From Nitrososphaerota archaeon (GTDB lineage: Archaea > Thermoproteota > Nitrososphaeria > Nitrososphaerales > Gagatemarchaeaceae), in NCBI GenBank assembly GCA_027886905.1, contig JAPCJO010000003.1, positions 20,801 through 84,800 on the forward strand: DNA of 64,000 bases. Reading direction: 5' to 3'. The position numbers and the translations under genes were made by a program. Below, piece after piece: positions 1 through 64,000 of this stretch. Under the pieces are notes generated by a model. It made no database searches. It had not been told where the DNA came from and saw only the letters and a list, made by a program, of their open reading frames with translations. Within the stretch, counting starts at the first letter, position 1. Every line of letters starts with the position of its first letter.

Positions 1-1685
1 TTCTCGGCGTACTCATAGCGCTCCTTCAGGATCCCCGAACTCGACCCTCCTGCCCTTAGGCTCGAAGGATTGACGGAGGAGGGGGATGGGACTACCCTCA
101 GGACGTCAAGCTCCGCGTGGTAGTCCCTGGCAAAGCCGATCGCCGTCTTGGCCGCGCGCTCCCCGTTCTCGGAGCCGTCCACCGCCACGAGTATCTTGTT
201 CATGGCGAGCGACCTCTTCCCCTCCGCGATGGGAGGTGAGAGCGGGGTCGTGGCTTGCAAGGTCGTCTCCCTGGCCATCACGACCATCTTCGGGCTTCTC
301 ATCAGAGACGCGAAGACTATCCCCACGCCGGACAGGACCGAGGCCCCGAGGAAGGCGTAGCGGAAGCCATCGACGGTCGCTGCCGCGGCCGTCACAGAAG
401 CGCCCGCGCTCGCCGCGACCACGCCGACTATCGTAACCGCAATCGCGAGGCCGATGGGGCCGCCCACCTGCGTCGACGTGTTGATGAGCCCGGAGGCGAG
501 GCCCTCCTCTCCCTTCCTGGCTCCGCTCAGCGCGGCTATGTTGAAGGCGGTGAAGCTCAGGGCGGCGCCGAGGGAGACGACGAGCATGTCTGGGAGGACG
601 CCAGTCAGGAAGGGCGTCCCCAGGTGGAGCTGGGCGAGGAGGAGGAAGCCCGCGGCCTGGACCGTCATGCCCACCAGGAGGACGGGCTTGGGGCCGAAGC
701 GGGTGACGAGCTTCGCGGAGAGGTACCCCCCCACGCTAAGGAACACCAAGGCGGTCGGGAGGAAGGCGAGCCCGGCCGAGAGGGCGGAGTACCCCTGAAT
801 CTGCTGGAGGTAGATGGTCAGGAGGAAGATCATCGAGCTCACCGCGGCGATGGTGAGTATCGCGAGCGCGTTTGCGCTGAAGACGGCCCCGCGACGCAAG
901 AACGAGAGCGGCATCAGCGGGGCGCCGGACCGGTTCTCGATGGCAAGGAAGAGCGCTAGGACGACGCCTGAGAGGCCGAGGGGCACGAGTGTGTCTACCG
1001 AGAGGAGACCCCTGTTCGCCGCGTTGGTCAGGGCGTAGACCAAGATCGAGAGCCCCGCGGTCACCGAGAGCGCGCCCGGAAGGTCGAGGCGCCTCTGGTT
1101 CGGGTCTCCGCGACTCTCGACGAGGAGCCGCGACGCCAGAATGGCGGTCACTATCCCTATGGGGACGTTGACGAAAAAGATAGACCGCCAACCTAGGGTC
1201 GCCGTTAGGACGCCCCCTAGGATTACGCCCGCCGCGAAAGCCGCGGACGAGACAGCCGCGAAGACGCTGAGGGCACGATTCCTCTCACGCCCTTCAGGGA
1301 AGGTGACGACGAGCAAGGAAAGGCCGGTCGCCGAGGCTATCGCGGCCCCTATCCCTTGGACAGCCCTGGCGCCGATGAGGACGCTCTCCGAGGGGGCCAG
1401 ACCGCCCGCGAGCGACGATAGCGCGAATACGACCAGACCTATGCCGAAGAGCCTGCGGCGCCCGTAGAGATCGGAGGCGCGGCCGCTGAGGAGGAGGAAG
1501 CCCGCGAAGGTAAGGCCGTAGGCGCTCACTATCCACTGGCTGTCTGCGAGCGATATCCCAAGTTCGGTGCGCATGGTGGGCAGCGCTATCTGGACTATGG
1601 AGAAGTCCAGGACGATTACGAACTGCGCCAACACAAGCAGCGTCAGAATCAGGGAGAGGCGTGGCGGTGGAGTGGGTTTCGTCAT
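1..1685 (-). CDS. MFS (DHA2-like, multi-TM) transporter fused in frame to a C-terminal universal stress protein (UspA) domain; runs off the left edge
   Basis: Hand translation of the minus strand from ATG at 1685 (MTKPTPPPRLSLILTLLVLAQFVIVLDFSIVQIALPTMR...) shows no stop to the window edge. The USP start motif MNKILVAVDGSENGERAAK begins at 203 in the same frame. Missing from the ORF track because it has no stop inside the window. Confidence 0.8.
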   Translation of the reverse strand, partial: MTKPTPPPRLSLILTLLVLAQFVIVLDFSIVQIALPTMRTELGISLADSQWIVSAYGLTFAGFLLLSGRASDLYGRRRLFGIGLVVFALSSLAGGLAPSESVLIGARAVQGIGAAIASATGLSLLVVTFPEGRERNRALSVFAAVSSAAFAAGVILGGVLTATLGWRSIFFVNVPIGIVTAILASRLLVESRGDPNQRRLDLPGALSVTAGLSILVYALTNAANRGLLSVDTLVPLGLSGVVLALFLAIENRSGAPLMPLSFLRRGAVFSANALAILTIAAVSSMIFLLTIYLQQIQGYSALSAGLAFLPTALVFLSVGGYLSAKLVTRFGPKPVLLVGMTVQAAGFLLLAQLHLGTPFLTGVLPDMLVVSLGAALSFTAFNIAALSGARKGEEGLASGLINTSTQVGGPIGLAIAVTIVGVVAASAGASVTAAAATVDGFRYAFLGASVLSGVGIVFASLMRSPKMVVMARETTLQATTPLSPPIAEGKRSLAMNKILVAVDGSENGERAAKTAIGFARDYHAELDVLRVVPSPSSVNPSSLRAGGSSSGILKERYEYAE

Positions 1686-1848
1686 TAAAATCGGACAATT
1701 AGCGGCCCAAATTTGTCGCCTTTTAAATCAGGTAGTATTCTCCAACTAAGTAGGTATCACAAACCCACTTGAATTTCCTCATTCGGAGGGAAATGCGCGT
1801 CTCGCCGTCGGTAAAATAGAGGGGGTCGTATGACGAAGCCGCTCGCCG

Positions 1849-2781
1849 TTGCCTTCCCGCCAAGAGCCGGGCGACAAGGACCCGGAAGAAATCCCAGACA
1901 AGTGCCCGAACTGCGGAAAGAAGGGCACATTCGTGAGGGACGAGGAGAGCGGGGAGATGGTCTGCAGCAACTGCGGCTTTGTCCTAAGAGAGAAGGAGGA
2001 GGAGACGGGGCCATCTTTCTCCTCCTCGGAGGCCGGCACCCTGGAGGTGACGTCAGGTCCTCCGACCTCAATCGCCCAGCCGGACATGGGACTCGCGACC
2101 GTGATTGGGAGGGAGGGCACGGACGCGTCAGGGACAGGGCTCTCATCCAGGACAAAGTCCAGCGTCGAGAGGATGCGCGTCTGGGACAGGAGAAGCCAGC
2201 CCGACCAGTCGGCCTACAGGAGCATGAGCAAGGCCTTCGACGAGATAAAGACCGTCGCGGCGAAGCTCTCAGTCGGGCAGGGGGCGATCGAGCGCGCCGC
2301 CTACATCTACAGGAAGGCGCTCGAGAAGCGTCTCACGAGGGGAAGGTCGTTGACGCAGCTCTCAGCTGCCGCGCTTTACGCGGCTTGCAGGGACCTGCAG
2401 ATCCCGAGGAGCCTGAAGGATGTCGCCGCAGCGGGAAACGTCAGCAAGAAAGACCTCTCTCGATCTTACAGGACCCTCGTTACCGAGCTCGACATCAGGA
2501 TACCTGTAGAGGACCCGATACGTTCGGTCCCGAAGATAGGCTCCGCGATAGGGGCATCCCCTCGGACGATGAGGAGGGCGCAGGAGATCTTGAGGATGGC
2601 CGCTGCGAAGGGGGTCTCCGCGGGCAAGGACCCGATGGGGCTCGCAGGCGCGGCCCTCTATATCGCGAGCCACCTCGAGGGTGAGGGAAAGTCTCAGCCG
2701 ATAGTGGCGAAGGCGTCCGAGGTGACCGAGGTCACGGTTAGAAACAGGTACAGGGCGCTCAAGTCAAGCCTGAAGCTTTGA
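1849..2781 (+). CDS. tfb: Transcription initiation factor IIB (TFB)
   Basis: N-terminal zinc ribbon CPNCGKKG...CSNCGFV plus two cyclin-like repeats; TTG start. Confidence 0.95.
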   Translation: MPSRQEPGDKDPEEIPDKCPNCGKKGTFVRDEESGEMVCSNCGFVLREKEEETGPSFSSSEAGTLEVTSGPPTSIAQPDMGLATVIGREGTDASGTGLSSRTKSSVERMRVWDRRSQPDQSAYRSMSKAFDEIKTVAAKLSVGQGAIERAAYIYRKALEKRLTRGRSLTQLSAAALYAACRDLQIPRSLKDVAAAGNVSKKDLSRSYRTLVTELDIRIPVEDPIRSVPKIGSAIGASPRTMRRAQEILRMAAAKGVSAGKDPMGLAGAALYIASHLEGEGKSQPIVAKASEVTEVTVRNRYRALKSSLKL

Positions 2782-2841
2782 CCCGGCGCGTGCTCCATGG
2801 CGAGATTTAGCCCTCCGTGCTCTAGCTAGAGACTTCGGGCA

Positions 2842-2866
2842 TTACATTTTCGTGCAGAAAATACGT
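2842..2866 (+). promoter_or_regulatory. Copy A of repeated promoter element (TTACATTTTCGTGCAGAAAATACGT)
   Basis: Matches consensus TTACAATCTCTTGCAGAAAATACG; 33 nt upstream of the start at 2899. Confidence 0.75.
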
Positions 2867-2898
2867 CCTCCTTAGATGAAGGCGCCGCCTCTCTTTTC

Positions 2899-3237
2899 GT
2901 GAGAATCTTGGCCAACAAGGAGAAGGAATTGAGAAGCGCCGCTGAGCGGTCGCTCAGAGAGACCCGAAGGGATTTTGACAAGAGGATCGACGAGATCAGG
3001 GCCGAGCTCCAAGAGATAGGACCCGAGGCGGTAGAGAAGGTCGAAAGATCCCTGAATGATTTGAAGAACGACCTGAAGGCCGAGCTGAAGACCGGCTTCG
3101 ACGACGTCAACGGCATGTTTGAGGACGAGGTCGAATCAGGCAGAGAGCAGGTCCGCGCGCACCCACTTCTCGCGGTCGGGGTCGCGGTCATGGCGGGCGT
3201 CATCGTCGGGATGCTGCTAGGAAAAAACAAAGACTAG
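2899..3237 (+). CDS. Small amphipathic/coiled-coil protein with C-terminal TM (DUF883/ElaB-YqjD-like architecture)
   Basis: Charged helical N-terminal region followed by HPLLAVGVAVMAGVIVGMLLGKNKD. Confidence 0.7.
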   Translation: MRILANKEKELRSAAERSLRETRRDFDKRIDEIRAELQEIGPEAVEKVERSLNDLKNDLKAELKTGFDDVNGMFEDEVESGREQVRAHPLLAVGVAVMAGVIVGMLLGKNKD

Positions 3238-3243
3238 TTTCCG

Positions 3244-3519
3244 ATGCTTCAGAAAATCATTCGGCACCTCATGGAGGACGCCACCGACGGGCTCAAGCAC
3301 GACGTCGAGGCGTACGCCAACAAGGTCCTCAAGCAGATGATGAGAACGCTGGTTCTCGCCGGCGTGGGCGTCACATTCTTGGCAGTCGGATCCGTCTTTC
3401 TCCTGGTCGGCGTCGTGGCTTCTCTCAGCAAGTTCATGTTCAGCGGGTTGGCCTGGGGACTTGTAGGCCTCATCGTTGCGCTGGTCGGTGGGGTGCTTGT
3501 CCTGCTGATCAGACGGTAA
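3244..3519 (+). CDS. Small two-TM membrane protein (phage holin / DUF1469-like superfamily)
   Basis: 91 aa, two hydrophobic segments, directly downstream of 2899-3237. Confidence 0.6.
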   Translation: MLQKIIRHLMEDATDGLKHDVEAYANKVLKQMMRTLVLAGVGVTFLAVGSVFLLVGVVASLSKFMFSGLAWGLVGLIVALVGGVLVLLIRR

Positions 3520-3537
3520 CGGGTCGAGGCTAGGCCG

Positions 3538-4737
3538 TTGAACCCGACCGAGAAGCCGATGGACGGCTCTCCGCTGCCAAAGTCGGTCCTCAAATGGGCG
3601 GCGGCGGGGCTGGTGTTGAGCTCCGCGGTCGTCATCGCGATCACGATCTTCTCGGGCGTGACCCTGTCTGACCTAGCGAAGCTCGGCTACCTGACGTTCG
3701 GTCTGGCGGCCGCTGTGTCTGCATGCAGACTCCTTGTCCAGATTGCGAGGTTTAGGGTCGTAACGACCGGACTGAGCAGCGACACAAAAATGGACCTTAC
3801 AGGCCTGCCCATCACCAGGGTGGCTAGCGAGTTCGTCTCGGAGTCGACGCCTGCGACCAGCATGGGGGTGTTCCTGCGCACCTCGTGGTTGGCTGGGAAG
3901 GGGGTGGACGGGGGAAGGGCGCTCTGGATAGGCTACTTCGAAGTGCTCATCGAGATATACGTAGGCGGCGGCCTCGCGCTCATCGCGGCGGCGTATGCGC
4001 TGTCCAGGGGGTCGGTGGCCCTAGGCTCATCGATTGCCGTAATCGCGACGGTCCTGATTGTCGGGTACACGTTGGTGTTTGTAATCCCGGCGGTAAAGAC
4101 CATCAAGGTCCCTCACCGAGTATTTGGCATCATGTCGCGACTGATAGGCGGGCCTAGGGCGACGGCCCTCTATCTCCGCGCTGTCGTGGGCTCTCTGAAC
4201 TTTTCGCTCGCGGCGCGCGCAATCGTAAGCAGGCGCACGCTGCCAGTGGTGGTGAAGGCGGTCCTTCTCACGCTCCTCGAGGACTTCTTGGAAGGGGCGG
4301 CCCTTTGGCTCGTGCTGAACGCCGCAGGCCTCAAGATTGACCTCGTCTCCGCCACCCTTGCGGCGTACGGCGTCGCGGCGGTCGCCCAACTCCCGATAAC
4401 CATCGGCGGCGCGGGTGTGACGGAGCTCACAATGCAAGCATACCTCGTTTCGGTCTACGGGTTCTCATCTTGGGCAGCCGTCGTGCTGTGGAGGATCGCC
4501 ACGTATCAGGTGATGTTGGCGGTCACGGGGATAGTGTTCATGGTGTACCTGCGCAAGAATGCTCATCGACCGTCCAAAGTCGAGGAGAAGGTGCCTCTGG
4601 AGGTCGTCCCGGTCGTAAGCCCGAACGCCCGCTCACTCGGCAATGGTCAAGCGCTTCCCTCCGGATTGGACTGTGCGGAGGCGCCAGCTGGAGGTTTATC
4701 GGACGACTCGCGCAACCGTCTTTCTCGGCAGACCTAG
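3538..4737 (+). CDS. Lysylphosphatidylglycerol synthase TM region / UPF0104 family-like membrane protein
   Basis: 399 aa multi-TM with GGAGVTELTMQAYLVSVYGFSSWAAVVLWRIATYQV, typical of the family. Confidence 0.75.
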   Translation: MNPTEKPMDGSPLPKSVLKWAAAGLVLSSAVVIAITIFSGVTLSDLAKLGYLTFGLAAAVSACRLLVQIARFRVVTTGLSSDTKMDLTGLPITRVASEFVSESTPATSMGVFLRTSWLAGKGVDGGRALWIGYFEVLIEIYVGGGLALIAAAYALSRGSVALGSSIAVIATVLIVGYTLVFVIPAVKTIKVPHRVFGIMSRLIGGPRATALYLRAVVGSLNFSLAARAIVSRRTLPVVVKAVLLTLLEDFLEGAALWLVLNAAGLKIDLVSATLAAYGVAAVAQLPITIGGAGVTELTMQAYLVSVYGFSSWAAVVLWRIATYQVMLAVTGIVFMVYLRKNAHRPSKVEEKVPLEVVPVVSPNARSLGNGQALPSGLDCAEAPAGGLSDDSRNRLSRQT

Positions 4738-5066
4738 AGATCGGGCATCGCTTGCGGCAGTGCCTTTGCGCCCCTGCGGACTGAGCTGACTGTGGCGTTG
4801 AAGTCCAGGACGCCATCTATCTCCAAGACCTCGAGCGACCTTCCTGTCGTAAGATGTTTCACTATCGCTTTTTCCAGCGACAGCGTTCCTGCAGGGCCGA
4901 AAAGCGCAAGCAACTTTACGTGGAATTCCATCGGGTCGGGGAAACCGTCAGCCATCTTCATGTGGACCAAGACCGCCTCCGTCCCACTATGACCAAGGAC
5001 CTTGTCGAGCCCGGCGTGCACCGAGTCGTTAAAGGTGGTCGCGAACAATTCCTCCACTTTACTCAC
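4734..5066 (-). CDS. Small conserved protein, paralogue of 6498-6827 (NitrOD5-like; name uncertain)
   Basis: Shares GLDKVLG(H/E)SGTxxVLxxMxMxDxFPDPxEF with ORF 6498-6827. Confidence 0.65.
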   Translation of the reverse strand: MSKVEELFATTFNDSVHAGLDKVLGHSGTEAVLVHMKMADGFPDPMEFHVKLLALFGPAGTLSLEKAIVKHLTTGRSLEVLEIDGVLDFNATVSSVRRGAKALPQAMPDL

Positions 5067-5070
5067 CTGA

Positions 5071-6501
5071 TCACACGAGTTGAGTCAGCGACGGGAGGAT
5101 GGGGTCATCGAGGTGCTGCAGCGCGTAAATCCCTGTGTAGGGCTTCACGCCGAACATCACGACCGCGCCATCCCTCACGGACAGCCTGGCGTGACTGGAG
5201 CTCATCGAGAGGATTCGCGACCTGATGGGTGAGTTTGCTGGCAGGAAGAGGATGTGCGCATCGCGCGATTGCTGTAGGGTGATTATCTCCTGGGACGTCA
5301 CCTCCAGAAGCGAGTCGAGGTCCGAAGCGAAGAGGTTCTCGAGAGCCGCTATGGAATTCACGTGTAACATGGCCTGGTCGACCGATTTCTTCCTAAGCCT
5401 TGTCGTCTCGTTCGTGACCACTTCGTGGATCTCGTTGGGCGTGGCGTGTTTCGTCATGCTGGTTGTCTCGAGGTCGCTCGACCTTAGGACGTCGAGGATG
5501 TGGAGCCTGTCGCTCGGCGTCCCCTCACCGACGGCCCTGGTCAGGACGGAACTGGTCAGGCCCGTGTTTGCTCCGGGCAACGGCAGGAGGATCGCGCTCC
5601 TCCCCATCGCCAGGAAGTTGATGATTGGTGGAAGCTCGATCGCTCTGAGGGCGAAGTAGGGGACGTCCTCGTCGTATTCGACGGTCAGCGTGCTCCCTGG
5701 GACCATCCCCCCGAGCAGCCGGTCCAATGCCGGGCTCCCGAGGGAATATGCCCCGTCGATGTCCGGCACGGGTGCGAATTTTCGTATCTCCGAGTAGTTG
5801 GGCGTGGCATACGGCTCGAAGAAGGTGAATCTTCCGTCCATGAGCGTGAAGAGGTACTTGCGCTGAGGTATCTTCGTCCCGCGCAGCTTGTGAATGGTGA
5901 ATTCCCGCACCGATCGGTCCTGCTCTTCGACGGTGGACATCTCGAGGATCCCGTCGACGAGGTAGTCGATGGTCGTCGCGCCCGGCTCTTCGCTTACGAA
6001 GACGAGCTGCGCGCCCGAGTTGTTCGAGACGGCGATGAGGGTCTTCTCCGCCCGCAATCTCTCCTTCGAGTCGAATTCCTTGGCAAGGGCGTCCCAGCTG
6101 TCGAACACTACGGTCTTGACCTTCTTGGGGTCCGTCAGTCGCATCACGAACTCCAGGGCCGAGGTCGCGTCTTCGAGCCTGACGTCCAGAAATTCTTGGT
6201 TCTCCAGGGTCTCCTTCATGGCGGGTATGTGCGTCTCGAGGAGCTCCTGCGGAACTCTGGAGGAGATGTACGCGCCGTTCCCCTTCCCCGCCGCCTTTAG
6301 GATCTCCAGCGCGACTGTCGTCTTTCCGGTGCCCGCTAGACCCTTGATGAGCATCGTCCTTATCGGACCGTTCATGAGTTGCTTCAGGCCTAGCAGCGTG
6401 GGGATCCTTGCTTCTGCCAGCTCAGACGATTCTGCCCGTGAGGTCTCAGTCCGGCGATTCGTCTGAACCGGAGCAGGGGCGTCGATTTCTTGTGTTGTCA
6501 A
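5071..6501 (-). CDS. GvpD-like / KaiC-superfamily P-loop ATPase
   Basis: Walker A IKGLAGTGKTTVALEIL, Walker B KTVVFDSWD; second RecA-like half lacks an intact P-loop (LDRLLGGMVPGSTLTVEYDED). Confidence 0.8.
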   Translation of the reverse strand: MTTQEIDAPAPVQTNRRTETSRAESSELAEARIPTLLGLKQLMNGPIRTMLIKGLAGTGKTTVALEILKAAGKGNGAYISSRVPQELLETHIPAMKETLENQEFLDVRLEDATSALEFVMRLTDPKKVKTVVFDSWDALAKEFDSKERLRAEKTLIAVSNNSGAQLVFVSEEPGATTIDYLVDGILEMSTVEEQDRSVREFTIHKLRGTKIPQRKYLFTLMDGRFTFFEPYATPNYSEIRKFAPVPDIDGAYSLGSPALDRLLGGMVPGSTLTVEYDEDVPYFALRAIELPPIINFLAMGRSAILLPLPGANTGLTSSVLTRAVGEGTPSDRLHILDVLRSSDLETTSMTKHATPNEIHEVVTNETTRLRKKSVDQAMLHVNSIAALENLFASDLDSLLEVTSQEIITLQQSRDAHILFLPANSPIRSRILSMSSSHARLSVRDGAVVMFGVKPYTGIYALQHLDDPILPSLTQLV

Positions 6502-6827
6502 GCTCTAGCACTCTTCTCTATTGCGGCGATGGTGGCGTCGAAGTCGAAGGCGCCTTCTATCTTCATTAGGTCCAGCGACCACTTGAACCTCAGTGCGAGG
6601 TCCTTGACTATCACTCTCTCCAGCGACTGCGCCCCACTTACGCCGAAGATCGCCAGTAGCTTCTTGTTGAATTCACGGGGGTCAGGGAAGTCATCGACCA
6701 TCCTCATGTAAAGCAGGACGGATGCGGTTCCACTCTCCCCTAGGACCTTGTTCAAACCGCCTTGCACTGCGTCAAGGTATGAAGGTGCGAACTCTTGCCT
6801 TGCTGGGCTCTCCGAGGATGCTTCCAT
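6498..6827 (-). CDS. Small conserved protein, paralogue of 4734-5066
   Basis: Alignment by eye with 4734-5066; stop overlaps the start of the GvpD-like gene by 4 nt. Confidence 0.65.
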   Translation of the reverse strand: MEASSESPARQEFAPSYLDAVQGGLNKVLGESGTASVLLYMRMVDDFPDPREFNKKLLAIFGVSGAQSLERVIVKDLALRFKWSLDLMKIEGAFDFDATIAAIEKSARA

Positions 6828-6864
6828 CGCTGATCAAAGCGGGCACCAGAGTATAACAAGAGAA

Positions 6865-6887
6865 TGTATTTTCTGCAAGGAAACGTA
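6865..6887 (-). promoter_or_regulatory. Copy B of repeated promoter element (minus strand TACGTTTCCTTGCAGAAAATACA)
   Basis: Matches consensus core TTGCAGAAAATAC; 38 nt upstream of the start at 6827. Confidence 0.75.
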
Positions 6888-7010
6888 CTCGTCGGTTCGG
6901 CCGTGGGCCAGGGCGGAAATCCAAAAGATTTAGAGCTAGGCCAGGGAATTCTGGGACCTGCCACTGGGTCGCCTACGCGTGAAACTTGAGGAGGGCGGTA
7001 TTTTCCCAAG

Positions 7011-7035
7011 TTGCATTTTCTTACAAAAAATACCT
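7011..7035 (+). promoter_or_regulatory. Copy C of repeated promoter element (TTGCATTTTCTTACAAAAAATACCT)
   Basis: Divergent copy; 49 nt upstream of the GtrA-like start. Also part of an inverted repeat GGTATTTT (6997-7004) / AAAAATACC (7026-7034). Confidence 0.6.
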
Positions 7036-7083
7036 GCTTCTTAAATCACAAGTCCACGGTCAAGACTCGAAGATGGCGGTAGA

Positions 7084-7587
7084 GTGAAGCGCGACATGAC
7101 AGCTACCAGCGTCGAAAGGGAGGTCGGTGAGCTTGAAATGCGGTATGGCGTCGTCAAGACGCTCAGGTTCGCGATTGCAGGGGCGGTGGGCTTTGGGGTC
7201 ACAGAGGTCGTCTTGACCATCGGCCTTCTGATCTTGTTCGGAAAGCTGAGTCTTCCCCATTCTAGTTTTGCATCGCCAGCGCTCCTCGGCTTGGATGCTC
7301 TCTCGCTCGTGATTGGCGTCTCGGCTTCCTTCTTCGTAAACGAACGGATTACGGTTCACGTGCCGAAGACTGTCAAGGGTGAGGAGGCCAACAGGTTCAA
7401 GAGGTTTCTGAAGTTTCAGGCAGTGAGCGGGATCGGGAATACAGGCATCGTGGTGGTCCAGCTCGTCCTCTTGGCGACTCTCGAGCTCTCGCCTCTCTTG
7501 GGCACAATCATAGGGGCGGTGGCCACCTATCCAATCGTGTACTTCATCTCGATCAAGTATGTCTGGAAAGCACACCGGACTAGATGA
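7084..7587 (+). CDS. GtrA-like four-TM membrane protein
   Basis: LRFAIAGAVGFGVTEVVL...SFFVNERITVHVPK...GNTGIVVVQL pattern. Confidence 0.75.
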   Translation: MKRDMTATSVEREVGELEMRYGVVKTLRFAIAGAVGFGVTEVVLTIGLLILFGKLSLPHSSFASPALLGLDALSLVIGVSASFFVNERITVHVPKTVKGEEANRFKRFLKFQAVSGIGNTGIVVVQLVLLATLELSPLLGTIIGAVATYPIVYFISIKYVWKAHRTR

Positions 7588-7863
7588 CCGGCCAGCCAGG
7601 CCAGAAGTGACATCATTTTCCAGGTGTGCCGATTGCCTTCTTGAAGGTCAGGCCGTTGCGCCCTCTTCCAAATGGGCACAAGTCACGAGCAGCCGTGAGC
7701 TTCCGGGTTACAGAAGATTCCTGAGGGGACAGATTGCGTTCGTTGACGAAAGGGACGGCAAAAAGAAAACGCGAAAGCGCTTCCGCCTGGAAGCAGAAGG
7801 CTGATGGAAGATCCGCCGAGCCTCGAGAAGGGGGGCCCAGGCGACCTCCTCGCATCCAGTCTT

Positions 7864-8025
7864 CTACTTGCCGGTAACCGGATTTTTGCCCTGGTACAGT
7901 CTGTAGCCCACCACTACTATGGCAGCGACTACTAGAATGTTGATTAGTTCTCCCCCGATGCCGCCTATTAGCCCGAAGAACCACAGGGCTAGAAGGACCA
8001 CTGCTACGGTCCAGAAAAGATCCAT
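7864..8025 (-). CDS. lmo0937-like small membrane protein (53 aa)
   Basis: Hand translation MDLFWTVAVVLLALWFFGLIGGIGGELINILVVAAIVVVGYRLYQGKNPVTGK*; not in the ORF track because it is short. Confidence 0.65.
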   Translation of the reverse strand: MDLFWTVAVVLLALWFFGLIGGIGGELINILVVAAIVVVGYRLYQGKNPVTGK

Positions 8026-8038
8026 TTGTGCTCGACTC

Positions 8039-8167
8039 CTAGATGTGGAAGTTCAGTGTGATGAATCCGAAGAAGGCGAGGACCGCGACCACTATGATCG
8101 CAAAGACTATCATGTCTCCGCCATCTCCACTTCTTTTCGTCCTCAGGAATTTTGAGTTTATTGACAT
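8039..8167 (-). CDS. Small single-TM protein (42 aa), start corrected to internal ATG
   Basis: MSINSKFLRTKRSGDGGDMIVFAIIVVAVLAFFGFITLNFHI; promoter copy D lies inside the longer annotated ORF, so the 8233 start is unlikely. Confidence 0.55.
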   Translation of the reverse strand: MSINSKFLRTKRSGDGGDMIVFAIIVVAVLAFFGFITLNFHI

Positions 8168-8200
8168 GACGTAACAAGAAGCATCATCGCACTTAAGACG

Positions 8201-8226
8201 CGTGTATCTTCTGCAAGGAATTGTAA
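8201..8226 (-). promoter_or_regulatory. Copy D of repeated promoter element (minus strand TTACAATTCCTTGCAGAAGATACACG)
   Basis: Close match to the consensus; 34 nt upstream of ATG 8167. Confidence 0.75.
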
Positions 8227-8449
8227 CAGGCATCTAAGGACTAGAGCCTGGTTGCCTCAGGCTGAATTGACACATCAAGAGAATAGAAGCGTTGCAAGCG
8301 GTTGGATTCGATTTGACCTAGGAAATTAAAAAATTGAAACCCGGTTGCGGCAATCCTTTCCGTCACCGCAACCGGTCTCCGGACTTGAGTCCACAGTCCA
8401 GAATAGGTCTAGGTCTGATCAACCCACACCTATCTGGATCTGCGGCGTT

Positions 8450-9232
8450 CTACCAGTTGGCGTCGAACGCGTACGAGTGGTCGTTCGTGTTGAGGGTCAA
8501 CGTTCCGGCCTGCGCGGTGCCAGTCACGTTGCCGGGGATCGCGTTCCAGGACACTTTTGCCGAATACGACTCGCGGTTCGGGAGTTGGATCGCGTACTCG
8601 CCGTTGGCGACCACGGCCAAGTACATCTGGCCCGTGGAGGTGTTCGTGAACTCGACGCTCGCAGGGTAGGTATCTACCTTGTTAAGAGGAGAGAACCTGC
8701 CTGAGACCGTCACGGTCGGATACCCTTCCTTGATTGGCATGGCTGCAATCGACCCGAACTTGTCCACCGATATCGACCTGTCCCCATCCTTCACTTCTAC
8801 CATCGACTCGTTGTCCACGTTTACGGCCTCTGGGATGCGGAAGTTGAGCAACCCGTCTCGAGGCAGTGGGAGCTCGTACCTTGCCACTCCGGCCGGGTCG
8901 AGCGCGCTGAGTTGATTGCCGTCGTAGGAGACCCTGCACTTCTCAACGTATCTGTTGCCCCTTACGATGATGGCCCAGTTACTGGGGAAGGGCGAGGAGA
9001 CTCTCTCCTTCAAAGTCTGGAGATAGACCTCTGATTGCAGCTTGTCCACGACGATGACCATGACTTGGTCGCCGACATCGACATCTGCATCCTCTCGCAC
9101 CGGAGAAACGATGAACTTCCCTGCTCCGGTCAGCCTCTCGATTTTTCCCTCAACCACAAGGACGCCACGCTTCGACTCTGACACGATCATTCTTTCCGCT
9201 CCTGACTTATCGGTCTCAGTAATGATAGACAT
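8450..9232 (-). CDS. Hypothetical protein with possible C-terminal beta-sandwich (carboxypeptidase regulatory-like) region
   Basis: 260 aa intact ORF preceded by tandem promoter element copies. Confidence 0.7.
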   Translation of the reverse strand: MSIITETDKSGAERMIVSESKRGVLVVEGKIERLTGAGKFIVSPVREDADVDVGDQVMVIVVDKLQSEVYLQTLKERVSSPFPSNWAIIVRGNRYVEKCRVSYDGNQLSALDPAGVARYELPLPRDGLLNFRIPEAVNVDNESMVEVKDGDRSISVDKFGSIAAMPIKEGYPTVTVSGRFSPLNKVDTYPASVEFTNTSTGQMYLAVVANGEYAIQLPNRESYSAKVSWNAIPGNVTGTAQAGTLTLNTNDHSYAFDANW

Positions 9233-9267
9233 AGGACAAAGTGGGTGACCACGCTATAACAAGCCGA

Positions 9268-9310
9268 CGTATTTTTTGCGCCAAACCGTATTTTTTGCAC
9301 TTGATTGTAA
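9268..9310 (-). promoter_or_regulatory. Tandem copies E/E' of repeated promoter element
   Basis: Minus strand TTACAATCAAGTGCAAAAAATACG (9310-9287) followed by partial copy GGCGCAAAAAATACG (9282-9268), 36 nt upstream of start 9232. Confidence 0.75.
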
Positions 9311-9391
9311 TCCGGACGGAGAGGCGTTCGACGGCCAAATTACGAATAGCGTTAGGTTTAAGAAAATCCGAACGCAAGCATACACGTTCGC

Positions 9392-9910
9392 ATGAAACCG
9401 AAGACGGCGACAGCCTCCTTCAGACTGGACGAGTCCGCGCTCGCTGCCATCCAGGAAGACGCCAAGAAGCAGAATGTCAGCGTGAACACGTTGCTCAATC
9501 AGCTCGTCCTGACCTACGCCAACTTCGACCGGCCGATGAAGCGGTTTCGCATGATAAAATTGCCGGCGTCGACCTTCAAACACCTGCTGCTGGCAGCTAC
9601 AAATGAGACGGTGACGGAGGCCGGGCACTCAACCGGGGAGGACGTCCCGAAGACGTACATGAGAGCCAAGTGGGGGGAGGTCACCGTGGAGAACGCCCTG
9701 AATTATCTCAAGATCACTGCCGACCACACCAACCTCTTCGAATACAGCGAGGTGACGCGAGGCGGGAAGGTGAACGTGACTCTATCGCACGACTTCGGCG
9801 CCAAGGGGAGTCTCTTCCTGCAGAGGTATGTCCAGGCAATATTCGAGCCGCTTGGAAAGCCGCCCAGGTTCCTACCCGACGAGAATGCCGTCGCCTTTGA
9901 GATTCAGTGA
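9392..9910 (+). CDS. Hypothetical protein with ribbon-helix-helix-like N-terminus
   Basis: N-terminal TASFRLDESALAAIQEDAKKQNVSVNTLLNQLV resembles an RHH/CopG DNA-binding motif. Confidence 0.65.
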   Translation: MKPKTATASFRLDESALAAIQEDAKKQNVSVNTLLNQLVLTYANFDRPMKRFRMIKLPASTFKHLLLAATNETVTEAGHSTGEDVPKTYMRAKWGEVTVENALNYLKITADHTNLFEYSEVTRGGKVNVTLSHDFGAKGSLFLQRYVQAIFEPLGKPPRFLPDENAVAFEIQ

Positions 9911-9946
9911 GAGCCGCCCCGCCCGTCAAGCGCTCCGAATTTTCCG

Positions 9947-9970
9947 TTACAATCTCTTGCAGAAAATACG
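9947..9970 (+). promoter_or_regulatory. Copy F of repeated promoter element (TTACAATCTCTTGCAGAAAATACG)
   Basis: Identical to the consensus; 44 nt upstream of ATG 10014. Confidence 0.8.
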
Positions 9971-10013
9971 CCCGGTTCAATAGGCGCGCGGCTGCAATTC
10001 TCGCAGGACATCT

Positions 10014-10268
10014 ATGACAAACGGGAAACGGCAGGCAACTGCCATCCTGAAGATACAAGGCATGAGCAAATCCGGACGAGCCGAGAGCTTGAGGCGGTCG
10101 GCCGCCGGGCTGGACGGAGTCTTCCTTGTGGACGTCAACTATATCTTGGACAACGTGACAATTGGCTACGACCCGGACAAACTGACGCTCGCCCAAATCA
10201 GGAGGAAGGTAGTCCCGAGCACCCCGACAACGCTTCGCGCGAAGCTTGATTCACGACGACGGGTCTGA
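10014..10268 (+). CDS. HMA-like (heavy-metal-associated fold) small protein lacking the CxxC motif
   Basis: ILKIQGMSKSGRAESLRRSAAGLDGVFLVDVNYILDNVTIGYDPDKLTLAQIRRKV. Confidence 0.6.
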   Translation: MTNGKRQATAILKIQGMSKSGRAESLRRSAAGLDGVFLVDVNYILDNVTIGYDPDKLTLAQIRRKVVPSTPTTLRAKLDSRRRV

Positions 10269-10277
10269 GCCCATCGC

Positions 10278-11228
10278 TCAAGTTGCCGCTGGTCGAGACT
10301 TTCTCAGCCAAGCCAATGTGTCTCGGATTCCATCTTCGTAGCTCCTTGCAGGATACTTCATTCCGAAGAAGTCCTCGAATTTGCTTCCGTCCAGGATGAG
10401 AGGCTCCTCTGTCAGGTATTGCATTTCCGCGAACGCGCGTGCGGTAGAGTTGAAGAGACCCGCTATCTGGACGAAAAAGCGGCTTGTCCCTGTCATCTTC
10501 GCCTCGAAGCCCATCTGCGCGTAGACGCGCGCTATGAAGTCGCGGACGCGAATTGGCTCTGGTCCCGGCACGTTGAAGTCCTGGCTGGACGCATCGGGCC
10601 TTTCAGAGGCCGCGACCATCGCCTTCGCGGCGTCAGAGATGAAGATGAACTCGTGGATTGCATCGAGCTTCCCATACCAGCGTGCCCGCTTGTTCTTGAG
10701 CGCCGACCGGAATATCCCGTCGGCGACGGAGGCCGCATTGGGACCGTAGTAATCCGGAAAACGCATGATCGCGCAGGGCACCGAGCCCTCACGCGACAGT
10801 CGCATGAAGTCGCCTTCCAGTCCGAGCCTGATTCGGCCTTTCTCGGAGCAGGGATTTCTTGGGTGATTCTCGCCGACCTTCTCTGTCCCGCAGTGGCCGT
10901 AGATGTAGACGTTGCCTGGGAAGACCATTCGCGCCTTCGCCTTGCCCGCCGCGTTGGTTATCCCGCGATGCATCTCGGGCAGGGTGGACCATCGCGAGTA
11001 GGGCGCGTTGACGCAGTTGTGGAAGACCTCTACCCCGTCGAACGCCTTCTCGAGCGTCCCAGCGTCTTCGACCGAGCCCTCGACCATGTCCACCTTGTCG
11101 GGGCTGGCGAAGACCGTACTCGCCTTGGCGGGACTCCGCACTAGCGCCCTGACCGGCCTACCGGAGGAGGTCAGCTCGTTGACTACTGCGCTGCCGAGCG
11201 ACCCCGTGGAGCCCAGCACGAGTTGCAA
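10278..11228 (-). CDS. NAD-dependent epimerase/dehydratase (extended SDR)
   Basis: MQLVLGSTGSLGSAVVNEL nucleotide-binding motif; YxxxK replaced by YGHCG; 316 aa. Confidence 0.8.
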   Translation of the reverse strand: MQLVLGSTGSLGSAVVNELTSSGRPVRALVRSPAKASTVFASPDKVDMVEGSVEDAGTLEKAFDGVEVFHNCVNAPYSRWSTLPEMHRGITNAAGKAKARMVFPGNVYIYGHCGTEKVGENHPRNPCSEKGRIRLGLEGDFMRLSREGSVPCAIMRFPDYYGPNAASVADGIFRSALKNKRARWYGKLDAIHEFIFISDAAKAMVAASERPDASSQDFNVPGPEPIRVRDFIARVYAQMGFEAKMTGTSRFFVQIAGLFNSTARAFAEMQYLTEEPLILDGSKFEDFFGMKYPARSYEDGIRDTLAWLRKSRPAAT

Positions 11229-11253
11229 CGCAAAGCGCCCCGACGTGAGAGAC

Positions 11254-11604
11254 TCAGGCGGTGGCTACGAGCGGCTCTGACGGCCTGCTCTTCCTCTCGA
11301 CCTCGATGGTGCACTTGGTCGCCAAGGCCGCGATCGCTCCCGCAGCCGCTAGCCAAGGCGCGAGGAGGACTCCGACGACTCCCGCCGTGACGGGTATCTC
11401 GAGGAGGGACTTGCCGCTTTCGTCCCTCACAGTGATCTTTGACACGTTCCCCTCGTGGACAAGCTCCTTGACCTTCTTCGTGACTTCGTCCGCCGAGACC
11501 GAGAACTGCTGGGTCCACGTCTTCTTTCCCACTTCGGTTCCGCACGCGTGACAGAACTTCGCGTTATCGACAAGGTTGGCGCCGCAGCTTTGACAGGTAT
11601 CCAT
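11254..11604 (-). CDS. Zinc-ribbon plus DUF4342-like protein with hydrophobic segment
   Basis: MDTCQSCGANLVDNAKFCHACGTEVGKK...VSADEVTKKVKELVHEGNVSKITVRDESGKSLLEIPVTAGVVGVLLAPWLAAAGAIAAL; start at 11604, within the longer track ORF. Confidence 0.75.
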   Translation of the reverse strand: MDTCQSCGANLVDNAKFCHACGTEVGKKTWTQQFSVSADEVTKKVKELVHEGNVSKITVRDESGKSLLEIPVTAGVVGVLLAPWLAAAGAIAALATKCTIEVERKSRPSEPLVATA

Positions 11605-11647
11605 GAGAGTCTCCAGCTCAAAGAGCCCGACGATTCTACTTAAGGGG

Positions 11648-11673
11648 CACGTATTTTCTGCACGAGATTGTAT
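11648..11673 (-). promoter_or_regulatory. Copy G of repeated promoter element (minus strand ATACAATCTCGTGCAGAAAATACGTG)
   Basis: Near-consensus; 44 nt upstream of ATG 11604. Confidence 0.75.
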
Positions 11674-11756
11674 GGCAGAGAAAGATGGGAAGAGACCCGC
11701 GCGAGCCTCCGTCCGGCGGCGTTCAGAGATTCGAATCCGTCGTCCGGTCTCTCGAG

Positions 11757-12200
11757 CTAGCCCTGCTTCCTCTGCGCGTCCCACGCCTTCCAGCGCGAGC
11801 TGTCCGCGAACGGGGCCATCACGTGAGTGGGCTCGATCTTGATGAGGACGCGCCTCACTCCGGGCTGGCGCATCTGGTACTTGTCCTGCCCGAGGTACTT
11901 CTTCGCCAGCTTGTCTATGTGAGCCTCCGCCCCGTCGAATGTCACTTCCTTGACGCGCCCTCGGATGACAGCCATGTTGTAGGGGTTGGTCGGGTCGCAG
12001 ACGTCGAGCGCTATCATCGGGTTCCTGACGGCGTTCTTGTGCTTCTGGCTCCCCTCGTTGGTGTTGATCAGGACGGTGTCCCCGTCGTGGTCCACCCACA
12101 CCTGCGTGACGTGGGGGGAGCCGTCTTTCATCAGCGTGGCGACGTTGGCGTAGACCTTCGCCTCGATTAGATTCTTGACCGAATCAGGAAGGGACTTCAT
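11757..12200 (-). CDS. Pyridoxamine 5'-phosphate oxidase / F420-dependent PPOX-class protein
   Basis: YANVATLMKDGSPHVTQVWVDHDGDTVLINTNEGSQKHKNAVRNPMIAL. Confidence 0.85.
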   Translation of the reverse strand: MKSLPDSVKNLIEAKVYANVATLMKDGSPHVTQVWVDHDGDTVLINTNEGSQKHKNAVRNPMIALDVCDPTNPYNMAVIRGRVKEVTFDGAEAHIDKLAKKYLGQDKYQMRQPGVRRVLIKIEPTHVMAPFADSSRWKAWDAQRKQG

Positions 12201-12484
12201 TCTGTCTGACGACCAACCGTCCCTCGTTATATTGATGACGAGGAGAGCGTCTCAGACCGCCCGAGACCGCGAGTCAGTCGTTGAATATGAAGGCGACCGC
12301 GAGCGCGCCCATGCCGACGATCAGGCCGACCATGGCGCCCAAGGCGTGGCCCTGGACGACGCCGAGCACCAGCCCGACCACCATCAACGCCAAGCCGAGT
12401 ATGGCTACGAGCAAGCTAACGAATCCCAGGCCTGCGACTCTCAGACTGTTTCCCCTACGCCCGCATCTATCCGACCCTTATTAA

Positions 12485-14098
12485 TTATCGCCTAGCCGCC
12501 CGGCGGGACGCGCTCCCCGTCGCGGGCGGGGAGAGCACACCCAGGAGCTTCGCGCCGTCGGGGCTCCCCCACCCCGTGCAGGCGTCCCAGCCCGGGCCTG
12601 CGTCGTACGCCCCGTTCGTGCCGGAGACGACGTCGTAGAATGCTGAGGCGGACGCCTTCTGGTAGAGGAGCGGATTGATGTAGCCGACTGGTTTACCGAT
12701 ACTCTGGTTGATGAGAGTCAGGAGGCCGGTCCAGAGGGGAGCGACCGCGCTCGTGCCGCCCACGGTTATCTGCTGTCCGTCCACGACGACTGTGTACCCC
12801 GTCTGAGGGTCGGCGTCTCCCGAGACGTCCGGGACACCGCGCCCTACCCTCCCTCCCGGGTTTGCCGACGAGGGCACGCCGGCCCCCGCCTGCCAGGACG
12901 GCAGGGCGAAGACGTCGCTCACTCCCCCTCCCGTCGCCCCGCCGCTCGGAAGGTCGTCCCACACAATCTGGCTGGTTATCTTGCCCGCCGCCTCGTTCAG
13001 GTTCGTCCCGCCGCAGCCGAGGACGTACTGGGACGACGCGGGGTAGTCTACGTGCGCCAGGCCGTCGGTCACCCCGTCTGAGGAGCCCCCGTCGCCCGAC
13101 GCGGCGCACACGGTGACACCCAGCGCCGCCGCGTCCTGGAAGGACTGGTCGAGGGCCTGGATGCCCTGGGAGGTCCACTCCGACTCTGCGCTCCCCCAGC
13201 TGATGGAGATTATCGAGGGAGTCCCTTGGGTGCCGTGGAGGGCGGCTTCGACCGCGTCCACGAAGCCCGCGTCCGTGTTGGGGGCGAAGTATACCAGGAC
13301 CTTTGCCTTGGGCGCGTTCGCCCCGGCGACCTCTATGTCGAGGAGGACCTCGGCGTCAGGGCCGTTTGTGTCTCCGGTGGGAGAGTTTGAGGCGCCGTCG
13401 ACGGAGACCGAGGTCACGCTCGGGGGCGCGATGCCGAGGTCGGAGAAGTATGTCTGGATGTCGCTCGGCGAGTATCCGCCGCCCAGCTCGATGATGCCGA
13501 GCGTCTCCCCGGAGCCGTCCTCCCCTGAGGGGAAGTCGTAGAGGCTGCCGACCTGGGTGGGGGTGTATGAGACGCCGGCCGCCGCGGCGGGCCTGATGCG
13601 GAAGTGCGCGCGGGCCTGCGGGCGGTTGTCCAACCCGAGCACCGCGCTGACCAGCGGCAAGAGCTCTGGGGAGAGGTATACGGGCCCTGTGCGGCCGCGA
13701 TAGGGCCCCCTCTCGGGGTGCACGTAGCGCGAGAGGCTCACATTGAAGGCCGCGGAGAACTGCCCGACCGTCCCCGTCAGCACGACGGAGCGCTTCGCCG
13801 GGCTCGCTTCCAGGACCTTCAGGGAGTTGTCCCTGGCGAAGTCACGCACCTTGGCCAGCTCGTCGCGGGTCGAGCCGAACGACTTTGAGAACTCGGACCT
13901 CGTCGGGTAGGACCGCGAGCGGGGCAGCTGGGAACCGAGCCGCTTCACCAGGGAGAGCTCCAGGCTAGGAGCCCTCGGGCGCAGCACGACGATCACGCGG
14001 ATGCCCTCCTCTGGGTCGAGCTTTCCCGAGACTCGGGACCCCTCCAGGGGCTTGCGTTCGCTGCCCGTAAGCGGTGCGCGCGCGCTACGTGACGGCAT
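12485..14098 (-). CDS. S53 family peptidase (pro-kumamolisin / sedolisin-like)
   Basis: Activation-domain-like N-terminus, YTPTQVGSLYDFP, SISWGS, GTSAVAPLWTGLL (catalytic Ser context GGTSA); no obvious signal peptide. Confidence 0.9.
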   Translation of the reverse strand: MPSRSARAPLTGSERKPLEGSRVSGKLDPEEGIRVIVVLRPRAPSLELSLVKRLGSQLPRSRSYPTRSEFSKSFGSTRDELAKVRDFARDNSLKVLEASPAKRSVVLTGTVGQFSAAFNVSLSRYVHPERGPYRGRTGPVYLSPELLPLVSAVLGLDNRPQARAHFRIRPAAAAGVSYTPTQVGSLYDFPSGEDGSGETLGIIELGGGYSPSDIQTYFSDLGIAPPSVTSVSVDGASNSPTGDTNGPDAEVLLDIEVAGANAPKAKVLVYFAPNTDAGFVDAVEAALHGTQGTPSIISISWGSAESEWTSQGIQALDQSFQDAAALGVTVCAASGDGGSSDGVTDGLAHVDYPASSQYVLGCGGTNLNEAAGKITSQIVWDDLPSGGATGGGVSDVFALPSWQAGAGVPSSANPGGRVGRGVPDVSGDADPQTGYTVVVDGQQITVGGTSAVAPLWTGLLTLINQSIGKPVGYINPLLYQKASASAFYDVVSGTNGAYDAGPGWDACTGWGSPDGAKLLGVLSPPATGSASRRAARR

Positions 14099-14157
14099 GG
14101 ATGACAGTCACCGGCCCGGTGCTATGAAAAGGTCACTCAACTTGGAGCACGCGGGCC

Positions 14158-14646
14158 TCAGCTCTCTTCCCCCATCAGCTTCGAGACGTAGTCCTGGAAC
14201 TCCTTGTCGAACGTCCCGCGAGTCCCCCTGTGGATGCGCCTGAAGGCGGGCTGCTTGGTCATCCGCTCGAGGAAGGTCGCCCACTGGGTCCACGTCTCGT
14301 CGTCCATCCACTTCTTCTTGTGGAGCGAGAATATCTCCTCGAATAGCCCATAGCCCAGCAGCAGGTACGCGGTGAGCGTCCGCTCCTCCTCGGAGAGCGT
14401 CGGGGGAGGTCCTTCCTCCTCGGGCGGCCTCATCGCCGAGTCGAAGTCGAGGAGCTTGGCCAACTCGGGCCTCTCTACGAGCATCCCGATATAGTCGGTG
14501 TAGCGTCCCATCACGTTCGCCACGGCCGACTCCTTGGTGGCCCTCTCCTGGCTCCGGAACTGGAAGATGAAGACCAGGAGCGTCAGCGAAATCACGACGG
14601 TCTGGACCACAGAGGCGATTATGACGAGGTCGGTGCTGTCGACCAA
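14158..14646 (-). CDS. Membrane-anchored hypothetical protein
   Basis: N-terminal TM VDSTDLVIIASVVQTVVISLTLLVFIFQF. Confidence 0.65.
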   Translation of the reverse strand: MVDSTDLVIIASVVQTVVISLTLLVFIFQFRSQERATKESAVANVMGRYTDYIGMLVERPELAKLLDFDSAMRPPEEEGPPPTLSEEERTLTAYLLLGYGLFEEIFSLHKKKWMDDETWTQWATFLERMTKQPAFRRIHRGTRGTFDKEFQDYVSKLMGEES

Positions 14647-14726
14647 GGCGGCGCGTCCTACTCGGGCGCGGCCGCTAATTAACAGGTAGGTTCGAACCCC
14701 GCGGCGTCACGGACGGGGAGGGCGCT

Positions 14727-14831
14727 TCAGACGAGAGGCCCGCTCATCAGGGCGACGATCAGGATCGCGACGATTGCCACCGTGCCGCTTGCCAATGCAA
14801 GGAACAGTGTCGTTACTCCGCTCAATTTCAC
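14727..14831 (-). CDS. Possible 34-aa single-TM protein
   Basis: GTG start, VKLSGVTTLFLALASGTVAIVAILIVALMSGPLV*. Confidence 0.3.
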   Translation of the reverse strand: MKLSGVTTLFLALASGTVAIVAILIVALMSGPLV

Positions 14832-14989
14832 AACCTACCCTTTGGCGACCGCTCTGCCCTTATAATCGGGGGAGACGTTTTTCACTTTTGAAAACAGGGC
14901 GGGCGACCTGTGGCGGGGCGCTCAAATTGCGCCCGTTCTGTTAATAACCGGCGAAAGATTCAAAGGCTCAGGCGGAAAACGCCTTTGCA

Positions 14990-15439
14990 GTGAGGTTCCT
15001 GTTGGACGTGGACTACATCGCGTTCGCGGTTCTTATGGGGGTCTTCGGGATAGTCGGGATTACCGCGACCGCCAACGTAACCCCCAACATCTTCGCCGCG
15101 TCGACTTGCAACTGCATACCCAGTCCGGTCGTGAGGCTCCAGGGGCTATCGGTGATACTCCTCGCCTTCAGCCTGGTCCTCGCCCCGGTCGGGTTGTTGA
15201 AGAGGCCGACGGGCGGCCTGAGCGTCCAGAGCACAGCCACCCCGGGAGCGGGCTACTCAGCTCTCTCGATGCGGAGCGGAGGCATCTTCTTCCTGGGCGT
15301 CTCCTTGGTGGTCTTCGGGATAGCGCTGGTGGCCGTCCCGTCGTTCCTGGTTCTCGGCAACCGGCTCCTCATAGGCGAGGGGGCGGCCATGGTAGCGTTC
15401 GGCGTCTTTCTGGCCTACCGTGGAGGGAGGTCGAGCTAG
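14990..15439 (+). CDS. Multi-TM hypothetical protein upstream of the Rieske/cytochrome b genes
   Basis: 149 aa intact ORF with hydrophobic segments. Confidence 0.65.
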   Translation: MRFLLDVDYIAFAVLMGVFGIVGITATANVTPNIFAASTCNCIPSPVVRLQGLSVILLAFSLVLAPVGLLKRPTGGLSVQSTATPGAGYSALSMRSGGIFFLGVSLVVFGIALVAVPSFLVLGNRLLIGEGAAMVAFGVFLAYRGGRSS

Positions 15440-15541
15440 ACGCCCGATGCTCTCCGCCGCGCTCATCTGAGAAATTCGTGCTTTTTCGACAAACCTTTAT
15501 GGGCATTTCAGCCCGGACGGACCATTCGGAGCTGAAGGGCC

Positions 15542-16192
15542 ATCCCGGATGAGAACGAGGAAGGGCCTGACGAAGGCCGCAGGGATTTCATCAAGTACTC
15601 CGCCGTAGCGTCCGCTGCGCTTGCGGTCGTGGGGGTAGCCGCGATAACAAAGTCGATCACGGTCGCCGCCGAGGCGCCGGCGACAGCCGCGGCCTCCGGA
15701 TTCCCGAAGGTCATGATAGCGACCGTCAGCAGCCTGCAGGTGAACGTGCCGGTCACCTTCAACTATCCGCTGGACAACGAGGCGAGCCTCCTGGTCAAGG
15801 TGGGGCAGAAGGCCCAAGGAGGAGTCGGTCCCGACGGGGACATAGTCGCCTTTAGCAATATCTGTCAGCATCTAGGGTGCATCTACGGCTTCCAGGCGCC
15901 GGGCACGTCGCCGCCCTGCGAACCTTCCTTCGTCGCGAAGATACCCCAAGGATACTGCTGCTGCCACGGCAGTCAGTACGACCTCCTCACCGGCGCCACG
16001 GTGATAGGAGGGCCCGCGCCCCGGCCGGTCCCGCAAGTGATACTCGAGGTGGACTCGTCCGGGAACATCTATGCCACCGGGATGAACCCACCTACCATAT
16101 TCGGACACGGGACGGCGGGGTCTAGCGACGTCAGCCAAGACCTCACTGGCGGGGCGCTAGTCTCGGCGACGACCTCAGGGAGTTCTGGCTAG
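15542..16192 (+). CDS. Rieske 2Fe-2S protein with putative Tat-like N-terminus (start codon unclear)
   Basis: Rieske motifs CQHLGC and CCCHGS. In-frame upstream sequence IPDENEEGPDEGRRDFIKYSAVASAALAVVG has no ATG/GTG/TTG start; track start is GTG 15629. Confidence 0.8.
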   Translation: MPDENEEGPDEGRRDFIKYSAVASAALAVVGVAAITKSITVAAEAPATAAASGFPKVMIATVSSLQVNVPVTFNYPLDNEASLLVKVGQKAQGGVGPDGDIVAFSNICQHLGCIYGFQAPGTSPPCEPSFVAKIPQGYCCCHGSQYDLLTGATVIGGPAPRPVPQVILEVDSSGNIYATGMNPPTIFGHGTAGSSDVSQDLTGGALVSATTSGSSG

Positions 16193-16193
16193 G

Positions 16194-17744
16194 ATGGGGC
16201 AAGAGGAAGGGCAGCAGGAGCACAGGAAGGTAGAGGAGGCGGAGGAGGCAGTCAAGACCAGGATGGAGCGTCTGGCGAACTTCATCTCCTCTCGGACAGG
16301 GGCGACCTACCCGCTTTTCCGCCCGGTCCCTGAGTTCTCTCTCAACCCGTTCTACTGGCTCGGCGCTCTTTCGGTGGTCGCCTTCATCATCCAAGGGGTC
16401 ACCGGCCTGATAATGGCGCTATACTACATACCCACTGAGGCCTCTGCCTACACGACGACCCAGTACATCTTCAAGAGCGTCTACTTCGGCCAGTTCTTGG
16501 AGACAATCCACCTCTACACCGCGTACGCGATGATCATGCTGGCATTCATGCACATGATGAGGGGCTACTTCGTCTCGGTCCACAAGAAGCCGCGCGAGAT
16601 AATGTGGATGGTGGGGATGATAATGGGCTTCGTGACTCTCGGCTTTGGGTTCACAGGATACCTGCTCCCCTACACCGTGATCTCCACGTCCGCCTCTGAC
16701 GTGGGGATCGGGATGATGGCGGCGCTCCCCACGCCCATCGCCAACCTGGCGAACTTCCTGGTGGTGGGAACCGGCGGGACCGCTTCCGAGCTCCTGCGCT
16801 TCTACGACCTCCACGTCATAGTGCTACCGGCGGTGCTTCTGGGCCTCCTCGCGGTCAAGATGATGATGCTCGAGACCCACGGGGTCGCCGAGCCCGTCAC
16901 CGGGTCTCTCACGGCGCGGCTCAAGAAGACGCTGCCGATCTTCCCCGACGTCACCGTCTACCTCCTCGAGCTCGCCATGATCTTCGGGGTCGGAATGCTG
17001 CTGATTTCGGCGCTCTTCCCCATCCAGCTCGGGCCTGAGTACACGCCTCAAGCCGCTGCGGCGATCGCGGCCCAGCCTGACTGGTACTTCCTCTGGCTCT
17101 ACCAGATACTCAAGATACAGATATTCGAGACGGCGGGCCTTCCCATAGCTCTCACGTTTGCCTCAGCGGTCTTTATCGTGTTGGTACTGCTTCCGTTCAT
17201 CGACAAGGGGCAAGACCGGAGGATACTCGACCGCCCGAAGTTCGTCACGCTGGGGGCGGTGTTCATCGCGGAGCTGGTGGTGCTCGCAGCCTGGGGTCTC
17301 GTGACTCCGGGCCAGATAATCCCGAACCTCACCGCGGTCGAGGTGCTCGGAGGGACCGCCCTGGTCGTCGTCCTGGCTATCGCCGGGGTTTACGCCGCGG
17401 TCAGGCCCACAGGCCCGATGGCCGGGCCTGCTTCCCCTCCCTCGCCGTCCGGCCCCGCGAGCGGTCCCGTCCACCGCTTCTACGAGGGGAAGTGGATGGG
17501 CCTTGGGATGTCGGCGCTGATGGGGTTCGGAGCGCTGGGCATAGGGATCTCGGTCGACTCCGTCGTGCAGATGGTCGAGTTCGGGATAACGACCCCGATG
17601 CTCGTCCGATTCAGCGCCGCGGCGTGCCTGATGATCGGCGTCGTCACCTTTGCGTTCTTGGGGCTTCGCTGGATGGGCAGGCGGGTGGCCGGTCAGGACG
17701 GCATCCAGTCAAACGAGGTGCGGGGCAAGCTTGGACTCGACTGA
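16194..17744 (+). CDS. Cytochrome b/b6-type protein with C-terminal extension
   Basis: His-bearing TM helices (LETIHLYTAYAMIMLAFMHMMRGYF, FYDLHVIVLPAVL), PDWYFLW motif. Confidence 0.92.
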   Translation: MGQEEGQQEHRKVEEAEEAVKTRMERLANFISSRTGATYPLFRPVPEFSLNPFYWLGALSVVAFIIQGVTGLIMALYYIPTEASAYTTTQYIFKSVYFGQFLETIHLYTAYAMIMLAFMHMMRGYFVSVHKKPREIMWMVGMIMGFVTLGFGFTGYLLPYTVISTSASDVGIGMMAALPTPIANLANFLVVGTGGTASELLRFYDLHVIVLPAVLLGLLAVKMMMLETHGVAEPVTGSLTARLKKTLPIFPDVTVYLLELAMIFGVGMLLISALFPIQLGPEYTPQAAAAIAAQPDWYFLWLYQILKIQIFETAGLPIALTFASAVFIVLVLLPFIDKGQDRRILDRPKFVTLGAVFIAELVVLAAWGLVTPGQIIPNLTAVEVLGGTALVVVLAIAGVYAAVRPTGPMAGPASPPSPSGPASGPVHRFYEGKWMGLGMSALMGFGALGIGISVDSVVQMVEFGITTPMLVRFSAAACLMIGVVTFAFLGLRWMGRRVAGQDGIQSNEVRGKLGLD

Positions 17745-17991
17745 GAGGGTCGCTGTCCCGCTGCTCATGGTGCAGACCGCCTCGGTCATCCTCCTCTGGA
17801 GCCTCGACACGCTGTCGGTGGTAGACCAGAAGATATTCGCCCTATTCCTCGGGGCCGACTTCCTCTCCTTCGGCCTGATGGCGCACCTCTACCTTAACAT
17901 GAAGACCGACTCGAAGACCAGCGGCACCACACTCATGGCGTGGGGGCTCGTGATCCTCATCTTGTTCGTGGCCGGCTTCATCGTCACCTGA
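17731..17991 (+). CDS. Small multi-TM protein, possible subunit of the Rieske/cyt b complex
   Basis: TTG start overlapping the cyt b stop; LDSTERVAVPLLMVQTASVILLWSLDTLSVVDQKIFALFLGADFLSFGLMAHLYLN. Confidence 0.55.
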   Translation: MDSTERVAVPLLMVQTASVILLWSLDTLSVVDQKIFALFLGADFLSFGLMAHLYLNMKTDSKTSGTTLMAWGLVILILFVAGFIVT

Positions 17992-18050
17992 GGGTCGCCT
18001 TCGCGAGGTCAGAAGGGGCCTCTCGGTCCGCACGTGCGGTCTTCCATCGC

Positions 18051-18575
18051 TCAGGATGCCCAGGGAGGTTTCGGCAAGGCGGCTTGCCACTCTGCGAGCT
18101 CTTTGAACATCTTGCCCATCTCCTTGTCGCCGCTCTGGAGGAGGAAGACGTAGGACGCCAAGACCTCGTCGCTCAGCTTCTCCGTGAGCTTCGGTCGCCC
18201 AAAGTCGTACCTCTCGACGATCTCGATTCCCTTGTCGAAAGTGGGGCTGGAGATGTATCGCTTGAACGCGGCGGCTTCTTTCGGCCACTGGGACGACATC
18301 TCCTCCCTGATCCCTGAGAAGAGGTTTCCTATCTCCGCCCGGACTGCTGGCGTGATCTCGTTCTTGAGCTCCTTTTCGACGCCTCCGTCCCCCGACTTCG
18401 CCCCCCGAGCGAGCACGTCCGCCAGCGCGCCGGCGCCCTCGGAGAGCGCCTCAGTCATGTGCTCTGCGATGGCGGAGAAGGCCTCCTCGAACATCCCCAT
18501 GAATATCATCGAGTGGTTCATGATGAGGTTCTCTAGCTTCTCATCCCTGGCGCGGGTGGGCATTCGCTTGGCCAT
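18051..18575 (-). CDS. Hypothetical protein
   Basis: 174 aa ORF, helical. Confidence 0.6.
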   Translation of the reverse strand: MAKRMPTRARDEKLENLIMNHSMIFMGMFEEAFSAIAEHMTEALSEGAGALADVLARGAKSGDGGVEKELKNEITPAVRAEIGNLFSGIREEMSSQWPKEAAAFKRYISSPTFDKGIEIVERYDFGRPKLTEKLSDEVLASYVFLLQSGDKEMGKMFKELAEWQAALPKPPWAS

Positions 18576-18631
18576 GGCGGAGGCGCACCCTCAAGGCCGT
18601 AAATGCGTTTGGTGGGGAGGCCGGCCCGCGC

Positions 18632-20161
18632 TCACGCTGGCGGCTTGGTCGGGGGCTGGGCCGGGGGCTTAGCCATGTCCCTGAAGGTGTAGTTCTTGGC
18701 CGCCGCGCTCAGAATCACGACCACGATCGTCAGGACAAGGCCGACGCCGAAGACGATGTCGAAGGCGGTCGCGTTGGGAAGATAGTGGCCCGTCTCGACC
18801 GTGCGGCCGCCGACCACCGCGGTCACTTGAGAGGTGTAGCTCGCCATTATCGCGGTCGCGACCACCGGGCCGATCGCCCCGCCGAGGTTCCTCAGCATGG
18901 TGTTGAACCCCAGGCCCACGCCGATGGTCTCCCGCGGCAGCGAGAGGGATATCATGTTGACGATGGGGATTATGATGCAGACTATCCCCACCAGCGAGAA
19001 GACCAGGTCGAGCGAGAGGTCTAGGGACGTCGCCCTGTTGAGTATGAAGAGTGTGAGTCCAAGTCCCATCGAGATGCACGCGACGAAGAGCATCGGCCGC
19101 GGCCCGAAGCGCGCCACCGCCCTTCCTGCGAGGGGCCCCGCCACCAGCATGGCCAGCGTCGCTGGGGCTAGGGTGAGGCCGGTGGCGACCACCCCGAGGG
19201 TGAGCCCGAAGGGCGTGGGCAGCTCCGCGTAGTAGATTATCGCGAAGAAGAGCAGGAACATCACGATGCCCGACACCAGGCCCACCAGGTTGGCGACCAG
19301 GACGTTCCTTATCCGGAGAAGGTCCAACCTGATGAGCGGCTCAGCAACCTTGGTCTCGAAGTAGAAGAAGAACAGGGAGAGGAATATCCCAGGCAGGAGG
19401 AAGGCGATCTCCTCTGAGTTGAGCCAGCCGAGGGACGGGCCCTCGGTGGCGTAGATTAGGAGCAGCGTCACTCCCGACATGAGGATGCCGGCGCCGAGGA
19501 AATCTACCTTGTGCTTGGCGCGGGGGACGTCCTTCCTGATGACCTTCAGGACTATCACGAAGAGGACGATGCTCAGCACGAATGCGCTGTGGAAGGCATA
19601 CTGCCATCCCAGATCCTGGACTACCTCGGAGCCTATTATCAGTCCCGCCGCCGCCCCTATCGCGAAGGTCCCGCTGATGATGCCCTGCGCCCCGGCTATC
19701 TTGTCCCTGGGGAAGGTGTCGGTGATTATCGCGAGGCCCAGGGGCACGATGGCGAAGCCGACCCCCTGGACGGCGCGCGCGAATAGGAGGAAGTAGATGG
19801 AAGGCGAGAAGCCAGCTATGCCGACGCCGAAGGTGTAGAATACCAAAGAGACCAGGACCATCCTCTTCTTTCCGTAGTTGTCCCCGAGCCGCCCGAAGAG
19901 GGGCGCGACCGCGCTACCGACAATCAGGAAGGCCGAGGTGATCCACGAGGCGATGGTGGCGGTGGTCGCGAAGTCCTTCTGGATGACCGGGACGCCGGGG
20001 ATGACCATGGTCTCAACGTAATTCACCAAGAGCGCCACCGCCGTGACGACCAGTAGAACCCTGGTCGGGTACTTCGAGTCCTTCACCGCGTTCGGCCCGG
20101 GAGCGGCGCCCACGTTGCCGCCCGGCGGGGGGGAAGGGCCAGGTCCGCTTTCCATGTCCAA
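18632..20161 (-). CDS. MFS drug/proton antiporter (DHA2-like)
   Basis: APLFGRLGDNYGKKRMVLVSLVFYTFGVGIAGFSPSIYFLLFARAVQGVGFA. Confidence 0.9.
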   Translation of the reverse strand: MDMESGPGPSPPPGGNVGAAPGPNAVKDSKYPTRVLLVVTAVALLVNYVETMVIPGVPVIQKDFATTATIASWITSAFLIVGSAVAPLFGRLGDNYGKKRMVLVSLVFYTFGVGIAGFSPSIYFLLFARAVQGVGFAIVPLGLAIITDTFPRDKIAGAQGIISGTFAIGAAAGLIIGSEVVQDLGWQYAFHSAFVLSIVLFVIVLKVIRKDVPRAKHKVDFLGAGILMSGVTLLLIYATEGPSLGWLNSEEIAFLLPGIFLSLFFFYFETKVAEPLIRLDLLRIRNVLVANLVGLVSGIVMFLLFFAIIYYAELPTPFGLTLGVVATGLTLAPATLAMLVAGPLAGRAVARFGPRPMLFVACISMGLGLTLFILNRATSLDLSLDLVFSLVGIVCIIIPIVNMISLSLPRETIGVGLGFNTMLRNLGGAIGPVVATAIMASYTSQVTAVVGGRTVETGHYLPNATAFDIVFGVGLVLTIVVVILSAAAKNYTFRDMAKPPAQPPTKPPA

Positions 20162-20260
20162 GCCACCGGCAAAAGGGCCCCCATTTAACCTGAGCCCATC
20201 GAGTCAGCCCGGGCGGCCGCTGCCGCAGAGCTTAATACGAATCGCTGGCCTTCGACCCTC

Positions 20261-20905
20261 GTGCAAGTAGGTGTCCTCGGAACTGGAGACGTCGGGGGGA
20301 GGCTCGCCTCGAAGCTTGTCTCGCTGGGCCACGAAGTGAAGATGGGGTCGCGGACCGCCCAGAACGCGAAGGCCGCGGAGTGGACGAAGGCCAACGGGCC
20401 GAAGGCCTCAGCCGGGACCTTCGCCGACGCGGCGAAGTTCGGTGAGGTCGTCTTCAACTGCACGGCGGGCTCGGTGTCCCTCGAGGCGCTGAAGCTGGCC
20501 GGCGCCAAGAACCTCGCGGGGAAGGTGCTCGTGGACGTGGCGAACCCGCTCGACTTCTCCAAGGGCATGCCGCCCACACTCACGGTCTGCAACACGGACT
20601 CCCTCGGCGAGCAGATCCAGCGCGCGTTCCCCGACGCGAGGGTCGTGAAGGCCCTGAACACCATGGGGAACGAGCTGATGGTCAACCCTGGCCTCGTCCC
20701 GGGCGAGCACGACACCTTCGTGTGCGGGAACGACCCCCAGGCCAAGGCGAAGGTGGTCGAGATGCTCCGCGCGTTCGGGTGGAAGAGCCCCATAGACCTG
20801 GGAGACATAACCGCGGCGAGGGGGCTGGAGATGGTGCTCCCCGTCTGGGTCCGTCTCATGGTGACTCTCAAGACTCGCAACTTCAACTTCAAAATAGCAA
20901 GATGA
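20261..20905 (+). CDS. NADPH-dependent F420 reductase-like / NADP oxidoreductase coenzyme F420-dependent family
   Basis: VGVLGTGDVGGRLASKLVSLGHEVKMGSRT, VKALNTMG. Confidence 0.8.
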   Translation: MQVGVLGTGDVGGRLASKLVSLGHEVKMGSRTAQNAKAAEWTKANGPKASAGTFADAAKFGEVVFNCTAGSVSLEALKLAGAKNLAGKVLVDVANPLDFSKGMPPTLTVCNTDSLGEQIQRAFPDARVVKALNTMGNELMVNPGLVPGEHDTFVCGNDPQAKAKVVEMLRAFGWKSPIDLGDITAARGLEMVLPVWVRLMVTLKTRNFNFKIAR

Positions 20906-21324
20906 GCAAGGGCAAGACGGCCACGAACCCGTTCAAGAGGCTGGTCTACGTCTACGTGGGGACCTCCGACTTCGACGGGGACCTCGACTACTACGGGAAC
21001 AAACTGGGGGCAAAGATGCTCTGGAACCTGAAGGCTTTCGGGGCCAGGGTCGCAGCCTTCGACCTCTGCGGCGAGCCGTACCTGCTGCTCGCCGACCACG
21101 TAAAGGCCCCGAGCAAGCGCCTCATCTATGAGGTGGAGGACCTCGAGAGGGCGGCCGACGAGCTGAAGGGCCGCGGGTGGAAGCCCGACGGCGGGAGCTT
21201 TGAGATCCCCGACGGCCCGTGCATCAACTTCAGGGACGAGAGCGGGAACGAATACGCGATACTCCAGATGAGCAGGCCCCACGTCCTCGAGGAGGAGTCC
21301 CGGAAAGGCGGCGGAAGGAAGTGA
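20902..21324 (+). CDS. VOC/glyoxalase-fold protein
   Basis: YVYVGTSDFDGDLDYYGNKLGAKMLWNLKAFGARVAAFDL...FRDESGNEYAILQM. Confidence 0.75.
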   Translation: MSKGKTATNPFKRLVYVYVGTSDFDGDLDYYGNKLGAKMLWNLKAFGARVAAFDLCGEPYLLLADHVKAPSKRLIYEVEDLERAADELKGRGWKPDGGSFEIPDGPCINFRDESGNEYAILQMSRPHVLEEESRKGGGRK

Positions 21325-21331
21325 GCCGGGC

Positions 21332-22003
21332 TCAGCCCAGGCCTGAGTAGGCCGCCCCCACGAACCCGGCCATGTCGCCCTCCGCGGACGGAAGCGAGGA
21401 GGACGCCGCGAGGTGGACCTGGATGTAGACGTTACCCTTCGTGCAGACACCGTTTGCGACGTATATCGCTCCCTCTGGGTCGCTCTCGGCGTATCCGTAG
21501 CAGACGCCGTACCGTTGGTAGCCCGCGAGCGTTGAGGTGGCGTCCGAGTAGCCTGAGAGGGCCTTCGCGTTGGATATGACGCTGGTGATGTACGTCTGGG
21601 CGGAGGCCGGGGAGCCGAACACGATTATGGTCATGTTCGCAAGGGCTCCCCCCGGGTTCGAGTAGAGCGCTTCCGCTGCGCTGACGAGGCCCGACTCGTT
21701 GGCGTTGAGCTCCCTTGACGACCCCTGCGCGTACCCGGCCGGCAGGTAGTTCGCGGCGGAGGAGATGACCGAGGAGGCGAGCGCGCCGTAGGACGTCGAG
21801 GCCGTCGTCTCGACCGTGCTCGAGGCGGGCGGCGAGTTGAAGGTCCCCAGCCCGTAGAGGAGCAGGGCGAGGAAGAGGATGGACGCGATGCCTAGCGCGG
21901 CGAGATTTCGCCTGGCGCGCGGCGAGAGCTTCCCGACGCCGTCGGCGCTCGGGACTGGGTTCGGGGCGGTTCGGACAGAAGAGAGATACGGGACCGGAAG
22001 CAT
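21332..22003 (-). CDS. Membrane-anchored hypothetical protein
   Basis: Single N-terminal TM then extracellular Ser/Ala-rich domain. Confidence 0.6.
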   Translation of the reverse strand: MLPVPYLSSVRTAPNPVPSADGVGKLSPRARRNLAALGIASILFLALLLYGLGTFNSPPASSTVETTASTSYGALASSVISSAANYLPAGYAQGSSRELNANESGLVSAAEALYSNPGGALANMTIIVFGSPASAQTYITSVISNAKALSGYSDATSTLAGYQRYGVCYGYAESDPEGAIYVANGVCTKGNVYIQVHLAASSSLPSAEGDMAGFVGAAYSGLG

Positions 22004-22065
22004 TCAGGAGCCTCCAAGTTGAGGGAGAGGTTGACGCTCTATAATGCTATCGGCCTGGAGACGGA

Positions 22066-22103
22066 GAAAAAAAGAGGAAGGCCGGCGAGTTCGAACTCGC
22101 CGG
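22066..22103 (-). terminator. Perfect 22-bp palindrome followed by a T7 tract on the minus strand
   Basis: CCGGCGAGTTCGAACTCGCCGG at 22082-22103, then A7 on + (22067-22073) = T7 on -, directly after the stop of the minus-strand gene ending at 22120. Confidence 0.6.
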
Positions 22104-22119
22104 GTTCTGGTTCCGCGTG

Positions 22120-23112
22120 CTAGTTGTATGGGTTCTCGCTGACGACGTTGAAGTAGAGGAAGAGGTTGGAGTTGGCCGGGGAGGTCTCGGCTATTGCCGT
22201 CACGCCGGGGACAAGGACTTGCGTCTGCACTCCGCCGAAGGTGTCGTAGATGGGGTCGTTCTGGGTCGCGTTCGCGTTGGCCGTCGCGTCAGTCTTGGTT
22301 CCGAGAGCCGCCTGGATTGCCGATAGGCTGTTCAGGCAGTTGCCCGTGGGGTTGGAAAGGTCCGACTTGACGACCTGCGTGCACTGGCCGGTCACCGCGT
22401 TGGGCATGACGTTGGGGTCGAAGACGAGCACCGTCACCATGTACCAGGGAATCGATTGTGTCCCGTTGAAGCCGACCACGTGGTCGTGGGACGGCGTCGG
22501 TAGGACTCCCTCTGGGAGCCCGAAGACTCCGTTGGTTACGCCGATGTGCTGCTCCACCAGCGTGAAGTCTGGCGAGTAGATGTAGGTCGGGTGGTCAGGG
22601 CAGGCCGCTCCGGTTCCTCCGGCTCCGCACTGCGTGACCACGGTCTGGTTGTCGAAGACCGGGTACCCCTGCGCCGAGGCGCCGAGCTGGCCGACTCCGA
22701 AGATGGAGAGCCCCGCGTAGGCTGGGACGAGCACGAAGACCGGAGCTGCGTTCGCTACCGCGGTTGAGTTGCCGGCACCGACCTCACAGCCGGTATCCTT
22801 TGCCGCGTTCGTCGTCTCCGTGGCGTTGAACCCGAAGGACGCTAGGGAAGGGGTGCACTGGAAGTCTTGGCTGTATCCGAAGCTGACGGTGCCCGCGTTG
22901 AGGAACCCGCCGCTCTTCAGCGTCTGCATGACTGAGGCCGTCGACGAGGCGGCCATGGTCTCGGTGGTTGTTGAAATGGACGTCTCGGTCATGTTGGTCG
23001 ACGACTTCGTGGCGTAGAGGCCGAATCCTGCCGCCGCCACTATTATCAGAACGACCGTCACTGCTGCGAAAGTTGTTGTTGAAACTGCTAGTTTCCTGTT
23101 GTTGGTTTTCAT
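22120..23112 (-). CDS. Secreted/membrane-anchored hypothetical protein
   Basis: MKTNNRKLAVSTTTFAAVTVVLIIVAAAGFGLYATKSS signal/anchor. Confidence 0.65.
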   Translation of the reverse strand: MKTNNRKLAVSTTTFAAVTVVLIIVAAAGFGLYATKSSTNMTETSISTTTETMAASSTASVMQTLKSGGFLNAGTVSFGYSQDFQCTPSLASFGFNATETTNAAKDTGCEVGAGNSTAVANAAPVFVLVPAYAGLSIFGVGQLGASAQGYPVFDNQTVVTQCGAGGTGAACPDHPTYIYSPDFTLVEQHIGVTNGVFGLPEGVLPTPSHDHVVGFNGTQSIPWYMVTVLVFDPNVMPNAVTGQCTQVVKSDLSNPTGNCLNSLSAIQAALGTKTDATANANATQNDPIYDTFGGVQTQVLVPGVTAIAETSPANSNLFLYFNVVSENPYN

Positions 23113-23220
23113 CGACAAATTTTCTCGCCGAAGCTTATTTAGAGAAATCCCCACATTAGACCCAAATCTCGCCCAGTTCTGGCGAGTCGTCTCCGCGCGC
23201 GAGCCGGTCGAGACGGGGGC

Positions 23221-24648
23221 TCAGGTCTCGACTTCGATGACTTGAGAGCAGACGACCTGCGGGGTGACCGCGCTTATGGTCAGCGCAACGCTCGGTCCGG
23301 AGGAGCTGCCGCTCGGGCGCTCCACCGTCATCGTCGACGAGTAGGAGCCGTTCCCCGAGGAGGGTGAGAAGGAGACCAAGAGGTCGGGGCCAGTTCCCTT
23401 GGAGTAGGTGAGAGTGCTTGGCGAGGTCCCCAGGACCCGGATTGAGACCGAGGAGTTTCCTCCGCTGGGCTCGTCCAGAGTAGTGCCGTTTGAGGGCGAC
23501 CCCACGACCACCTGGATGCCCAGCGCTGCGCCAGGGTCCACCGTCCCCACCTTTCCCGCGTAGAACTCCGTGAACCATGGGTGCCCGGAGGGGTCGAGGC
23601 CTATCGTGAGCGCGCCGCTGATGTTCGCGAGGGAGGCGACCCTCGTCGGTATCTCGTACTCCACCAGCGTCTGGTTGGAGGGAGTGAATCTCGCGATGGC
23701 GTTGCCGTAGTGCTCGTCAAACCAAACGTCGCCGTGGGGGTCGACCGCCACAAAGTAAGGCAGGGTCGAGGAGAGGCCGCTCGGGACGCTGGTTGAGATT
23801 ATGCGCGTGGAGTTTGTGGATGGATCAAGCTCGGCGATGTCGCTGCCGCCGTGCAGCGTCACCCACGCGTCGCCTTGGGAGTCCAGTGCTATCCCGGTCG
23901 GCGAGACAGCGCCTGTCAGGGGGTACTCGTGGAACGTCCCGTTGGCGAGCGAGCCGACGCTGTCTTCGTAGACCTCGGTGAACCAGATCGTGCCGTCCTT
24001 TCCGATGGCTATCCCCGCAGGCCCGGTGAGGCTCGTGGCCTGACCGGCGGGGGCGCCCGTGGGGACGGCGTACTCCCTGACGGCGCCAGAGGTCGTTATC
24101 TCCCCGATCTTCCCTCCGTCGATCTCGGTGAACCAGACGTTTCCGGCGCCGTCGACGGCGACCTGGTAGGGGGAAGCGAGAGGGGTGGGGACGTGGTATC
24201 GAGTGAAGCTTCCCGACGTGACGTTGAAGCTCCAGACGGAGTCGGCGAGCTGGTCGGTAAACCAGACCAGGTTTCTCGAGCTGTCCACCGCCAGCCCCCA
24301 CGACACTAGAGAGCCGTTCTCGCCAGGGATGCGGAACTCGTGGGTGGTCCCGTTGGCCGGGTCGAGCTCGCCTATCGCGTAGTCAGCGGCCAGCGTGAAC
24401 CAGATGTTCCCCCTCGAATCGGAAGCGATGGCGTTAGGGTCGGAGTCTGCGCCCGCGACCTGGTACTCGGTGATGTATCTAGACGCTTCGGGGCTCGAAG
24501 CAGCGACCGTCGTGAGGGCCGGGATAGGCCTGCCCGACCCGCCCGTCTGTCCCGACGAGGAGAGCCTCAGATAGGCTCCGGAGGCGAAAGCCAGCAGGGC
24601 GACCACGGCGACGGCCAGGACCACCCGGTTCCTCCGGACCTTGTCCAT
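23221..24648 (-). CDS. Virginiamycin B lyase-like / NHL-type beta-propeller protein
   Basis: Repeated GNIWFTLAADYAIGELDPANG / GNVWFTEIDGGKIGEIT / GTIWFTEVYEDSVGSL. Confidence 0.85.
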   Translation of the reverse strand: MDKVRRNRVVLAVAVVALLAFASGAYLRLSSSGQTGGSGRPIPALTTVAASSPEASRYITEYQVAGADSDPNAIASDSRGNIWFTLAADYAIGELDPANGTTHEFRIPGENGSLVSWGLAVDSSRNLVWFTDQLADSVWSFNVTSGSFTRYHVPTPLASPYQVAVDGAGNVWFTEIDGGKIGEITTSGAVREYAVPTGAPAGQATSLTGPAGIAIGKDGTIWFTEVYEDSVGSLANGTFHEYPLTGAVSPTGIALDSQGDAWVTLHGGSDIAELDPSTNSTRIISTSVPSGLSSTLPYFVAVDPHGDVWFDEHYGNAIARFTPSNQTLVEYEIPTRVASLANISGALTIGLDPSGHPWFTEFYAGKVGTVDPGAALGIQVVVGSPSNGTTLDEPSGGNSSVSIRVLGTSPSTLTYSKGTGPDLLVSFSPSSGNGSYSSTMTVERPSGSSSGPSVALTISAVTPQVVCSQVIEVET

Positions 24649-24731
24649 TGGGCCGAAGAGGCCCTAAAGCGTATTATAATTTGCCCCAAATCGTTCCCAC
24701 ATGGGCGGCTGGCACCCGGTCGTTGCCGCGC

Positions 24732-25040
24732 CTACTTCCACGTGGTCACCGTCAGGCTCCCCAGGCCGATGGTCTCTGTGGCGTTGACCAGTGTCAGGTA
24801 GGGGGCCGCGGCCTCCACCAGCGGCTGGGCGGAAGAGACGAGCGTGTAGAGGTAGTACCAGAAGACGACGATGACCACATTCTGGAGGAGAAAGAAGACC
24901 GCGAAGACCACCAGGCTGGTCGTGAAGCTCGAGCGGAACCTCCTCCAGCTCTGGACGTAGGCGTAGATGAGAACCGCCACGAACGCCACGTTCGCGAGGG
25001 CGAAGACCGCCGCTACGTTCATCCAGAAAACGTCAAACAT
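24732..25040 (-). CDS. Small membrane hypothetical protein
   Basis: 102 aa, several hydrophobic segments. Confidence 0.55.
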   Translation of the reverse strand: MFDVFWMNVAAVFALANVAFVAVLIYAYVQSWRRFRSSFTTSLVVFAVFFLLQNVVIVVFWYYLYTLVSSAQPLVEAAAPYLTLVNATETIGLGSLTVTTWK

Positions 25041-25071
25041 CTTTGGTCAAAAACCCCCTTTCAAGTTATAT

Positions 25072-25557
25072 CTACCTTTTCCCGAATCTAGCCCATATTT
25101 CGTCCACGAGGCTGATGTTCTTCTCCACGAAGGGGGCGAGGAAGTACATCGCGCCGTAAGTCCCCGAGGGCGAGCTCGTGACGACGATGCTGTTTTCGCG
25201 GAGGATCTTGAGGTGGTGCTGGACGGTCTTGTAGTCGAGGTTGAGCTTCTCCCCTATCTTGTTTGGGTTGAGCGGCTCGTCCTGGATTAGCTTCATGATC
25301 TGCAGCCTATTGAACCCGCCCTTGGTGCCGACGAGGAGGTACATCAGGAGCCGCTTGAACGCCGGGTCGACCGGCGGGGAGTCGGAGCCGACCCTGCCTG
25401 TCGAGGCCCCCCTCATGGAGACGCGCGGCGGTCGAGGGGACCATCTCTTGAGAAATGCGAGGGGGCTCTGCACTACGCCCGCGAAGCTAGGCTGCAAACT
25501 GAGTTGCTCCACATCAAGGGTTGCTGCGTTAATAAACACGCATCGCTCCATGCGCAT
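25072..25557 (-). CDS. ArsR-like winged-helix transcriptional regulator
   Basis: GGFNRLQIMKLIQDEPLNPNKIGEKLNLDYKTVQHHLKILRENSIV. Confidence 0.8.
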   Translation of the reverse strand: MRMERCVFINAATLDVEQLSLQPSFAGVVQSPLAFLKRWSPRPPRVSMRGASTGRVGSDSPPVDPAFKRLLMYLLVGTKGGFNRLQIMKLIQDEPLNPNKIGEKLNLDYKTVQHHLKILRENSIVVTSSPSGTYGAMYFLAPFVEKNISLVDEIWARFGKR

Positions 25558-25601
25558 CTTGCCGTGACCAGGTTCTTTCAGACGCCGTATGCCCTGGGGC
25601 T

Positions 25602-26072
25602 CTACCCTCCACCCGCCTCGCCGCCGAGCTCGTGCGGCCAGATCTCCTCCATCTGCTTCTGGTTGTAGTACTTGTGCCCGCTGTGGGCATCCATCTCGTT
25701 CTCGAAGAAGTTGACCCTGCAGGTCATGCAGTAGTAGTCCGTGGGCGGCGCCTCGAGCCGCTCCTCCAGGTTGTGGACTCTCTCGGAGAACGAAGAGACG
25801 GGGAATATCTCCACGCTCCCGATCAGGTAGAGGGGCTCGAGGTAGTCGCGGAGGGCCTCGAAGCTGTCAGTCTGGAGGACGATGAATCGTGCGTGCTCGA
25901 TTGGGGCCGTGTACAAGGCCACCAGCTTGATCCCGAGCCGCCTCGCGACGTCGACCTGCAGGCTTCGATAGTGCTTGTCCGCCGCCTCCTTCCCCTCGTT
26001 CCCAGGGCACTTCTCCACGGTGTGCCTGTGGGATATCAGGAAGAGCAACGTGGACCGATTCTCGGGCTGCAA
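25602..26072 (-). CDS. Hypothetical protein with C-terminal zinc-finger-like CMTCRVNFFENEMDAHSGH
   Basis: 156 aa ORF. Confidence 0.6.
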   Translation of the reverse strand: MQPENRSTLLFLISHRHTVEKCPGNEGKEAADKHYRSLQVDVARRLGIKLVALYTAPIEHARFIVLQTDSFEALRDYLEPLYLIGSVEIFPVSSFSERVHNLEERLEAPPTDYYCMTCRVNFFENEMDAHSGHKYYNQKQMEEIWPHELGGEAGGG

Positions 26073-26173
26073 TTAATGCGTTTCTAGGTGCTCGTCTCGA
26101 GCCTTGAAACCCGGGCGGCGAGGGACAAGGGCTTAATTGGGCTGGCGCCGGACTTACCGTCGGCGATGGTCAA

Positions 26174-26329
26174 ATGGCCGGGATAATGTCCGAGGAGCAG
26201 CTCCTGCGCGAGCTGCGCATACTCTACGCGAACAGGCCGATGCAGTTCACGAAGCTGATAACGAAGTACTACAAGGGAGAGAGAGCCAGGCAGATCCTGG
26301 AGACGCTGAAGACCTGGCCCTCGAGCTAG
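26174..26329 (+). CDS. Small 51-aa basic helical protein
   Basis: Hand translation MAGIMSEEQLLRELRILYANRPMQFTKLITKYYKGERARQILETLKTWPSS*. Confidence 0.45.
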   Translation: MAGIMSEEQLLRELRILYANRPMQFTKLITKYYKGERARQILETLKTWPSS

Positions 26330-26379
26330 CGGCCGTCCGTATTGTGACCATGTTCGGAATGGGCAGCTAAATAGCGAAA

Positions 26380-27610
26380 CGAAATTTATCGACGAGTTGC
26401 AAGCGGTGAAAGCGGTTAGCTTTCAATACAGCGCCTCCCATGACCTGTCATCACTCTTCGAGGATTTCCGCCTCATGTGCAACGACGCAATCAGAATTGC
26501 ATTTCAATTTGAGAAGGAAAATAACGGCAAGAAGCTGAGGAATAGATTCAGCTTAATCGAGCTAGCCTATCCGCGCCTCAAGGAGTATGGTCTTCACAGC
26601 CACTATATCTTGTCAGCCTGCGAAGTCGCTTTTTCGGTCTATCGAAACGACAAGAGAAAGTCAATCCCCTACATCAACCGCGCATTCTTGCGGCTAGACA
26701 ACCAAAGCTACCGCTTGAATCATCTTATTCTCAGAATTCCTGTGCGGCCGCGGCATTTCATCTATCTGACGCTCCATGCATCAGACTATCAACTAGCATT
26801 CGTTGATGATCCTGCTCTCAAGAGAGGCTCAATCACGCTCACCAGTCACACTGTGAGCATCGCTTTCACGAAACAGACCTCACAAATGGATCTTCGCGGG
26901 CAAATCGGAATCGACGTCAACGAGAGGAATGTAACATGGTCTGATTCAGCGGGACGGATTGAAAGGGATGATACATCCGAGGTTGCCGAGCTTAAGGAAT
27001 GCTATCGAGGAATCAGGGCAAAGATAGCCGAGAGGACGCAGAAGGACAGGCGAGTCCAACGGGATCTGCTCTCAAAGTATGGTAAGCGAGAGAAAGTTAG
27101 GACACTCCAGCAACTCCATCGGGTCACAAAGGGAATCGTCAAGCACGCCCAAGTCAACCGATTTGGCATCGGGATGGAGAAGCTGAAAGGTATTAGGAAG
27201 CTATATCGTAAGGGGAATGGTCAACGAGCATCTTACAGAGGCAGGATGAACTCGTGGACATTCCGTGAGTTCCAAAGGCAAATAGAATACAAGGCGTTAT
27301 GGGCCGGAATACCTGTAACTTACGTGAACGCAAGAGGTACGTCCCGAAAATGCCCGAACTGTGGCTCCTCTCTGACAAGACTCGAAGGGCGCAAGCTGAC
27401 TTGCCCTTCATGTAGAAGGACCGAGGATAGGGATGTGATAGCCTCCAAGAACATAATGGCCTGCGCGGTTCTGCAGGCTCGGCCTAGCACGTGAAGCTGT
27501 GATGGGGAACGAGACGACGACTCTAATCCTCGAAGCAGATGCTAGGAAAATCGTCTCCAGGAGACGCACCAGAACCTGTGACCCTATAGCTTCTATTGTG
27601 TCCAATAGAT
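26380..27610 (+). mobile_element. Solitary tnpB element (no tnpA seen); right end may include hairpins 27552-27566 and 27592-27609
   Basis: AT-rich segment around tnpB; CGTCTC-CAG-GAGACG and TCTATT-gtgtcc-AATAGA hairpins downstream. Boundaries approximate. Confidence 0.5.
26397..27494 (+). CDS. tnpB: IS200/IS605-family TnpB (OrfB), RuvC-like RNA-guided nuclease candidate
   Basis: RuvC-I GIDVNERNVTW, RuvC-II GMEKLKGI, zinc finger CPNCG...CPSC, RuvC-III DRDVIASKNI all present; lower GC than flanks. Confidence 0.9.
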   Translation: MQAVKAVSFQYSASHDLSSLFEDFRLMCNDAIRIAFQFEKENNGKKLRNRFSLIELAYPRLKEYGLHSHYILSACEVAFSVYRNDKRKSIPYINRAFLRLDNQSYRLNHLILRIPVRPRHFIYLTLHASDYQLAFVDDPALKRGSITLTSHTVSIAFTKQTSQMDLRGQIGIDVNERNVTWSDSAGRIERDDTSEVAELKECYRGIRAKIAERTQKDRRVQRDLLSKYGKREKVRTLQQLHRVTKGIVKHAQVNRFGIGMEKLKGIRKLYRKGNGQRASYRGRMNSWTFREFQRQIEYKALWAGIPVTYVNARGTSRKCPNCGSSLTRLEGRKLTCPSCRRTEDRDVIASKNIMACAVLQARPST

Positions 27611-27681
27611 TATTTCGGAAAGCGCTATACTCCCGACATCGCCAAAGAACGCTGGCCTTGAAGACAAGGGTGGGCTGAAAG

Positions 27682-27867
27682 ATGAGCGAGACGACACACG
27701 CCCAATCGAAGCGCGAGACCTTCTGCCAATACTGCGGAGGGAAGCTCCACCTGGGGTACAACTTCACGTGCCACGTCTGCGGCGATGCCTATTGCTACAT
27801 TCACATGGCGAAACACGCTAGGGCGCACGCGCCACAGCGCGTGTCCGAGAGGGTCTACGCCAGGTAG
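27682..27867 (+). CDS. AN1-like small zinc-finger protein
   Basis: CQYCGGKLHLGYNFTCHVCGDAYCYIHMAKHARAH. Confidence 0.65.
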   Translation: MSETTHAQSKRETFCQYCGGKLHLGYNFTCHVCGDAYCYIHMAKHARAHAPQRVSERVYAR

Positions 27868-28024
27868 AAAGAGCAGGGCTAGCCGCATCGAGCCGGGATC
27901 GCGAAAACGCCCGGTTTCCCGCCCGCGGTCAAGCAGTCATTGTAAGCGAAGCGTAAGCCCCGAGTTACTACCATAAGCGCAATTAATATAAGTGGACTTA
28001 TCATTAGTGACGGCGCGAGCAAAG

Positions 28025-28456
28025 ATGTGGGAATTCGAGCACAGCGAAGAAGGCAAGTCGAGCAAGAGAGCCCTCTGGGCACTCTACAGCGACGTGAAGA
28101 CCTGGCCGGAATGGGACGAGGGGATAGAATGGGTGAGGCTTGATGGCGAGTTCAGGGAGGGCACCTCCGGGACGATCAAGCCCGCCGGGCAAGACCAGCT
28201 GCCCTTCCGCCTGACGAGTGTCACGGTCGACGGGGGCTTCTCGGACGAGACCGAGATTCCGGGAGCTGGCGTGACGATAGGGTTCAAGCACACCATCGAA
28301 TCGGCGGGCGAAGGGCAGTGCAGGATCACGCACCACGTCTCCATATTCGGGCCCGGAGCGGAGTCCCTTGCGCCGGAGATCGGCCCGGGAATGGCCGAGG
28401 GCATCCCCGAGACAATGCGGTCGCTGTTGAAGATGGCGCAAGCGAGACGTGGGTAG
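28025..28456 (+). CDS. SRPBCC-fold protein (polyketide cyclase-like)
   Basis: RALWALYSDVKTWPEWDEGIEWVRLDGEFREGTSGTIKP. Confidence 0.75.
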   Translation: MWEFEHSEEGKSSKRALWALYSDVKTWPEWDEGIEWVRLDGEFREGTSGTIKPAGQDQLPFRLTSVTVDGGFSDETEIPGAGVTIGFKHTIESAGEGQCRITHHVSIFGPGAESLAPEIGPGMAEGIPETMRSLLKMAQARRG

Positions 28457-28492
28457 TCAGGTCGCGCGAGCGAGCTTTTCGCGGGGATCTGG

Positions 28493-28993
28493 ATGACCGG
28501 CTCGGACGGCTTTCCGTCAAGGTTCGAGAGACCCGAGGACAGCCCGGGGTTTCTTCTCTGGCAGGTCACGAATAGCTGGCAGCGAGAGATCCGCAAGGCG
28601 CTGAAAGGGATAGGGTTGACCCACGTCCAGTTCGTGCTGCTGACCGCGACCGACTGGCTCAGCGAGGCGAAGTTCCCCACGACCCAGACCAACGTGGCCA
28701 AGTTCGCCCACACCGACGTGATGATGACGTCGGAGGTCGTCAGGACGCTCAAGCGCAAGGGGCTGGTGGTCGTGGAGGCGAGCCCCTCGGACACGAGGGC
28801 GCACACGCTCAGGGTGACCCCGAAGGGGAAGCAGCTCGTGACGAGGGCGCTGGAGCTGGTGGAGGACGCCGACGGGGCTTTCTTCGGCCCGCTCGCTGGG
28901 GACTCGACCCGCTTCGTGGACATGCTCAACCTGCTGAGCAAGTCGGACGCGCAGCGCCGAGAGCAGGGCTCCCGACCGGAGCGAGGCGGATGA
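28493..28993 (+). CDS. MarR-family transcriptional regulator
   Basis: TNVAKFAHTDVMMTSEVVRTLKRKGLVVVEASPSDTRAHTLRVTPKGKQLV. Confidence 0.85.
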   Translation: MTGSDGFPSRFERPEDSPGFLLWQVTNSWQREIRKALKGIGLTHVQFVLLTATDWLSEAKFPTTQTNVAKFAHTDVMMTSEVVRTLKRKGLVVVEASPSDTRAHTLRVTPKGKQLVTRALELVEDADGAFFGPLAGDSTRFVDMLNLLSKSDAQRREQGSRPERGG

Positions 28994-29016
28994 CCGATGG
29001 CGCGTCTTTCGCCGGT

Positions 29017-30270
29017 CTAGGGCGACGAGTCCAAGACGAGCGGCGCCTGGAGGCTCACGAGGGAGTCTATGGGCGGGAAACTGCCCCCGGCCCACCCGTG
29101 CAGGAACGAGCCGCCGCTGATGCATATCCTACCGCCGGAGTCCTCGATGTGGCCTAGCAGCCCCGCTGCGTTGAGCTCCTGGGAGGTGTCTCCGCCCAGG
29201 AATATCAGGCCGTCTCCGCTGATGCGCTTGGTGAGTTCTAGCCCGTTCTGGAAGCCCTTCTCGTAGACCCCCAGCGGCCCTGCCCTTATCCTGAGAGGCT
29301 TCTCCTGCAGCGCCGCGGCGTAGGTCTCGAGCGTCTCGGGACCGATGTCCCTGATCTCGCCCTTGGACTTGGGAAGGTCCTCGAGCCTGACGCTCTTCCT
29401 GACCCCGCCGTCGTCGACGATGAAGTCTATCGGGTGCCGCAACCCGTGGCCGCCGTGCTCCTCGAGGAGCGAGTCGAGCTTCTTCGCCTCGCCAAAGTCC
29501 TCGGCGCTGAACTTCTTCGCGAGGAACTTGTTGTTGGCCTCGCCGAGGTCGTAGCCCCTCGACTTGGCGATCACCTGCCCGGGGAGCCCGCCCGTGAAGA
29601 TGTCCACGCCCGTCTTCGCTATCTTGATGAGGTCTGCGACCTTCTGGATCTTGGCCCCTCCCATTATGAGGGCCTTCGGTTCCTTGCTGTTGATGACCTC
29701 TTGGAGGATCCTGAGCTCGTAGGACGAGCGCAGCCCGATCCATGTAGGCGCGATGTAGGGGAGGCACATCAGGGACGAGTCCTCCCTGTGCCAGGTGGGG
29801 ATGGAGTCGTTCACGCAGCTCTGTATGACCCCCTTGAAGAACGGGACGTAGGTGTTGTTCTCCGCGTTCCACTTCTTCTCCTCCTCAAAGTACCTCATGT
29901 TGTCGAGGAGGAGTATCTGCCTGCGCTTGAGGCCCTTGATCTTCTTCTTGGTCCCTTCGGTGAAGATCTTCTCGTAGGGGACGAACTCGACCATCATGTC
30001 GTCGGGGAGGAGCTTCCTCAGCGTCTCGCAGTGGGGTGCGAACGAGGTGAAGTCGTCGCCGCCCTTCCTTCCCTGGTGGCTCATGACGACGAGGCCCGCG
30101 TAATCGGAATACATCTCCAGGACGTGGCCGTAGACGCGCATCCTCAGCGCGTCCTCCTCGATTTCGCCGTGCGATGCGGGGAGGTTGATGTCCACGCGGA
30201 CGAGCACCGGAGTCTTCAGCTGCCGCCCTAGGTTTACCAGCTTGTAGGGTTGAAGCTTGCTCAAGTTCAC
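29017..30270 (-). CDS. pgk: Phosphoglycerate kinase, archaeal type
   Basis: PVLVRVDINLP, VVMSHQGR, LLDNMRYFEEE, MGGAKIQKV, GPLGVYEKGFQNGLELTKRI, FLGGDTSQ. Confidence 0.88.
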   Translation of the reverse strand: MNLSKLQPYKLVNLGRQLKTPVLVRVDINLPASHGEIEEDALRMRVYGHVLEMYSDYAGLVVMSHQGRKGGDDFTSFAPHCETLRKLLPDDMMVEFVPYEKIFTEGTKKKIKGLKRRQILLLDNMRYFEEEKKWNAENNTYVPFFKGVIQSCVNDSIPTWHREDSSLMCLPYIAPTWIGLRSSYELRILQEVINSKEPKALIMGGAKIQKVADLIKIAKTGVDIFTGGLPGQVIAKSRGYDLGEANNKFLAKKFSAEDFGEAKKLDSLLEEHGGHGLRHPIDFIVDDGGVRKSVRLEDLPKSKGEIRDIGPETLETYAAALQEKPLRIRAGPLGVYEKGFQNGLELTKRISGDGLIFLGGDTSQELNAAGLLGHIEDSGGRICISGGSFLHGWAGGSFPPIDSLVSLQAPLVLDSSP

Positions 30271-30409
30271 AAGCCAAGTTTCCTTTGAATGATATTTATG
30301 AATTCCGGAACCGGGGTTCGTGCCGCCCCCTCGGGCTAGCGAGAGGGACGGCCTCCTTCGTTGAAATTGGCCGGGCTCGGAGGCCCGGCGCTAAGGAAGG
30401 TCGCCGGCC

Positions 30410-31867
30410 TTACGTCTTTGCGGCCGGCTTCATCTCAGCCATAGGCTCCTCGTCCTGGGGCTCTATCTCCTCGCCGTGGATGGCGATGTCGCCTTCCAGG
30501 AGCTCCTTGTCGCTCATCTTCAGGGGCATGAAGATCCCTATGAGCTTCCATATTCCGAAGGTCACGACGAAGCTGTAGACTATGACGACCAGCGCCGCCA
30601 CAATCTGAATCCCGAGCAGGCTCCACCCTCCGAACGCAGCCCCGGTGAGCCCGGGGTAGACGTACTGGGTCACCGCGGGGTCCGCGAGTATCCCGGTCAG
30701 TATGCCGCCCGTCAGCCCGGCGACTCCGTGCGCAGGGAAGACTCCCAGCGCGTCGTCTATCTTCATTCTCGGGAGGAGCTTGTATGTGGCCAGCCATGGG
30801 ACCGTGCCGCCCGCGATGCCGAGGACTATGGCTCCCCAACCGCTGACGTAGCCGGCCGCCGGGGTGATGGCCACAAGCCCGGTGATTGCGCCGCTCATGG
30901 CGCCGACCAGAGTGGGCTTCTTGAGGAACTGCATGTCCATGAGCATCCACACGATGCAGCTCACCGCCGTCGCCAGGTCGGTGTTGATGACAGCTATTGA
31001 GGCGTCTATGCTAGAGCCGTACGGGTCGCCTCCGTTGAACCCGTTCCAGCCGAGCCACACAAGGCCGCAGCCCACAAAGACCCAGTAGAGGTTGTTGGGC
31101 TTTATTCCTCTGGCCTTGAGCGCCCTAGGACCTATCGCTATGGCCGAGGCGAGCGCCGCGATCCCCGCGTTGAGGTGGATGACGTAGCCGCCTGAGAAGT
31201 CCACAGCTCCCAACTGTGCGAGCCAGCCGCCGGCGAAGAGGGCATAGGCCATCGGGCTGTAGACGAGGAGCGACCACAGAGGGACGAAGATTAGCCACGC
31301 CTTGAAGTTAGTCCTCTCGATGATTGCGCCGACGAAGAGGAGCGGCGTGATTGCGGCGAAGACGAACTGGAACCAGATGACCGTCGAAGTCGGGATGTTG
31401 AGGGCGAGCCCCGCCGGGCCGACCACCGCTTGCGAGCCCTCGGTCAGGCCGTTTGCGACAGAGCTGAGCGGCCCGACGATGCCGTACTTGCCGATGGTCA
31501 CGCTCGCGGGATACCCGAAGCCAAAGTTGTATCCGAGCAGAACCCAGATTACGAGCACCGCAGAGAATCCGTAGAGGCACATCAGCGCGGTGTTTATCGA
31601 GAACTTCTTCCGCGTCAGTCCGCCGTAATAGAGCGTCAGCCCGGGGATGCTCTGCAGCCCCACGAATGTGGCCGCTGTCATCATCCAAGCGTTGCTTCCG
31701 GTGTCCAGCCAGCTAGGAACGGCGGCGGCGGGGAAGCTGTTTAGATTGGCGGGAGGCGTGTACGTCGACTGCGCGAACGCGGGGTGCGCTCCCATCAGGT
31801 ACATCAGGATCGCCAGCGCCATCGCGGCGATGGTGTACTTGCTCGCAAGGAACTTCGTCAATCTCAT
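30410..31867 (-). CDS. amt: Ammonium transporter (Amt/MEP/Rh family)
   Basis: Amt signatures (WMMTAATFVGLQSIPGLTLYYGGL, GGYVIHLNAGIAALASAI, AHGVAGLTGGILTGI). The track start at 31927 falls in a TATA-like ttatataa, so ATG 31867 is more likely. Confidence 0.93.
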   Translation of the reverse strand: MRLTKFLASKYTIAAMALAILMYLMGAHPAFAQSTYTPPANLNSFPAAAVPSWLDTGSNAWMMTAATFVGLQSIPGLTLYYGGLTRKKFSINTALMCLYGFSAVLVIWVLLGYNFGFGYPASVTIGKYGIVGPLSSVANGLTEGSQAVVGPAGLALNIPTSTVIWFQFVFAAITPLLFVGAIIERTNFKAWLIFVPLWSLLVYSPMAYALFAGGWLAQLGAVDFSGGYVIHLNAGIAALASAIAIGPRALKARGIKPNNLYWVFVGCGLVWLGWNGFNGGDPYGSSIDASIAVINTDLATAVSCIVWMLMDMQFLKKPTLVGAMSGAITGLVAITPAAGYVSGWGAIVLGIAGGTVPWLATYKLLPRMKIDDALGVFPAHGVAGLTGGILTGILADPAVTQYVYPGLTGAAFGGWSLLGIQIVAALVVIVYSFVVTFGIWKLIGIFMPLKMSDKELLEGDIAIHGEEIEPQDEEPMAEMKPAAKT

Positions 31868-32086
31868 TGGCGTGCTGTCGGAAAGTGAGGTGGATTCGTT
31901 CACTTCGCACAGGCTTACCTTGCACATTATATAAGTTTATGCGGATTTACTGCTACATATGATTACCACGTTCATTGAAAATCAGCCATATGTTTAGCAC
32001 CGAACGCGACTTTTTGCACTTCCCTGTTAAAAACGGATTCCTGACCACGGGCGCCTTGCGGAGAGACATGGCCGAACGTAAAGCGG

Positions 32087-32731
32087 ATGCCCACATTCTT
32101 GAACAACCGTTTGCTCCCTCACACCGACATAGACGCTCCGAGCCTGAAGCACGCGGGGACCATCCTCTTCGTCGGAGTGGCCCAGTTCGCGTTCTTCCTC
32201 GTCCTGGCCGAGATACACTACCCGGGCTACGACGTCTCCGTCCAGACCATAAGCGACCTGGGCGCCACGTGCGTTAGGGGCGTCTGCAGGTTCGTCCAGC
32301 CCTCGTCCGACATATTCAACGTCTCTATAGTCATCCTCGGCATAGCGCTCCTCTTCACCGCCTATTTCCTGTGGAAGGGCTGCGGGTCTAAGGCCCTCTC
32401 GTTCTTCGGGGGGCTGGCGGGGATCGGCAGCATGGGGGTCGGGATTTTCAACGAAAGCTACGGCGGCGCGCACGTCTTCTTCTCGGCGCTCACGTTCTTC
32501 TCGATCGGCATCCAAGCCCTTCTCGAGTTCAAGGTGGTGAGGGCCCCGTTCTCCTACTTCTCGGCCGCCGCCGGCGTCATCACCCTGGTGGCCGTCGTCC
32601 TCTACGGGACCGGCACGTACCTCGGCCTCGGCCAGGGAGGGATGGAGAGGATGGTGGTCTACCCGGTGCTCATCGGCGGGCTCGCGTTCGCGGGCTATCT
32701 GATTGCCATGGGCGAAGCCCACACGCTGTAA
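32087..32731 (+). CDS. DUF998-like multi-TM protein
   Basis: EIHYPGYDVSVQTISDLGAT...SSDIFNVSIVILGIALLFTAYF. Confidence 0.75.
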   Translation: MPTFLNNRLLPHTDIDAPSLKHAGTILFVGVAQFAFFLVLAEIHYPGYDVSVQTISDLGATCVRGVCRFVQPSSDIFNVSIVILGIALLFTAYFLWKGCGSKALSFFGGLAGIGSMGVGIFNESYGGAHVFFSALTFFSIGIQALLEFKVVRAPFSYFSAAAGVITLVAVVLYGTGTYLGLGQGGMERMVVYPVLIGGLAFAGYLIAMGEAHTL

Positions 32732-32764
32732 GCGCGTCGGAGGCTCACAAGCGCTATAAGGCCC

Positions 32765-33553
32765 GTGGAGGGGAACGGCGAAGACATGACAGAGTCCGGC
32801 CTCCCCACGCGCACCGGCTCTCTTTTTCCCCGCAACAAGTACCTCGCGTTGGTCGCGGTCGCTGCCCTCTGCCTGAGCGTGGTGGGGCTTGTTGACGTCT
32901 TGGGACTGCCTTTCGGGTCCCACGTCGGCGGTGCGGCCGCGTCAGGCTCCCTGTTTTCGATGGGCTTCCTCACCTCCTTCCTCGACATCGGGTACGCGGG
33001 CTTGTTCGTCCTTATGGCGCTGGAGAGCTCCGCGTTCCCCATCCCGAGCGAGATAGTCTTGCCGTTCGCGGGCTACCTGGCCTTCCTAGGCAAGATGAAC
33101 CTGGGGCTCGCTATCGTCGATGCCACGGCCGCAGGCCTCGCCGGGTCGCTGGTCGCTTACTTCGTGGCCCTCAAGCTCGGGCGGCCGGTGGTCTACGGGC
33201 TGCTGGGGAGAATCGGCGTCTCTTCGAGGCAGCTGGACGAAGGAGAGCGCTGGGTCGATTCCAGGGGCGCTTGGAGTGTCTTCATCGGGAGGTTCATCCC
33301 GGGCGTCAGGTCGGTGATATCGATCCCCGCGGGGGTGCTCAGGATGGACCTGAGGCCGTTCGTCGTCCTGACGACCGTGGGCTCGCTGGTCTGGTCGGCC
33401 GCCCTGATCTACGTGGGATACAGGGCCGGCCCGCTCTGGCAGAGCACCCTGGGCTCGGTCTCGGCGTTCGCGGACCAGGCAGCGCTTGTCGTGATAGCGG
33501 CGCTCTCGGTCCTGTATGTGGCATACTATCTGCGGATCATCGGTAGCAGGTGA
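32765..33553 (+). CDS. DedA/SNARE-associated family membrane protein
   Basis: MALESSAFPIPSEIVLPFAGYLA, FIGRFIPGVRSVISIPAGVLRM. Confidence 0.9.
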   Translation: MEGNGEDMTESGLPTRTGSLFPRNKYLALVAVAALCLSVVGLVDVLGLPFGSHVGGAAASGSLFSMGFLTSFLDIGYAGLFVLMALESSAFPIPSEIVLPFAGYLAFLGKMNLGLAIVDATAAGLAGSLVAYFVALKLGRPVVYGLLGRIGVSSRQLDEGERWVDSRGAWSVFIGRFIPGVRSVISIPAGVLRMDLRPFVVLTTVGSLVWSAALIYVGYRAGPLWQSTLGSVSAFADQAALVVIAALSVLYVAYYLRIIGSR

Positions 33554-34044
33554 CAAGCGACTTGCAGTCAGGCAGAAACCCCTCCCTCTTCTCGCTCGCC
33601 TTCCACCATCACTTCACCAAGTTCGCGATAGTCGGCGCGATTGGAATCGTCGTCAACGAAGGGCTCCTGATCCTCATAAAATCCACGGGGGTCTACTTCC
33701 TGACTGCGGGGGCGGTGGCCATAGAGGTCTCCATCCTCTCCAACTTCGTCCTGAACGACCTCTGGACGTTCAGGGACAGGCGGACCGGGAGCGCCGCGGT
33801 CAGACTCGTGAAGTTCAACGCCCTGATGATCGCGGGGCTCGTGCTCAACCTGGCCGTCCTCTACGCCGGGGTCGACTACTTCGGGATGACCCCCGAGGTC
33901 GCCAACCTCGTGGGGATAGCGGCGGCATTCTTCCTGAGGTATGTGCTCAGCGTGAGGTATGCTTGGATGAGGTTAGAGACCATCGAGGAGGGGAAGGCGC
34001 CCATCCCCCAACCGCTGACAGACCCTCAGACTGCAGGTAATTGA
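33550..34044 (+). CDS. GtrA family protein
   Basis: FTKFAIVGAIGIVVNEGLL...SNFVLNDLWTFRDRRTG. Confidence 0.88.
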   Translation: MTSDLQSGRNPSLFSLAFHHHFTKFAIVGAIGIVVNEGLLILIKSTGVYFLTAGAVAIEVSILSNFVLNDLWTFRDRRTGSAAVRLVKFNALMIAGLVLNLAVLYAGVDYFGMTPEVANLVGIAAAFFLRYVLSVRYAWMRLETIEEGKAPIPQPLTDPQTAGN

Positions 34045-34084
34045 GAAGCAACCGGGCAGAGAGGCCTCACGGCGGCCTCGGCCC

Positions 34085-35476
34085 TCAAGACGCCTTGAGC
34101 GCGGCCACGAGGTCCGAGAGCACCTTCTTCGCGTCCCCGAAGACCATCCACGTGTTGGGGAGGTAGAAGAGCTCGTTGTCCGACCCGGAGAAGCCGGGGC
34201 TCATCGAGCGCTTGATGAAGACCACCGTCTTCGCCTTGTCCACGTTCATGATGGGCATGCCGTAGAGGGGCGAATCTGGCTTGGTGCGCGCGGCCGGGTT
34301 GGTAACGTCGTTGGCGCCAACCACGATAGCGACATCGGTCTCCGGGAATATCGGGTTGATCTTCTCCATCTCCCAGAGCTGGTCGTAGGGGACGTTTGCC
34401 TCTGCGAGCAGGACGTTCATGTGCCCGGGCATCCTTCCCGCGACGGGGTGGATGCCGTACTTGACGTCGATGCCCTTCTCCTGCAGCAGGTCGGAGACCT
34501 CCTTGATCGTGTGCTGTGCCTGGGCAACCGCCATCCCGTACCCTGGGACTATGACCACCGACCTTGCGTTCTCCAGGATGGTGGCGACGTCGCCCGCCGA
34601 GAGCGACTGGACCGGGCGCGCCTGGGTGGCGGCCGCGCCTCCCTCGACCTTCACGACCTTCGCGCCGACGCCGCCGAAGAGCACGTTGGTGAACGACCGG
34701 TTCATGGCCTGGCTCATGATAAGCGCGAGGACGAAGCCCGACGAGCCGTCGAGGGAGCCCGCGACGATGAGGAGCTTGTTGTTGAGGACGAACCCGAGCG
34801 CCGCGGCGGACATGCCCGTGTAGGCGTTGAGTATGGCTATGACAGTCGGCATGTCGGCGCCACCGATTCCCATCACGAGGAGGAATCCGAAGAGGAGTGC
34901 GAAAGCCGCCATTATCGGGAGGGCGAAGGTCTGGGAGGGTTCCGCGACCAGGAACACCCCGACGGCGGCGGAGACCAAGAGTATTGCGATGCTGACGAAG
35001 TTCTTCCCTGGGTAGACGAACGGCCGTCCAGGGATGAGCTCCTGGAGCTTCGCGAACGCGATGCAGCTCCCCGCGAAGGTGAGGAACCCGAGTATCATCT
35101 CCGCCGACAGGACGGATAGAGTGAAGGTGTTGGCCGTGGTGTGGTAGTCGTAGAACTCCGCAGCCCCCACGAGGGCGACCGCGAGAGAGCCGAAGGCCTG
35201 TGACACCGCAGTCCTCTGCGGGAGGGCCGTGGTAGCGACGCGCAGCGCGATGGGCGTCCCGACGACGAACCCTATGAGGATCGCGCCAATCAGGAGGTCG
35301 ATGCGCTGGATTGTGTACGCGGCAAGCGTGGCCGCGACCCCGATGGCCATCCCGAGAGCGGCCGACCTCCCTCCCCACCGGGAGGTCTTGACGTCGCTCA
35401 TGAACCTGAGCGAGAGGATGAAGAGGACTACCGCCGCGACGTAGAGCGCGAGGACGTATGTGGGGTCGAGAGTCAT
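34085..35476 (-). CDS. pntB: NAD(P) transhydrogenase subunit beta
   Basis: MGIGGADMPTVIAILNAYTGMSAAALGF, VIVPGYGMAVAQAQH, GIHPVAGRMPGHMNVLLAEANVPYD. Confidence 0.95.
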   Translation of the reverse strand: MTLDPTYVLALYVAAVVLFILSLRFMSDVKTSRWGGRSAALGMAIGVAATLAAYTIQRIDLLIGAILIGFVVGTPIALRVATTALPQRTAVSQAFGSLAVALVGAAEFYDYHTTANTFTLSVLSAEMILGFLTFAGSCIAFAKLQELIPGRPFVYPGKNFVSIAILLVSAAVGVFLVAEPSQTFALPIMAAFALLFGFLLVMGIGGADMPTVIAILNAYTGMSAAALGFVLNNKLLIVAGSLDGSSGFVLALIMSQAMNRSFTNVLFGGVGAKVVKVEGGAAATQARPVQSLSAGDVATILENARSVVIVPGYGMAVAQAQHTIKEVSDLLQEKGIDVKYGIHPVAGRMPGHMNVLLAEANVPYDQLWEMEKINPIFPETDVAIVVGANDVTNPAARTKPDSPLYGMPIMNVDKAKTVVFIKRSMSPGFSGSDNELFYLPNTWMVFGDAKKVLSDLVAALKAS

Positions 35477-35853
35477 TGCGCCGGCTTCCCCTTCGGCTTT
35501 TCCTTCGGCTTGTTGCTCTTGAAGAGCCGGACGATGCGCTCCACGAGTATGAAGCCGCTGATGATGTTGGTCGAGGCCAGGGCGACGCCAGCGGTTGCGA
35601 GGATCAGGAGAGTCTGGTCGGTGGTCTCGCTCATCACGATCAGCGCCGCGATCATGGAGACGGAGGAGATCGCGTTGGTCAGCGCCATTAGCGGGGTGTG
35701 GAGCAGCCTGGTGACGTGCCGGATGAGCTCTACGCCGAGGAAGGTCGCCATGATGAACACCAGTAGGTTGGTGACGAGGTCCTCCGAGGTGTACGAGATG
35801 GCCGCCGGCGCGCTTGATGTGACCGTCGCGTTGACCGCGAGCTCGAGGATCAT
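35473..35853 (-). CDS. pntAb: NAD(P) transhydrogenase subunit alpha, membrane part
   Basis: VFIMATFLGVELIRHVTRLLHTPLMALTNAISSVSMIAAL. Confidence 0.92.
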   Translation of the reverse strand: MILELAVNATVTSSAPAAISYTSEDLVTNLLVFIMATFLGVELIRHVTRLLHTPLMALTNAISSVSMIAALIVMSETTDQTLLILATAGVALASTNIISGFILVERIVRLFKSNKPKEKPKGKPAQ

Positions 35854-37064
35854 GGCTTCTTGGCTCCAGCCGGAGGCGGGGAGGACGACGGCGCCGGGGA
35901 CGCCGGCGCTGCGGGCGCGGCCGCAGCCGCTGCGGCCGGGTCGATGGCCTTGAGCGTCGGCATGTGAACGACCTGGCCCGCGTTGACGACCATCGAGCCC
36001 TTGATCACGTCGTCCTTCGGGTCGATGGCCAGCTTTCCTTCCTTGATCATTATCTGCAACAGCGACGAGATGTTCTTGGAGTAGAGCCTACTGGACTCGG
36101 GTGCCATAGTGGAGGGCAGGTTGAGGGGCCCGTGTATCGTCACCCCGTACTTCACCACCGTCTTGCCCGGCTCGGTGATGGCGCAGTTACCCTTCGCCTC
36201 GGCCGCGAGGTCTACGACCACGGACCCGGGGCGCATGCCCTTGACGGCGTCCTCGGTGATCAGGATGGGCGCCCTCTGGTTGGGGATGAGCGCGGTGGTG
36301 ATCACGACGTCCATCAGCTTGGCGCGCCCCGCCAGGAACTCCTGCTGCTTCTTGGTGAACTCCTCGCCCATCGCCTTTGCGTAGCCGCCGGCGTCCTGGG
36401 CGTCCTTGGCCTCCACGGGCATCTCGGCGAACTTCGCGCCGAGGCTCATGACCTGCTCCTTGACCACGGGCCTGACGTCGTAGGCCTCTACGACCGCCCC
36501 CAGCCTCTTAGCGGTCGCGATCGCCTGGAGCCCGGCGACGCCCGCCCCGAGGATGAAGACCTTGGCGGGAGATATCGTACCGGCGGCGGTCATCATGAGC
36601 GGGAAGAGCTTCGGGACTGTGTCCGCCGCGAGTATCACGGCCTTGTACCCCGCGATGTTCGCCTGCGAGGAGAGCGCGTCCATTGGCTGCGCCCTGCTGA
36701 TGCGCGGGACCAGCTCCATGGCAAACGCGGTGGCCTTGCGGGACGCCAGCCTCTTCACGGTCTCGAGGTTGGCCAGAGGGGAGAGAAACGAGATGGTGGT
36801 GGCGCCCTCCTTGACGAGGGAGGCCTCGTCAGGCGTCGGCGGGGTCACCTTCAGGATTATGTCGGCCTGCGCGTAGAGCGACGCTTGGTCGCTAGCTATC
36901 GTCGCACCGGCGCTCGTGTAGTCGGAGTCAGTGAAGCCCGCGCTCTCGCCAGCGCCCTTCTCGACGACGACGCTGACTCCAGGACCGAACTTGGAGACGG
37001 TCTCCGGGACGACGGAGACGCGCCTTTCGAGGGCCGCCGTCTCTTTCGGGACGCCGACTATCAA
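35850..37064 (-). CDS. pntAa: NAD(P) transhydrogenase subunit alpha, NAD-binding part
   Basis: MIVGVPKETAALERRVSVVPETV, FILGAGVAGLQAIATAKRLGAVVEAYDVRP. Confidence 0.95.
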   Translation of the reverse strand: MIVGVPKETAALERRVSVVPETVSKFGPGVSVVVEKGAGESAGFTDSDYTSAGATIASDQASLYAQADIILKVTPPTPDEASLVKEGATTISFLSPLANLETVKRLASRKATAFAMELVPRISRAQPMDALSSQANIAGYKAVILAADTVPKLFPLMMTAAGTISPAKVFILGAGVAGLQAIATAKRLGAVVEAYDVRPVVKEQVMSLGAKFAEMPVEAKDAQDAGGYAKAMGEEFTKKQQEFLAGRAKLMDVVITTALIPNQRAPILITEDAVKGMRPGSVVVDLAAEAKGNCAITEPGKTVVKYGVTIHGPLNLPSTMAPESSRLYSKNISSLLQIMIKEGKLAIDPKDDVIKGSMVVNAGQVVHMPTLKAIDPAAAAAAAPAAPASPAPSSSPPPAGAKKP

Positions 37065-37152
37065 TCGATTAACCCCGACGGGCCTGCGCTATGGGGAATT
37101 AAGCTTAACCTTTTCACCCTCCGTTTGTAAACGTGGCCAGAGGCGCCGAGAT

Positions 37153-38514
37153 TCACTTGGCAAGGTAGTTTTCCACCGTCTCTCCCAGCCAGAGCATCCC
37201 CTTCTCGAAGAAGTCGAGCCGGATGTTCTCGTTGGGCGAGTGGAGGGCGGAGTCCACGGGTGATATTCCGATGTCCAGCCCGGCGACCCCGTACCTTCGG
37301 GTGAACACGTATAGCGGGCCCGTCCCGGCGCTCGAGATCTCTATGGCCGGGTCCTTCTGGAAGACCTCCTTGGCAGCCTTTATCGCGGCCTGGGCGAGGT
37401 CGCTCTTGTAGCTGGTCCTGGCGGCGGGCTCGCTGGTCTCAAACGCGACCTCGACGTCGCCGTAGCCGTTGGCCTTCAGGTACGCGAGGAGCTTGGCGGT
37501 GAGCTCCGCGGGGTCCTGATCGGGGACGAGCCGGAAGTCCATCTTGCAGTGCGCCTCCGCTGGGAGCACCGTCTTGCTCCCTGGCCCGGTGTAGCCCGCC
37601 CAGATGCCCGCGATGTTCGCGGTGGGCCTGGCGACGAGGGACTTCTTAGCCTGGGCGAGCGGCATCCCTGCGGCGAACTCCTTGCTCCCGTATGTCTTGA
37701 GGAGCTCCTGCGCCTCCGAGGGCTGCTCCTCGAGGAGCTTCAGCTCGTCCTCCGCGAGGTCTTTGACCCTGTCGTACCAGCCCGGGATGAGGATCCTCTC
37801 GTGGGGGTCCTTGATGAGGGCGAGGAGCCTCGTGAGCCTCCAGACGGCGCTGGGGAGGGCGGCCGCGTACATGCTGTGGGCGTCCTGCGACAGCGACCTC
37901 ACGGTTAGCTCGAGGTAGATCATCCCCTTGACGCCCAGGCCCACCACGGGCGTGCCGTCGCTGCCTATCTTCCCGTACTCCCAGATGACCGCGTCGGACT
38001 TGAAGAGTTCGGCGTTCTTGTTGATGTACTCCTCCAGGTGGGGGCTTCCGACCTCCTCCTCCCCCTCGAAGCAGAACTTCACGTTGCAGGGCGGCTCTCC
38101 GTTCACCTTGACGTAGGCCTCGATCAGCTTGAGCCGCGAGACGAGCTCTCCCTTGTCGTCCGAGACGCCGCGCCCGTAGAGCCTGCCGTCGCGGACCTCG
38201 GGCTTGAAGGGCGGGGACTTCCAGAGCTCGAGCGGGACCTCTGGCTGGACGTCGTAGTGGTTGTAGAACAGGACCGTCTTGGGCGACCTCGAGGACTTCA
38301 GCTCGCCATAGACGAGCGGCGCGGCGCCCGGGAGCTGGAGCACCCTCGTTGTCCCGCCTATCTCCTCTATCATCGACTTGACGATGACCGCGCACTCGGA
38401 GATGCCCTCCTTCCTGGCGGAGACGCTGGGCTGCGAGGCGAGCCGGACTATCTCCTTGACGAACCGTCCCTGGTTCTCGTGGATATAGTCAGCGACCTTC
38501 TCGTCGTGGACCAT
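37153..38514 (-). CDS. M20/M25/M40 family metallopeptidase
   Basis: VLFYNHYDVQPEVPLELWKSPPFKPEVRDGRLYGRGVSDDKGE, FEGEEEVGSP. Confidence 0.92.
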   Translation of the reverse strand: MVHDEKVADYIHENQGRFVKEIVRLASQPSVSARKEGISECAVIVKSMIEEIGGTTRVLQLPGAAPLVYGELKSSRSPKTVLFYNHYDVQPEVPLELWKSPPFKPEVRDGRLYGRGVSDDKGELVSRLKLIEAYVKVNGEPPCNVKFCFEGEEEVGSPHLEEYINKNAELFKSDAVIWEYGKIGSDGTPVVGLGVKGMIYLELTVRSLSQDAHSMYAAALPSAVWRLTRLLALIKDPHERILIPGWYDRVKDLAEDELKLLEEQPSEAQELLKTYGSKEFAAGMPLAQAKKSLVARPTANIAGIWAGYTGPGSKTVLPAEAHCKMDFRLVPDQDPAELTAKLLAYLKANGYGDVEVAFETSEPAARTSYKSDLAQAAIKAAKEVFQKDPAIEISSAGTGPLYVFTRRYGVAGLDIGISPVDSALHSPNENIRLDFFEKGMLWLGETVENYLAK

Positions 38515-38579
38515 TGGGAGCTACTGGCGGCAGCCCGCTGCGCCAATTAAGCTTTAGAGCCCGGAGGCCCGGATCGGGG

Positions 38580-39278
38580 TCAGGATATCTTCAGCAGCCC
38601 GTCGCCGTCGACCCTCATCGTGGTCTCGAAGCTCTTCGCGTCGAGGACGGCGACCCCTCCACTCACGAGCCACTGGTGGAACGCCCCGCTCTCGCTCGGG
38701 GCCCTGACCGTGTGGTTGGAGTGGAGTGAGAGCGTCTTCGTCTTCCCCGTGTAGTTCTTGCCGTCGACGGTTATCTTCAGCCTTCCCGGGTTCGGGCTCT
38801 CGAACTTGACCTCCCTCGTGTAGCTCCTGTAGAAGTGGGCCGTGATGACGACGAAGCCGGCCATGCTCACTATGTCCACCGCGTACATGATCAACTGCTG
38901 CGTCCTGTCTATGGTTATCCCCGCGAGGCCGAAGAATAGCAGCACGATGAGCATCGCCATCCCCATCGCGGCTGCCTTGATCCTGTACCCCTCTCCGGGC
39001 AGGAACTCGAAGTACATCCCGTAAAGCGCCCCGAACAAGATCCCAGAAGCGCCCTGGAGGACGGCCAGTGTGGGGATGTTGGTGTTGATCAGAGTGGACA
39101 GGCAGTTCTGTGCCCCATTCGTCCCTGAGCAATATGAAATCGTGGAGAGCGCCTGGAGCGTCGCGCTGCTGAAGGCCTCGAGCAGTCCCCAGTTGACAAG
39201 CCCGACCGCGGCCGCGAAGAAGATGCCGCCCAGTATGCCGGCCTTGGCGCCAGCGAGGCCGGAAGCCGACTCACTCAC
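38580..39278 (-). CDS. Multi-TM hypothetical protein
   Basis: 232 aa intact ORF. Confidence 0.65.
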   Translation of the reverse strand: MSESASGLAGAKAGILGGIFFAAAVGLVNWGLLEAFSSATLQALSTISYCSGTNGAQNCLSTLINTNIPTLAVLQGASGILFGALYGMYFEFLPGEGYRIKAAAMGMAMLIVLLFFGLAGITIDRTQQLIMYAVDIVSMAGFVVITAHFYRSYTREVKFESPNPGRLKITVDGKNYTGKTKTLSLHSNHTVRAPSESGAFHQWLVSGGVAVLDAKSFETTMRVDGDGLLKIS

Positions 39279-39292
39279 CCCACGCGCGCAGG

Positions 39293-39763
39293 TCAGGAGA
39301 GGGCTGCGAGGACTTCCTGCTCGTGACCGTCGACCTTGACCTTGCGGAAGATATTCAGTATCTTGCCGTCCTTGCCGATGACGAAAGTGGACCTCTCGGT
39401 CCCCCAGTACTTCTTCCCGTAGTTCTCTTTCTCGACCCAGGTGTGGTAGAGCTTGTTGACCTTCAGGTCATCGTCGCTCAGGAGGGTGAAGTTGAGCCCG
39501 TACTTCTTGATGAAGTCGGCGTGCGAGTCGAGCGAGTCCTTGCTCACCCCGAGCACGACCGCGTCCACTGCCCCGAACTTGGGGAGGTTGTCCCTGAAGG
39601 CGCACGCCTCCTTGGTGCAGCCCGACGTGTCGTCCTTCGGATAGAAGTAGAGGACGACGTTCCTGCCCTTGAGGTCGCTCAGCTTTACGCTCTTGCCGCT
39701 CGAAGCCGGCAGCGTAAAGTCCGGCGCCTCGTCGCCTGTCGCCAGTTCGTGGGTGGGAGCCAT
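39293..39763 (-). CDS. bcp: Peroxiredoxin (BCP/PrxQ type)
   Basis: DFTLPASSGKSVKLSDLKGRNVVLYFYPKDDTSGCTKEACAFRD. Confidence 0.95.
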   Translation of the reverse strand: MAPTHELATGDEAPDFTLPASSGKSVKLSDLKGRNVVLYFYPKDDTSGCTKEACAFRDNLPKFGAVDAVVLGVSKDSLDSHADFIKKYGLNFTLLSDDDLKVNKLYHTWVEKENYGKKYWGTERSTFVIGKDGKILNIFRKVKVDGHEQEVLAALS

Positions 39764-39813
39764 ATGGTTGCGAGCCGTCCGCGAGCGGCCACTAGTAAAA
39801 CCTTAGTGGCTCG

Positions 39814-40182
39814 CTAGGGCGAGACTATCTGCGCGTTTATCTGCTTGCGGCTGGCGAAACCCTCGTTCTGGGTGTGCCAGAACTCGACGCCCGACTCGCC
39901 GTACTTCCAGCAGAGGTAGACGACGTCTCCGAACCTCTTCGCGGGGAAGTCCAGGAGGCCGGTGTCGATGTCCCTGAGCTTGACGCCCAGGTCCTCGAGC
40001 TCCTGGATCTTTGCCATCAGGTCCTTCACGATGAAGTCCAGCTGATCGGTCTTCTGCCTCGCCTCGGGGACTTCGAAGCCGACGAGGCTGAAGCGCTCAA
40101 TCTCGTCGCGGACACTGTCCGCGACCTTCTTCCTTTCCATTATCGCCTTGAGTTTTATCCTGACGTCGGGGAGCATGCGCAT
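39814..40182 (-). CDS. DUF2203 family protein
   Basis: GVKLRDIDTGLLDFPAKRFGDVVYLCWKYGESGVEFWHTQNEGFASR. Confidence 0.85.
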   Translation of the reverse strand: MRMLPDVRIKLKAIMERKKVADSVRDEIERFSLVGFEVPEARQKTDQLDFIVKDLMAKIQELEDLGVKLRDIDTGLLDFPAKRFGDVVYLCWKYGESGVEFWHTQNEGFASRKQINAQIVSP

Positions 40183-40355
40183 CGCCTCTTGAGGAGTGAA
40201 GAGGTGGGCAGGCTCATCTTTCGAGGATCCTGTTGGCGTCTATATCCCTCAGGACAGATGTCTCAGAAAGATTAGCATATATCCCTTCGGTGAGAAAATT
40301 CACGAAAACCCCAAGCCTAAATATATTGATAACAGGGATGAAATCGAGAGAATAG

Positions 40356-40895
40356 TTGTACACAAGAGGCGGGGACAAGGGCGAGACGAGCCTCTACGGC
40401 GCCGCCCGCGTCGCGAAAGATTCCCTCAGGGTCGAGGCCTACGGCACGATCGACGAACTCAACAGCTCGATAGGAGTGGCGGTCGCCGTGTGTGTTCACA
40501 AGGAGATCTCGAAGCCGCTCAAGCGAATCCAGGCGGAGCTCTTCGCCGCGGGCGCGGACCTCGCCACGGCGCTCGCGGGGAAGGGAGGGGCGCGAGTCCC
40601 CCGGATCGGGAGGAAGGACACGGAGCGGCTGGAGAGGATGGTCGACGAGCTCCAGGAGAAGCTGCCCCGGCTCACCAGCTTCATACTGCCCGGCGGCAGT
40701 CAGCTCTCCGCTTCGCTCCACCTCTCGAGGGCCGTCTGCAGGAGGGCGGAGAGAAGGGTCGTCGCGCTGGGACGCGCCGAGAAGATAAACCCTGAGATGA
40801 TCCCCTACCTCAACAGGCTCTCCACCTACCTCTTCAACGCGGCGCGCTACGCGAATGCACTCGAGGGCGTCAAGGACGAGGCGTGGAAGAGATGA
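40356..40895 (+). CDS. Corrinoid adenosyltransferase (PduO-type)
   Basis: MYTRGGDKGETSLYGAARVAKDSLRVEAYGTIDELNSSIG, ILPGGSQLSASLHLSRAVCRRAERRVV; TTG start. Confidence 0.92.
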   Translation: MYTRGGDKGETSLYGAARVAKDSLRVEAYGTIDELNSSIGVAVAVCVHKEISKPLKRIQAELFAAGADLATALAGKGGARVPRIGRKDTERLERMVDELQEKLPRLTSFILPGGSQLSASLHLSRAVCRRAERRVVALGRAEKINPEMIPYLNRLSTYLFNAARYANALEGVKDEAWKR

Positions 40896-40908
40896 CGGCG
40901 CGTTCCAG

Positions 40909-41340
40909 CTAGACCTTGCGGTTGTCCCACGAGTCGACCTTCTCGGGGACGAACTCGATGAAGGCCCTCTTCTCCTTGTTCCTCTCCTGCACCCACTCCA
41001 CGGGCATCTCGTCCGCCCTCCACTGGCGCTCGGAGTACTTGGCCTCGAAGAGAGCGGTGAGCTTCGCTATCAGCCTCTTTTCGGAGATCAGCCGGGACCT
41101 TCCCCACATCACCGCGCCCCGAAGCTCCCGGTACTTGTCGCCGTCGTCGATCACGACGCATGCCTTCCCCTTGGCGGCGAGCCCGACCTTCACCTTGTAG
41201 TCTTGGGCGCGCATGTAGACCCTCTCGCCGACGATGACGAACCAGATCGGGGTGACGTGGGGGTAGCCGTTCTCCATGGCGAAGCCCAGGTAGACCCGGC
41301 GCTGCGACTCGAGGAACCGCCAGACCTCCTGGCGAGACAT
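40909..41340 (-). CDS. Pyridoxamine 5'-phosphate oxidase / PPOX-class protein
   Basis: MSRQEVWRFLESQRRVYLGFAMENGYPHVTPIWFVIVGERVYMRAQDYKVKVG; internal ATG chosen over the track start. Confidence 0.82.
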   Translation of the reverse strand: MSRQEVWRFLESQRRVYLGFAMENGYPHVTPIWFVIVGERVYMRAQDYKVKVGLAAKGKACVVIDDGDKYRELRGAVMWGRSRLISEKRLIAKLTALFEAKYSERQWRADEMPVEWVQERNKEKRAFIEFVPEKVDSWDNRKV

Positions 41341-41510
41341 GGCCACATACTGTCTGTTTGCCCGCCTGTAGAGAGCCAAGCTTGCTTGCGGGCTCGCCCG
41401 AGTTGGTGAGATAAGCCTTGCTGGGTCCGCGGGCGACCGGAGCCACGGCCTGCCCGCGGGTGCGTGAGCACTCCCAATCTCTATATATTCGCCGAAGGTC
41501 AACGGCCATC

Positions 41511-41936
41511 ATGAAGCAGATACTCGTCGCGGTCGATGAGCATGCTCACGCTGAGCAGATCGTTGAGAGCGCGATCGAGCTGGCGCAGGGCATATCCGCA
41601 AAGATCATCCTGATGTATGTCGTGGAAGGTTCCCCTCCGGAGAACTATCGCGACACGCACGGGGACGCCCTGCCTGAGCACTACTACCAGGACGAGTTCG
41701 AACGGTCCGTCGGCCCGCTGGTGGACGTGATCGAGAAGGCAGGGATAAGGTGCGAGCCTTTGACCGGGTCGGGGGATCCCGTGAAGGAGATCCTCAGGGT
41801 TGCGAAGTCGAGGAGCGTGAACTACATAGTGATGGGCACGCGCGAGCTGCGAGGCCTGGGCCGCCTCAGGGCCATAGGCAGCGTGTCCAGGAACGTGATA
41901 GAGAAGTCGAGCATCCCCGTGGTCGCCGTGCCCTAG
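41511..41936 (+). CDS. Universal stress protein (UspA family)
   Basis: MKQILVAVDEHAHAEQIVESAIELA, MGTRELRGLGRLRAIGSVSRNVIEKSSIPVVAVP. Confidence 0.92.
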   Translation: MKQILVAVDEHAHAEQIVESAIELAQGISAKIILMYVVEGSPPENYRDTHGDALPEHYYQDEFERSVGPLVDVIEKAGIRCEPLTGSGDPVKEILRVAKSRSVNYIVMGTRELRGLGRLRAIGSVSRNVIEKSSIPVVAVP

Positions 41937-41945
41937 GCCTTCGAC

Positions 41946-42725
41946 TCATCTGCCCACGAAGTTCGGCTTTCTCTTCTCGAGGAACGCGCTCATCCCCTCC
42001 TTCTTGTCCTCGGTGTTGAAGAGGTCGTAGAAGAGAGTTCGCCCGAGCTCCAAGCCGGAAGAGAGTCCCATCTCCTGGGACGCTGCGATGGCCTCCTTGG
42101 CGGCCCGCACCGCGACGGGCGCCTTGGACGCGATCTCCAGGGCCAGCTTGGTTGCCTCCTCTAGGTACTTGCCCGGCGGCACGACCCGGTTGACGAGGCC
42201 CAGCGCCTTCGCCTCCTCTGCAGAGATGGCCCCGCCCGTCAGGATCATCTCCATCGCCTTGTACTTGCCCACTGCCCTGGGGAGCCGCTGTGTCCCCCCT
42301 CCTCCGGGGATTATCCCGATGTTGATCTCGGGCTGGCCCAGCTTCGTCCCCTCGGAGGCGACGATGATGTCGCAGCACATGGCGAGCTCGAGCCCGCCCC
42401 CGAAAGTGTAGCCGCTGAGGGCCGCGATCAGCGGCTTTTCGAAGCTTGCTGCCCTGTCCCAGACGGGCTTGAGATGGTCGGCGCTCTCGATGTCCGCGGC
42501 GGAGAGCTTCGCCATCTCCTTGATGTCCGCGCCGGCGCAAAACGCCTTGTCGCTCCCGGTCAGGACGACGCACCTGACGGATTGGTCGGCCTCCAGAGCG
42601 TCGAGCGCAGCGACCAGCTCGCGCACCAGCACAGAGTTCAGGGCGTTGAGCGCGTCGGGCCTGTTGAGCTTGACCGTGGCCACGGGCCCCTCGACGAGGA
42701 GAGAGACAGTCTGGTAGTTCTCCAT
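41946..42725 (-). CDS. Enoyl-CoA hydratase/isomerase (crotonase) family
   Basis: RCVVLTGSDKAFCAGADIKEMA, PLIAALSGYTFGGGLELAMCCDIIVASE. Confidence 0.93.
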   Translation of the reverse strand: MENYQTVSLLVEGPVATVKLNRPDALNALNSVLVRELVAALDALEADQSVRCVVLTGSDKAFCAGADIKEMAKLSAADIESADHLKPVWDRAASFEKPLIAALSGYTFGGGLELAMCCDIIVASEGTKLGQPEINIGIIPGGGGTQRLPRAVGKYKAMEMILTGGAISAEEAKALGLVNRVVPPGKYLEEATKLALEIASKAPVAVRAAKEAIAASQEMGLSSGLELGRTLFYDLFNTEDKKEGMSAFLEKRKPNFVGR

Positions 42726-42780
42726 GCCGACAGCCGCAAAGCGAGAACGTAAAAAAGCCTAGCTATGCCTCGGCTCGCGC

Positions 42781-43185
42781 ATGCCCATCGAGCACACGAC
42801 GAGGCTCCGCGTCAGGTTCGCGGAGACCGATGCCATGCAGGTGGTCTACTACGCGGAGTACTTCGTCTGGTTCGAGGTCGCGAGGACGGAGCTCTTCCGC
42901 GCGATGGGGATGCCCTACAGCGTGATATCGAGGAAGCGCGGGTTCCACACCCCGGTCGTCCAAGCTCACGCCGACTACAAGTCCTCGGCGAGATACGACG
43001 ATGAGGTCGCTGTGAGGGTGTGGGTGAGCAAGGTCGGGAGGTCGAGCCTGAGGCTCGACTATGAGGTCACGAAGCTACCCGGAAAGGTGCTGCTATGCAT
43101 AGGGCACACCGTCCACGTCCTCATCGGGGAGGACGGGAAGCCGATGGAGATCCCCGCAGACATCAGGAAGAAGCTCTCGGACTAG
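42781..43185 (+). CDS. Acyl-CoA thioesterase (4HBT/YbgC-like)
   Basis: LRVRFAETDAMQVVYYAEYFVWFEVARTELFRAMG. Confidence 0.88.
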   Translation: MPIEHTTRLRVRFAETDAMQVVYYAEYFVWFEVARTELFRAMGMPYSVISRKRGFHTPVVQAHADYKSSARYDDEVAVRVWVSKVGRSSLRLDYEVTKLPGKVLLCIGHTVHVLIGEDGKPMEIPADIRKKLSD

Positions 43186-43562
43186 GCGAGCTTTATCTCG
43201 ATCACGGCCGTGGGATGGTTGCCCCTCAGCCCGTTGAACAAGTCCACGAGGGCCCCCATCGTGCCGTACTTTCTCTTGATGAGCAGGAATATCCTCCGCG
43301 CGTCCTCGCCTTCTAAGAACCGCGCGTTCGCTTCGACGTAAGACCCCAGCGTCCTCCCCCTCGCGTCAGATGGGGCGATCCGGACCCTCTGGATCCTGCG
43401 GAGGCGCTTGGCCTTCCCGCTCCTCGGGTCGGTTCGCACGTAGATCAATCCGCCGTCCTCCAAGAGCCAGACTGGGGTAGGGACGGGGACCCCGGTCTTC
43501 CGGAACGTGATGAGGCTGATGTACTTCAGGTTCGAGAAGTCTTTCGCTGAAGCCATCGACAC
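43182..43562 (-). CDS. PPOX-class F420-dependent protein
   Basis: YISLITFRKTGVPVPTPVWLLEDGGLIYVRTDPRSGKAKRLRR. Confidence 0.82.
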   Translation of the reverse strand: MSMASAKDFSNLKYISLITFRKTGVPVPTPVWLLEDGGLIYVRTDPRSGKAKRLRRIQRVRIAPSDARGRTLGSYVEANARFLEGEDARRIFLLIKRKYGTMGALVDLFNGLRGNHPTAVIEIKLA

Positions 43563-43593
43563 CCGAGTGTCGGAGGCCGGCTATAGACCTTCG

Positions 43594-43665
43594 CTATGCC
43601 TTCCCAGACGAGCTCTTTGTCGAGGAAGGGGAGCCCCACTCGTAGAAGCCCTTCCCCGACTTGCG
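43594..43665 (-). pseudogene. Stranded 3' end of the 3-hydroxyacyl-CoA dehydrogenase gene
   Basis: Minus-strand codons RKSGKGFYEWGSPSSTKSSSGKA*, homologous to the C-terminus RKSGQGFYEWTERNPKSK* of gene 44425-45315. Confidence 0.75.
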
Positions 43666-44481
43666 CTCCGAAATGACTGTTTGCGATGAATAAATAGCAA
43701 TTCAAACTGCTGAATCATGAACCCGGCAAAGGAAGACTCGATTCTTGCTCCGGGCACTTTCAGGAAGAGCCGGGTGCTGAGGCGGGAAGATGTTCGAGCC
43801 GCCGTGGACAATTCAAAATCAATATATGACGCATGCATGCTGTTGGCCGCTCACAACAGTTCTGTCTACAAAGCTATGCGGAAGTTCGAGATACCCAAGC
43901 CCAAAATTTGGGAAGAAGGGCACCGGTTCAAAATTGGGAGGCTGCGAAAACTCGGCATCTCGACTATCATTGAATCGGAACCGGTGAAGGCCTACGTGGG
44001 CATCATCCTCGGCACTGAAGGGGGAATGACTCTCGGTTATCAAAGTCACCGTGCCATTACAGAGTTGCGATTGATTGTGTCTATGACAGATAGGCCGTGG
44101 GTGGCCAAGTTTTCTGAGTTGTGCGGCTTGGGACCTCCTCGGCACATACCACCTAGCAAGCCGGGATACAAGGAGGTTTGGCAAAAAACAATCAAGGGTC
44201 TGAGAGCTTTGATAGTCTTGAGGGACGTGCTACCATATTTGATGGGCGAGAAATTGAGGGAAGCTCAAGCGGCGCTTGATTTCTTCTCTCCTACGGGTTA
44301 TCGAAAGGGTAGATTCAGGCCGGCGGATGTTTGGACTCCAGTTAGCTTCCCTTACAGATACAAAGAGTCTCGTTAGAAGCGAGATTGTTTGAGGGCAGTC
44401 CGAGCAAATTTGCAGGAATTCGAGCTACTTAGACTTGGGATTTCGCTCCGTCCACTCATAGAACCCTTGTCCGGATTTCCT
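43666..44481 (+). mobile_element. Putative LAGLIDADG-bearing insertion splitting the 3' end of the dehydrogenase gene
   Basis: Lies between the stranded 3' end and the current C-terminal RKSGQGFYEW codons; visibly AT-richer than flanks. Confidence 0.6.
43717..44376 (+). CDS. LAGLIDADG-like homing endonuclease family protein
   Basis: YVGIILGTEGGMTL (LAGLIDADG-like core), LRLIVSMTDRPWVAKFSELCGLG, KPGYKEVWQKTIKGLRALIVLRDVLPYLMGEK. Confidence 0.65.
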   Translation: MNPAKEDSILAPGTFRKSRVLRREDVRAAVDNSKSIYDACMLLAAHNSSVYKAMRKFEIPKPKIWEEGHRFKIGRLRKLGISTIIESEPVKAYVGIILGTEGGMTLGYQSHRAITELRLIVSMTDRPWVAKFSELCGLGPPRHIPPSKPGYKEVWQKTIKGLRALIVLRDVLPYLMGEKLREAQAALDFFSPTGYRKGRFRPADVWTPVSFPYRYKESR

Positions 44482-45315
44482 GCCCAACAATCCTGCTCTC
44501 ACCATCTGACGAAGAAGCAAGCTAGGCCTGTATTTTGGGTCTTGGAATTCTTGCATTAACACCTCCGATATAGCAAGAGCAGTGTCCAAGCCCACGTAGT
44601 CGAGCAGCTTCAGCGGTCCCATGGGCCAGTTGAGCCCCAGGGTCACAGCCTTGTCGATGTCCTCCGGGGTCGCCACACCCTCGCTCACGAGGAGGGCAGC
44701 CTCGGTCAGCGCTGGGAGTAGGATCCGGTTGACTATGAAGCCGGGCGAGTCCTTCTTGCAGAGGACGGCCTCCTTCCCCATCTGCTTCGCGGCGGCCCTT
44801 ATCGCCTCGACGGTTGCGTCGGAGGTCTTCGCCCCCCGGATGACCTCGATGAGCGGCATCAGCTGTGGGGGGTTGAAGAAGTGCATGCCGGCGACGTTCT
44901 CGGGGTTCTTCGTGACGGAGCCTAGGAGCGTGATGCTGATTGATGACGTGTTGGAGGCGAGAATCGCTCCAGGACGCAGGTACTCGGAGACCTTGCGGTA
45001 GAGGTCGAGCTTGAGCTTGGGGTCCTCGGTGGCGGCCTCGATCACGAGCTCCGACCTCTCGACCGCTTCTTTCAGGTCCAGGGTAGGGTGGATCCTCGAG
45101 AGTATCTCGTCTGCCTTGCCCTTGTCCAGGCCGCCCTTTGCGACGAACTTTGCGAGGCTGTCCTTTATCATCGACATGCCCCTGTCGACAAAGTCCTGCT
45201 TGACGTCGAGCAGGGTGACGTCGTATCCGGCGGTCTGCGCACAGACCTGCGCTATCCCGTGCCCCATCAGGCCGGCGCCAAGGACTGTGACTCTCTTTAC
45301 CTGCGAACCGCTCAT
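44425..45315 (-). CDS. 3-hydroxyacyl-CoA (3-hydroxybutyryl-CoA) dehydrogenase
   Basis: VTVLGAGLMGHGIAQVCAQTAGYDVTLLD, GMHFFNPPQLMPLIEVI, DSPGFIVNRILLPALTEA. Confidence 0.95.
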   Translation of the reverse strand: MSGSQVKRVTVLGAGLMGHGIAQVCAQTAGYDVTLLDVKQDFVDRGMSMIKDSLAKFVAKGGLDKGKADEILSRIHPTLDLKEAVERSELVIEAATEDPKLKLDLYRKVSEYLRPGAILASNTSSISITLLGSVTKNPENVAGMHFFNPPQLMPLIEVIRGAKTSDATVEAIRAAAKQMGKEAVLCKKDSPGFIVNRILLPALTEAALLVSEGVATPEDIDKAVTLGLNWPMGPLKLLDYVGLDTALAISEVLMQEFQDPKYRPSLLLRQMVRAGLLGRKSGQGFYEWTERNPKSK

Positions 45316-45489
45316 GGGGCCGAGCCCGACGGAGGAGGTAATAATTGTTGACCAGTCTCTCGATATGGTCGCCTAAATATCATCCTCCGCTAAGCTTCTA
45401 CGGAACCCAAGGACGAACCGCAATCCGATAACAAAGGTTGGAAGGCATTCTGGAAAAAATTTCATTCCGACACCGACTTCGCAAATGAA

Positions 45490-46140
45490 ATGAGAGCTGC
45501 ATGGAGAAATCAAAAGCATGAGCCAGAACAAATCGAAAGATCCGCAAGGCTTGGCGGGCTGGGTTTGTGGCGAAAATACTACGCTGACCCTGCATTCAAG
45601 CGGATGCTCGATGGTAAACTTCGAGGATCGCGGTCTAGGGGCGGCACCAAATCACTATGGAATCTCGGAGAGGCTGGGTTTAAGCGGAGGCTCGAGACCG
45701 GTCACGAGTATGTCAGGGCGAGGTTTTCTGACAGTTTGGGCCACAGACTCCGAAGCTCAGCGGAGGTTCAGGTTGCCGAACTATTGATAAAGTCAGACAT
45801 AGAATTCGTCTACGAACGGAGGACCGAGGCGCTTGGACACGCATTCTATCCAGACTTCTCGTTGAATTGCAGCACGAAAGTCATCGAGGTGGTTGGATAT
45901 GCCGGCGACCGATATTGGAATCACACGGCTCGCAAGCTCCGACTACTCACTGAGGCCAATAGTTCGCTCGAAGTGGCCGCAGTCACAACATACCTTAGAA
46001 TCGTCGAGAGGAAGCTCAGAGGGATTCCTAGGATAGCAATCTTTAGTCCTTATCAAGAGGCCGAGTTAGTCCAGTGGTGCCGGGGAACGCCGGGGTCCAC
46101 TAATGCCCGAAAGCAGAGTGGTCTAATGCGCGGGCCTTGA
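45490..46140 (+). CDS. Putative PD-(D/E)XK / Vsr-like endonuclease reading into tRNA-Ser
   Basis: SSAEVQVAELLIKSDIEFVYERRTEALGHAFYPDFSLNCSTKVIEVVGYAGDRYWNHTARKLRLL (E...PDF...EVVG pattern); stop codon coincides with the tRNA anticodon TGA. Confidence 0.55.
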   Translation: MRAAWRNQKHEPEQIERSARLGGLGLWRKYYADPAFKRMLDGKLRGSRSRGGTKSLWNLGEAGFKRRLETGHEYVRARFSDSLGHRLRSSAEVQVAELLIKSDIEFVYERRTEALGHAFYPDFSLNCSTKVIEVVGYAGDRYWNHTARKLRLLTEANSSLEVAAVTTYLRIVERKLRGIPRIAIFSPYQEAELVQWCRGTPGSTNARKQSGLMRGP

Positions 46141-46201
46141 GTCTCACAGAGACAGCCTGTGACCCATCCGGGTCTCGTGGGTTCGAATCCTACCCCCGGC
46201 G
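46089..46201 (+). tRNA. tRNA-Ser(UGA) with two putative short introns (46097-46111 at position 8/9; 46142-46153 at 37/38)
   Basis: Acceptor GCCGGGG/CCCCGGC, D-arm GCA-GAGTGGTCTAA-TGC, anticodon stem CGGGC/GCCTG with TGA at 46138-46140, long variable arm GACCC-ATCC-GGGTC, T-arm GTGGG-TTCGAAT-CCTAC, discriminator G. Confidence 0.85.
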
Positions 46202-46256
46202 CCTTCCGCTTCAACCTGCATTGAGAGAATCGTCTTAAGGCCGCGCTGGCCGAAGA

Positions 46257-47429
46257 GTGCGCGGCTCCCTTCGATTGAAGTTCGTAGTAATCGGCGGCGG
46301 GATAAGCGGCCTCTTCCTGTCATACTACCTCCTCGAGGCGGGAAACGACGTCGTCCTTGCGGACGCGGGGAGAGGCCCGGTCAGGACCTCGGCGTACAAC
46401 GCGGGTCAGCTGTCGTCGCGTCCTTCCTTCACGGAGATCTTCGCCAGGTCCGACGTCGTGCGAATCTCCCCGTCGGAGAGGCGACAGAATCGAGCGTGGT
46501 TCCGCCTTGCGCACAGGCAGAGCCGCGACAGATACGAGGAGACCGCATCCGCCCTCTCGACGAGGAGTCTCGCGCTCTACGAGGAGTTCTTCGCCAGAGA
46601 GAAGGCGGGGGTGGACATGACGGGGAAGATACTCGAGCTCCACTCAAGCCTGCGCGCCGAAGGCCCCGTCGACGTCCCGAGTGCGCGTTTCCTGTCCCCG
46701 AAAGAGCTCTTCGAGATTGGCTATGGGGGGTTCGAGGGAGGCTGGCTCATGGAGGAGAAGTCCCTCCACTCGCGGAAGCTGCTCGACCTCCTCGGGTCGA
46801 GGATATCCGAGATGGGGGCCGAGGTCCTTGAAGGTGAGGTGCGCCTCAAGAGCCAGGGCTCGCGGATCACCCGCGCGGTCGTCGATGGGGACGAGGTCGA
46901 CGCCGACGTCTACGTCGTCGCCGGGGGATCCTGGAGCAGGGCGGTCTGCAAGCCCCTGGGCTACGACCCCATGGTCATCCCGGCGAGGGGCCTTGTCCTC
47001 TTCTATCGCACGGGGGACAGGCGGGTGGTGGACTACCCGGCCCACTACGAGGACGAGGGCGTCACCATCACCCAGCACGACCGGGACACGGTCCGACTCA
47101 CGAGCTTCTTCGAGCTCGGCGGCTTCGACCCGAGGTTCAGCGGGCCGAGGACGGACTGGCTCTTCAAGACGGTGACCTCGCACCTCTCCAGGCCGCACAG
47201 GCTCGAGCTAAGCGAGACGGGCGTGGGTTACCGACCCTGCACTCCAGACCAGCTCCCCGTGGTCGGGCGGATACCTCGCTGCGAGAACGGCTACATCCTC
47301 ACCGGTTCGTGCAGGAAGGGGATGGCGCTCGCCCCCGTCCTGGGCAAGCTATTGATGGGCTGCGTCCTCGGCTCGAGCGAGGACGACGACCCGCTGCTTC
47401 TGGCGTTGGACCCGAGAAGATTCGCGTGA
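46257..47429 (+). CDS. FAD-dependent oxidoreductase (DadA-like amino acid oxidase/dehydrogenase)
   Basis: LKFVVIGGGISGLFLSYYLLEAGNDVVLAD; GVGYRPCTPDQLPVVGRIPRCENGYILTG. Confidence 0.9.
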   Translation: MRGSLRLKFVVIGGGISGLFLSYYLLEAGNDVVLADAGRGPVRTSAYNAGQLSSRPSFTEIFARSDVVRISPSERRQNRAWFRLAHRQSRDRYEETASALSTRSLALYEEFFAREKAGVDMTGKILELHSSLRAEGPVDVPSARFLSPKELFEIGYGGFEGGWLMEEKSLHSRKLLDLLGSRISEMGAEVLEGEVRLKSQGSRITRAVVDGDEVDADVYVVAGGSWSRAVCKPLGYDPMVIPARGLVLFYRTGDRRVVDYPAHYEDEGVTITQHDRDTVRLTSFFELGGFDPRFSGPRTDWLFKTVTSHLSRPHRLELSETGVGYRPCTPDQLPVVGRIPRCENGYILTGSCRKGMALAPVLGKLLMGCVLGSSEDDDPLLLALDPRRFA

Positions 47430-47496
47430 ACCCAGGGCAAAGTCTTTCTCCGAGGGCTGCCAAAGTTTTAAGCGGCTGCGGAGGGCGGCCCTCGTC

Positions 47497-47880
47497 ATGG
47501 CGGGCGCGGACGAGTTCATCGCTCTGGTCGAGAGCATGGGAAGGCGGGTCTTCGTGACCGACGACCTCATCGACCTCGGGAAGCTCGACCAGCCCAACGA
47601 GATATACGTCCTCCAGATGCTCAGCGTCTCGACCGCGGCCGGTGGGAGAGGCGGCGGGATGGGCGACAGGCGGGTGGTCAAGGTCTACCACTTCACCTGC
47701 GGGCATGGGGAATGTAAGAAGGTCGGAGAGGTCGAGGACGAAGGGAGGATTGAGAGCTTGGACCTTCCCTATCACGCGACGGCGTTTCCCATCCTCCTGC
47801 CGGACGGGAAGGAGAAGCTCGTCTCGGGAGTCGCCGACAAGGCCCTGACGGCGTCATACCGGGCCGCTTTGGGTGTGTAG
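47497..47880 (+). CDS. Hypothetical protein (archaeal conserved, DUF5622-like)
   Basis: 127 aa intact ORF. Confidence 0.6.
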   Translation: MAGADEFIALVESMGRRVFVTDDLIDLGKLDQPNEIYVLQMLSVSTAAGGRGGGMGDRRVVKVYHFTCGHGECKKVGEVEDEGRIESLDLPYHATAFPILLPDGKEKLVSGVADKALTASYRAALGV

Positions 47881-47921
47881 TTTCACAACCTAAATAACGT
47901 CAGAACGACGACGGCATCTCC

Positions 47922-48818
47922 TTGAAAGTGCTGGTGACGGGCTCCCAAGGCTTCGTCGGGAGGCATGTGATGAGCTACCTCTCGGGGCACGGGTTCGAGG
48001 CGATAGGCACGGACGTCTCGGCAGGCGCGGACGTGGTAGGGAGCATGGTCGACGCGTCTTTCGTCAACGACAAGCTCGCGCGCCTCGACTTCGATGCCAT
48101 CGTCCACCTCGCGGGGATCGCCGACCTCAAGAAGACGATGGCCGACCCATATTCGTGCTTCCAGGTGAACTGCTTCGGGACCCTCAACGCGCTGGAGCTG
48201 GCCTCGAAGAAGGGGGTCAAGCGCTTCCACTACGCCTCCTCTGCCAACGTCTACGGGGCGCCGAGGAAGAACCCGGTGACGGAGGATTTCCCGATGGACC
48301 CGAGGGTCCCGTACGACTACTCCAAGGTCGTGGGGGAGAACCTCGCCATGAGCTACTTCAAGACGAGGGGCGTGCCCGTCGCGATGACGAGGGCGTGGCT
48401 CCTCTTCGGGGAATACGACCATCCCTCCAGGGCCCTTCCGCTCTTCATCAGGAAGTGCCTGAAGAACGAGCCCATCGGGCTCTTCAACTCCGGGAGAGAC
48501 GTGACCGCGCCAGCGCATTCCGCGAACTTCGCCAAGCTCATCGCCAAGATCCTTGAGAAGGACGCCGCCGTCGGACAGGCGTTCAACTTCGGCGGGGCCG
48601 AGACGGTCTCGATAAGGGACCTTGCCGAGAGGGTCAAGCGGCTGACCAACTCGAATTCCGAGCTCCAGATGTTGCCGCCAAGGTCTCCGGCGGAGGCCGA
48701 GCCGCAGGTTAGCTATCCCTCGACGGAGAAGATGAGGAAGCTTCTCGGCTACGAATACGAGCTGAGCCTCGACGACGGGGTTAGGCGCACCATCGACTGG
48801 ATAAAGAAGGTCGGCTAG
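47922..48818 (+). CDS. NAD-dependent epimerase/dehydratase
   Basis: KVLVTGSQGFVGRHVMSYL, YDYSKVVGENL. Confidence 0.92.
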   Translation: MKVLVTGSQGFVGRHVMSYLSGHGFEAIGTDVSAGADVVGSMVDASFVNDKLARLDFDAIVHLAGIADLKKTMADPYSCFQVNCFGTLNALELASKKGVKRFHYASSANVYGAPRKNPVTEDFPMDPRVPYDYSKVVGENLAMSYFKTRGVPVAMTRAWLLFGEYDHPSRALPLFIRKCLKNEPIGLFNSGRDVTAPAHSANFAKLIAKILEKDAAVGQAFNFGGAETVSIRDLAERVKRLTNSNSELQMLPPRSPAEAEPQVSYPSTEKMRKLLGYEYELSLDDGVRRTIDWIKKVG

Positions 48819-48830
48819 AGGCGTCGAGTT

Positions 48831-49142
48831 CTAACTCGTGAGAGTTAGCTCGATCTTTACGTCTTCGGGGATCCGGAGCTTGGTGATCTGCTTCATGGTC
48901 CTGTCGTCCGGCTCGATGTCAAGGATCCTCCGGTGTATCCTGAGCTGCCAGTGGTCGAAGGTGTGAGTCCCCTCTCCGGTGGGGGCCTTCCGCGTGGTGA
49001 TCTTCAGCCTCTTTGTGGGGAGCGGCTGGGGCCCCTTGCTCTTGACCCCCGTCTTCTCGGTTATCTCCTTGATCTCACGTGCGAGGTTCTCGAGCTCGTT
49101 GAGGTTGGAGCTCGTCAGCTTGATCCTCGCGTACTGGGTCAT
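48831..49142 (-). CDS. rpsJ: 30S ribosomal protein S10 (uS10)
   Basis: ARIKLTSSNLNELENLAREIKEITEKTGVKSKGPQPLPTKRLKITTRKAPTGEGTHTFDHWQLRIHRRILDI; start moved to ATG 49142. Confidence 0.95.
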   Translation of the reverse strand: MTQYARIKLTSSNLNELENLAREIKEITEKTGVKSKGPQPLPTKRLKITTRKAPTGEGTHTFDHWQLRIHRRILDIEPDDRTMKQITKLRIPEDVKIELTLTS

Positions 49143-49260
49143 TGCGTGTCTTTTGACGCCGGTCGGCGCTGGATATTTAGATGTTTGGACAGGGACCAGC
49201 GCAACCGAGAAATAGCGACTGAGCCTCTGAGGGCGCAGGTGAATCGGCCTGAGCAAAGAT

Positions 49261-49731
49261 GTGAAGGCGGGCGACGAGCTAGTCGCTAGGCTGAAGCTGG
49301 ACGTCAAGGCGCTTGCGCTCCTCTACGAGTCCGACGCCGACCTCCGCCCCATCCTGGAGAGGTCCCTGTTGGAGTCGCAGGAGGGCTACGTGACGAGGTT
49401 CGTGGGCCTCCTGCAATTGAGGCGGCCGTCCGAGGAAGGGGGCAACCTCCCGGTGGCCGTCGGGGAGATAGTCCTCGCCTCGTTCCTCACCATCATCGGC
49501 CTTGCCGCGTTCGTGCCCGTGATGGCTGGGCTGAGCACGCCCCAGCAGTGGGTGGGCTACTTCTCGAGCGCGGTCGGGGCTTCGTTCTCGAAAGGGCCGC
49601 TCTACAGCGGGGTCCCATTCCTCGACTTCATCTTCTCGGCCGTCCTGCTCCTGGGAGCCTTTTACAGCCTGCGGCGGGCGGCCAAGAACCTCAAGAATGC
49701 GGGCATGATTCTTGCGTCGGGTCAAAGCTAG
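49261..49731 (+). CDS. Two-TM hypothetical protein
   Basis: 156 aa ORF upstream of a permease. Confidence 0.6.
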   Translation: MKAGDELVARLKLDVKALALLYESDADLRPILERSLLESQEGYVTRFVGLLQLRRPSEEGGNLPVAVGEIVLASFLTIIGLAAFVPVMAGLSTPQQWVGYFSSAVGASFSKGPLYSGVPFLDFIFSAVLLLGAFYSLRRAAKNLKNAGMILASGQS

Positions 49732-51584
49732 TGCGGCTCGAGAGCAGACGCCTGGCCGCCCTCGCGGTAAAGATAGCGGCGCTCGTCGCGGGCCTCGGCG
49801 TCACCGCCTACGCGACGGGCTACCTCTACGATGAGGTGGTCTACATCTCCCAGCAGAGCGTTCCCAGCCTGGGCGAGGTGATAGTCGCAGTTGCGGCGAT
49901 GAGCCTCGCCCTCACGGGGCTCGCACTGATCGCATCTCTCCCTGACTCGCTGAGGGTAAGGTTCAGGAGGCCGGGCAAGGTAGAGCGGCCGAACCCGGTC
50001 TACGGGTTCGGCACGGTCCTGGCCGTGGGCGTGGGCGCCACTCTCGGCTCCCCCCTCTTCATACTGATCCCGCAGAACGTCGTCCAGTACGAGTTCGTCT
50101 CGGTGGGCTCACTCGTCATCGCCACCGTCCTCTCCATCCTGATGGCGAAGGTCTACACCGGAATGTATTCCGAGTCGCGGAGTCGAGGCCTTGAAGCGGT
50201 CGGCGGACCGTCGTTCACCAAAGTCGCCGTCGGGGTGAGGAGTGTGCGATATTTCGTGAGCAGGGTCTCGATGTGGGTGGCGAACACGGCGCTGGCTGCG
50301 TACTCGAAGATCGTCTTCTTGATCTTCGACTTCGACTACCTTCCGGACATCCTGAAGGGGTTCGGAGTGGTGGGGCCTACTCAGACCGTCATCCTGTACG
50401 CGATAGCGATTTCGCTCATTTCTTGGACGGTCCTCGACTCTCTCTACGAAACGAAACTGCTTCGCCTGACTGGCGTCCTCCAGGTCGTTCTAACGGGCAT
50501 TCTCGTCGCGATACTCCTCTACGAGAGCTCTCTGCTGGGGTCCGCGGGGTCCTGGGACCTTACAGGCTTGTTCAGGTACACGGGCGGGGGCTCCTGGCCC
50601 GTCGCCCTCGTGATCAACACGGGATACCTCTACCTGCTCTTCTTTGGCTTCCAGGAGATTCAGGCGCTGGAGCGTGACGCGCATGAGAGCTCGCCTGTTT
50701 TCCTCGTGTCGTGGGTCAAGAGGGGGTACAAGCTCAGCAAGGCGCAGTATCTCGGCGTGGCGATGACACTCACGGTGTTGATCACGGCCGCCATCAACAT
50801 CCTGTATGGCCTGGCGGTCTTCGCCGCTCATCCGAATCCGGCCGCGGTCCTCCAGGCACAGATCCCGGCTTTGTACCTCGCAAGCACATATCTCGGGCGC
50901 TTTCATGAGCTCCTCATAGCGATCGCGTTTCTCATCGCGAGCGTTACGACCTTCGTCCCCGCCTTCCTCGCGGCCACGCGACACCTCAGGTCGCTCGGGG
51001 AGGACGGGTACATGCCCCGCTCCCTGGCGAGCCTGTCTTGGTTGTTCACCCTGGTCTCGATATTCCTCCTCGCTGTCGGGCCCCAGAACTTCCTGGTGGA
51101 GATAACGGACTTCATGGTCCTCGTGAGCCTCGGGATAATCACCCTCTCGGGCGTGTGGCTCAGAAGGTCGCGAGGGGCGGCCCTCGGAAGGGCTGACGCG
51201 TTGCCGATGGCAGTGAGCGCGAGCTGCTTCGTCGCCGGGGGCGCCGTTTACCTCATCAGCTCCTCGGTGGTGGTCTTCGGCACCCTCGCCATACTCTTCG
51301 CCTACCTCGCTTTCGACATACTGGAGCTGGGCCCACTGGGGGTGCAGCTATTCCTCTCGGTCCTCAGCCTCGCCTGCCTGCCCCTGCTCGAGATCTTTCC
51401 CCACTCGGTTCACCCCAAGGGCACGCTGCTCTCCCTTCTGCCGCTCACTCCGACGGGCGCGAACGGCCTCCTCTTGGAGATGCTCGCCATCGCTCCGCTG
51501 ATCCTGCTGCTGAACCTATATGTCGACGCGTCGCTGAGGAGGGGACCGAGGCGCGAATCGACGACCCGACGCGGCCCGACGTGA
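49731..51584 (+). CDS. APC-superfamily amino acid permease-like membrane protein
   Basis: NPVYGFGTVLAVGVGATLGSPLFILIPQNVVQYEFVSVGSLVIATVLS; GTG start at 49731. Confidence 0.75.
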   Translation: MRLESRRLAALAVKIAALVAGLGVTAYATGYLYDEVVYISQQSVPSLGEVIVAVAAMSLALTGLALIASLPDSLRVRFRRPGKVERPNPVYGFGTVLAVGVGATLGSPLFILIPQNVVQYEFVSVGSLVIATVLSILMAKVYTGMYSESRSRGLEAVGGPSFTKVAVGVRSVRYFVSRVSMWVANTALAAYSKIVFLIFDFDYLPDILKGFGVVGPTQTVILYAIAISLISWTVLDSLYETKLLRLTGVLQVVLTGILVAILLYESSLLGSAGSWDLTGLFRYTGGGSWPVALVINTGYLYLLFFGFQEIQALERDAHESSPVFLVSWVKRGYKLSKAQYLGVAMTLTVLITAAINILYGLAVFAAHPNPAAVLQAQIPALYLASTYLGRFHELLIAIAFLIASVTTFVPAFLAATRHLRSLGEDGYMPRSLASLSWLFTLVSIFLLAVGPQNFLVEITDFMVLVSLGIITLSGVWLRRSRGAALGRADALPMAVSASCFVAGGAVYLISSSVVVFGTLAILFAYLAFDILELGPLGVQLFLSVLSLACLPLLEIFPHSVHPKGTLLSLLPLTPTGANGLLLEMLAIAPLILLLNLYVDASLRRGPRRESTTRRGPT

Positions 51585-51589
51585 GTCGG

Positions 51590-52693
51590 CTATCTGTCGC
51601 TCCGTTTGACCAGGCCGAGGGTCTCCATCATCTTGGTCCCACTTGGGCCCAAGAGCGTCAGCCTCTCGATCGCCATCTTCGGGTCGACCGCGTTCATCGC
51701 ATTCATCGATTCCTTCGACTGGGCTAGGACGACCACCACCCTCTGCATGAACCCCAAGCAGTCGAGCGTCTCGAGGACGTTCTCGCCAGCGACCTCGAGC
51801 TTGTCGAGCTGAAGCTTGTCCTTCCTGAGGTCGAGGATTGCGTCGAGCAGACGACCGGTCGCGCCCTTCATCAGCTGGAGGTCGAGGTGCTTGCTCAGCG
51901 CTGCCTCCCCTGTGACGTCGACCTTGCCCTTCTCGTCGGAGTACTCGATGGTCACGAAGGATTCGTTCCCCGACCTCGAGAAGACGAGGTCGACTCCGCT
52001 CCCAGTGCCGTGGTTCACGAAGGTCGCCTCGAGGTGGCTCTTGGAGGCCCTGGCCTTGGCAAGGGCGTAGTCGTCGAGCTTCTCGAAGTCGGCCACCGGC
52101 TCCTTCCTGAGCCAGGTCTTCCCGAGCCTGACAGGGAGCCTCGCACCCTTCAAGACTCCCGCGAACGTGAACTCGCCCCTGAACTGCGGGGAGGCCGCCG
52201 TGTTGAGGAGGAACTCGTACTCTATCTCGCCGGAGCACTTGTACTCGGCCTTGGCGGAGTAGGAGCTGTCCGAGAGCTCCAGTGAGATCCCTTCGTCGGT
52301 GACGGGGAGCGGGGTCGCCGCGAGGTATGATTCGAGGCTCCTCTTCGCCTTGAGCTCTTCTGACCTCGATTCAGACTGCATGCCGTTCAGAGTGGACTCG
52401 AGCTTCGCCTTGACTCGTTCCTTCGTTTGGCCGATCGCGAGCGCCGCGAACTCGCCTATCTTTCTGGAGAGGGTCTCGGAATCCTCGACGTCGAGGTGAA
52501 GGTCGTCGAAAGCCTTGGAGATCCTCCGAGCCAGGCCCCCGAGCTCGTCCACCTGCTCCTCCGTCCTCACCCTAGCTTCGCCCTGCTCCTTGATGCTTCG
52601 CGCCCAGTTCTGGGAATACCTCACTGCGTCTGCGAGTTCCGTGAAAAGGAGGTCTGCGCCCTTGGACGTTTCGGACAATCCTAGAGACGGCAT
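51590..52693 (-). CDS. Hypothetical protein
   Basis: 367 aa ORF. Confidence 0.65.
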   Translation of the reverse strand: MPSLGLSETSKGADLLFTELADAVRYSQNWARSIKEQGEARVRTEEQVDELGGLARRISKAFDDLHLDVEDSETLSRKIGEFAALAIGQTKERVKAKLESTLNGMQSESRSEELKAKRSLESYLAATPLPVTDEGISLELSDSSYSAKAEYKCSGEIEYEFLLNTAASPQFRGEFTFAGVLKGARLPVRLGKTWLRKEPVADFEKLDDYALAKARASKSHLEATFVNHGTGSGVDLVFSRSGNESFVTIEYSDEKGKVDVTGEAALSKHLDLQLMKGATGRLLDAILDLRKDKLQLDKLEVAGENVLETLDCLGFMQRVVVVLAQSKESMNAMNAVDPKMAIERLTLLGPSGTKMMETLGLVKRSDR

Positions 52694-52741
52694 TCTCCCA
52701 GTCTGCGATTAGATAAAGTTGGCAGTCGACCGCCGGGAGGC

Positions 52742-54814
52742 TCACGGGCGCCTTCTTCGCGCCGCCAAGACCCCCGTCGCGGCCATGAACACGACTGCGA
52801 CGGCGGCTACAGAGAAGAACGCGGCGGACGAGATGCCCGACGAGGTGGTGACGTAGCTCGTCATGACCACCGAGGTGGTGGAGGTCGTGGCGTTCGTCGC
52901 CACGGACATGGGCGTAAGGGCTATCATCACGCCGTTTGCGACCGGGAGTCCCTGGTCGTCGTTTCCGTTGCACACGGGGAAGACGAGCTCCTCCTGCCCG
53001 GCGATGTCCTGCCCGATCGCGGGCTCAGTGCAGAGCGCGGCGCCGATGTTCCTCTGCATCACGAGCTGCCCGTTTTGCTCATCCAGCGCCCTCAGGTAGC
53101 CGTCCGCGGCAGGCACCAGGACCAGCCCTCCGCTCACGTCCACTCCTCCGCGGAAGCCGATGTCCGGGATGGGGTACTGCCAGAGCGGCTTGCCCGTGTC
53201 GACGTTTATCGCCCATACCGTGGTGTTCCAAGGCAGGCTAGGCCCCGAGTAAGAGAGGTCGAGCCCGAAGCTGCCGTAAGGGACTCCGGGTCCGATGGTG
53301 GGGGCAATGCTATCCGACAGAGGGCAGTTGTAGGTCACGACCACGGCGACGTTGTTGACCGGGTCGTATGCGGGGTCAGATTCGATCCCCCCGCTGTGGC
53401 ATGGGTTCTGGACGTAGGGCTTGGTTGAAGGGTAGTTTGCCCACGGTTTGGTCATGTCGGCTCTGTTGGTCGGGTCGAGAATTGCGCTCGCGGGAGCCCT
53501 AGCTATCGAAGGCGCGTCGAAGTACCAGAGCATCTTCCCGGTGGCCGCGTTCAGGGCGTAGAAGTAGCCGTTCTTGCAGCCCTTCATGACGACCTTCTGG
53601 ATCTGCCCGTCGACCGTCACGTTCGCGAGCATGACGCTCCAGGAGCAGTCGTAGTCGCTAAGGTCGTGCGGGGAGGTCTGGAAGGCCCAGACGAGCTTCC
53701 CGGTCGTCTCGTCGATGGCTAGCACTGACGAGCTCCAAAGGTCGAGCCCGGGCCTGGTCGTGGCGTTCCAGTCCGGGGAGGGCTGCCCCGTGCCGACGTA
53801 GATGATCCCCGTCTGCGGGTCATAGGCATCCGACCCGCCCCACCCTCCATCCATCCCCGCGTAGCTCTGCGTGCCGTTGAAGCCGAAGCTTCCCCAGTCC
53901 CCGTAGAGCATGCCGTAGAGGGTGGAGTTGGAGAGGGCCTTCAGGTTGACCTGCGCCGTCCCGTTGAACACCCACGCGTAGCTGGCGTTCTGCACCGAAT
54001 TGATGGACCAGAGAGGGTCTGACCCGTCCTGCGGCGGCATCAGGAACGTCCTCCACAGGAGCGTCGGAGAGTTTGCGGTGACGTTCCAGCCCTCGAAGAA
54101 CCCGCGACCCGCGTCCGTCCCCTCTGAGTCAGAGGTGGTGACAGTCAGTATCCCCCTCCCCTGGTCGACCACCACCTGCTTGCCTCCCGGGTCGTAGTAG
54201 CCATGGTTGCCGGGGACGTCGACGGGAAGGTAGTCGAGCTTGAGCGCCTCGGCCCCGCTCGCGGCGTTGAACGCGAATACGGTGTAGTTGTCCCCCGCGA
54301 CCCAGACGAGGGGCAGGCCCCTGACCAGCGTGGTGTACCAGATCGCGTGGTAATGCCCCTGGAGGTTGGCGGACTCGGGCAGGACGCCTAGCCCAGGATA
54401 GTCGTAGTCCAGGGAGAGGTTCTTGCTCCAGAGGAGGGCGCCGTCGCTGGCGTCCTGGGCGATGAGCAGGTCGGAGCTCGTGATGTAGTAGACGGCCCCC
54501 TGGACGATGATGGGGGTCACGATGACGCTCGAGCCGAGGGTGTTCGGGATTCGCGGGCCGGGAAGCGGATACAGCCACTTCAGGCCGAGGTCGTTGACGC
54601 TCGTCAGGTTGATCGCCGTCTGCGGGCTGTAGTCCCAGTTGAACGGGTAGTTGCCGTCGGGCCCGATCCAGTTCGCGGAGCTCTGAGAGGTCTGAGGGTC
54701 GGCGCTGGGCGATGCCCTGATGCTCCCCAGCGAGGAGGAAGAGGCGAGCAGGAAGACGACGGCCGCGACGCCCAAGGTGGAGGCAAGAGGCGGCAGCGAG
54801 GATCCGGGTGGCAA
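52742..54814 (-). CDS. PQQ-binding-like beta-propeller protein with C-terminal TM anchor
   Basis: NWDYSPQTAINLTSVNDLGLKWLYPL, GKLVWAFQTSPHDLSDYDCSWS, C-terminal SSAAFFSVAAVAVVFMAATGVLAARRRRP. Confidence 0.85.
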   Translation of the reverse strand: MPPGSSLPPLASTLGVAAVVFLLASSSSLGSIRASPSADPQTSQSSANWIGPDGNYPFNWDYSPQTAINLTSVNDLGLKWLYPLPGPRIPNTLGSSVIVTPIIVQGAVYYITSSDLLIAQDASDGALLWSKNLSLDYDYPGLGVLPESANLQGHYHAIWYTTLVRGLPLVWVAGDNYTVFAFNAASGAEALKLDYLPVDVPGNHGYYDPGGKQVVVDQGRGILTVTTSDSEGTDAGRGFFEGWNVTANSPTLLWRTFLMPPQDGSDPLWSINSVQNASYAWVFNGTAQVNLKALSNSTLYGMLYGDWGSFGFNGTQSYAGMDGGWGGSDAYDPQTGIIYVGTGQPSPDWNATTRPGLDLWSSSVLAIDETTGKLVWAFQTSPHDLSDYDCSWSVMLANVTVDGQIQKVVMKGCKNGYFYALNAATGKMLWYFDAPSIARAPASAILDPTNRADMTKPWANYPSTKPYVQNPCHSGGIESDPAYDPVNNVAVVVTYNCPLSDSIAPTIGPGVPYGSFGLDLSYSGPSLPWNTTVWAINVDTGKPLWQYPIPDIGFRGGVDVSGGLVLVPAADGYLRALDEQNGQLVMQRNIGAALCTEPAIGQDIAGQEELVFPVCNGNDDQGLPVANGVMIALTPMSVATNATTSTTSVVMTSYVTTSSGISSAAFFSVAAVAVVFMAATGVLAARRRRP

Positions 54815-54877
54815 TGGCGAGGCCGCGCTCCAAGCCCGGGAAACGAATAAAAACGCGACTACGGGTCGGCGCTCTAG

Positions 54878-55660
54878 ATGATCGACCTGTCAAGGAAGAA
54901 GCTCTTCCTTTTCGACCTTGACGGCGTGCTGACCGCGGGGAAGGAGAAGCCGGTCAAGCTCGGGGGGACCAAGGTCATCAACAAGATACGGGCGAGCAGG
55001 GGGAAGAGGTTCTTCGTCCTCACCAACGACTCCACGGACACGGTCGAGACCGTCCTGGAGCGCCTGCTCAGGTTCGACATCCCCGTCAGGTACGAGGAGA
55101 TACTCACGAGCGCCAAGCTCACCGCCCAATATGTCGCGAAAAAGCACCCGAAAGGGACGTACTTCCTCGTCGGGGAGCGCGGCCTCGAGGAGGAGCTCAA
55201 CCGGGAGGGGCTGCGCAGGACGAGGGGTAGGAAGGCCGACGTCGTCGTGGTCGGCCTCGACAGGTGGCTGACATACTCCAAGCTGGACAAGGCAGGCGAG
55301 GTGGCCAGGAACGGCGCGTCCATTGTCGCGTGCCACTACGCGCGGCTCTACATGTTCAAGGACCGCGTCGCGATGGCGGTCGGCCCCATAGTGAAGGCGA
55401 TCGAGTACTCGTCCGGGAAGAAGGCTGTGGCGATAGGGAAGCCTTCGCGCCTCATGTTCGAGCTCGCCCTCGAGAAGGCCGGCTGCGGGCCGGAAGACGC
55501 GGTGATGATAGGAGACCAGGAAGAGACGGACATCGTCGGGGCGAAGAGGATGGGGATCACGAGCGTGATGGTAAAGACGGGCGTCTACTCCCGCGAGGAG
55601 TCCAGGACCAAGGCGGACGCGGTCGTCGAGACGGTCGACGACATCGCGGAGAGCATGTGA
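54878..55660 (+). CDS. HAD-superfamily IIA hydrolase (NagD/phosphoglycolate phosphatase-like)
   Basis: KLFLFDLDGVLTAGKEK, FVLTNDSTDT, AVMIGDQEETDIVGAKRMGITSVMVKTG. Confidence 0.9.
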   Translation: MIDLSRKKLFLFDLDGVLTAGKEKPVKLGGTKVINKIRASRGKRFFVLTNDSTDTVETVLERLLRFDIPVRYEEILTSAKLTAQYVAKKHPKGTYFLVGERGLEEELNREGLRRTRGRKADVVVVGLDRWLTYSKLDKAGEVARNGASIVACHYARLYMFKDRVAMAVGPIVKAIEYSSGKKAVAIGKPSRLMFELALEKAGCGPEDAVMIGDQEETDIVGAKRMGITSVMVKTGVYSREESRTKADAVVETVDDIAESM

Positions 55661-55709
55661 GCGGCGCGTTCACGGGCGTAGACTAAAGTGGGTCGTCGCC
55701 CAGACGAGC

Positions 55710-57140
55710 GTGAGCGGCATGACGCGTAGGGCCATCGGACTCCTGATCTTCCTGTGGGTGCTGCTCGTCTATGGGTGCTCGCTCAACGTGATCTGGGCGG
55801 CAGACCACCCGACCAGCCTCCTTCAGCTCGCGTACGCGTTCTGGGCCAACCACTCGCCCGTCTTGGTGAGGACGGGGCCGGGGTTCCCGGGGACGGTCGA
55901 CGACTTCTTCTACAACGGGAACTATTACAGCGCGCTTGCCCCCGGGGTGGCGGTCCTGGCGCAGCCCTTCGTGGCCCTCGGGTTCGTCCTCGACGGCGGG
56001 TTCAACCTCTTCGGGAACGCGATGCTCCTCTCCGAGCTCTTCGTGGCGGTGTGCAACGCCGTCGCCGCCTACCTCGTGTTCAGGTTGGCTTCGATGTACT
56101 TCGCCGAGAAGACTTCAGTTTTCATCGCGTTCGCCTACGCCTTCTCGACGATAAGCTGGCCGTTCGCCACCTACTTCTTCGAGAGCGACGTCTCCGCGAT
56201 GCTCGACGTCCTCGCCGTCTACCTTGCCATACGGATCGGGCGCGGCGGGCCCTCCCGCTTCGCTGACTCGGTCTTCTGCGGCGCCGCTCTGGGGGCTGCC
56301 CTCACGGTCGACTACCTCAACGCCCTCCTGGTCCCCATCGTCTCCGTCTTCCTGCTGTACACCTTCCGGAAGAGTCTCTCCTCCTTCACCAGGGGCTTCG
56401 CGGGGTTCATCGCCGCGTCTGCCCTCGGGGTCCTGCTTATCGCGCTCTACAACAAGGCGGCCTTCGGCGACCCCTTCCTCACCACCGAGCAGGCGTACCA
56501 GCAGACTTCCTCGCTCTTCGGGGCCTTCTCGTACCCCATCCTTGACGGGCTTTACCTCGACTTGTTCTCCCCCCTCCGCGGCGTCTTCGTCTTCTGCCCG
56601 ATACTGATCCTCGGGGCAATCGGCTTCTACTTCGTCCCGAAGCGCCGGGAACTTGTGAACGAAGCCGCCCTCCTAGCCGCCTGCTTCGTGGGCATCCTCA
56701 TCCCGTATGCTATGTGGTACAACCCGGTGGGTGGGGAGGCCTTCGGGCAGCGCTTCCTCATCCCGGTGATCCCGTTCCTCCTGCTCCCTTCGGGCTTCCT
56801 GATAGAGTCGAAGCGAGGGGCCGCAGCCGTCGCATACCTCCTCTACGGCGTGGGTGTCGTCTTCAACGGCATAGCCGGGGTCACCACCGCCATCCCGCAG
56901 CAAGAGGCGGTGTCGCACTTCCCGTTCCTGACCCAGGTCCTCCCCCTCTTCCTAAAGGGTCGGCTGGACACCTGGTGGTGGAGGGAGGCAGGCGCGGCTT
57001 GGTGGGCTCCCTCCCTCTTGATAATCGCCACAGCGCTCGCGCTGCCATGGGCGACGTCCCACCTCTTGGGAAGCCGCGACCCAGCCGAGGCGGGTTGGAC
57101 GCCGGATGGAGGAGGCTACGAGCGAAATCGTCTTAAGTAA
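55710..57140 (+). CDS. Multi-TM protein (glycosyltransferase-39-like membrane protein)
   Basis: 476 aa, many TM segments, luminal YNGNYYSALAPGVAVLAQPF. Confidence 0.65.
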   Translation: MSGMTRRAIGLLIFLWVLLVYGCSLNVIWAADHPTSLLQLAYAFWANHSPVLVRTGPGFPGTVDDFFYNGNYYSALAPGVAVLAQPFVALGFVLDGGFNLFGNAMLLSELFVAVCNAVAAYLVFRLASMYFAEKTSVFIAFAYAFSTISWPFATYFFESDVSAMLDVLAVYLAIRIGRGGPSRFADSVFCGAALGAALTVDYLNALLVPIVSVFLLYTFRKSLSSFTRGFAGFIAASALGVLLIALYNKAAFGDPFLTTEQAYQQTSSLFGAFSYPILDGLYLDLFSPLRGVFVFCPILILGAIGFYFVPKRRELVNEAALLAACFVGILIPYAMWYNPVGGEAFGQRFLIPVIPFLLLPSGFLIESKRGAAAVAYLLYGVGVVFNGIAGVTTAIPQQEAVSHFPFLTQVLPLFLKGRLDTWWWREAGAAWWAPSLLIIATALALPWATSHLLGSRDPAEAGWTPDGGGYERNRLK

Positions 57141-57574
57141 TGACCGTTTCCACAGGGCAGGTCATGCAGCACTCCACCGGCAAGACGATGAAATGCGCCA
57201 TGTGCGGCAAGGAGGAGTCGACGCCCGGGACGTTCCCCATGGTCATCGGGGTGGGCAGGATCTGCCTTTCTTGCGGGATGGAGAAGGTGACGTGCGACGT
57301 CTGCGGCCTGGAGGTGAAGCGCCTCACGTCTTCGCGGTTCCAGGGCAAGAACCTCTGCCTCAAGGACCACATGAAGGAGGTGGAGAAGTACAAGCAGCAC
57401 ATCGTAAAGACGTTCGACGAGGACAACGAGAGCGTCAAGGAGATCCTCAGCAAGTCGCTCGTCGACGCCCCTGAGGGCTATTCGCTGGTGACGGTCAGGA
57501 GAGCGAGGAACAGCATGCACGTCTGGGAAGCGGAGTACGAGAAGACGGAGATACTGCAGTCGCGCTGCAGTTGA
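57140..57574 (+). CDS. Zinc-ribbon protein with multiple CxxC pairs
   Basis: CAMCGKEE...ICLSCGMEKVTCDVCGLEV. Confidence 0.65.
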   Translation: MTVSTGQVMQHSTGKTMKCAMCGKEESTPGTFPMVIGVGRICLSCGMEKVTCDVCGLEVKRLTSSRFQGKNLCLKDHMKEVEKYKQHIVKTFDEDNESVKEILSKSLVDAPEGYSLVTVRRARNSMHVWEAEYEKTEILQSRCS

Positions 57575-57585
57575 CGGTGTGAGAG

Positions 57586-57912
57586 ATGTCGGACAATTCG
57601 GAGGTTAGGCTGATACAGAGGCTCGTCCAGGAGATCGAGCGGCTGAAGCTGGGGCTCGACCCCGAGGTGCTCGCGGCGTGGTATCGAAAGGTGGAGATCG
57701 ACGCGAAGGCGAGGGCGCGGCCCGACCTGAGGGACAGCATCCAGGTGATAAGGGACCCGGTCCTGACCATGAAATTCGAATTCAAGACGTCGCGCCGCGC
57801 CGTCGACAAGGTCATCGAGGCGATAGAGGTCAACCTCTCCGCGATGCCGCTGGCAACTAGGCTCTACTTCGAGAAGCTAGAGGAGCTAATCGAGGCGCAA
57901 GCGATGGCCTGA
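57586..57912 (+). CDS. Hypothetical protein
   Basis: 108 aa ORF, co-directional. Confidence 0.55.
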   Translation: MSDNSEVRLIQRLVQEIERLKLGLDPEVLAAWYRKVEIDAKARARPDLRDSIQVIRDPVLTMKFEFKTSRRAVDKVIEAIEVNLSAMPLATRLYFEKLEELIEAQAMA

Positions 57913-57916
57913 CGGG

Positions 57917-59122
57917 CTAGTGCTGCGCGACAATCGCCAGCTCCTTCCCTATCTTCCCAAATGCCCCGATCGCAAAGTCGAGGTCTTCTGGGGTGAGCGC
58001 GGCGTTCATGATGGTCCTGATCCTCGCCTTGCCCTTCGCGACCATCGGGAACACGATGGGGAGCGCGAACACCCCCTCCTCGAAGAGGCGGGCGCTGAGC
58101 TTCTTCGCGACCTCGGCCTCGCCGACCATGATGGGGGTTATTGGGCTCTCGCTCTTCCCGATGTCGAACCCCAGGTCGCTCATCGACTTTTTGAAGTGTC
58201 TTGTGTGCCTCCACAGCGTCTGGACGCGCTCGGGCTCGTTCTCGAGGACGTCTATCGCCGCTATGCACGCGGCGGCCACGGCCGGCGGGTGCGAGCCGCT
58301 GAGGAGCCAAGTCCGGGACTTGTTGTAGGCGAAGTTGGTCAGGTCCCGCGAGCCGGAGACGTGCCCCCCGACCACCCCGAAGGCCTTGGAGAATGTCCCC
58401 ATCTCGATTTGGACCTGCCTTCTGTCAAGGTGGAAGTGGGAGACGATGCCGCGCCCGCCTTCCCCGAGGACGCCCTCGCCGTGGGCGTCGTCCACGTACA
58501 CCAGCGCCCCGTGCTCGCCAGAGACTTTGGCTATCTCGTCGAGGGGTGCGATGTCGCCGTCCATTGAGAAGACCCCGTCCGTGATGACTAGGATCCTGCG
58601 GTATTGTGGCGAGTGCTTCTCCGCCTCGTCGAGCACCCTAGCGAGGTCCGCGGTGTCAGCGTGCTTGTAGACAGCCCTCTCGGCTCGAGAGAGTCTTACG
58701 CCGTCGATGATGCTGCCGTGGTTGAGCTCGTCACTCACCACCAGGTCCTGCTCGCCCACGAGCTGGGGGATCAGGCCGCTGTTGACCGCGTAGCCCGTCT
58801 GGTAGACGAGCGAGGCCTCCGCCCGCTTGAAGTGGGCGAGGCGCTCCTCGAGCTGGATGTGGAGGTCCATGTTCCCGGCAATCGCCCTGACGGAACCCGA
58901 GCCGGCGCCGTGGGTGGTCACCGCGTCGACCGCGGCCTTCTTCAGCGCCGGGTGGTTGGTCAGCCCGAGGTAGTTGTTCGAGCAGAGCATCAGCACCTTC
59001 TTGCCGTCGATGTGGCACCACGGGGTGCTCGGCCCCTGTAGCGTCCTGATCTTCCAGTCGAGGTCGCTCTGGACAAGAGCGCTGTATTCATCCCCCAAGA
59101 AAGAAGTCGGGTCCCTGCTCAT
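57917..59122 (-). CDS. kbl: Glycine C-acetyltransferase / alpha-oxoamine synthase
   Basis: CSNNYLGLTNHPALKKAAVDAVTTHGAGSGSVRAIAGNMDLHIQLEERLA, DDAHGEGVLG, GTFSKAFGVVGG. Confidence 0.9.
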   Translation of the reverse strand: MSRDPTSFLGDEYSALVQSDLDWKIRTLQGPSTPWCHIDGKKVLMLCSNNYLGLTNHPALKKAAVDAVTTHGAGSGSVRAIAGNMDLHIQLEERLAHFKRAEASLVYQTGYAVNSGLIPQLVGEQDLVVSDELNHGSIIDGVRLSRAERAVYKHADTADLARVLDEAEKHSPQYRRILVITDGVFSMDGDIAPLDEIAKVSGEHGALVYVDDAHGEGVLGEGGRGIVSHFHLDRRQVQIEMGTFSKAFGVVGGHVSGSRDLTNFAYNKSRTWLLSGSHPPAVAAACIAAIDVLENEPERVQTLWRHTRHFKKSMSDLGFDIGKSESPITPIMVGEAEVAKKLSARLFEEGVFALPIVFPMVAKGKARIRTIMNAALTPEDLDFAIGAFGKIGKELAIVAQH

Positions 59123-59166
59123 CTCAGGATTCTCCCCGGCCTCGCCTTAATTTCCTTTTCATCCTC

Positions 59167-60135
59167 TCAGGCCGCGAGCTTGCCCTGCTTCGCCCGGGCG
59201 CCCAGCTCCTTGATCATGTCCTCGGTCATGGTGGCCAGGTTGTACTTCGGCTTCCATCCCCAGTCCCTGCGCGCGACGCTGTCGTCGACCGACTCGGGCC
59301 ACGAGTCGGCGATCTTCTGCCGGAAGTCCGGGACGAACTCGCATGTGAACCCGGGTATGTGCTTCTTGATCTCCCTGGCGAGCTCCCCCGCGGAGAAGCT
59401 CAGCCCGGCGAGGTTGTGTCCCATGTGGTAGGTGACACTCTTCGGGCTGGCGTCCATCAGCATCAGAGTAGCGCGGATGGCGTCGGGCATGTACATCATG
59501 GGTAGGACGGTGTCCTCCCTCACGAAGCACGTGTAGCGCTTCTTCAGGATGGCCTGGTAGAACATGTCCACGGCGTAGTCGGTCGTCCCCCCGTGCGGAG
59601 GCACCTTGTTGCTGATTATCCCCGGGTACCTGATGGACCTGACGTCGACGCCGTAGCGCTGATGGTAGTAATTGCAGAGGAGCTCACCCGCCGCCTTCGT
59701 TATCCCATACATCGTGGTGGGGACCAGCGGCACGTCCTGCGGCGTCTTGACCCTGGGGATGCCAGGCCCGAAGACCGCGATGGAGCTCGGCCAGTAGACG
59801 CGCTTCACCCCTAGCTCCCTCGAGAGTTCGAGTATGTTCTGGAGGCCCTTCATGTTGACGTCCCACGCCGTCTGCGGGTTCTTCTCTCCCGCCGCGGAAA
59901 GGATGGCCGCGAGGTGGTAGATGGTAGTCACGCCCCACGTCCCTATTGCCTCCTGGAGCTTCCGGATCTCGGTGACGTCGACCTGCTCGTTGGGGCCTGA
60001 CGGGAGCACCCTCTCCACGGCCTTCAGGAGTATGTCCGTCGCGATGACGTTCTCCTCTCCATGCTTCTCGCGGAGGGCGACGACGAGTTCGGAGCCGATC
60101 TGGCCGGCGGCTCCCGTCACCAAGATCTTGCCCAT
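59167..60135 (-). CDS. L-threonine 3-dehydrogenase (SDR/epimerase-like) candidate
   Basis: ILVTGAAGQIGSELVVALREKHGEENVIATD, YGITKAAGELLCNYYHQRYGVDVRSIRYPGIIS; adjacent to kbl. Confidence 0.85.
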   Translation of the reverse strand: MGKILVTGAAGQIGSELVVALREKHGEENVIATDILLKAVERVLPSGPNEQVDVTEIRKLQEAIGTWGVTTIYHLAAILSAAGEKNPQTAWDVNMKGLQNILELSRELGVKRVYWPSSIAVFGPGIPRVKTPQDVPLVPTTMYGITKAAGELLCNYYHQRYGVDVRSIRYPGIISNKVPPHGGTTDYAVDMFYQAILKKRYTCFVREDTVLPMMYMPDAIRATLMLMDASPKSVTYHMGHNLAGLSFSAGELAREIKKHIPGFTCEFVPDFRQKIADSWPESVDDSVARRDWGWKPKYNLATMTEDMIKELGARAKQGKLAA

Positions 60136-60246
60136 GAATTCTCGCGCTTTTTCGGCGTTCGCTACATAAGGGTTTGCAAGCCCCCGCCGCCCGAGCGCGA
60201 CCCATGGTCGAACGCCGCGGGACGCCTTGCGGGTTCGTTGAATGCT

Positions 60247-60663
60247 CTACATCTTGGACAGGTTCTTCGAATCTTCGTCGAAGACCGTCCCGAGGAAGGC
60301 CAGCACCGCCCCCTTCAACGCGGCATCCGGGACCCCCTTGGAGACGAACTCGCCGACTACGGTCACGCCGGTCTCGTTGCCCTTGGGCGTGTAGAATTGG
60401 AACGACTTCGAGCCCGCCAGGGGACCCTCGAGCGTCTCGAAGGCCACTCCCACCGGAGGAAAAGCGGTCGTCTTGACCTTGTGCTTCGCCGACGACCCGT
60501 CGGGCATCTGTGTCTCATAGCTCAGGATGAAGTGCTCTCCCTGCTGCTCTCCCTTCTGGTTCCTCAGGCTGGGGTGGCTGTGCTCGCCCTCGGACTGGTT
60601 GAGCTGCCAGACCTTTCCCAGCGGCGCCTTGAAGCTGCTTCCCTCGTCAAATATGAATACCAT
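60247..60663 (-). CDS. SRPBCC-like hypothetical protein
   Basis: 138 aa ORF. Confidence 0.55.
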   Translation of the reverse strand: MVFIFDEGSSFKAPLGKVWQLNQSEGEHSHPSLRNQKGEQQGEHFILSYETQMPDGSSAKHKVKTTAFPPVGVAFETLEGPLAGSKSFQFYTPKGNETGVTVVGEFVSKGVPDAALKGAVLAFLGTVFDEDSKNLSKM

Positions 60664-60756
60664 GGGAGCAAGACGTCCTCAGGCGATATTAAGTCAGATA
60701 GAGAAAAAAAGGATAGCCCCTCTTAAATAACCGGGCATATCAAAAATATCGCGGGC

Positions 60757-61221
60757 ATGGAAGACATGACTCCCGCGGGCGCGCCAAGAGGAGAGAAGGA
60801 CTCGGGCGACATGCTCACCCCCGCGGTCCCAATAGCGAATTGCCCCATCGCGACGAGCCTTGGCGTCCTCGGGCGCAAGTGGACGATCCTGATCCTCAGG
60901 GACATGACAATGATGAAGAAGGAGCGATTCAGCGAGATACTGAAGTCGACTCCGGGGCTCACCCCGAGGGTCCTCTCGAACCGGCTGCGCGAGCTGGAGA
61001 GAGAGGGAATGATCAAGCGAGTCGAGGAGAGAAAGGGGCCGAACTTCGTCCGCTGGACCGTGACGGAGAAGGGGAACGACACGATACCCATCCTGATGAG
61101 GTTCGCCGCGTTTGGGTCCAAGTGGTATGCGGGCGTCGTGTTCGAGGACAAGACGCCCAAGAGGCTGCGGGAGATCTACCCCGCGTGGGAAGCTCAGAGC
61201 GTCGAGAAGCGCTACCCATAG
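60757..61221 (+). CDS. HxlR-family winged-helix regulator
   Basis: CPIATSLGVLGRKWTILILRDMTMMKKERFSEILKSTPGLTPRVLSNRLRELEREGMI. Confidence 0.92.
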   Translation: MEDMTPAGAPRGEKDSGDMLTPAVPIANCPIATSLGVLGRKWTILILRDMTMMKKERFSEILKSTPGLTPRVLSNRLRELEREGMIKRVEERKGPNFVRWTVTEKGNDTIPILMRFAAFGSKWYAGVVFEDKTPKRLREIYPAWEAQSVEKRYP

Positions 61222-61264
61222 GAAAGACGTAATCGCTCGGGCCCCGAGCTGGGTCGACGCGCCG

Positions 61265-61550
61265 GCTCCTCGGGCGGGCAACCCTACGCCGCCGGATTCT
61301 TCGGCCTAGTCTCGGCGGGCATAAGCAACGTCCCCGCGACGCAGCTGGTCCTTAGCACGACCTCGGTGACGCCACACGCGGCTCCGATCCTGGCCGTCGA
61401 CGCTGGGCTCGCGGGCAACATCGACCCAATCCGTCCTTCGCCAACCTTCTCGCGCCGCTGATGGTGGCCAGGAGCAGCCTCCCAATCAGGAGGGCGACAA
61501 TCCTAGAGCTGGCGATAGGCCTCGTCGCGTTCCTGCCTGCGTTCCTTTGA
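61265..61550 (+). pseudogene. C-terminal remnant of an ArsB/SLC13-like anion transporter with a frameshift
   Basis: Frame 1 AGFFGLVSAGISNVPATQLVLSTTSVTPHAAPILAVDAGLAGNIDPI continues after a shift near 61430 as SFANLLAPLMVARSSLPIRRATILELAIGLVAFLPAFL*. Confidence 0.6.
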
Positions 61551-61580
61551 CGCCGAGCTTCCATACGAAACGCCTAGGCG

Positions 61581-63359
61581 TCAGCCGCCCTTTGTGGCAG
61601 GCTCCCCATCGACGCCGAAGAGCTCCTTGGGGGTGAGCTTGTTCGCCAGCCTGAGGGCCTTTCCAAAGCTCTCAGGAAGGAAGAGCTTCCGTGAGGACCC
61701 GTAGTGGACGACGTAGCCTCGCTTCACCGCGGGGAGAAACGCCGCCACAGCGATGGCTGCTGGGACGAGCGGGAGCAGAACCGTCAGTGCCTCGGTGGCC
61801 CCCGGGAACCCGAGGGGAAGGAGCCCGGAGGAGAGGACGGGCGTGAGGGGACTGAGCAGCCCAAGCCCCATCACCCCCTGCGCGACGAGGAAGCTGGTGG
61901 CCAGCGCCCCTACCGCGAGGACGGCCCACGGCGCCTGCGCGTGCCTTTCGATGCGCGCGATGTCGTCGTAGAGGATGGTGGTCACCTCCTTCCCGCCCTT
62001 GGCCGACCTGACGATGAGGCGCTTCGAGGTCGCCGCCACCTTCTTGCCCTTGTGCGCCCAGGCCTCGATTATGCGCTCGTCCCCGGGCATGTTGCGCAGG
62101 GCGGGCATGTCGTCCGTGAGCTTTCGCATCTCCTCCTGGAGGCGCGTCAAGAGCTTGTCGACCAATCGAGTGAGTGAGTAGGAAGAGGCGGTTCGGCTCG
62201 CCATGCTCCCGAGCCTGCGCCGCAGCCTGGGATGATCCGCCAGCCTCAGTATCGCGTCCGCGGCTCCTTTGGCGTCCTCGGGTCCGCTGAGGACAATTCC
62301 GTTCGAGCCGTCCCCGACGATCCAGGACTGGCCTCCGACGCCGGAGGTGATCACCGGGACGCCGGCGGACATGAACTCCAGCTGGGCGATGCCGAGGGCC
62401 TCGGACCTGCTCATGGTGATGTTTGCCAGGGAGGTCCTGATGAGCGCTGCCTTCTCCTCGTCCGATATCGAGCCCAGCACGGAGACGTTCGGGAGCTTGC
62501 TCGCGGCCTCCTTGAGGCCGTCAGCGTAGGCGCCTTCCGCCCTGCCCGCTATGACGAGGCGTACGTCCCCCCTCTTGGACAGGAGCTTCGCGACCTCTAG
62601 GAGCGCGAGAGGGTTCTTTCTCTCTTCCACAGTGCCCAGGCACGAGACGAGCTTGGCGTCCATCGGGAGCCGGTACTTGGCCCTGAACGCGTCCTCCTTG
62701 CCCAGCGAGGCTATGTCCTCGTCGTCTATTCCTCCCGGAAATAGGAAGATCTTCTCGTCCTTCGCGCCCATCTCCTTCATGAAGTTGGCCTCGAAGGGCG
62801 TAGTCACGAGGACGAGGTCGGCTTCGGCCAAGACCCGCGGGAGGATGACGTTGTTCCAGGCCTCCCTGTAGGATCTTTCTACGACGGCGTATCTCTCGTC
62901 GTTCGGCTCCTGAAAGTGGCTCATGTGACAGAAGATGAGCGGGGAGCGCGGGGCGCCATCCTGCGCCATCTTCCTTCTCCACGCCACGAACTTGACGACC
63001 TCCTCGGGACCGTTCCAGAGCGTCGAGTGGGTGATCAGGACGTTGAGCTTCTGGTCTTCGACGATGTTGGTCAGAATCCCGACGAAGTCGGCGAAGGAGA
63101 TCCGCCTGGGCGGCCATGTGGTGTTATCGCTGTTGACCCTTATCACTGGGATTCCGAGGTCCCTGTCGAAGACCTGGACGTAGCCGCCCCTCCTCTTCAC
63201 CTCCTCTGGGCTGACGGCCTGCTCCGAGTCGTGGTATACGCTGGTGATCAGGAACGCGTCGTGCCCTTGTCTTCGGAATTCCCTGACCATCCTCTGGGCC
63301 ACCAGCTCCTGCCCTTTGGTGAGGCTGGTCTGATACATGACCACGCCGATTCTAAGCAA
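61581..63359 (-). CDS. GT4-type glycosyltransferase fused to C-terminal PH-like and TM region
   Basis: GT core (VSCLGTVEERKNPLALLEVAKLL, SRSEALGIAQLEFMSAGVPVITSGVGG) then GDERIIEAWAHKGKKVAATSKRLIVRSAKGGKEVTTILYDDIARIER and hydrophobic helices. Confidence 0.85.
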   Translation of the reverse strand: MLRIGVVMYQTSLTKGQELVAQRMVREFRRQGHDAFLITSVYHDSEQAVSPEEVKRRGGYVQVFDRDLGIPVIRVNSDNTTWPPRRISFADFVGILTNIVEDQKLNVLITHSTLWNGPEEVVKFVAWRRKMAQDGAPRSPLIFCHMSHFQEPNDERYAVVERSYREAWNNVILPRVLAEADLVLVTTPFEANFMKEMGAKDEKIFLFPGGIDDEDIASLGKEDAFRAKYRLPMDAKLVSCLGTVEERKNPLALLEVAKLLSKRGDVRLVIAGRAEGAYADGLKEAASKLPNVSVLGSISDEEKAALIRTSLANITMSRSEALGIAQLEFMSAGVPVITSGVGGQSWIVGDGSNGIVLSGPEDAKGAADAILRLADHPRLRRRLGSMASRTASSYSLTRLVDKLLTRLQEEMRKLTDDMPALRNMPGDERIIEAWAHKGKKVAATSKRLIVRSAKGGKEVTTILYDDIARIERHAQAPWAVLAVGALATSFLVAQGVMGLGLLSPLTPVLSSGLLPLGFPGATEALTVLLPLVPAAIAVAAFLPAVKRGYVVHYGSSRKLFLPESFGKALRLANKLTPKELFGVDGEPATKGG

Positions 63360-63544
63360 TTCTATATCGCCTCACGCTTGTCAGGCCGGAGACAGCAGCC
63401 AGAGTCTACTTTCGGGGAATCCGCCAATTCGCATTGCGTCATGGCCGGATGGATATGATGTGCCGTCTTTCTATAAAAAGACGTGTGAAAGAAACCTACA
63501 GAAAAAAGCTCTAGGATGCAATTCTCAGTGCCAGCAGCTGCCTC

Positions 63545-64000
63545 TCATTTGCGTGCGAGGGTGCTGAGATTCAAGGACAGTTGGTCGTCTTCGAGCGAGC
63601 GGAAGAACCGGCCGAGCTCCTCGCGCCTCAGCGCGTAGCTGCACTCGAGACCATCGAGGCTCTGGCCGTGGTCGATGCACATCGCCAGGTCGGCCTCCCC
63701 GAAGGCGGAGTTGTCGGCGGCAGAGTCGCCGATGAACAAGACGTTGCCGTTAACGTCGAGGAGCCTCTTCATCTCGCGCACGGCTCCTCCCTTGTCGGGC
63801 CTCCTTCCAAAGACGTCGAGGTACGGCCGCGTGGGGTCGTGGGCCACGGTCAGCCCCATGTCCGACAGGTCGGCTACGGCGGCCGTGATGAACTGGGCGG
63901 GTGGAGCCGGCTTGCCTCTCCAGTCCACTGAGAACGCGAGGAGGCCCTTGCTGGTGCTGCGCTTGAGCTCCAGCGCCAAGCCGAACTCGTTGCGACGCTT
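63545..64000 (-). CDS. HAD-superfamily IIB phosphatase (sugar phosphatase-like), truncated by window edge
   Basis: RPDKGGAVREMKRLLDVNGNVLFIGDSAADNSAFGEADLAMCIDHG. Confidence 0.75.
   Translation of the reverse strand, partial: KRRNEFGLALELKRSTSKGLLAFSVDWRGKPAPPAQFITAAVADLSDMGLTVAHDPTRPYLDVFGRRPDKGGAVREMKRLLDVNGNVLFIGDSAADNSAFGEADLAMCIDHGQSLDGLECSYALRREELGRFFRSLEDDQLSLNLSTLARK

Follow-up and report, generated by a model that had tools for sequence, protein, structure and literature searches.

Seven near-identical 24-bp elements are clustered inside 8.8 kb of the 64,000-nt stretch of DNA analysed here (the window), and each is oriented toward a gene. They keep a constant distance to a TATA-like sequence, they head the same gene families in other species, and they accompany a gene for an RHH-type protein at positions 9392-9910 on the + strand. 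We consider it likely that these elements are upstream activating sites (UAS) to which the RHH protein binds in tandem, and from which it would recruit TFB and TBP.

The 24-bp elements and the genes behind them

A weight matrix scan recovered all seven elements at the places listed in the first-pass annotation, namely copies A (2842-2865), C (7011-7034) and F (9947-9970) on the + strand and copies B (6865-6888), D (8203-8226), E (9287-9310) and G (11650-11673) on the - strand. Copy F, directly 3' of the RHH gene, is the best copy. The seven scored 34-41 bits with the full matrix and 27-39 bits in leave-one-out scans, and the next-best matches in the window scored 22.9 and 11.8 bits, respectively. 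The first of these, at 9268-9291 on the - strand, is a weak tandem copy, E2, absent from the earlier list. It lies directly behind E and 19 bp from it, so that E is the strong, distal half of a tandem and E2 the weak, proximal half, with the usual spacing to the predicted TATA box. When the whole assembly (1.61 Mb, 76.6% complete) was searched with a relaxed pattern, exactly seven sites were found at up to 2 mismatches and none with the reversed control; allowing 3 mismatches added the tandem copy and one match on a different contig. All of copies A through G are intergenic (0 of 7 within genes, in a region, 1849-12200, that is ~86% coding). The distance from element end to start codon, for which 33-55 nt had been noted, was 33 nt for A, 37 for B, 49 for C, 35 for D, 54 for E, 43 for F and 45 for G, with GTG 7084 used as the start for C and ATG 8167 as the best reading of the start of gene D. 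The start of the E gene is 35 nt from E2.

Several of the genes encode small membrane proteins. Copy A heads an operon on the + strand for a 112-aa DUF883-like, membrane-anchored coiled-coil protein (2899-3237; PF19029 8e-5, below cut-off), whose orthologues in genomes G001 and G007 are likewise UAS-led, a small Phage_holin_3_6-like membrane protein (3244-3519; below the Pfam cut-off), which has the same operon position in both those genomes, and an LPG_synthase_TM membrane protein (3538-4737; PF03706 1.2e-14). The B unit, on the - strand, begins with a 109-aa protein (6498-6827) that has 57-61% relatives in G001 and G007, continues with a GvpD/KaiC-type P-loop ATPase (5071-6501; PF07088 9e-15, PF06745 3e-11) and ends with a 110-aa protein (4734-5066) without a Pfam match. 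In G001 and G007, the 110-aa and 109-aa proteins have overlapping matches, so the two look related. Behind C is a GtrA-like membrane protein (7084-7587, +; PF04138 5e-8), and behind D, on the - strand, are a 42-aa single-span membrane protein recognised from its sequence (8039-8167; 84% relative in G001) and a DUF5670 small membrane protein (7864-8025; PF18919 3e-8). The 260-aa protein behind E (8450-9232, -) has no Pfam or NCBIfam match; a 58% relative in G004 is UAS-led. F precedes an 84-aa, HMA/CopZ-fold-like protein without the metal-binding CxxC (10014-10268, +), a constant neighbour of the RHH gene, and G precedes a zinc ribbon and DUF4342 protein (11254-11604, -; PF14242 1e-29) with a UAS-led 75% orthologue in G007.

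The proposal that a single regulator controls the whole island is well supported by the finding that the same gene families are element-led in other species despite changes in operon structure. In G007, a single element heads the series DUF883-holin-LPGS-GtrA-109aa-KaiC; in the window, the same genes are divided among three units that are led by A, B and C, respectively. Judged by its gene content, the regulon may serve a stress response of the envelope or of stationary phase. PADLOC gave no defence match. In G001, some element sites precede winged-helix-like genes.

Promoter geometry and the predicted TATA box

Alignment of 30 family sites showed a second A/T block at positions 31-36, with 97% A/T at positions 33, 34 and 36 and in the forms TTAAGT, TCAATAG, CTATATG and GATATAG, followed by a further rise in A/T at positions 50-56. 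In A, B, D and E2, start codons fall at element positions 58-62, which is 24-28 nt from the centre of the second block. Because this is the spacing found in leaderless archaeal genes, we read the second box as the TATA box. The earlier reading, in which AAAATAC served as TATA box and TTACAATCTCTTGC as an extended BRE, is contradicted by this conserved box, which lies 7 nt past the element and at the right distance from the starts; AAAATAC was rejected as a TATA box on the A/T profile, an indirect test of its distance from the transcription start. Nor is the expectation of a TSS ~25 nt beyond AAAATAC borne out, as comparison of the sites puts the presumptive TATA box further downstream; that test would probably fail without harm to the idea of a regulon.

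By this geometry the predicted TATA boxes are, on the + strand, TTAGATG for A (2872-2878; the GTG start at 2899 is 24 nt from the box centre), TTAAATC for C (7041-7047) and TCAATAG for F (9977-9983), and, on the - strand, TGTTATA for B (6852-6858; ATG 6827), TTAAGTG for D (8190-8196), TGTTATA for E/E2 (9255-9261) and TTAAGTA for G (11637-11643). Positions 25-30, where the BRE would lie, are pyrimidine-rich in the family sites. The generic promoter profile obtained from longest ORFs rose only weakly, between -23 and -35, being blurred by uncertain starts, and the normal BRE/TATA of the genome is not definable from it.

Since a separate TATA-like block stands downstream, the 24-mer is best read as an upstream activating site adjoining the BRE. 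Its position is that of the UAS class (TFB-RF1, EarA and Ptr2 type), directly upstream of BRE/TATA with constant spacing, and between paralogues and families the distance to the TATA box varies by only about 1-2 bp. We suggest that RHH dimers would bind tandem half-sites (T-R-C-A at 2-5 and again at 12-15, then T-A-C at 21-23) about one helical turn apart and on the same face of the DNA. The last half-site ends about 7 bp before the putative TATA box at 31-37, so that the bound protein would abut the BRE and could there recruit TFB/TBP to a promoter with a pyrimidine-rich BRE position.

The candidate regulator and competing explanations

The first-pass annotation had named two possible regulators, the TFB encoded at 1849-2781 and the RHH-like protein. 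Genome distribution upheld the second suggestion and not the first, and by sequence comparison the RHH protein is the best candidate. This 172-aa protein has an N-terminal RHH and a C-terminal V4R-like domain, as judged by profiles and a structural model. The element is present in 11 of the 11 family genomes with an RHH orthologue (one as a fragment only), vs 3 of 35 without, all weak (Fisher 3e-8, an association that overstates independence at the genome level, as RHH-adjacent sites are inherited with the gene). Weak matches in G002, G009 and G035 were judged chance or doubtful, with TATA geometry missing or unclear. Where RHH orthologues with intact flanks were examined, elements lay on both sides of the gene. 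In a genome of a different family (G166), a perfect-pattern site shares a 6.8-kb contig with one of the best non-f1 RHH homologues, and in G015 (42%) and G084 (35%) a site is found directly 3' of the RHH gene. The RHH gene's own promoter is without an element pointing at that gene.

The model of the RHH protein (pLDDT 91) has an extended segment followed by helices at residues 14-26 and 31-51; the RHH strand forms only in the dimer, and the model is of the monomer. Residues K4, R11, N32 and Q37 are invariant in 26 members. Pfam RHH matches fall below curated cut-offs (RHH_1, 16.8 vs 20.5; CopG_antitoxin, 19.5 vs 28), and we therefore use the label "RHH-type" rather than assign the protein to a named Pfam family; 16 of the 26 members touch HicB weakly. 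The RHH profile had no match among sequences of solved structures, and a viral structure library gave nothing usable. The predicted fold of residues 47-172 resembles Bet3 (TM 0.61-0.62) and, more closely, the phenol-sensing V4R domain of PoxR (TM 0.65-0.67), which places it with the V4R/HNOB fold on predicted structure, a likeness that is structural only, with weak Foldseek E-values of about 0.02-0.05. Pfam V4R was absent from the families shown, at E up to 1, for these 26 members. The domain probably senses a small molecule or a redox signal.

In archaea, promoter choice can depend on the TFB paralogue, and the TFB gene (PF00382 2e-34) adjoins the elements, which might then be special core promoters for that TFB, with an extended BRE and AAAATAC as TATA. 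We regard this as highly improbable in view of the separate TATA-like box 7 nt further on, and on its distribution we rejected the TFB as the regulator: the close orthologue is confined to G000 and G001 (85% in G001, at most 57% elsewhere), in G001 no element copy lies within 12 kb of the gene, and the element occurs in genomes without a close orthologue, such as G007, which has nothing closer than 57%. The TFB gene itself has no element in front. Near-identity and clustering within 8.8 kb might suggest that the copies have no part in regulation and are a dispersed repeat or what is left of a mobile element. This is hardly credible, and we rejected it: the 24-mer alone is common to the copies while the flanks differ, and the copies are intergenic and gene-directed, keep their TATA spacing, and precede the same genes on contigs of other species.

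Two further explanations bear on the RHH protein itself. Its gene might be a mere conserved member of the neighbourhood, with some unlinked DNA-binding protein reading the element; RHH binding is our inference, and winged-helix-like genes follow some of the G001 sites. We find this very unlikely, as it does not predict the variant sites at diverged RHH paralogues or the 13-fold repeat enrichment described below. The RHH protein might alternatively bind the sites and repress, by spreading from them across BRE and TATA in the manner of archaeal viral RHH proteins. Most characterised RHH proteins, the archaeal viral ones included, are repressors, and cooperative spreading from upstream sites has been described (PMC5569661); the sites here adjoin BRE/TATA, and E is a tandem. 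Still, repression is the less likely outcome and in our view an unlikely one: spacing to the TATA box fixed within about 1-2 bp is predicted by TFB/TBP contact and not required by occlusion, site and TATA box are separate, and a pyrimidine-rich BRE position fits an activator-dependent promoter.

Related systems, RHH paralogues and implications

Activation by the RHH protein, our preferred reading, can be compared with several known systems. Bacterial CopG, NikR and MetJ have the RHH fold, tandem operators are typical of them, and NikR joins RHH to a sensor domain. However, these proteins are repressors with other operators, and the C-terminal domain described here is V4R-like rather than of the ACT type found in NikR. 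In PoxR and DmpR, V4R occurs fused to an AAA+ activator of bacterial type. Their sensor (PDB 5frv, 5frx, 6iy8) is similar to ours in predicted fold at about 10% identity. The archaeal viral proteins SvtR, AvtR and F55 share the RHH DNA-binding fold and tandem DNA binding; unlike the protein studied here, they are small, mostly repressors over promoters, and have no comparable sensor domain, although AvtR can also activate (PMC5569661). The binding sites of TFB-RF1 and EarA, two archaeal activators, lie immediately 5' of the BRE, which for TFB-RF1 is weak (PMC5937170, PMC5512572). TFB-RF1 of Pyrococcus furiosus resembles the present case in the conserved distance of its site from the BRE and TATA box, and in having few targets, one of which adjoins its own operon; it differs in recognising the palindrome TCTG-N5-CAGA, in place of the RHH protein, 10-bp direct repeats and larger regulon that we infer here (PMC5937170). 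For activation, EarA of Methanococcus maripaludis needs a number of short repeats that, as here, directly precede the BRE, but the sites are different and serve one main operon (PMC5512572).

On other contigs, diverged, non-orthologous RHH genes are accompanied by variant sites of their own, alike in place, register and geometry; paralogue C34 of G001 is one example. Among 47 such genes, 17 have the repeat TRCA-N6-TRCA in their flanks, vs 1.9 ± 1.3 in shuffles, and the density of the repeat beside these genes is 13-fold that elsewhere on the same contigs. A held-out set of 11 further distant RHH genes gave only a modest result: the 10-bp repeat was found in 5 and the full geometry in about 3, and spacing 8 likewise scored 5. 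For EarA, we know of no linked paralogue family with separate sites. The regulator family is large, apparently undescribed, and present in ammonia-oxidising archaea as well; in a cultivated ammonia oxidiser, an RHH gene is divergent from a rhodanese-type gene. On balance, we favour the view that Nitrososphaeria, ammonia oxidisers included, have 1 to about 18 one-component regulators per genome that belong to this family and combine RHH with a V4R-like sensor. Each would recognise a separate version of a common activating site, TTRCA-N5-TTRCA-N5-WAC, which would stand at a constant distance from the TATA box and usually next to the regulator gene.

How Thaumarchaeota control transcription is very poorly understood, and the literature searched contained no paper on a cellular RHH regulator of this type. 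If our reading is right, it identifies, for an uncultured acid-soil lineage, a regulator together with the DNA site, promoter geometry and target genes that belong to it, and it offers a general rule by which the sites of paralogous regulators could be located in ammonia oxidisers in culture. RHH proteins would then count as archaeal activators, a class in which many paralogues differ in specificity, and, if the wider family is real, archaeal regulons could be read directly from sequence without genetics.

The elements and their promoter layout

The first-pass annotation had described seven near-identical 24-bp elements, A to G, at 2842–11673 and proposed a weight matrix built from them. When such a matrix was scanned over the window, the seven copies scored 34–41 bits each, exceptional beside the next matches. 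One of these, at 9268–9291 and in tandem with E, reached 22.9 bits, and the following one 11.8 bits. The tandem copy is missing from the list in the first-pass annotation. A relaxed pattern (≤2 mismatches) found only the seven sites in the whole assembly (1,611,815 bp, 76.6% complete), and a reversed control pattern gave 0 matches in the same search. All seven copies lie between genes, although coding sequence takes up about 86% of 1849–12200.

We aligned 30 sites from the family, numbering from the first base of the 24-mer. The 24-mer is followed by about 6 pyrimidine-rich bp and a second A/T block at 31–36 (97% A/T at positions 33, 34 and 36). Next come a GC-rich segment and, at 50–56, a further A/T rise. 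In the standard archaeal layout the TATA centre lies 26/27 bp before the start, with a purine-rich BRE immediately upstream (PMC5512572). Read by this layout, the second A/T block is the predicted TATA box, the A/T rise is compatible with a melting region, and the transcription start is expected around positions 58–62. Start codons coincide with this predicted start at positions 58 (A), 62 (B), 60 (D) and 60 (E2, the weak copy at 9268–9291 (-)), and these genes are therefore probably leaderless; those behind F, G and C lie at 68–74. For the strong copy E, at 9287–9310 (-), no TATA box lies where the layout would put it, whereas E2, 19 bp nearer the gene, alone has the standard distance, so that the pair (9268–9310) probably acts as a tandem of strong distal and weak proximal copies. 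The earlier reading of AAAATAC as the TATA element with an extended BRE beside it was not borne out: from the separate A/T block and the start-codon positions, the 24-mer would be an upstream activating site (UAS) that includes AAAATAC. Activators at a UAS are already known in archaea, and TFB-RF1 (PMC5937170) and EarA (PMC5512572) are of the kind proposed here.

Association of the element with the RHH gene

Either the TFB (1849–2781) or the 172 aa RHH protein (9392–9910 (+)) had been suggested as regulator. Of the family's 46 genomes, 11 have an RHH orthologue (one as a fragment only), and all 11 carry the element, as against marginal matches in 3 of the 35 others (Fisher 3e-8, a value inflated because sites adjoining the RHH gene are co-inherited with it). 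Good sites on other contigs are likewise confined to genomes with an orthologue. Those orthologues examined that have intact flanks are bordered by an element on each side; outside the family, G166, which has one of the best RHH homologues, holds it on a 6.8-kb contig together with a perfect-pattern site. The TFB distribution departs from this pattern, and only the RHH half of the suggestion survived.

The element was found in relatives G001, G004, G007, G021, G022, G024, G028, G034, G036 and G038. The gene families behind it recur: an HMA-fold protein in nearly every genome, DUF883, DUF4342 and the 260 aa protein (8450–9232 (-), behind E), and others, among them a winged-helix-like and a 141 aa protein. 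In G007, of the same genus as the window genome, a single element leads a DUF883-holin-LPGS-GtrA-109aa-KaiC array, whereas the window has them divided among three units, A, B and C, with one element apiece, so the element's position tracks the genes despite rearrangement. This constancy supports the proposed one-regulator regulon. Taken together, the sequence comparisons support a regulon, with the RHH protein as its likely regulator over the TFB and the element as a UAS over a BRE/TATA.

Some further loci were observed. In genus g7 (L045, L047, L050) the RHH gene has as its divergent neighbour a gene for a 31 aa peptide (MATNQQ...YLRRMKARLSR), in the position of the 260 aa protein. Broken-looking RHH copies (internal TAG, split frame, or truncated) adjoin retained sites at L088 (G028), L043 (G007:C12) and G038:C6. 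In G129, from another family of the order, a good copy with fitting TATA geometry precedes a multicopper-oxidase-like gene (L148, 8980 (-)); it may be chance.

The RHH protein and its paralogues

The structure model of the RHH protein is confident (pLDDT 91) and places the RHH part at residues 4–51, and R11 is among the residues invariant across 26 family members. Residues 47–172 are similar in fold to PoxR's phenol-sensing V4R domain (TM 0.65–0.67) and to Bet3 (TM 0.61–0.62); a sensor role for this part is a lead, since the E-values are weak and designed proteins, with poorer overlap, rank top. The family lies mostly in this order, some members being in other families of the phylum; named relatives of the protein come from Thaumarchaeota/archaeon MAGs, among them palsa_1368 and bog_1369, of which bog_1369 carries the name Candidatus Gagatemarchaeum stordalenia. 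Judging by gene content and genome sizes, some other families in the order are presumably ammonia oxidisers.

Relatives at 44–54% identity (L155–L158) have TTGCA-like 10-bp repeats, then TAC with a differing 3' part, downstream of the RHH gene as in the window; a GATATA or GAAATA box follows 7 nt past the site, and then again an HMA-fold-like gene. Near distant members (27–33%, ammonia-oxidiser-like genomes), TTGCA-N5-TTGCA sites face a rhodanese-type gene whose ATG lies 34–35 nt past the site. Over 17 paralogue sites, a profile biased when taken alone because they were chosen partly by eye, the common register was TTRCA at 1–5 and 11–15, A-C at 22–23, TATA at 31–37 and an A/T rise at 50–53. 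Unbiased counts placed the 10-bp repeat TRCA-N6-TRCA in the flanks of 17 of 47 RHH genes (1.9 expected), with spacing 6 far exceeding every other, and gave a 13-fold excess in density over the remainder of the same contigs. Of 11 further members held out, the repeat was present in 5 and the full geometry in about 3, some other spacings being equally frequent, so the site rule is weaker in distant clades.

G007 (several contigs; L165–L175) has up to about 18 RHH-type paralogues, some of which, of the MQEP...RTRTK type, show a different form of site, resembling TTACATTGTAAACG, ahead of a TATA-like box. At L162 and L134, diverged RHH genes of different families, the site behind each precedes an aldo-keto-reductase-like gene. 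An RHH-V4R family with paralogue-specific sites appears to be new in the open literature, subscription journals lying mostly outside this scope.

Genes of the proposed regulon

The gene found most constantly with the RHH gene encodes the 84 aa HMA-fold protein (10014–10268 (+)), which is without metal-binding cysteines and might work with the RHH protein; small HMA-fold-like proteins, also without these cysteines, lie behind an RHH gene and UAS at L155, L156, L157, L158 and L147. Immediately beyond the island, a sedolisin/kumamolisin-like protease ORF was recognised by eye at 12485–14098 (-). The putative targets comprise single-span and holin-like small membrane proteins, DUF883, DUF5670, LPG-synthase-like and GtrA-like membrane proteins, a KaiC/GvpD ATPase and DUF4342, several of these assignments scoring below Pfam cut-offs. 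The list looks like one of envelope or stationary-phase stress genes, and the regulon may have a role in stress.
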